DNA from: Chloroflexota bacterium
Lineage (GTDB): Bacteria > Chloroflexota > Chloroflexia > Thermomicrobiales > JADLAZ01
DNA length: 16,484 bases
Reading direction: 5' to 3'
Assembly: GCA_020849725.1 (NCBI GenBank)
Contig: JADLAZ010000041.1
Coordinates: 1-16,484 of the forward strand
Below the pieces are notes generated by a model. It searched no databases, had not been told where the DNA came from, and saw only the letters and a list, made by a program, of their open reading frames with translations. Each line of letters starts with the position of its first letter. Position 1 is the first letter of the stretch. This document shows, piece by piece, positions 1 to 16,484 of the stretch. A program made the translations under genes and the position numbers.

Positions 1-88
1 AAGTGCGCCGCGACCGTCCCCTCGTCATCGTGGCGTAGTTGTACGACGTCCCTCCGAGAAATGCAACGCACGCCCGGCCGTGATCGGC
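1..88. other. Window edge downstream of dnaG
   Basis: There is no assignable gene in the first 88 bases. On the minus strand an ATG at 28-26 opens a frame that runs off the window edge (MTRGRSRRT). A GGAGGG lies 21 bases upstream of it, too far for a normal ribosome binding site. In many bacteria a primary sigma factor gene follows dnaG, but nothing visible here identifies rpoD. A 5-bp inverted repeat GGCCG/CGGCC at 76-89 overlaps the dnaG stop and lacks a T tract. Confidence 0.3.
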
Positions 89-1972
89 CTACGAGTCACG
101 GGTGCGGATATCGCGGAAGTAGGGGCTAGGACGCGGGTAGTAGCGATGGTGCCGGTCGGCGCCAACCAGCTCGGCCAGATGACCGAGGATCTCGTCGCGC
201 GGTGGCCCATCGCCGCCCGTTTCGACGTCGCGCAGCAACGTCTGCCAGTACTCGCGCGCACGCTCGTCGTGGCGGCGGCGAACGTTCTTGAGCGTCTCGA
301 CCGCCTCCTCGCGCGCGCGCGCCGGGGGCAACTCCGCCTGGTGGCGCAGCCGCTCCACGAGTTCGGTCACCCGGCCGGCGAGTGCGTCGTCCAAGCTCGT
401 CGCCAGGGCGGTTGTGGCCGCCGCCCCCCCCGTCACCAGGCGCTCGCGCAGTGCCGTCCAGACGAGCCGGTTGCGCACGTCCGTGAAGTCGGTGTCCTCC
501 ACCCGGTCGGCCAGGCCGAGCGCGACCTCAGGATAGCGGAGCAGCAGCCCCAGCAGGTAGTCCTCCACCGGAGCCGCCTGACGCGCGGTCGCGGCCTCCT
601 CCCGGACAGACTGGCGAGCCACCCGCAACGCGCGCTTCGCCACCTCGTTGACAATGACCCGGTCGTCCAGCCCAAGGCGACGGCCAAGCTGGTTCGCGTA
701 GTGGGCGACGATCACCGGGTCACCGATCTCGCGCAGCACTGGCACGACCTGATCGACGATCTGCCGCTTGGCGGCCGGCTGACCGAGGTCTGCGCCGGCC
801 AGCAACGCCTCGATCATGAAGTCGATCAGCGGCCGCGCGCCATCGACCAGCCCCGGCCAGGCGGCGGCATCCCGGCGCAGCAGGCTGTCGGGGTCTTCGC
901 CAGCCGGCAGCGGCATGATCCGGATGTCGGCGTTCAGCCGCCGCTGAAAGTCGATCAGCCCCCGCCCGTCGATCACCGGCGCCACGTCGTCGGCGAGCGC
1001 CTGGCGCAGCGTGGCAATACCGCGCAGCGTGGCTAGTTGGCCGGCGGCGTCGGCATCAAGCGCCAGCACCAGCCGGCGTGTGAGCGGCTTGAGTGAGCCA
1101 ACCTGCGCTTCGGTCAGCGCCGTGCCCATCGTCGCGACCACATTGGCGTGGCCGCACTGGTGCGCCATCAGCGCATCGACGTAGCCCTCGACGATCACCA
1201 CCTGATCGGCGCGCTTGATGTCGGCCGCCGCCAGGTCGAGACCGTAGAGGAGGTGGCTCTTGTCAAAAATGGCGCTCTGGGCACTGTTCAGGTACTTCGG
1301 CTGCCCATCGCCGACGATCCGACCGCCGAAGCCACGGATGCGCCCCTCGCGATCCCGAATCGGAAATATCAGGCGACCGCGGAACCGGTCGTAAATCCGG
1401 CCGCGCTCGGCCTGCTCGCTCAGCAGGCCCGCCTCGGTGGCCGTCGCCTCGGGAATCTCCCGCTCGCGCAGGTGGGTGCGCAGCGTGTCCCACGAGTCCG
1501 GCGCGTAGCCCAGGCCGAACATCTCGACACTGGTCCGCGCTATGCCACGTCGCTCCAGGCTGTCGCGTCCCGGCGCGCCGGCGCTGGCGTGCAACAACAG
1601 ATGCTGGAAGAACGCCGCTGCGATAGCAGTTGCGTCAAGCAACTGCTGGCGATGGGCGTCGATGGCCGGCTCGCCGCCGGTGCGCCGGCTCAGCTCGACG
1701 CCAGTTTGCTCGGCCAAGCGGCCCAGCGCGCCGGGGAAGTCCAGCCCCTCCATCTTCATCAGGAACGAGAACGCATCACCGTTCTGACCGCACCCGAAGC
1801 AGTGGAAACTCTGGGTCTCAGGGTAGACGACGAACGACGGCGTCTTCTCCTGGTGGAAAGGGCAGCAGGCCTTGTAGGTGCGCCCCGCCTTCTTGAGCGG
1901 CACGTGCCGGTTGATCAGATCGACGATGTCGACCCGCTCGCGCACGCGCTCGATCTCGCTGCTTGCCGCCAT
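89..1972 (-). CDS. dnaG: DNA primase DnaG
   Basis: This gene encodes the replicative primase, which makes RNA primers for DNA polymerase at the fork together with the DnaB helicase. The 627-residue product begins with a CHC2 zinc-binding domain (C37-P-F-H40, then C58 and C61), followed by the primase catalytic core. The TOPRIM motifs are E262 in VEGYVDA and D306/D308 in LALDADAAG. The C-terminal part (from about residue 460, VEDYLLGLLLRYPE) looks like the helicase-interaction domain. Length is normal for the family. I chose the ATG at 1972 because it puts DIVDLI at residue 15, as in other DnaG proteins; AGGTGG lies just upstream. A GTG at 2011 would add 13 residues without a convincing ribosome binding site. 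The gene lies 77 bases downstream of the PPOX gene on the same strand and may be co-transcribed with it. Confidence 0.97.
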   Translation of the reverse strand: MAASSEIERVRERVDIVDLINRHVPLKKAGRTYKACCPFHQEKTPSFVVYPETQSFHCFGCGQNGDAFSFLMKMEGLDFPGALGRLAEQTGVELSRRTGGEPAIDAHRQQLLDATAIAAAFFQHLLLHASAGAPGRDSLERRGIARTSVEMFGLGYAPDSWDTLRTHLREREIPEATATEAGLLSEQAERGRIYDRFRGRLIFPIRDREGRIRGFGGRIVGDGQPKYLNSAQSAIFDKSHLLYGLDLAAADIKRADQVVIVEGYVDALMAHQCGHANVVATMGTALTEAQVGSLKPLTRRLVLALDADAAGQLATLRGIATLRQALADDVAPVIDGRGLIDFQRRLNADIRIMPLPAGEDPDSLLRRDAAAWPGLVDGARPLIDFMIEALLAGADLGQPAAKRQIVDQVVPVLREIGDPVIVAHYANQLGRRLGLDDRVIVNEVAKRALRVARQSVREEAATARQAAPVEDYLLGLLLRYPEVALGLADRVEDTDFTDVRNRLVWTALRERLVTGGAAATTALATSLDDALAGRVTELVERLRHQAELPPARAREEAVETLKNVRRRHDERAREYWQTLLRDVETGGDGPPRDEILGHLAELVGADRHHRYYPRPSPYFRDIRTRDS

Positions 1973-2049
1973 GCCACCTGGCCCCGTTTCCATCGACCGT
2001 GGACGCCGCACGAGAACAACGAACGGAGCTGCCCGCCGGTACCAGCGCG

Positions 2050-2469
2050 TCAGTGGCCGCGCACACCCGTCGGCGTCACCCAGATCGCCACACTATAGGC
2101 CGCGGCAAAGCTCGCCGGCGTCATGCCGATGCGCCCAATAGCGGCGCGGTATTTGGTCAGGTAGGCCGTCGCCTCGTCGGCCGGCGGCTGCTCCGGATCC
2201 AGTGAAGCAACGCCGGCAAAGACGATCACGTCGTCACCATCGACGGAGCAGTTACAGTGGAGGCTCACCCACTGATTGAGGGCAATGTTGCGCAGCTTGG
2301 GTGTGCCGGGCTGACTGTAGACCAGAAACCGCCCACCGTCCCAGAGAAACCAGACCGGACTGGGCAGTGGCCGGCCGCTGGGCGCGACCGTCGTTAGCCA
2401 GATTACCTCATCTGCCGCGAGGCGCCGCGCCAGGCGGGCGCCGAACTCGGTCGTCTGGTCGATGTTCAT
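2050..2469 (-). CDS. PPOX-class F420/flavin-dependent enzyme (Rv3369-like)
   Basis: The 139-residue protein has the split-barrel fold signature of the pyridoxamine 5'-phosphate oxidase superfamily. The run IWLTTVAPSGRPLPSPVWFLWDGGRFLVYS is split here as IWLTTVAPSGRP, LPSPVWFLWDGG and RFLVYS, and is followed by TPKLRNIALNQWVSLHCN. This pattern matches the probable F420-dependent subgroup around Mycobacterium Rv3369. Such proteins bind F420 or a flavin and reduce small molecules, but the substrate cannot be read from the sequence. The ATG at 2469 follows GGAGG with a 5-base spacer. The product is cytoplasmic, with no signal peptide. It is divergent from the Ldh_2 gene and upstream of dnaG. F420 versus FMN is undecided. 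Confidence 0.85.
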   Translation of the reverse strand: MNIDQTTEFGARLARRLAADEVIWLTTVAPSGRPLPSPVWFLWDGGRFLVYSQPGTPKLRNIALNQWVSLHCNCSVDGDDVIVFAGVASLDPEQPPADEATAYLTKYRAAIGRIGMTPASFAAAYSVAIWVTPTGVRGH

Positions 2470-2515
2470 GGTGTCCTCCGCCTGTCGCGCCTGCCGGCAT
2501 CACTGGCCTACGGCG

Positions 2516-2521
2516 ATTCTA
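2516..2521 (-). promoter_or_regulatory. Possible -10 box for PPOX gene
   Basis: On the minus strand TAGAAT (5 of 6 matches to TATAAT) lies 47 bases upstream of the PPOX ATG. No good -35 hexamer sits 16-18 bases further upstream, so the call is weak. It lies only 7 bases from the -35 of the plus-strand promoter, so the two promoters would overlap. Confidence 0.3.
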
Positions 2522-2528
2522 CCGGCAA

Positions 2529-2557
2529 TTGACGGCGCGCGGTCCGTGGCGTACAAC
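2529..2557 (+). promoter_or_regulatory. Sigma70-type promoter for Ldh_2-GGT operon
   Basis: TTGACG at 2529-2534 and TACAAC at 2552-2557 are separated by exactly 17 bases. They match the housekeeping consensus 5/6 and 4/6. Transcription would begin near 2564, leaving a leader of about 50 bases before the ATG at 2614, which has an AGGAGG site 6 bases upstream. Confidence 0.55.
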
Positions 2558-2613
2558 CAGCGGCAATCCGCCGGCGCCGCACGCCGGCCACGAGTGAACC
2601 CAGGAGGCTTGCC

Positions 2614-3654
2614 ATGCCAGTGGCTTCTGCCGACCGACTCCGCGCCATGACCGAGACCGTCTTCCAGGCCGCCGGTGCCACACCGTCGATCGCTGCCTCG
2701 GTCGCCGACGCCCTGATCCTGGCCAATCTGGCCGGGCACGACTCCCATGGCGTCATGCGCATCCCCGCCTACTGCGGCCAGATCAAACGCGGCCAACTCA
2801 AGCCGGCGGTCGAGCCAGTGGTCGTTAAGCGGCGCGGTGCCACCGCGCTCATCGACGGCCAGGACGGCTTCGGCCAGTTAGCCGGCCGACTCGCCACCGA
2901 TGAGGCGGTGGCACTGGCGCGGACGCAGGGCGCGGCTGCCGTCGGTGTCGTCAATTGCATGCACGTTGGCCGGTTGGGTGAGTATCCGGAGCGCGCCGCG
3001 CGCCAGGGTGTGCTCCTGCTCGTGACGGCCGGCAGCATCGGCAATCCTGGCGCGCGCGTCGCGCCCTTTGGCGGACGCGCGGGCGTCCTGGGTACTAACC
3101 CGTTCGCGATCGGCCTGCCGGCCGGACAGCGCCCGGCGATGATCGTCGACTTCGCGACGACTGTCATCGCTGGCGGCAAGGTGGAGGTCGCCCGCGCCAA
3201 GGGTGTCGACGTGCCAGCCGGGGCGCTCCTCAACAAGCACGGCCAGCCGACGACAAACCCGAATGATCTCGCCGATGGCGGCACGATGTTGACCTTTGGC
3301 GGTCACAAAGGCTTCGGCCTGGCGATGGCCGCCGCCGCACTGTCGCAAGGCGTCACCGGCGAGTTGAGTCTGCCGGGCGGGCCATCGCCGATGGGCTTCT
3401 TCCTGTGGGCGGTCAACACCAGCACGTTTACCGCGGCCGCTGACTACGGGCAGCGCGTCGACTGGATGATCGACCAGGTGAAGGCGGTGCCGCCGGCGGA
3501 TGGCGTGGCCGAGGTGCTGGTTCCTGGTGAGCCAGAGCGGCGGGAGCGCTCCCGCCGCGAGCAGGCGGGTGTGCCGGTGCCCGACGCGACCTGGCGCGAG
3601 ATCAAGCGCACCGCCACCGAGCTAGGCGTGCCGGAGGCCGTGCCGAACCTGTAG
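2614..3654 (+). CDS. Ldh_2 family (malate/L-lactate/ureidoglycolate) dehydrogenase
   Basis: The product is an NAD(P)-dependent 2-hydroxyacid oxidoreductase of the Ldh_2 (MDH/LDH type 2) family, unrelated to Rossmann-fold lactate dehydrogenases. The 346 residues show GHDSHGVMRIPAY (41-53), the GFGQ segment (85-88), NCMHVGRLGEY with the family histidine H117, LGTNP (159-163), DFATTVIAGGK (179-189) and GGHKGFGLAM (229-238). The protein is full length for the family. AGGAGG lies 6 bases before the ATG. The HxGRLGxY form points to the hydroxycarboxylate dehydrogenase branch rather than ureidoglycolate dehydrogenase, but the substrate is not decidable. It is the first gene of a probable three-gene plus-strand operon. 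One oddity is that the usual acidic residue in the helix after GGHKG(Y/F)GL appears to be alanine. Confidence 0.9.
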   Translation: MPVASADRLRAMTETVFQAAGATPSIAASVADALILANLAGHDSHGVMRIPAYCGQIKRGQLKPAVEPVVVKRRGATALIDGQDGFGQLAGRLATDEAVALARTQGAAAVGVVNCMHVGRLGEYPERAARQGVLLLVTAGSIGNPGARVAPFGGRAGVLGTNPFAIGLPAGQRPAMIVDFATTVIAGGKVEVARAKGVDVPAGALLNKHGQPTTNPNDLADGGTMLTFGGHKGFGLAMAAAALSQGVTGELSLPGGPSPMGFFLWAVNTSTFTAAADYGQRVDWMIDQVKAVPPADGVAEVLVPGEPERRERSRREQAGVPVPDATWREIKRTATELGVPEAVPNL

Positions 3655-3767
3655 CCGCCGGCCGGGCGCAGGCTACACCGGTAGCGAACGGCAGTGGTCG
3701 GTCATCCGCCCTGGTTCCGCCCGAGCCGGATCGATGCGCGGCGACAAGAGATCGGGAGCGCAGCGCC

Positions 3768-5477
3768 GTGATCCGCAGCACCATGATCGCCAGCCGCAGC
3801 GAGGTCGTCGCCGAGCGCGGCGTCGTGGCCGGTGGCCATCCGGCCGAGGTGGAGGCTGGCGTGCGCATGCTCATGCGTGGCGGCAACGCCATCGACGCGA
3901 TCGTGGCCGCCGCCTTCACCGGTTTTGTGGTCGAGCCGGCCTCCTGCGGCCTGGGTGGCTATGGGCGGCTGGCTGTCGCCATCCCCGGCCAGGATGGCTT
4001 CCTGACAATCGATCACTACGCGCGGGCGCCGCTGCGCGCGTCACCGACCATGTTCCAACCAGACCCGTCGCAGCCGGCCATGTACTACGGCTGGCCGCGC
4101 GTGCTTGGCCAGCGCAATGAGCGCGGCCCGCTAGCGCCGGCGACCCCGGGCGCGGTGGCCGGTCTGTGCGAGGCGCAGGCCCGCCTCGGCCGACTGCCGC
4201 TGGCGGAGGTGATGCAGCCGGCGATCGAGGCCGCTGAGGCCGGGCTGCCGGCCACCTGGAGCATCATTCTCCATCTGGCTGGGCGCCTGTCTGACATCCA
4301 GGCTGAGCCAGATGCAGCGGCGGTGCTGCTGCGCGATGGGACACTGCCGCGCATCGGCGCGCCCGGTGTTCCCGGCGACCGGCTGCGCTTCCCCGGCCTG
4401 GCGACGATGCTCCGCGCCATCGCCCAGTCCGGGCCAGCCGCGTTCTATACAGGGCCAATCGCCGCCGCCATCGAGCGGGCAACGATCGGGCGCGGCGGGC
4501 GGCTGTCGGCGGCCGATCTCGACGCCTACCGGCCCAAAGTGCTGCGCGAACGGCCGGCGCGCTACCGTGACTGGGACTATGTCACTGCTAACGACCAGGT
4601 CGGCGCCGAGGCGCTCTCGATCCTGAACAACTTCGACCTGGCCGCCCTGGGACCGACCAGCGCCGGCTACTACCACCTGGCCGCCGAAGCTTTCGGCCAC
4701 GCCTTCGCCGACAATATGCGGCACTATGGCGACCCCGATGTCACGCGCAGTCCCGTCAATGGTCTGGCCAGTTGCGCCTTCGCCCAGGCGCGAGCGCGCG
4801 ACATCCACCTCGACCGAGCCGCGCCGCGGCCGATCGTGGCCGGCAATCCATGGCCGTTCGACGATGGCGCACTCGCGCCGACGAGCCTGCCGCCGGTGGC
4901 GTCGGTCGGTGGCATTGCCGGCACCAGCCAGATGGTCGCCGCCGATCAGGATGGCATGATCGCCAGCCTGATCACCAGCCTCACCAGCGCCTTCGGCTCG
5001 CTCGTCTACGTGCCCGAGGGGGGCTTCTTTCTCAACAACTGCATGCAGAACTTCGACCCGCGGCCTGAGGCCGCCAACGCCATCGCGCCGGGCAAGATGC
5101 CGATCTTCGCGGTGCCAGCACTGGCGGCTCGTCGCGACGACGGTGCGGCCTTCGGCGCGGCCGGCTCGGGTGGCTACCGCATCCTCAGCGGCGTGCTGCA
5201 CACGTTTCTCAACACGGTCGACTTCGGACTGCCGCTCCAGGCGGCGGTCGACGCGCCGCGGGTACACTGCCAGGGCGAAGCCACCTTTGTGGACGACCGC
5301 ATCAACCCGGCCGTCGTCGAGGCGCTGGCGGCGCTCGGCCACGACATCGTCGTCCAGGCCAGCGAGCCGGGTGCGACACCCTTTGGCCGGGTGTGCGCCG
5401 TCAGCCGCGATCCGAGTACCGGCCGGCTGCATGCAGCGTCGGGACCGGCCTGGGGCAGCGCGGCGGCGGGCTGGTGA
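3768..5477 (+). CDS. Gamma-glutamyltransferase-like Ntn hydrolase
   Basis: The product is a member of the gamma-glutamyltranspeptidase/acylase family, made as a proenzyme that cleaves itself so that a threonine becomes the N-terminal nucleophile. The 569-residue protein aligns with GGT throughout: RGGNAIDAIVAA (37-48), GPAAFYTGPIA, GDPD, then GTSQMVAADQDG, whose T386 is the predicted nucleophile. That gives subunits of about 385 and 184 residues. The oxyanion segment GSGGYRI is also present. The pocket that recognises the gamma-glutamyl group is very different: the position of E. coli Arg114 is Y84, and the Asn, Gln, Asp and Ser-Ser ligands and the PPPSSGG motif are replaced. No signal peptide is visible, so it is probably cytoplasmic. 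The start is GTG at 3768 with GGAG 9 bases upstream; ATG at 3783 is an alternative. The substrate is probably not glutathione. Confidence 0.88.
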   Translation: MIRSTMIASRSEVVAERGVVAGGHPAEVEAGVRMLMRGGNAIDAIVAAAFTGFVVEPASCGLGGYGRLAVAIPGQDGFLTIDHYARAPLRASPTMFQPDPSQPAMYYGWPRVLGQRNERGPLAPATPGAVAGLCEAQARLGRLPLAEVMQPAIEAAEAGLPATWSIILHLAGRLSDIQAEPDAAAVLLRDGTLPRIGAPGVPGDRLRFPGLATMLRAIAQSGPAAFYTGPIAAAIERATIGRGGRLSAADLDAYRPKVLRERPARYRDWDYVTANDQVGAEALSILNNFDLAALGPTSAGYYHLAAEAFGHAFADNMRHYGDPDVTRSPVNGLASCAFAQARARDIHLDRAAPRPIVAGNPWPFDDGALAPTSLPPVASVGGIAGTSQMVAADQDGMIASLITSLTSAFGSLVYVPEGGFFLNNCMQNFDPRPEAANAIAPGKMPIFAVPALAARRDDGAAFGAAGSGGYRILSGVLHTFLNTVDFGLPLQAAVDAPRVHCQGEATFVDDRINPAVVEALAALGHDIVVQASEPGATPFGRVCAVSRDPSTGRLHAASGPAWGSAAAGW

Positions 5478-6238
5478 TGGCGATGGGACAGGGCACGAAG
5501 CTGGCGCTAGACCTGGTGTTTGGCGCGGTCATTCCGATCGCCGTGCTGAACTTCCTGACGACGCCACTCGGCGCGCCGCTCGCCTATGTTGTCGCCGCGC
5601 TCGTGCCGGTCGGTTGGATCGCCGTCGATCTGCTGTTCATCACGCGCGCCTTCAACTTCATCACCAGCTACATCGGCCTGTCGGCAATCGTCAGCGGCGC
5701 GCTCGCCTTCTGGTTCGTCGACGGCCTGCTGTTCGCCCTCAAAGACAGCGCCAGTTTCGCCGTCGCCGTGACGGTCTTCGCCGGTTCTCTGCTCGCCGGC
5801 CGGCCGCTGCTCCAATACTTCTTCGCTCAGGTGGTGCGGCCGGACACGCCCGCGAAGCACGCCACGCTGCACGCGTTTCTGGGGGAGCCGCCGTTGCGCC
5901 GCGCCGTGGTTGCTGGCACAGCCATCGTCGTCGCCGTCAACTTGACCCTGGGCGCGATCAACTTCTGGCTGAACCGAAGCATTGTCGTCGCGCCGTTCGG
6001 CGTGGAGGCGTTCAACCAGCAGGTCGCGCAGGTCAACGCCATCACCCGGCTGCTCTTTCCTGTGCCGAGCATCGCTGGCTTCGCCCTGGCGTTCTATCTC
6101 GTCTTCCGGGCGGCCTATCGGCTGCTGCCGGTCGCGCCGGGCACGCCGGCCTGGGATGCCGACTTCTGGGCGCTGATGGACAAGCGCGCCAGCGATGCCG
6201 GCAGCGCGCCACCGGAGAGCGCGTCGGGCGGTTGGTAG
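5477..6238 (+). CDS. VC0807-family integral membrane protein
   Basis: The 253-residue hydrophobic protein has about six predicted membrane segments (roughly residues 6-25, 32-52, 58-80, 85-105, 138-162 and 185-215). The N-terminal half (DLVFGAVIPIAVLNFL, then a second helix, then FNFITSYIGLSAIVSGALAF) resembles the VC0807 family, whose function is unknown. The ATG at 5477-5479 shares its A with the TGA of the GGT-like gene (TGATG), so translation is probably coupled. GTG at 5474 and ATG at 5483 are possible alternative starts. It is the last gene of the plus-strand group and converges with the DUF4177-like gene. A transport or membrane role linked to the hydrolase is a guess from position only. 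Confidence 0.75.
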   Translation: MAMGQGTKLALDLVFGAVIPIAVLNFLTTPLGAPLAYVVAALVPVGWIAVDLLFITRAFNFITSYIGLSAIVSGALAFWFVDGLLFALKDSASFAVAVTVFAGSLLAGRPLLQYFFAQVVRPDTPAKHATLHAFLGEPPLRRAVVAGTAIVVAVNLTLGAINFWLNRSIVVAPFGVEAFNQQVAQVNAITRLLFPVPSIAGFALAFYLVFRAAYRLLPVAPGTPAWDADFWALMDKRASDAGSAPPESASGGW

Positions 6239-6286
6239 GCGCGGTCACGGGCGCCGCCAGGGACGGAACTGGGACTGCGGAGACGT

Positions 6287-6302
6287 GGCCGGCGCCCCGG
6301 CC
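6287..6302. terminator. Weak GC hairpin between convergent genes
   Basis: GGCCGG, a CGCC loop and CCGGCC form a 6-bp stem extendable by two G-T pairs, in the 67-base gap between two converging genes. There is no T tract on either strand, so intrinsic termination is uncertain. Confidence 0.3.
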
Positions 6303-6305
6303 GTC

Positions 6306-6533
6306 TCAGGCCTTTGGCCGCTTGAAGTACAGGAGGCTGCCGGCGACGCCGGCCATCTCCCAGCCCGAGTCACCAAGCTGGCTCAGGACCCGGCGCACCC
6401 GGACCTGCGTCGCATCGCCGCCATTGGTGGCCGACAGCGCCTTGCGGTCCGGACCGGCCTGGTCCCAGTATTCGACATAGGCATCGGTGGTGTCGGTTGA
6501 CACCACGCACATCTCCCATTTTCGCCGCTCCAC
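6306..6533 (-). CDS. Small DUF4177-like protein
   Basis: The 75-residue product starts MERRKWEMCVV and ends LGDSGWEMAGVAGSLLYFKRPKA. The pattern of an initial KWE strand, a helix with VLSQLG..GWEMAGV and a closing YFKRP is typical of DUF4177 proteins, small alpha/beta proteins of unknown function. A GTG at 6533 is preceded by GGGAGGAG at 6548-6541, 7 bases away, which makes it a much better start than the longer frame opening at 6674. The gene is monocistronic, between the converging VC0807 gene and the divergent PHP gene. Confidence 0.7.
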   Translation of the reverse strand: MERRKWEMCVVSTDTTDAYVEYWDQAGPDRKALSATNGGDATQVRVRRVLSQLGDSGWEMAGVAGSLLYFKRPKA

Positions 6534-6591
6534 GCCCCGTCTCCTCCCAGCGAGTACTCCACCTGCGCGGCGCAGACGCGCCGGAAGGCGT

Positions 6592-6597
6592 ATCATA
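6592..6597 (-). promoter_or_regulatory. Possible -10 box for DUF4177-like gene
   Basis: TATGAT on the minus strand (5 of 6 matches) lies 58 bases upstream of the GTG start. No clear -35 element is present at the usual distance, so the call is tentative. Confidence 0.3.
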
Positions 6598-6711
6598 CTG
6601 GCCGCGCCCGTTGAGAGCGACGGCATGCTGTCGCGTCGGGCGTTGTGCGGCGCGCGGCGCGCCGGTTCGGCCACATCGATCAGTCAGTGCCGTTGGCTCA
6701 GCGGGTTCAGC

Positions 6712-6717
6712 AGGAGG
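6712..6717 (+). promoter_or_regulatory. Shine-Dalgarno site that fixes the PHP gene start
   Basis: AGGAGG sits 6 bases before the GTG at 6724. It selects that codon over the in-frame candidates upstream (from 6487), which would add an arginine-rich, non-homologous extension and overlap the DUF4177-like gene. Confidence 0.85.
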
Positions 6718-6723
6718 TCGTCA

Positions 6724-7623
6724 GTGCAGTCACTCCCGTTCGCGCAGCCGGGTCGCTTCTTCCGTGGCAACCTCCATACCCACTCCACCCGGTCGGACGG
6801 GCGCCTGTCACCAGACGACGTCATGCGGACCTATCGAGACGCCGGCTACGATTTCCTGTCGCTGACCGATCACTTCCTCGACCGGTATGGATTCCCGATC
6901 ACCGACACGACGGGGTTCCGCACGGCGGGGTTTACCACGTTGCTAGGCGCCGAACTGCACGGGCCGCGCACGGAAGTGGGCGAGCGCTGGCATCTGGTGG
7001 CGGTTGGCCTGCCGCTCGACTTCGCCCCCGCGGGCGCCGACGAGACGGGGCCGGCGCTGGCAGCCCGCGCCAGCGAAGCCGGCGCCTTCGTCGGCATCGC
7101 CCATCCCGCCTGGTACAACCTGACGCTAGCTGATGCGCTGACGATCGAGAGCGCCGATGCAGTCGAGGTCTACAACGAGACGTGCGCGCAGGAGAGCGAC
7201 CGTGGCGACAGCTGGCATCTGGCCGATATGATGCTGGCCCGTGGCCGCCGCCTCTCGACCTATGCCGCCGACGACGCCCATTTCGGCGGCCGTGCGGACA
7301 GCCTGGCGGCCTGGGTGCAGGTCAAGGCGGCGGACCTCACGCCGGCGGCGTTGCTCGCCGCGCTCAAGGCTGGTCACTACTACTCCAGTCAGGGACCGAC
7401 GATCGAGTCGATTGAGGTCGACAACGGCACGCTGCGCGTCGCCACGTCGCCGGCCCGCCTCATCGTCGTCAGCGGCCGGGCCGCGGCATCCCGCGTCGTA
7501 CGTGGCCCAGCAGTGATGGAGGCGGCGCTGTCGGTGGAGCCGTTCGCCGGCAGCTACTGTCGCGTGACCGTCATCGATGAGAGCGGCCGGCGGGCCTGGT
7601 CGAACCCGATCTGGCTCGCCTGA
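6724..7623 (+). CDS. PHP-domain metallohydrolase (CehA/McbA-like)
   Basis: The product is a PHP-domain phosphoesterase/hydrolase of the CehA/McbA type, with metal ligands in the standard order: H18-T-H20 with D25 (NLHTHSTRSDG), T48-D49-H50 (LTDH), E77 (AELHG), H127 (GIAHP) and D184-A-H186 (AADDAH). The PHP barrel occupies roughly residues 12-230. The last 70 residues look like a small beta domain (PARLIVVSGRAA...CRVTVIDESG), as in related proteins. Without polymerase or histidinol-phosphatase context the substrate is unknown; the family includes carbaryl and phosphoester hydrolases. The 299-residue protein starts with GTG. It has no signal peptide and is probably cytoplasmic. It converges with the GT87 gene, with 12 bases between the stops. 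Confidence 0.88.
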   Translation: MQSLPFAQPGRFFRGNLHTHSTRSDGRLSPDDVMRTYRDAGYDFLSLTDHFLDRYGFPITDTTGFRTAGFTTLLGAELHGPRTEVGERWHLVAVGLPLDFAPAGADETGPALAARASEAGAFVGIAHPAWYNLTLADALTIESADAVEVYNETCAQESDRGDSWHLADMMLARGRRLSTYAADDAHFGGRADSLAAWVQVKAADLTPAALLAALKAGHYYSSQGPTIESIEVDNGTLRVATSPARLIVVSGRAAASRVVRGPAVMEAALSVEPFAGSYCRVTVIDESGRRAWSNPIWLA

Positions 7624-7635
7624 GTGGCGACCGGC

Positions 7636-8958
7636 TCAGAGATCACCGGCGCCTGGAGCATCGATCGGCGCCGCCGGCTGCGCTGCGCGTCGCTCGGCCA
7701 GCAGCAGCGTCGCCAGTGCCGCCGCCACCAGCGCCAGACCGTACAGGTAGGCGCCGGAGTAGACCAGCCGGCTGAGCGTGCCGCCACCGCGATTGTAGGC
7801 GAAATCCAGCCAGGGCATTGCAAAGTAGCCGGCGGCCACCAGCGCCAGTGGCGCCCACCAGCGGGCGCGGCCGGGAGCGCCCCAGGCCGCTTGATCACCC
7901 AGCAGCGCCAGCGCCGGCAGCAGTGCGACGTAGTGAATGTCCTCGCTCAACGGCGCAATCAGCAAGATCAGCGCCACCGTCAGGCTGAATTCGGCCATCG
8001 CACGCGCGCCAGTTGTCGCGCGGCCCGACAGGCATCGCCACCACAGCGCCAGCGCCGCTCCCGTCATGAGCAGCCAGAGCGCCACGGCCAGCGCCGGACT
8101 GGCCAGCAGCGGCGTGTGTCGCGGCCCGCCGGCGAACGCCCTCAGCAGCCAGCCGCGCAGCGACTGATTGCTCGGGTAGCTCGGGTACTCGCCACCGGAG
8201 AAGTAGGCCGCGATGGCCAGCCAGTCGGCCAGGGAGGCGCCACCGAGCGCCAGCAGTGGCCCCAGGCCGAGCGCCAGCCCGGTGATGGCCGCGATGACGA
8301 GCGTCGACCAGCGCCGCTTCCGCAGGAAGAACAGGCCGTAGAGCGCCAGCGTCGGCTTGATGGCCACGGCCAGGCCCAGCGCCAGCCCCGCGAGCCAGTC
8401 GCGCCCGCGCACGTGCGCCAGCAGCGACAGCGTCGTGCCCAGCACCAGCAGCAGGTCCACCTGGCCGTAGCGGATGCTGAGCAGCACGGGCACGCTGGCG
8501 AGCGCGGGTACGGCCAGCGCCGCGAGCGTCTCTGGCCGCGGCGGTCGCCCCAGCGCCAGCGCCACCGCGCCCAACGCACCAACGGCAGCCAGCGCCAGCA
8601 GCGCCAACCAGACGTCGCCGGCTTTGCCGATATCGAGTGTCGCCGCTAACGGCGACACCAGCATCGCCAGCAGCGGTGGATAGACGTACTGACCGTCAGT
8701 GTCGACCCAGAAATCGTAACTGTCGCGCTCCAGCAGGAGGCGACCCTCTGCGTAGATGTCGCGGCCGGCCAGCAGGTTGGTGGCCGCCCGATAGTAGGCG
8801 TGCCAGTCAGCCAGCACATTCTGGGCGCGGCTGACCTCGTCAAGCAACACGAGAGCCGCCAGCGCCAGCGCCAGCACGGCGACCACCCGAAACCCCTGGG
8901 CCACGGCGGGTGCGGCGTGCGGTCCCAACCCCGGGCCGGCATCTGAATCGTTCGTCAC
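7636..8958 (-). CDS. GT87-type (DUF2029) membrane mannosyltransferase
   Basis: The 440-residue polytopic membrane protein carries the signature of glycosyltransferase family 87, polyprenol-phosphate-sugar dependent enzymes that add mannose or other hexoses to lipids or glycans outside the membrane. Visible motifs are DWHAYYRAATNLLAGRDIY after the first helix (W52 region), YVYPPLLAMLVSPLA, IRYGQVDLLLVLG, VAIKPTLALYGLFFLRKRRW and SNQSLRG. About ten membrane helices are predicted. The GTG at 8958 follows GAGAGG with a 4-base spacer. The C terminus is Ala-rich and non-conserved. It lies 87 bases downstream of the dienelactone hydrolase gene on the same strand. The acceptor and donor sugars cannot be told from the sequence. 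Confidence 0.82.
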   Translation of the reverse strand: MTNDSDAGPGLGPHAAPAVAQGFRVVAVLALALAALVLLDEVSRAQNVLADWHAYYRAATNLLAGRDIYAEGRLLLERDSYDFWVDTDGQYVYPPLLAMLVSPLAATLDIGKAGDVWLALLALAAVGALGAVALALGRPPRPETLAALAVPALASVPVLLSIRYGQVDLLLVLGTTLSLLAHVRGRDWLAGLALGLAVAIKPTLALYGLFFLRKRRWSTLVIAAITGLALGLGPLLALGGASLADWLAIAAYFSGGEYPSYPSNQSLRGWLLRAFAGGPRHTPLLASPALAVALWLLMTGAALALWWRCLSGRATTGARAMAEFSLTVALILLIAPLSEDIHYVALLPALALLGDQAAWGAPGRARWWAPLALVAAGYFAMPWLDFAYNRGGGTLSRLVYSGAYLYGLALVAAALATLLLAERRAAQPAAPIDAPGAGDL

Positions 8959-9045
8959 GTCGCCTCTCGGGTCACGATCGAAGGCGATGCCAGCCCGCGT
9001 GGCGAGGCGACATCGCCGTGCCGGAGCGCCGTCGGCCCGACGTTC
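8959..9045 (-). other. Intergenic region with 12-bp palindrome
   Basis: These 87 bases separate two minus-strand genes. The gap contains GGCGA-CA-TCGCC at 9006-9017, a near-perfect palindrome of uncertain meaning. No promoter or T-tailed terminator is visible. Confidence 0.3.
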
Positions 9046-10173
9046 CTACATCTTGAGATACTTGTCGAACCAGGCGATGGTCATGGCCCACGCCTCCTTC
9101 GCCGCGTCGGCGTTGAAAGCAGCGCCGGTGTCGTTGTGGAACGCGTGGCCGACGCCGGGGAAGATCTTGATCTGGTGGGTGATGTTGGCCTCCTTGAGCG
9201 CCTTCTCCAGATCGGGAATGCCGGCGTTGATGCGCGTGTCCGTCTCGCCGTAGATCGCCAGCACCGGTCCCTTGATGTTCTTGACTTGATCGAGCGCCGG
9301 CGCCGGTCCATAGTAGGGCACGGACGCCTTGACCTCCGGCGCCTGGGTGGCGAGCCGCCAGGTCTGGCCGCCGCCCCAGCAGAAGCCGGTCACACCCAGC
9401 CGGTCGGCCTGGGCGCCCTCCAACTTCTGCGCGTGGGCGATGAACGCCTTCAGGTCTGCGATGACTTCCTCCGGCTTGAGTTGCCCGATGGCGCCGGACG
9501 CCTGGGCCGGGTCGGTGAACTTGGCCGTGCCACCGGCGCGCGAGAGCAGGTCCGGCCCGATCGCGATGTAGCCGGCCTTGGCCGCCCGCCGGACAACGTC
9601 CTGGATGTGCTCGGTCAGGCCGCGGTTCTCGTGGATGACGAGGACGACCGGCCGCGGGCCAGCGCCGGCAGGCCGCGCCAGGTAGCCCGTGAGCTTGACC
9701 TCGCCGGTCACGTCGATCATGCCGGCGCCGGTAATGGCCGGGTCGGTTGGCGAGACGGTCACCGGGTTGGGCGTGGGCTTGGCCGCCGCTGCCGGAGTGC
9801 CGGCCGCGGATGTCCCACCGGCGGCTGGCGCCGTAGTCGCGGCGGCATTGGCGGCAGCCGGCTTCGTCGCCGCGGTCGTCGCGCTCGTCGGTGCGGTCGT
9901 GGCCGCGGTCGGCGCGGCGGCAGGCGCACTGGTGGGCGCGGCAACCGTCGGCTTGGCTATTTCGGTCGGCTTGGGGACGGCGGTCGGTACGACCGTCGGC
10001 GAGGCCGCTGGCGCACCGCAGGCCGCCAGAATCGATGCTGCCGCCGCACCACTCCCAAGGATCAGCGTCAACTGGCGAAGCGCCTGCCGCCGCGACAGGT
10101 GGCCGTCCTGGTACTCCTCCACGAACTCGTCGACCAGATACTGCTGCATGTCGTTCAACGGCTGCGCGGGCAA
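9046..10173 (-). CDS. Exported lipoprotein dienelactone hydrolase
   Basis: The 375-residue alpha/beta hydrolase belongs to the dienelactone hydrolase (carboxymethylenebutenolidase) family. The catalytic triad is C265 (GFCWGGGQ), D312 (GETDTRI) and H343 (GVGHAFHND); E182 (VIHENRGL) is the family's activating glutamate. The N terminus has a 25-residue cytoplasmic segment, a twin-arginine motif SRRQALRQL (27-35), a hydrophobic stretch and a lipobox ILAA-C52, so Tat export and lipid anchoring are predicted. Residues 55-145 are a low-complexity Ala/Thr/Pro linker that would hold the enzyme away from the membrane. The start is TTG at 10173, set by AAGGAGG 5 bases upstream; an ATG at 10149 has no such site. 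The substrate is unknown, possibly a lactone or ester. The triad is intact, so it is probably active. Confidence 0.9.
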   Translation of the reverse strand: MPAQPLNDMQQYLVDEFVEEYQDGHLSRRQALRQLTLILGSGAAAASILAACGAPAASPTVVPTAVPKPTEIAKPTVAAPTSAPAAAPTAATTAPTSATTAATKPAAANAAATTAPAAGGTSAAGTPAAAAKPTPNPVTVSPTDPAITGAGMIDVTGEVKLTGYLARPAGAGPRPVVLVIHENRGLTEHIQDVVRRAAKAGYIAIGPDLLSRAGGTAKFTDPAQASGAIGQLKPEEVIADLKAFIAHAQKLEGAQADRLGVTGFCWGGGQTWRLATQAPEVKASVPYYGPAPALDQVKNIKGPVLAIYGETDTRINAGIPDLEKALKEANITHQIKIFPGVGHAFHNDTGAAFNADAAKEAWAMTIAWFDKYLKM

Positions 10174-10287
10174 CGTCGCCTCCTTCTTTCAGAAAACTGG
10201 TCCAGTGAGTCTAGTTCATATTAGGGCCAGCGGGCCAGTTTGGATCTCCGCTGGGCGATCCAGTGTCCCGTCAGGCGTGCGTCGCAT
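10174..10287 (-). promoter_or_regulatory. Leader/promoter region of dienelactone hydrolase gene
   Basis: This AT-richer stretch holds a TAATAT/TATGAA sequence on the minus strand near 10215-10225, a possible -10, without a good -35. It also holds an 11-bp palindrome ACTGG-T-CCAGT at 10196-10206, just upstream of the ribosome binding site. A shorter 5-bp repeat, GGATC/GATCC, lies at 10242-10261. Promoter position is uncertain. Confidence 0.3.
10179..10185 (-). promoter_or_regulatory. Shine-Dalgarno AAGGAGG selecting a TTG start
   Basis: A 7-base anti-16S match lies 5 bases before a TTG codon. It supports TTG as the dienelactone hydrolase start over the ATG eight codons further in. Confidence 0.8.
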
Positions 10288-10399
10288 TGTAGGGGCACCC
10301 CTTGTGGGTGCCCGGCGGGTGCCCGGCGGGTGCCCGGCCGGGGCGCACCGACCCACCGTGGCTGCGCCGCCCCGGGCACCCACAAGGGGTGCCCCTACA
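10288..10399. repeat. 112-bp inverted-repeat element with tandem 11-mers
   Basis: Two perfect 28-base arms in inverted orientation, at 10288-10315 (TGTAGGGGCACCCC...) and 10372-10399 (...GGGGTGCCCCTACA), enclose 56 bases. Each arm is itself partly self-complementary (GGGGCACC...GGTGCCC). Three tandem copies of GGGTGCCCGGC occupy 10306-10338, the first inside the left arm. No coding capacity or clear target-site duplication is seen. The element lies downstream of the cytidine deaminase stop and could act as its terminator in RNA form. It resembles miniature, non-autonomous dispersed repeats of GC-rich genomes. Confidence 0.85.
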
Positions 10400-10435
10400 T
10401 CACGTACACCAGAGCGGATGGTGCTTGACCGACCA

Positions 10436-10843
10436 CTAGCCGATGTCGGCCGGGCCGAACGCGTGCGGCAACAGGGCGCTGACCGTCGTCACCAGCGGCG
10501 GACCAGCGGCCGGGCCGCCGGCACAGTAGACTCGGGCCGCCGGCGCTAGCTCGACCAGCCACTGGCGGCACGCGCCGCACGGTGCGGTCGCTGTCGGCCC
10601 GTCCGTGGCGACGGCTATGGCCAGAATGTCGCCTAGGGCATGGCCCTCCTGGAAGGCACGCGCCAGCGCCACTCGCTCGGCGCACAGCGTCAGGCCATAC
10701 GACGCATTCTCAAGGTTCGCGCCGCCGATGATCGCGCCCGACCGCGTGCGCACGGCCGCGCCCACCGCGAACCGGGAATAGGGCACATAGGCCCACTGCC
10801 GCGCCACACGCGCCGCCGTGATCAGTTCATCCTGCTCCGCCAT
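10436..10843 (-). CDS. cdd: Cytidine deaminase
   Basis: The 135-residue zinc-dependent deaminase converts cytidine or deoxycytidine to uridine in pyrimidine salvage. Zinc ligands and the proton shuttle are C54-A-E56 (LTLCAERVA) and C89-x2-C92 (APCGACRQW). NLENASYG (43-50) forms the substrate-binding loop and FAVGAAV precedes it. Length equals the small homotetrameric type. The ATG at 10843 has GGAGG 6 bases upstream. A longer frame from 10906 would add a non-homologous extension. It is on the same strand as the dienelactone hydrolase but separated from it by the inverted-repeat element, so it is probably an independent transcript. Confidence 0.95.
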   Translation of the reverse strand: MAEQDELITAARVARQWAYVPYSRFAVGAAVRTRSGAIIGGANLENASYGLTLCAERVALARAFQEGHALGDILAIAVATDGPTATAPCGACRQWLVELAPAARVYCAGGPAAGPPLVTTVSALLPHAFGPADIG

Positions 10844-11043
10844 TCGGTCCCTCCTCGCTGCCATCAGCAGCCACCTATCGCTATCGAGGGTAAAACCAGT
10901 GCCCATGCGTCACGTTATCAGAGTGCGTCGCTGTGTGGCATGGCGCCGGTCGTCGGTGAGTGGCCGAATGACTGCTCTGTCCGAGGTGTCGCGCTCGTGG
11001 CCGCCTGTGTCGACCGGCCGAGCGCCCATCGCAGGAGGGATCC
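10844..11043. other. Divergent intergenic region, cdd and secreted paralog A
   Basis: These 200 bases lie between two divergent genes and must hold both promoters. AGGAGG lies 5 bases before the plus-strand ATG and GAGGAGGG precedes the cdd ATG. I could not find a -35/-10 pair with acceptable spacing on either strand; the AT-richer part is around 10885-10925. Confidence 0.4.
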
Positions 11044-12297
11044 ATGGCGTACCGCGTGTTCCGGCAACTGGGCCTGCTGATCGTGAGCCTGATGCTGCTG
11101 ACGCCCCTGCTGGCCGCGCACGGGGTCAGCGCGCAGACGACCACCGGCGGCCGCTACTTCGCCGACGATGCCTTCCGTCGCATCTGGGAGCGGAACGATC
11201 GCCCTGTCGAGCAAGTCCAGACTGACCGCAGTTGGACCTGGGGACCGAACTCTCCCTTCAATGGCAGTGAGCAGTACAAGCAATCGCCCTATGGGCGGCG
11301 TCTCGTCCAGTACTTCGACAAGGCGCGGATGGAGATCAACAACCCCAACAAGGACAAGGACGACTTCGACTACGTGACGAACGGGCTGCTTGTGCGCGAG
11401 ATGGTCAGTGGCAACGTCTCGCTCGGCGACAACCCCGACGAGATCGAGAAGCGCACGTCGTCGATCGAGCCGGTGGCCGGCGACCCCTCGAACGTCAATG
11501 ACCTCGGGCCGACGTACGCTAGTTTCAAGGAGATCGCCTCGCTGAACAGCGACCACCCGGCGCAGAACCGGATCGGTCAGGCGGTGCGGCAGACCTTCAA
11601 CCGCCGCAGCCAGATCGGCGAGTTGCCGACCGAGCAGGCGGCGCTGGCGACCTACTCCAAGATCGCCGTCTTCGAGCCGATCTTGAAGCACAACATCCCG
11701 GATAAGTTCTGGACATTCATCACGCAGACCGGCCCAGTCTGGGAGAATAACCGGTTGGCGCCCCAGGGCTCGCTGTTTCCACGCTGGGAGTTCTTCATGG
11801 GACTGCCGGTCACCGAGCCGTACTGGGTGCGCACGAAGGTCGGTGGCATCGAGCGCTGGGCGATGGTGCAACTGTTCGAGCGCCGCGTGCTGACCTACAC
11901 GCCCACCAATCGACCCGGCTTCGAGGTCGAGATGGGCAACGCCGGGCAGCACTACTACAAGTGGCGCTACGAGCTGAATGACAGCGGCACAACCGTTGAG
12001 CCAGGCGACGACGGCTCGCGGCCGAAGATCATGGAGTTGGAGCGATCGGCACTCACCGCCACGTCGGCGCGCATCCAGTGGACGACGAACATTGCCGCCA
12101 CCAGCCGGGTCGAGTACGGCACGACCCAGGACCTTGGCACCAACATCGGTCAGACCAGCGCCTACCTCACCGAGCATGACGTGCTGATCGATCGGTTGTT
12201 GCCAGCCACCGTCTACTACTATCGCGTCATGTCGCGCGACCAGAACGGCCGCATCGTCGACGACTCCATTCACTCCTTCAAGACGCTGCCGTCCTGA
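11044..12297 (+). CDS. Secreted protein, paralog A, with C-terminal Fn3-like domain
   Basis: The 417-residue exported protein has a Sec signal peptide (MAYRVFRQLG, then a hydrophobic core, cleavage probably after GVSA at residue 30). Residues 38-310 form a module I cannot name. It has SWTWGPNSPF (63-72), RLVQYFDKARMEI (86-98), TNGLLVREMVSG (112-123), GLPVTEPYW (253-261), VQLFERRVLTYTPTN (275-289) and VEMGNAGQHYYKW (295-307). The same motifs occur in the same order in the gene at 13937-15580. Residues 327-415 look like a fibronectin type III/purple acid phosphatase N-domain (ARIQWTTNIAATSRVEYGT, PATVYYYRVMSRD). There is no membrane anchor, so it is probably extracellular. No catalytic residues are evident. 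The start is supported by AGGAGG 5 bases upstream. Confidence 0.85.
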   Translation: MAYRVFRQLGLLIVSLMLLTPLLAAHGVSAQTTTGGRYFADDAFRRIWERNDRPVEQVQTDRSWTWGPNSPFNGSEQYKQSPYGRRLVQYFDKARMEINNPNKDKDDFDYVTNGLLVREMVSGNVSLGDNPDEIEKRTSSIEPVAGDPSNVNDLGPTYASFKEIASLNSDHPAQNRIGQAVRQTFNRRSQIGELPTEQAALATYSKIAVFEPILKHNIPDKFWTFITQTGPVWENNRLAPQGSLFPRWEFFMGLPVTEPYWVRTKVGGIERWAMVQLFERRVLTYTPTNRPGFEVEMGNAGQHYYKWRYELNDSGTTVEPGDDGSRPKIMELERSALTATSARIQWTTNIAATSRVEYGTTQDLGTNIGQTSAYLTEHDVLIDRLLPATVYYYRVMSRDQNGRIVDDSIHSFKTLPS

Positions 12298-12337
12298 CGG
12301 AGCGCGGCCGTCGGCTGAAGTCGCCGTCCAAGATGAT

Positions 12338-12379
12338 AAGCAGAGCGCCCCGGCCGCTTTTCGCCGGGGCGCTCTGCTT
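12338..12379. terminator. 17-bp-stem hairpin terminator
   Basis: A perfect 17-base inverted repeat (12338-12354 and 12363-12379) closes an 8-base loop CGCTTTTC, 40 bases after the paralog A stop. The stem core is AGAGCGCCCCGGC. The tail on the plus strand is only CTTGTTCC, a poor T run, but the AA/TT ends of the stem help. It also lies 147 bases beyond the stop of the converging protease gene and may end both transcripts. Confidence 0.75.
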
Positions 12380-12436
12380 GTTCCAGCACCGGCACTCTGG
12401 CCGCGCCGGCCATCCCTCGCCCTCTACCGAAGCGCG

Positions 12437-12496
12437 CATGGGAATAGCATACTTCGTATTGCGTAGCGTAGGGATGGTTCGCGAGCCGCCCCTACG
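12437..12496. repeat. TAGGG-type palindromic repeat with adjacent short hairpin
   Basis: Positions 12467-12496 form a 30-base imperfect palindrome, CGTAGGG...TTCGCGA...CCCCTACG, with one mismatch and two G-T pairs. Immediately upstream, GCATAC-TTC-GTATTGC (12447-12462) is a weak second hairpin. The ends (GTAGGG/CCCCTAC) resemble those of the 112-bp element at 10288. It is non-coding and lies between convergent genes. It is consistent with a REP- or MITE-like dispersed repeat. Confidence 0.6.
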
Positions 12497-12526
12497 GTGG
12501 CCTGGGCATCCCGTCTGGGCTTCAGT

Positions 12527-13795
12527 TTAGCTGCTGGCAGCGATCAGTTGCTTGGCAGCGTTGATCGGGATGGCGAAGAAGACTCCCTGGGCGTTGCGCA
12601 GTCCGGCGAAGTTGACGCCAACCACGCGGCCGGCGGCATCGAGGAGCGGGCCGCCGGAGTTGCCCGGATTGAGGCTGGCGTCCATCTGGATGACGTCGGT
12701 CGTGTAGGCGCCGGATAGATTGACGCGGGCGCGGCTGATGATGCCGCGCGTGGCGCTCAGGTCGACGCCCAGCACATTCGACAGCGGGTAGCCGAGCGCC
12801 ACGACTTCATCGCCCTGCCGGACTGCATCTGAGTCGCCGAGCGGCAGCACCGGCAGGCCGCCACCGCCCTCGGCTTTCACCACCGCCAGGTCGAGGCCGC
12901 CGTCAGCCTTCACCAGCTTTCCCGGAAAGCGGCGCCCGTCCGGCAATGAGATGACGATGGAGCGCGCGTCACGCACGACGTGCTCGTTCGTCAGCACACG
13001 GCCGTCGGCCGAGATAACGAGGCCGGTGCCGCTGCTGAAGCCGCGTGGTGTGTCCACCAGCAGGAAGGCCACGCCGGAGCGTGCCGCGGCAATCAGGTCG
13101 GCCCGCGCCGCCTGGGCGGCCGGCGCGGGCGCGGGTGCGGGCGTCGGCAGCGGGGCGACAATCACTGATCGCTCCGGCAGGCGCGCCAGCGGGCGCGCGC
13201 CAGGGAAGCGCTGACCAAACAGATCACCGGCGCGTCGCAGCCGCGCGCCGGCATCCTCCATCTGCTGCATCGCGTCCAGCTGCCGGCTCTGATCACCAGC
13301 GATGTAGGCCGCCAGCAGCCGGGCGACGCCATCGGCGGCCTGCTCGGTTGCCCCGACCAGGAGTCCATTCACCTCTTCCAGGTTCGGCGGCGGGGTCAGC
13401 TTGATCGCTTCCTCGCGGATCGCCTTCAGCTCGGCGCCGCGCTCGGCCAGGCGCGTCTGGAACAGATCGCGATCAATTATGCCCTGGCGGTGGTCGTCGA
13501 TGATCCGGTTCGCGTCCGTCACCGCAGCGGCCAACTTGGCCGAGACCGCGCCACTGCCGCGCGCGTACTCGACCGACTTCGCGTCCGCCGTCGGCGTCGG
13601 CCGGGCGCCGCCGGTCGCCGGGTTGGTCGGAGTCACGCGCAGAGCGGTGTTCGTAGCGGCAATAGCCGCCTGAACGGTCCCGTAGACGTCAATCTCAGGC
13701 TCAGCATTGCGCTGGCAGCCCGCCAGCCCCAGCCCGAGGACGGCCGTCAGCGCCAGACAGCTCCATCGACATCGCCCGCCAGACCGGGTGGCCAT
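12527..13795 (-). CDS. Lipoprotein trypsin-like serine protease (DegP-type catalytic domain)
   Basis: The 422-residue S1-family protease is predicted to be membrane anchored on the outside. A lipoprotein signal ends in LAG-C27. Residues about 75-205 form a helical, coiled-coil-like domain (NRIIDDHRQG, LAERGAELKAIREEAIK), followed by a Pro/Ala linker (about 215-228). The C-terminal protease domain carries the triad H272 (LTNEHVV), D302 (GGLDLAVVK) and S380 (LNPGNSGGPL). There is no PDZ domain, unlike DegP/HtrA. All three catalytic residues are present. The ATG at 13795 has GAGG 6 bases upstream; GTG at 13825 is less likely. It follows paralog B on the same strand after 141 bases and may be co-expressed. 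Its substrate is unknown; envelope quality control or processing of the neighbouring secreted proteins is possible. Confidence 0.88.
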   Translation of the reverse strand: MATRSGGRCRWSCLALTAVLGLGLAGCQRNAEPEIDVYGTVQAAIAATNTALRVTPTNPATGGARPTPTADAKSVEYARGSGAVSAKLAAAVTDANRIIDDHRQGIIDRDLFQTRLAERGAELKAIREEAIKLTPPPNLEEVNGLLVGATEQAADGVARLLAAYIAGDQSRQLDAMQQMEDAGARLRRAGDLFGQRFPGARPLARLPERSVIVAPLPTPAPAPAPAAQAARADLIAAARSGVAFLLVDTPRGFSSGTGLVISADGRVLTNEHVVRDARSIVISLPDGRRFPGKLVKADGGLDLAVVKAEGGGGLPVLPLGDSDAVRQGDEVVALGYPLSNVLGVDLSATRGIISRARVNLSGAYTTDVIQMDASLNPGNSGGPLLDAAGRVVGVNFAGLRNAQGVFFAIPINAAKQLIAASS

Positions 13796-13936
13796 CGCTG
13801 ACCTCGCAGATAGGCCGCGTGTCACTCGTCAATCGAAGGCCATTATGCCCGCACTGAGCCTACCAGGCGTACGGTTCTCGGGCGTTGATCGTTTCATCGT
13901 CCAGTGCTCTGAGGTGGTCACACACCGGGTGGACGG
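13796..13936 (-). promoter_or_regulatory. Gap between paralog B and protease, possible -10
   Basis: The 141-base gap contains CATAAT on the minus strand (13847-13842), 5 of 6 matches to a -10, but no good -35 at 16-18 bases. A TTGACG further downstream has no -10 at usable spacing. A separate protease promoter is possible but not shown. No T-tailed terminator for paralog B is visible. Confidence 0.25.
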
Positions 13937-15580
13937 TCAGGATGGCGCGGTCAGACGGAAGATCGATTGGACCGGCGTGCCATTCGGTCGCTGGTAGGCG
14001 CGCGTGTACTGGCAGCACCCCTCGACGGCCGTGATCGGCACGCGCGGAGCCGGAAATAGCCCGCCATGGTACACGACCAGGGCGTCATCAGCCACGAACG
14101 AGGTTGTGCCCACGCGCGCCTCGACAACGGCCTGCAAACGCGACGCCCCTTCGCCGGCAATGATGACGGCATCGAACGGTGTCACACTCCCTGGCTGCAG
14201 CGTCCCTTGTCCGGCGCGGGTCGCGCCGATGGCGACCAGGCCGCCACAGGCATCCAGAGCGTGGATCCGCACCATCGCCAGGTTCGAAAAGGGGTTCGGG
14301 CCAGCATAGCGAAGCTGACCCGAAACACGCGTCACACCAAGGCCATCCACCTCGCCGCGCAGATCCTCAATCGCGAAGCCACCGGCGAGTCCGCCGGACG
14401 GGCGACCGCCCGGGGTCCGCACCTCCACCCGCCAGTCGGCCAGCGCCTCGGTTGGGGGCAGCGCGATGCGGAAGCCGGCGACCTGGCCATTCGGCCAGAA
14501 CTCGCGGTCGGTGAACCCGGTGCTGAGGCCGAGGCGCCGTCCATCGGCCGTCAACCGCGTGACGACGACCTCGACCGGCGAGCGCGAGTCGCCGTCGTTC
14601 CGGATGCGGCCGGCGACGGCGCGGCGGTCACCGACGACGTGCAGGGCGCTGCCCAAGATCGTCAGGCGGTGCTGGGCACGTCCGGCCAATGGCAGGTCAG
14701 GGACGGCTGGACAGGCCAGCTCCGGCATCACTGGCGCTGGCGCCGCGCGCCAGGCCAGATGATGTTGGCCGACATTGCCCATCTCAACCTGGCTGCCGGC
14801 CGGATTCGACGGAGTATAGGTCAGCACCCGCCGCTCGAAGCCCTGCACTAGCACGTCGCGCAGCTCACCAGCAACCCGCACGCGCGCCCAGTATGGCTCG
14901 GTGATCGGCAGACCGGTCGTGGCATACCAGGGTTCGAACGGCGCGACCTCGCGGAGTTGGCCCTCGGTGTTCGGCAGGGGTTCGCCACTGAAGTAGGCGC
15001 GGAACACGTTGGCGAGCCGGTGCTGCGTCTCCGGCACCAGGTCGGATGTGCGGACGCCATGGCGGGAGAGAACGCCATCTGCGCCGATGCTACCGCTGCG
15101 GTCGATGACATTCGTGACGGGCGTGCCTTCTTCCAGCGCGGGCCGCCCGATCAGGAGGCCAAGCGCAGCGTAGGTGGGCGCCGTCGCATCGTCGAGATCG
15201 CCGGCGATCGGAATGTCGGCCGGTGCGCGCGTGTCGTACCGGTGATCGCCGGTCTGGACCAGACCGGTCATCAACTCCCGCGCCAGCAAGCCACTGGTCA
15301 CCGCCGCACCAGGTCTGGTCAGTTCCATACGGCCCTTGTCGAAGTACTGCACGAGACGCTCGCCGCCTGGACTCTCGGCGTACGGCTCGCGCAGCCCAGC
15401 GGTGCGCGGCGCTGGCCCCCAGATCCAACTGTGAGGCGCGGTCCCGACGGCCACGGCCGCGTCTGTCGCCGACCACAGGTGCAAAAACGCCGGGTCCGCA
15501 AACGCGGCGGACTGACCGGCAACGGACGTGGGCAGCGCCATAACAACCACGAGCGCTGCCGCGATGATGTACCCGCGCAT
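13937..15580 (-). CDS. Secreted protein, paralog B, with FxLYD-like domains
   Basis: The 547-residue exported protein has a Sec signal peptide (MRGYIIAAALVVVMALPTSVAG). Residues about 27-278 match the module of the gene at 11044-12297 motif by motif: SWIWGPAP (51-58), RLVQYFDKGRMEL (75-87), TSGLLARELMTG (95-106), GLPITEPYW (223-231), VQGFERRVLTYTPSNP (245-260) and VEMGNVGQHHLAW (265-277). The rest is different: two beta-sandwich domains resembling FxLYD (AVAGRIRNDGDSRSPVEV with FWPNGQVAGFRI, and VSGQLRYAGPNPFSNLA with TLQPGSVTPFDA), which are usually non-catalytic extracellular domains. Cysteines occur as C290, in ALDACGG and as CC near the C terminus. The start at ATG 15580 follows GGGAGAG; longer frames lack a signal peptide. 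The function is unknown. Confidence 0.85.
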   Translation of the reverse strand: MRGYIIAAALVVVMALPTSVAGQSAAFADPAFLHLWSATDAAVAVGTAPHSWIWGPAPRTAGLREPYAESPGGERLVQYFDKGRMELTRPGAAVTSGLLARELMTGLVQTGDHRYDTRAPADIPIAGDLDDATAPTYAALGLLIGRPALEEGTPVTNVIDRSGSIGADGVLSRHGVRTSDLVPETQHRLANVFRAYFSGEPLPNTEGQLREVAPFEPWYATTGLPITEPYWARVRVAGELRDVLVQGFERRVLTYTPSNPAGSQVEMGNVGQHHLAWRAAPAPVMPELACPAVPDLPLAGRAQHRLTILGSALHVVGDRRAVAGRIRNDGDSRSPVEVVVTRLTADGRRLGLSTGFTDREFWPNGQVAGFRIALPPTEALADWRVEVRTPGGRPSGGLAGGFAIEDLRGEVDGLGVTRVSGQLRYAGPNPFSNLAMVRIHALDACGGLVAIGATRAGQGTLQPGSVTPFDAVIIAGEGASRLQAVVEARVGTTSFVADDALVVYHGGLFPAPRVPITAVEGCCQYTRAYQRPNGTPVQSIFRLTAPS

Positions 15581-15632
15581 GTTGCCAGCTCTCCCTCGGC
15601 GACCCACGTACCAACTGGGGGCGCCAGCATGC

Positions 15633-15662
15633 AGTGTAGACCCACCGATCCCGGCCGGGCAA
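15633..15662 (-). promoter_or_regulatory. Candidate promoter of secreted paralog B
   Basis: On the minus strand TTGCCC (15662-15657) and TACACT (15638-15633) are 18 bases apart, each matching consensus 4/6. A start near 15626 would give a leader of about 46 bases. The -35 lies inside a 16-base palindrome (15654-15669). Confidence 0.35.
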
Positions 15663-15669
15663 GCCCGGC
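15654..15669. repeat. 16-bp palindrome over a predicted -35
   Basis: GCCGGGC-AA-GCCCGGC is a perfect 7-base inverted repeat with a 2-base centre. It overlaps the possible -35 of paralog B and lies 30 bases upstream of the coxG -35. It could be an operator or just a GC-rich hairpin. Confidence 0.4.
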
Positions 15670-15699
15670 GCCGTCGTCGAGACCGCGCGAGGTCGCCTC

Positions 15700-15728
15700 T
15701 TGTCCGCTCCCGGACCTGGGCGTACAAT
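15700..15728 (+). promoter_or_regulatory. Sigma70-type promoter for cox operon
   Basis: TTGTCC (15700-15705) and TACAAT (15723-15728) are 17 bases apart and match consensus 4/6 and 5/6. Transcription would start near 15735. The leader to the coxG ATG is then about 115 bases and very GC-rich, with room for structure, but no known riboswitch was recognised. Confidence 0.5.
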
Positions 15729-15849
15729 GGCGCGGCCCGCGCGCCGGTTCAGCGCCGCCGCGCGATCGCGGCCGGCAGTCCGATGCGGCCAGCGAGGGCG
15801 CCGCAGGCGGGGTGGCGCGGCCGGACGCCGGCAAGACAATGGAGGTGGC

Positions 15850-16293
15850 ATGCATCTCGACGGCACCCATACTTTTAGCGCCCCACGCGAGCGCGTCTGG
15901 CGGGTGCTGCTGGACCCGGAGGCGCTGGCCAGTTGCCTGCCCGGCGGCCAGGAGCTTCAGGCGCTGGGCGACAACCGCTACGATGTGGTCCTCAACGTCA
16001 AAGTGGGTCCGGTGGCCGGCATGTTCAAGAGCCGCATTGAGTTATCGGATATTCAGCCGCCCGATCGCTATCGGCTGTCGGTCGAGGGCAGCGGCGGGCC
16101 AGGCGCGCTGAAAGGGTCTGGCGTCCTCGAGATGAGCGACGCACCGGAGGGGACGCTCGTCAGCTACAGCGGCGACGTGCAGGTAACCGGCACGGTCGCT
16201 CGGGTCGGTCAGCGCCTGCTCCCCGGTGTGGCAAAGATGATGATCGGTAAGTTCTTCGAGTGCATGGATGACAGGGTCGCCAAGGCCGAGTAG
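15850..16293 (+). CDS. coxG: CoxG, carbon monoxide dehydrogenase subunit G family
   Basis: The 147-residue protein belongs to the SRPBCC/CoxG family. The N-terminal MHLDGTHTFSAPRERVW and LLDPEALASCLPGGQEL segments are the standard CoxG opening. VGPVAGMFKSRIEL, GGPGALKGSG, YSGDVQVTGTVARVGQRLL and a closing IGKFF are also conserved. In Oligotropha, CoxG helps recruit CO dehydrogenase to the membrane; here only family membership is seen. The protein ends shortly after the SRPBCC fold, without the long hydrophobic tail found in some CoxG proteins. The ATG at 15850 has GGAGG 4 bases upstream; a longer frame from 15700 would add Arg-rich sequence. It is followed after 66 bases by coxS. Confidence 0.9.
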   Translation: MHLDGTHTFSAPRERVWRVLLDPEALASCLPGGQELQALGDNRYDVVLNVKVGPVAGMFKSRIELSDIQPPDRYRLSVEGSGGPGALKGSGVLEMSDAPEGTLVSYSGDVQVTGTVARVGQRLLPGVAKMMIGKFFECMDDRVAKAE

Positions 16294-16359
16294 GCTGAGG
16301 ACAGTGGCGCCGGCGGTATCGCCGCGCCGCACATCAGCGATGAGGAGGGATATCGATCC

Positions 16360-16484
16360 ATGAGCGAGACCGTGACGATCACCGTCAATGGCGTCGAGCG
16401 GCGCCAGGCCGTCGAGCCGCGGCTGCTGCTGGTCCACTTCCTGCGCGACACGCTCGGCCTGACCGGCACCCACATCGGCTGCGA
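16360..16484 (+). CDS. coxS: CoxS-type [2Fe-2S] small subunit (partial, cut by window end)
   Basis: The first 41 codons are present and the gene runs off the window. The sequence reads MSETVTITVNGVERRQAVEPR, then LLLVHFLRDTLGLTGTHIGC. This is the opening of the ferredoxin-like domain of the small subunit of aerobic CO dehydrogenase and related xanthine dehydrogenase-family molybdenum enzymes. The last cysteine is the first ligand of the plant-type [2Fe-2S] cluster. AGGAGG at 16343-16348 is 11 bases before the ATG, slightly long. The gene order coxG-coxS suggests coxM/coxL homologues downstream. CO dehydrogenase and another molybdo-hydroxylase cannot be separated without the large subunit. Confidence 0.88.
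   Translation, partial: MSETVTITVNGVERRQAVEPRLLLVHFLRDTLGLTGTHIGC

Follow-up and report, generated by a model that had tools for sequence, protein, structure and literature searches.

A protein of the GGT family encoded in the window (the whole 16,484-nucleotide stretch of DNA that was analysed) is, in our judgement, probably a cytosolic N-terminal-Thr (Ntn) amidohydrolase with the GGT fold that acts on an acyl group other than gamma-glutamyl. The analysis shows the sequence identities, the clade and its conservation, the fold model and the neighbourhoods; we infer for this protein self-cleavage, amide hydrolysis, the loss of gamma-glutamyl specificity, the class of substrate and the geometry of the pocket. 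The gene and the residues that carry the argument are the following.

3768..5477, + strand: GGT-family (PF01019) protein of 569 amino acids, with a GTG start; predicted large subunit 1-385, predicted small subunit 386-569
4017..4019, + strand: Y84, at the E. coli R114 site (alpha-carboxylate ligand); Tyr in 56 of 57 clade rows
4923..4925, + strand: T386, predicted N-terminal nucleophile after cleavage between G385 and T386; kept in 57 of 57
4971..4973, + strand: I402, at the E. coli T407 site by alignment (autoprocessing Thr of canonical GGT; the role of T407/T415 is as described in PMC8062742)
4983..4985, + strand: T406, at the E. coli N411 site by alignment
5040..5042, + strand: C425, at the E. 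coli Q430 site by alignment
5049..5051, + strand: N428, at the E. coli D433 site (alpha-amino ligand); kept in 57 of 57
5061..5063, + strand: R432, a possible new charged ligand; present in 57 of 57 clade rows and in 4 of 8 rows of the sister clade
5106..5111, + strand: F447-A448, at the E. coli S462-S463 site by alignment
5169..5177, + strand: G468-G469 (oxyanion hole) and Y470 (Ser485 in E. coli), by alignment

The original prediction of a GGT-fold protein in the reading frame at 3768-5477 agrees with a Pfam search, in which PF01019 covers residues 33-558 (E 2.4e-95), that is, the full GGT-fold domain. This full-length match, the catalytic Thr and the oxyanion Gly-Gly place the protein in the GGT superfamily. 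It falls outside canonical gamma-glutamyltransferase on two counts: its TIGR00066 score of 257.8 bits is below the equivalog cut-off of 357.85, and the donor ligands of the canonical enzyme (Arg114, Asn/Glu411, Gln/Glu430, Asp433, Ser462-Ser463) are all changed. As had also been predicted, a simple hydropathy scan finds no signal peptide, the best 12-residue mean near the N-terminus being 0.67, compared with 2.08 in E. coli GGT; none of 32 homologues exceeds 1.9 in the first 30 residues. A protein search yielded 1024 homologues at E<=1e-3 among 7996 candidates scored, and the best 120 of these 1024 are 56-96% identical.

For site numbering we aligned the window protein to E. coli K-12 GGT (L084), with ligand roles in E. 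coli and Bacillus GGT as given in PMC8062742. This alignment, which had been proposed as a check on the original residue list, bears that list out. The nucleophile (T391, here T386) and the oxyanion glycines (G483/G484, here G468/G469) are kept, and all six named donor ligands are replaced: R114 by Y84, N411 by T406, Q430 by C425, D433 by N428, S462 by F447 and S463 by A448. Further changes are T392 to S387, H393 to Q388 and T409 to S404. The ANDQVGA segment singled out earlier lies at residues 274-280 of the translation.

The pocket was then followed through 57 clade rows, consisting of the window, 32 of the best 120 homologues and 24 genome loci. T386, R86, N428 and R432 occur in all 57, Y84, F447 and S404 in 56, and Q388 in 55; Y84 is replaced by Gly in L010, F447 by Tyr in one row, and S404 (the E. 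coli T409 site) by Thr in one. G468/G469 are present in 56, with one gap in a row that is cut off (L023). Because T386 and N428 are kept in every row and Y84 and F447 in 56, the pocket change is, judged from the alignment, a maintained signature of the clade, neither decay nor drift in one gene. Within the clade, the C425 site varies (Ser 27, Ala 16, Gly 9, Cys 5), as does the T406 site (Thr 31, Ser 20, Gly 6). The original interpretation, a self-processing hydrolase with a lost gamma-glutamyl pocket, is supported in part. The invariant R86 and R432, which adjoin the pocket in the sequence alignment, had not been mentioned in that interpretation. Further clade-specific columns include Y65, Y107, E261, Y320, R432, Y470 and H478, of which Y470 is common to the sister clade.

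A quick maximum-likelihood tree, built from 79 of the 116 rows, places the window in a group of 38 rows (SH-aLRT 100). Its sister, a group of 8 rows (SH-aLRT 99), carries Phe at 84, Tyr at 447 and either Trp or Leu at 428. Together the two groups, 46 rows in all, have support 100; outside them lie E. coli GGT, LmbA2991-like rows and rows with Ser and His-Thr at the Arg and Ser-pair sites that resemble extremophile GGTs. Support in this tree is SH-aLRT without bootstrap, several rows are long, and we make no claim on deep order. Seventeen of the 32 counted homologues, as well as L004 and L022, are not in the tree; they were assigned by identity (at least 56% to the window protein) and by signature.

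By record title, the clade's hosts are Pseudomonadota, Chloroflexota, Thermomicrobiota and Actinomycetota, with Anaerolineales and Thermomicrobiales among the names given, and nearly all are metagenome-assembled genomes. In the phylum of G001, at least 1 of 301 genomes has a match at E 1e-150, the one being the centre itself; this is a lower bound, with at most four candidates scored for each of the 21 rows shown. Six genomes searched with PF01019 have 4 to 13 matches each, some genes being counted as two pieces. The canonical signature is also present in two of these six (L054 in G002, L055 in G005), and from the other four a part of the matches was retrieved. Of 12 further genomes, 6 contain a second match that scores about 500-596 bits, as sister-type genes do. 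As a separate observation, G002 (the genome of L003) and G005 (that of L002) contain 12 and 13 PF01019 matches, respectively, and in each genome these show six or more different pocket signatures; G005 is an alphaproteobacterial metagenome-assembled genome, and its set includes the LmbA2991-like genes L073 and L081. Another group of GGT-family proteins, from Chloroflexota of the Dehalococcoidia/SAR202 type (L027-L043, L045 and L051), has the signature GFPM, TTH, MMWFD, LNNMT and also lacks the canonical donor ligands.

In the mechanism that we propose, the precursor most likely cleaves itself at the G385-T386 bond, and the freed T386 would then attack a carbonyl, most likely that of an amide. 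The G468-G469 backbone would stabilise the oxyanion, with water then hydrolysing the acyl-enzyme. With Tyr84, Thr406, Cys425, Asn428, Phe447/Ala448 and Tyr470 in place of Arg114, Asn411, Gln430, Asp433, Ser462/463 and Ser485, the donor pocket would no longer recognise a gamma-glutamyl unit by its alpha-carboxylate and alpha-amino group. Because of these replacements, we expect an acyl group that is not zwitterionic and suits a partly aromatic site, for which R86 or R432 would be the conserved cations nearby in sequence. Among the points against this reading, the window has neither an importer nor a tandem gene, the T407 site is Ile or Cys throughout the clade, and the clade's Ser at the T409 site corresponds to a change (T398S) that lowers the activity of H. 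pylori GGT about fivefold (PMC8062742).

It is important to consider how far the ligand changes imply a loss of gamma-glutamyl specificity. Among the Arg-site mutants covered in PMC8062742, R109F, R109E, R114L and R114D have no detectable activity and R109L and R109M retain 4-5% of hydrolysis, and R109S of B. licheniformis GGT retains 85% activity. The same source describes E. coli D433N as having lost transpeptidation, with 82% of hydrolysis left and cephalosporin acylase activity gained, and B. subtilis D445N as having lost 90%. B. licheniformis S460A and S461A are reported to be more active than the wild type; the matching E. coli and human mutants reportedly do not keep activity. From these published mutants (R109F dead, R109S at 85%, S460A and S461A more active), we take Tyr at the Arg site to be the strongest single argument against gamma-glutamyl use, and loss of the Ser pair to be weak by itself; it is the combination that persuades us. 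Counting against lost specificity, extremophile GGTs that lack Arg114 and the Ser pair still hydrolyse gamma-glutamyl substrates, the Ser-to-Ala changes in B. licheniformis are harmless, E. coli D433N keeps most of its hydrolysis, and R86 and R432 could, from their position in the sequence, serve as replacement ligands for the carboxylate.

These points lead to the alternative that the window protein is a slow gamma-glutamyl hydrolase without transpeptidase activity, in which other residues hold the glutamate. Its models are the intracellular extremophile GGTs, which have Ser at the Arg site and lack the Ser pair; as described in PMC8062742, they hydrolyse gamma-glutamyl substrates and carry out no transfer. 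We consider this alternative unlikely, since the Arg site here is Tyr in 56 of 57 rows instead of Ser, since R109S is largely active and R109F inactive (PMC8062742), and since in the tree the Ser/His-Thr rows fall outside the clade.

We also investigated the gene neighbourhood, in which two genes lie closest to the subject gene.

2614..3654, + strand: dehydrogenase of the Ldh_2 family (malate/lactate/ureidoglycolate type; PF02615, 1.3e-99), 113 bp upstream of the subject gene
5477..6238, + strand: membrane protein of the VC0807 family (NF041646, 107.9 bits against a cut-off of 65)

The VC0807-family gene begins with an ATG at 5477 that overlaps the subject gene's TGA stop, an arrangement that suggests coupled translation of the two. 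The Ldh_2 gene is a possible operon partner; it matched five NCBIfam models, in every case with a score under the cut-off. Neighbourhood maps were made with a filter on third-position GC and with tblastn of named proteins, since antisense and shifted reading frames in high-GC DNA merge clusters. The tblastn queries for importer and tandem context were drawn from clade loci, and therefore favour near relatives. Elsewhere in the window, the genes at 11044-12297 (+) and 13937-15727 (-) lie in opposite orientation and encode two related proteins (36% identity over 298 columns) with the conserved motifs SWxWGP and ERRVLTYTPxNxxGxxVEMGNxGQH; Pfam recognises only one of them, through a purple-acid-phosphatase N-terminal domain near its C-terminus. 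Between them, 12527-13825 (-) encodes a trypsin-like protease whose N-terminal part, some 265 residues long, matches no Pfam family at E<=1e-3.

Among 25 clade loci, six have an oligopeptide-type ABC importer (SBP_bac_5, two permeases and fused ATPases) directly upstream (L002, L004, L006, L012, L013 and L022). L001 and L003 have the importer's binding protein alone, and weak partial matches below 120 bits in L010, L011, L016 and L018 were not counted. A sister-type gene lies directly downstream in 7 of the 25 (L001, L002, L003, L004, L006, L012 and L022), which is a lower bound, as two of the loci (L020 and L023) stop at the gene itself and L005 stops 646 bases past the reading frame. A MmgE/PrpD homologue is present in six (L002, L006, L007, L008, L010 and L022), and a DAO homologue in two. 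By tblastn, the importer's binding protein is found in none of 19 Dehalococcoidia-type loci, four of which (L029, L032, L036 and L041) have weak OppB/OppC matches of 112-120 bits several kb away; L045 has a weak MmgE match. The window has no importer, tandem sister-type gene, MmgE/PrpD homologue or DAO homologue by tblastn, and of its own neighbours, the four searched by tblastn (Ldh_2, VC0807, PPOX and 6487-7623) are without a match at E<=1e-3 in 53 related loci. Because of the latter, the importer context is evidence from relatives only. With this caveat, the importer beside the gene in several bacterial relatives points to scavenging of an imported amide as a possible role.

The Ldh_2 gene suggests a different substrate class. 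Under this alternative, the protein would act on oxalyl-type compounds, either as an oxamate amidohydrolase like HpxW or as a C-C hydrolase like LmbA, with the upstream dehydrogenase supplying or using a 2-hydroxy or 2-oxo acid. We think this quite unlikely. In profile scores, the HpxW chains reach 110.1 and 58.6 bits, below full-length canonical 4y23 (327.6) and 2e0w (280.3), and 110.1 is also below the 214.2 of the E. coli large chain. The LmbA2991-like L073 and L081 belong to a different starred clade, with Gln at the R114 site, Arg at the Q430 site and Thr-Thr at the Ser pair, and the match in L086 is 33.3% identical to the window protein. The absence of Ldh_2 from the 53 related loci is a further point against it. 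An AllD-HpxW pair acting on oxamate or ureides had been considered as the main reading and was dropped, given that Ldh_2 is below the cut-off of every model that it matched and absent from those loci and that HpxW scores lower than GGT. Membership in the LmbA type was likewise rejected, as L073 and L081 lie in another clade with another pocket signature.

The amidohydrolase that we favour would have to process itself, and the E. coli T407 site, on which the original prediction was silent, bears on this. It is Ile in 35 and Cys in 22 of the 57 clade rows; outside the two clades, 6 rows have Ile, each of them with His-Thr in place of the Ser pair, as in extremophile GGTs. In the mutants described in PMC8062742, E. 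coli T407S, T407D and T407K are defective in maturation and B. licheniformis T415A is inactive; E. coli S463K and S463D are uncut and inactive. According to the same source, GGTs of the His-Thr type, e.g., that of G. thermodenitrificans, are active, B. licheniformis T417S still processes with time, and H. pylori T398S, which has the Ser of the clade's T409 site, shows activity down about fivefold and no maturation defects. In a structure model of the window protein, the segment 375-386 has low confidence. Self-processing at G385-T386 is likely. The alternative is that the protein has no catalytic activity, or remains an unprocessed precursor that serves in binding or structure. This would fit the lost donor ligands and the T407 site, where canonical maturation requires Thr and all 57 rows have Ile or Cys. 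We consider it very unlikely, given that the clade retains T386, the oxyanion glycines and a hydroxyl at the T409 site (Ser 56, Thr 1), unlike in decay, and that T417S still processes (PMC8062742).

A more specific idea about the substrate is very doubtful. The aromatic donor sites common to the clade and its sister (Tyr/Phe84, Phe/Tyr447 and Tyr470, plus Asn or Trp/Leu428) might form a cation-pi cage. The acyl group held in it would have a cationic head, as an N-methylated or guanidino acid does, and would enter the cell through the peptide-type transporter encoded nearby. If so, the adjacent paralogues would form a two-enzyme or mixed-assembly amidase module, which to our knowledge would be unlike any GGT. 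Hints are that the L002 cluster holds a DJ-1/PfpI-AraC-type regulator, an FAD (DAO) oxidase and a MmgE/PrpD gene, and that in L010 (region 6007-9626) a TPP enzyme above the curated cut-off for 5-guanidino-2-oxopentanoate decarboxylase lies directly upstream and overlaps the start of the clade member. Against the guanidino hint, L010 is the sole clade row with Gly in place of Tyr84.

Returning to the protein as an amidohydrolase, we compared it with known GGT-fold systems. In structure alignments of the model, it shares with canonical GGTs (E. coli 2e0w, B. licheniformis 4y23 and B. subtilis 3a75) the fold, the nucleophilic Thr, the oxyanion Gly-Gly and the layout, at 27-30% identity, and differs in the six donor ligands, in having no signal peptide by hydropathy, in Ile at the T407 site and in its TIGR00066 score below cut-off. 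A lid loop is absent from the window protein, as it is from Bacillus GGTs as described in PMC8062742. The closest solved structure by Z score (42.5, 31% identity) is the B. halodurans 'cephalosporin acylase' 2nlz, of the extremophile-type GGT/YwrD group. Extremophile-type GGTs are, like the window protein, intracellular and without a lid loop (PMC8062742), and Ile at T407 recurs in the 6 His-Thr rows; in contrast, the R114 site of this group is Ser and its Ser pair is replaced by His-Thr, whereas the window protein has Tyr84 and Phe447-Ala448 and lies apart in the tree, outside the group. It also lies outside the C-C bond hydrolases LmbA and LmbA2991, which have another pocket signature and another clade (L081 is LmbA2991-like, with 698 bits to 6j3a). 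HpxW (5hft) also has the GGT fold and is an amidohydrolase, which splits oxamate into oxalate and ammonium (PMC5270733); in the comparison by profile, it scores lower than canonical GGT.

Many genome proteins are named gamma-glutamyltransferase and lack the glutamate-binding residues, and the clade provides a conserved signature for one such group, for which a name such as glutathione hydrolase is probably wrong. In the literature searched we found no description of the clade or its pocket, which is no proof of absence. Its signature names positions to test. The kind of enzyme is known, as GGT homologues with other reactions have been published, HpxW and LmbA (PMC5519988 for LmbA); a new acyl specificity, if true, would join these GGT-fold enzymes with other chemistry.
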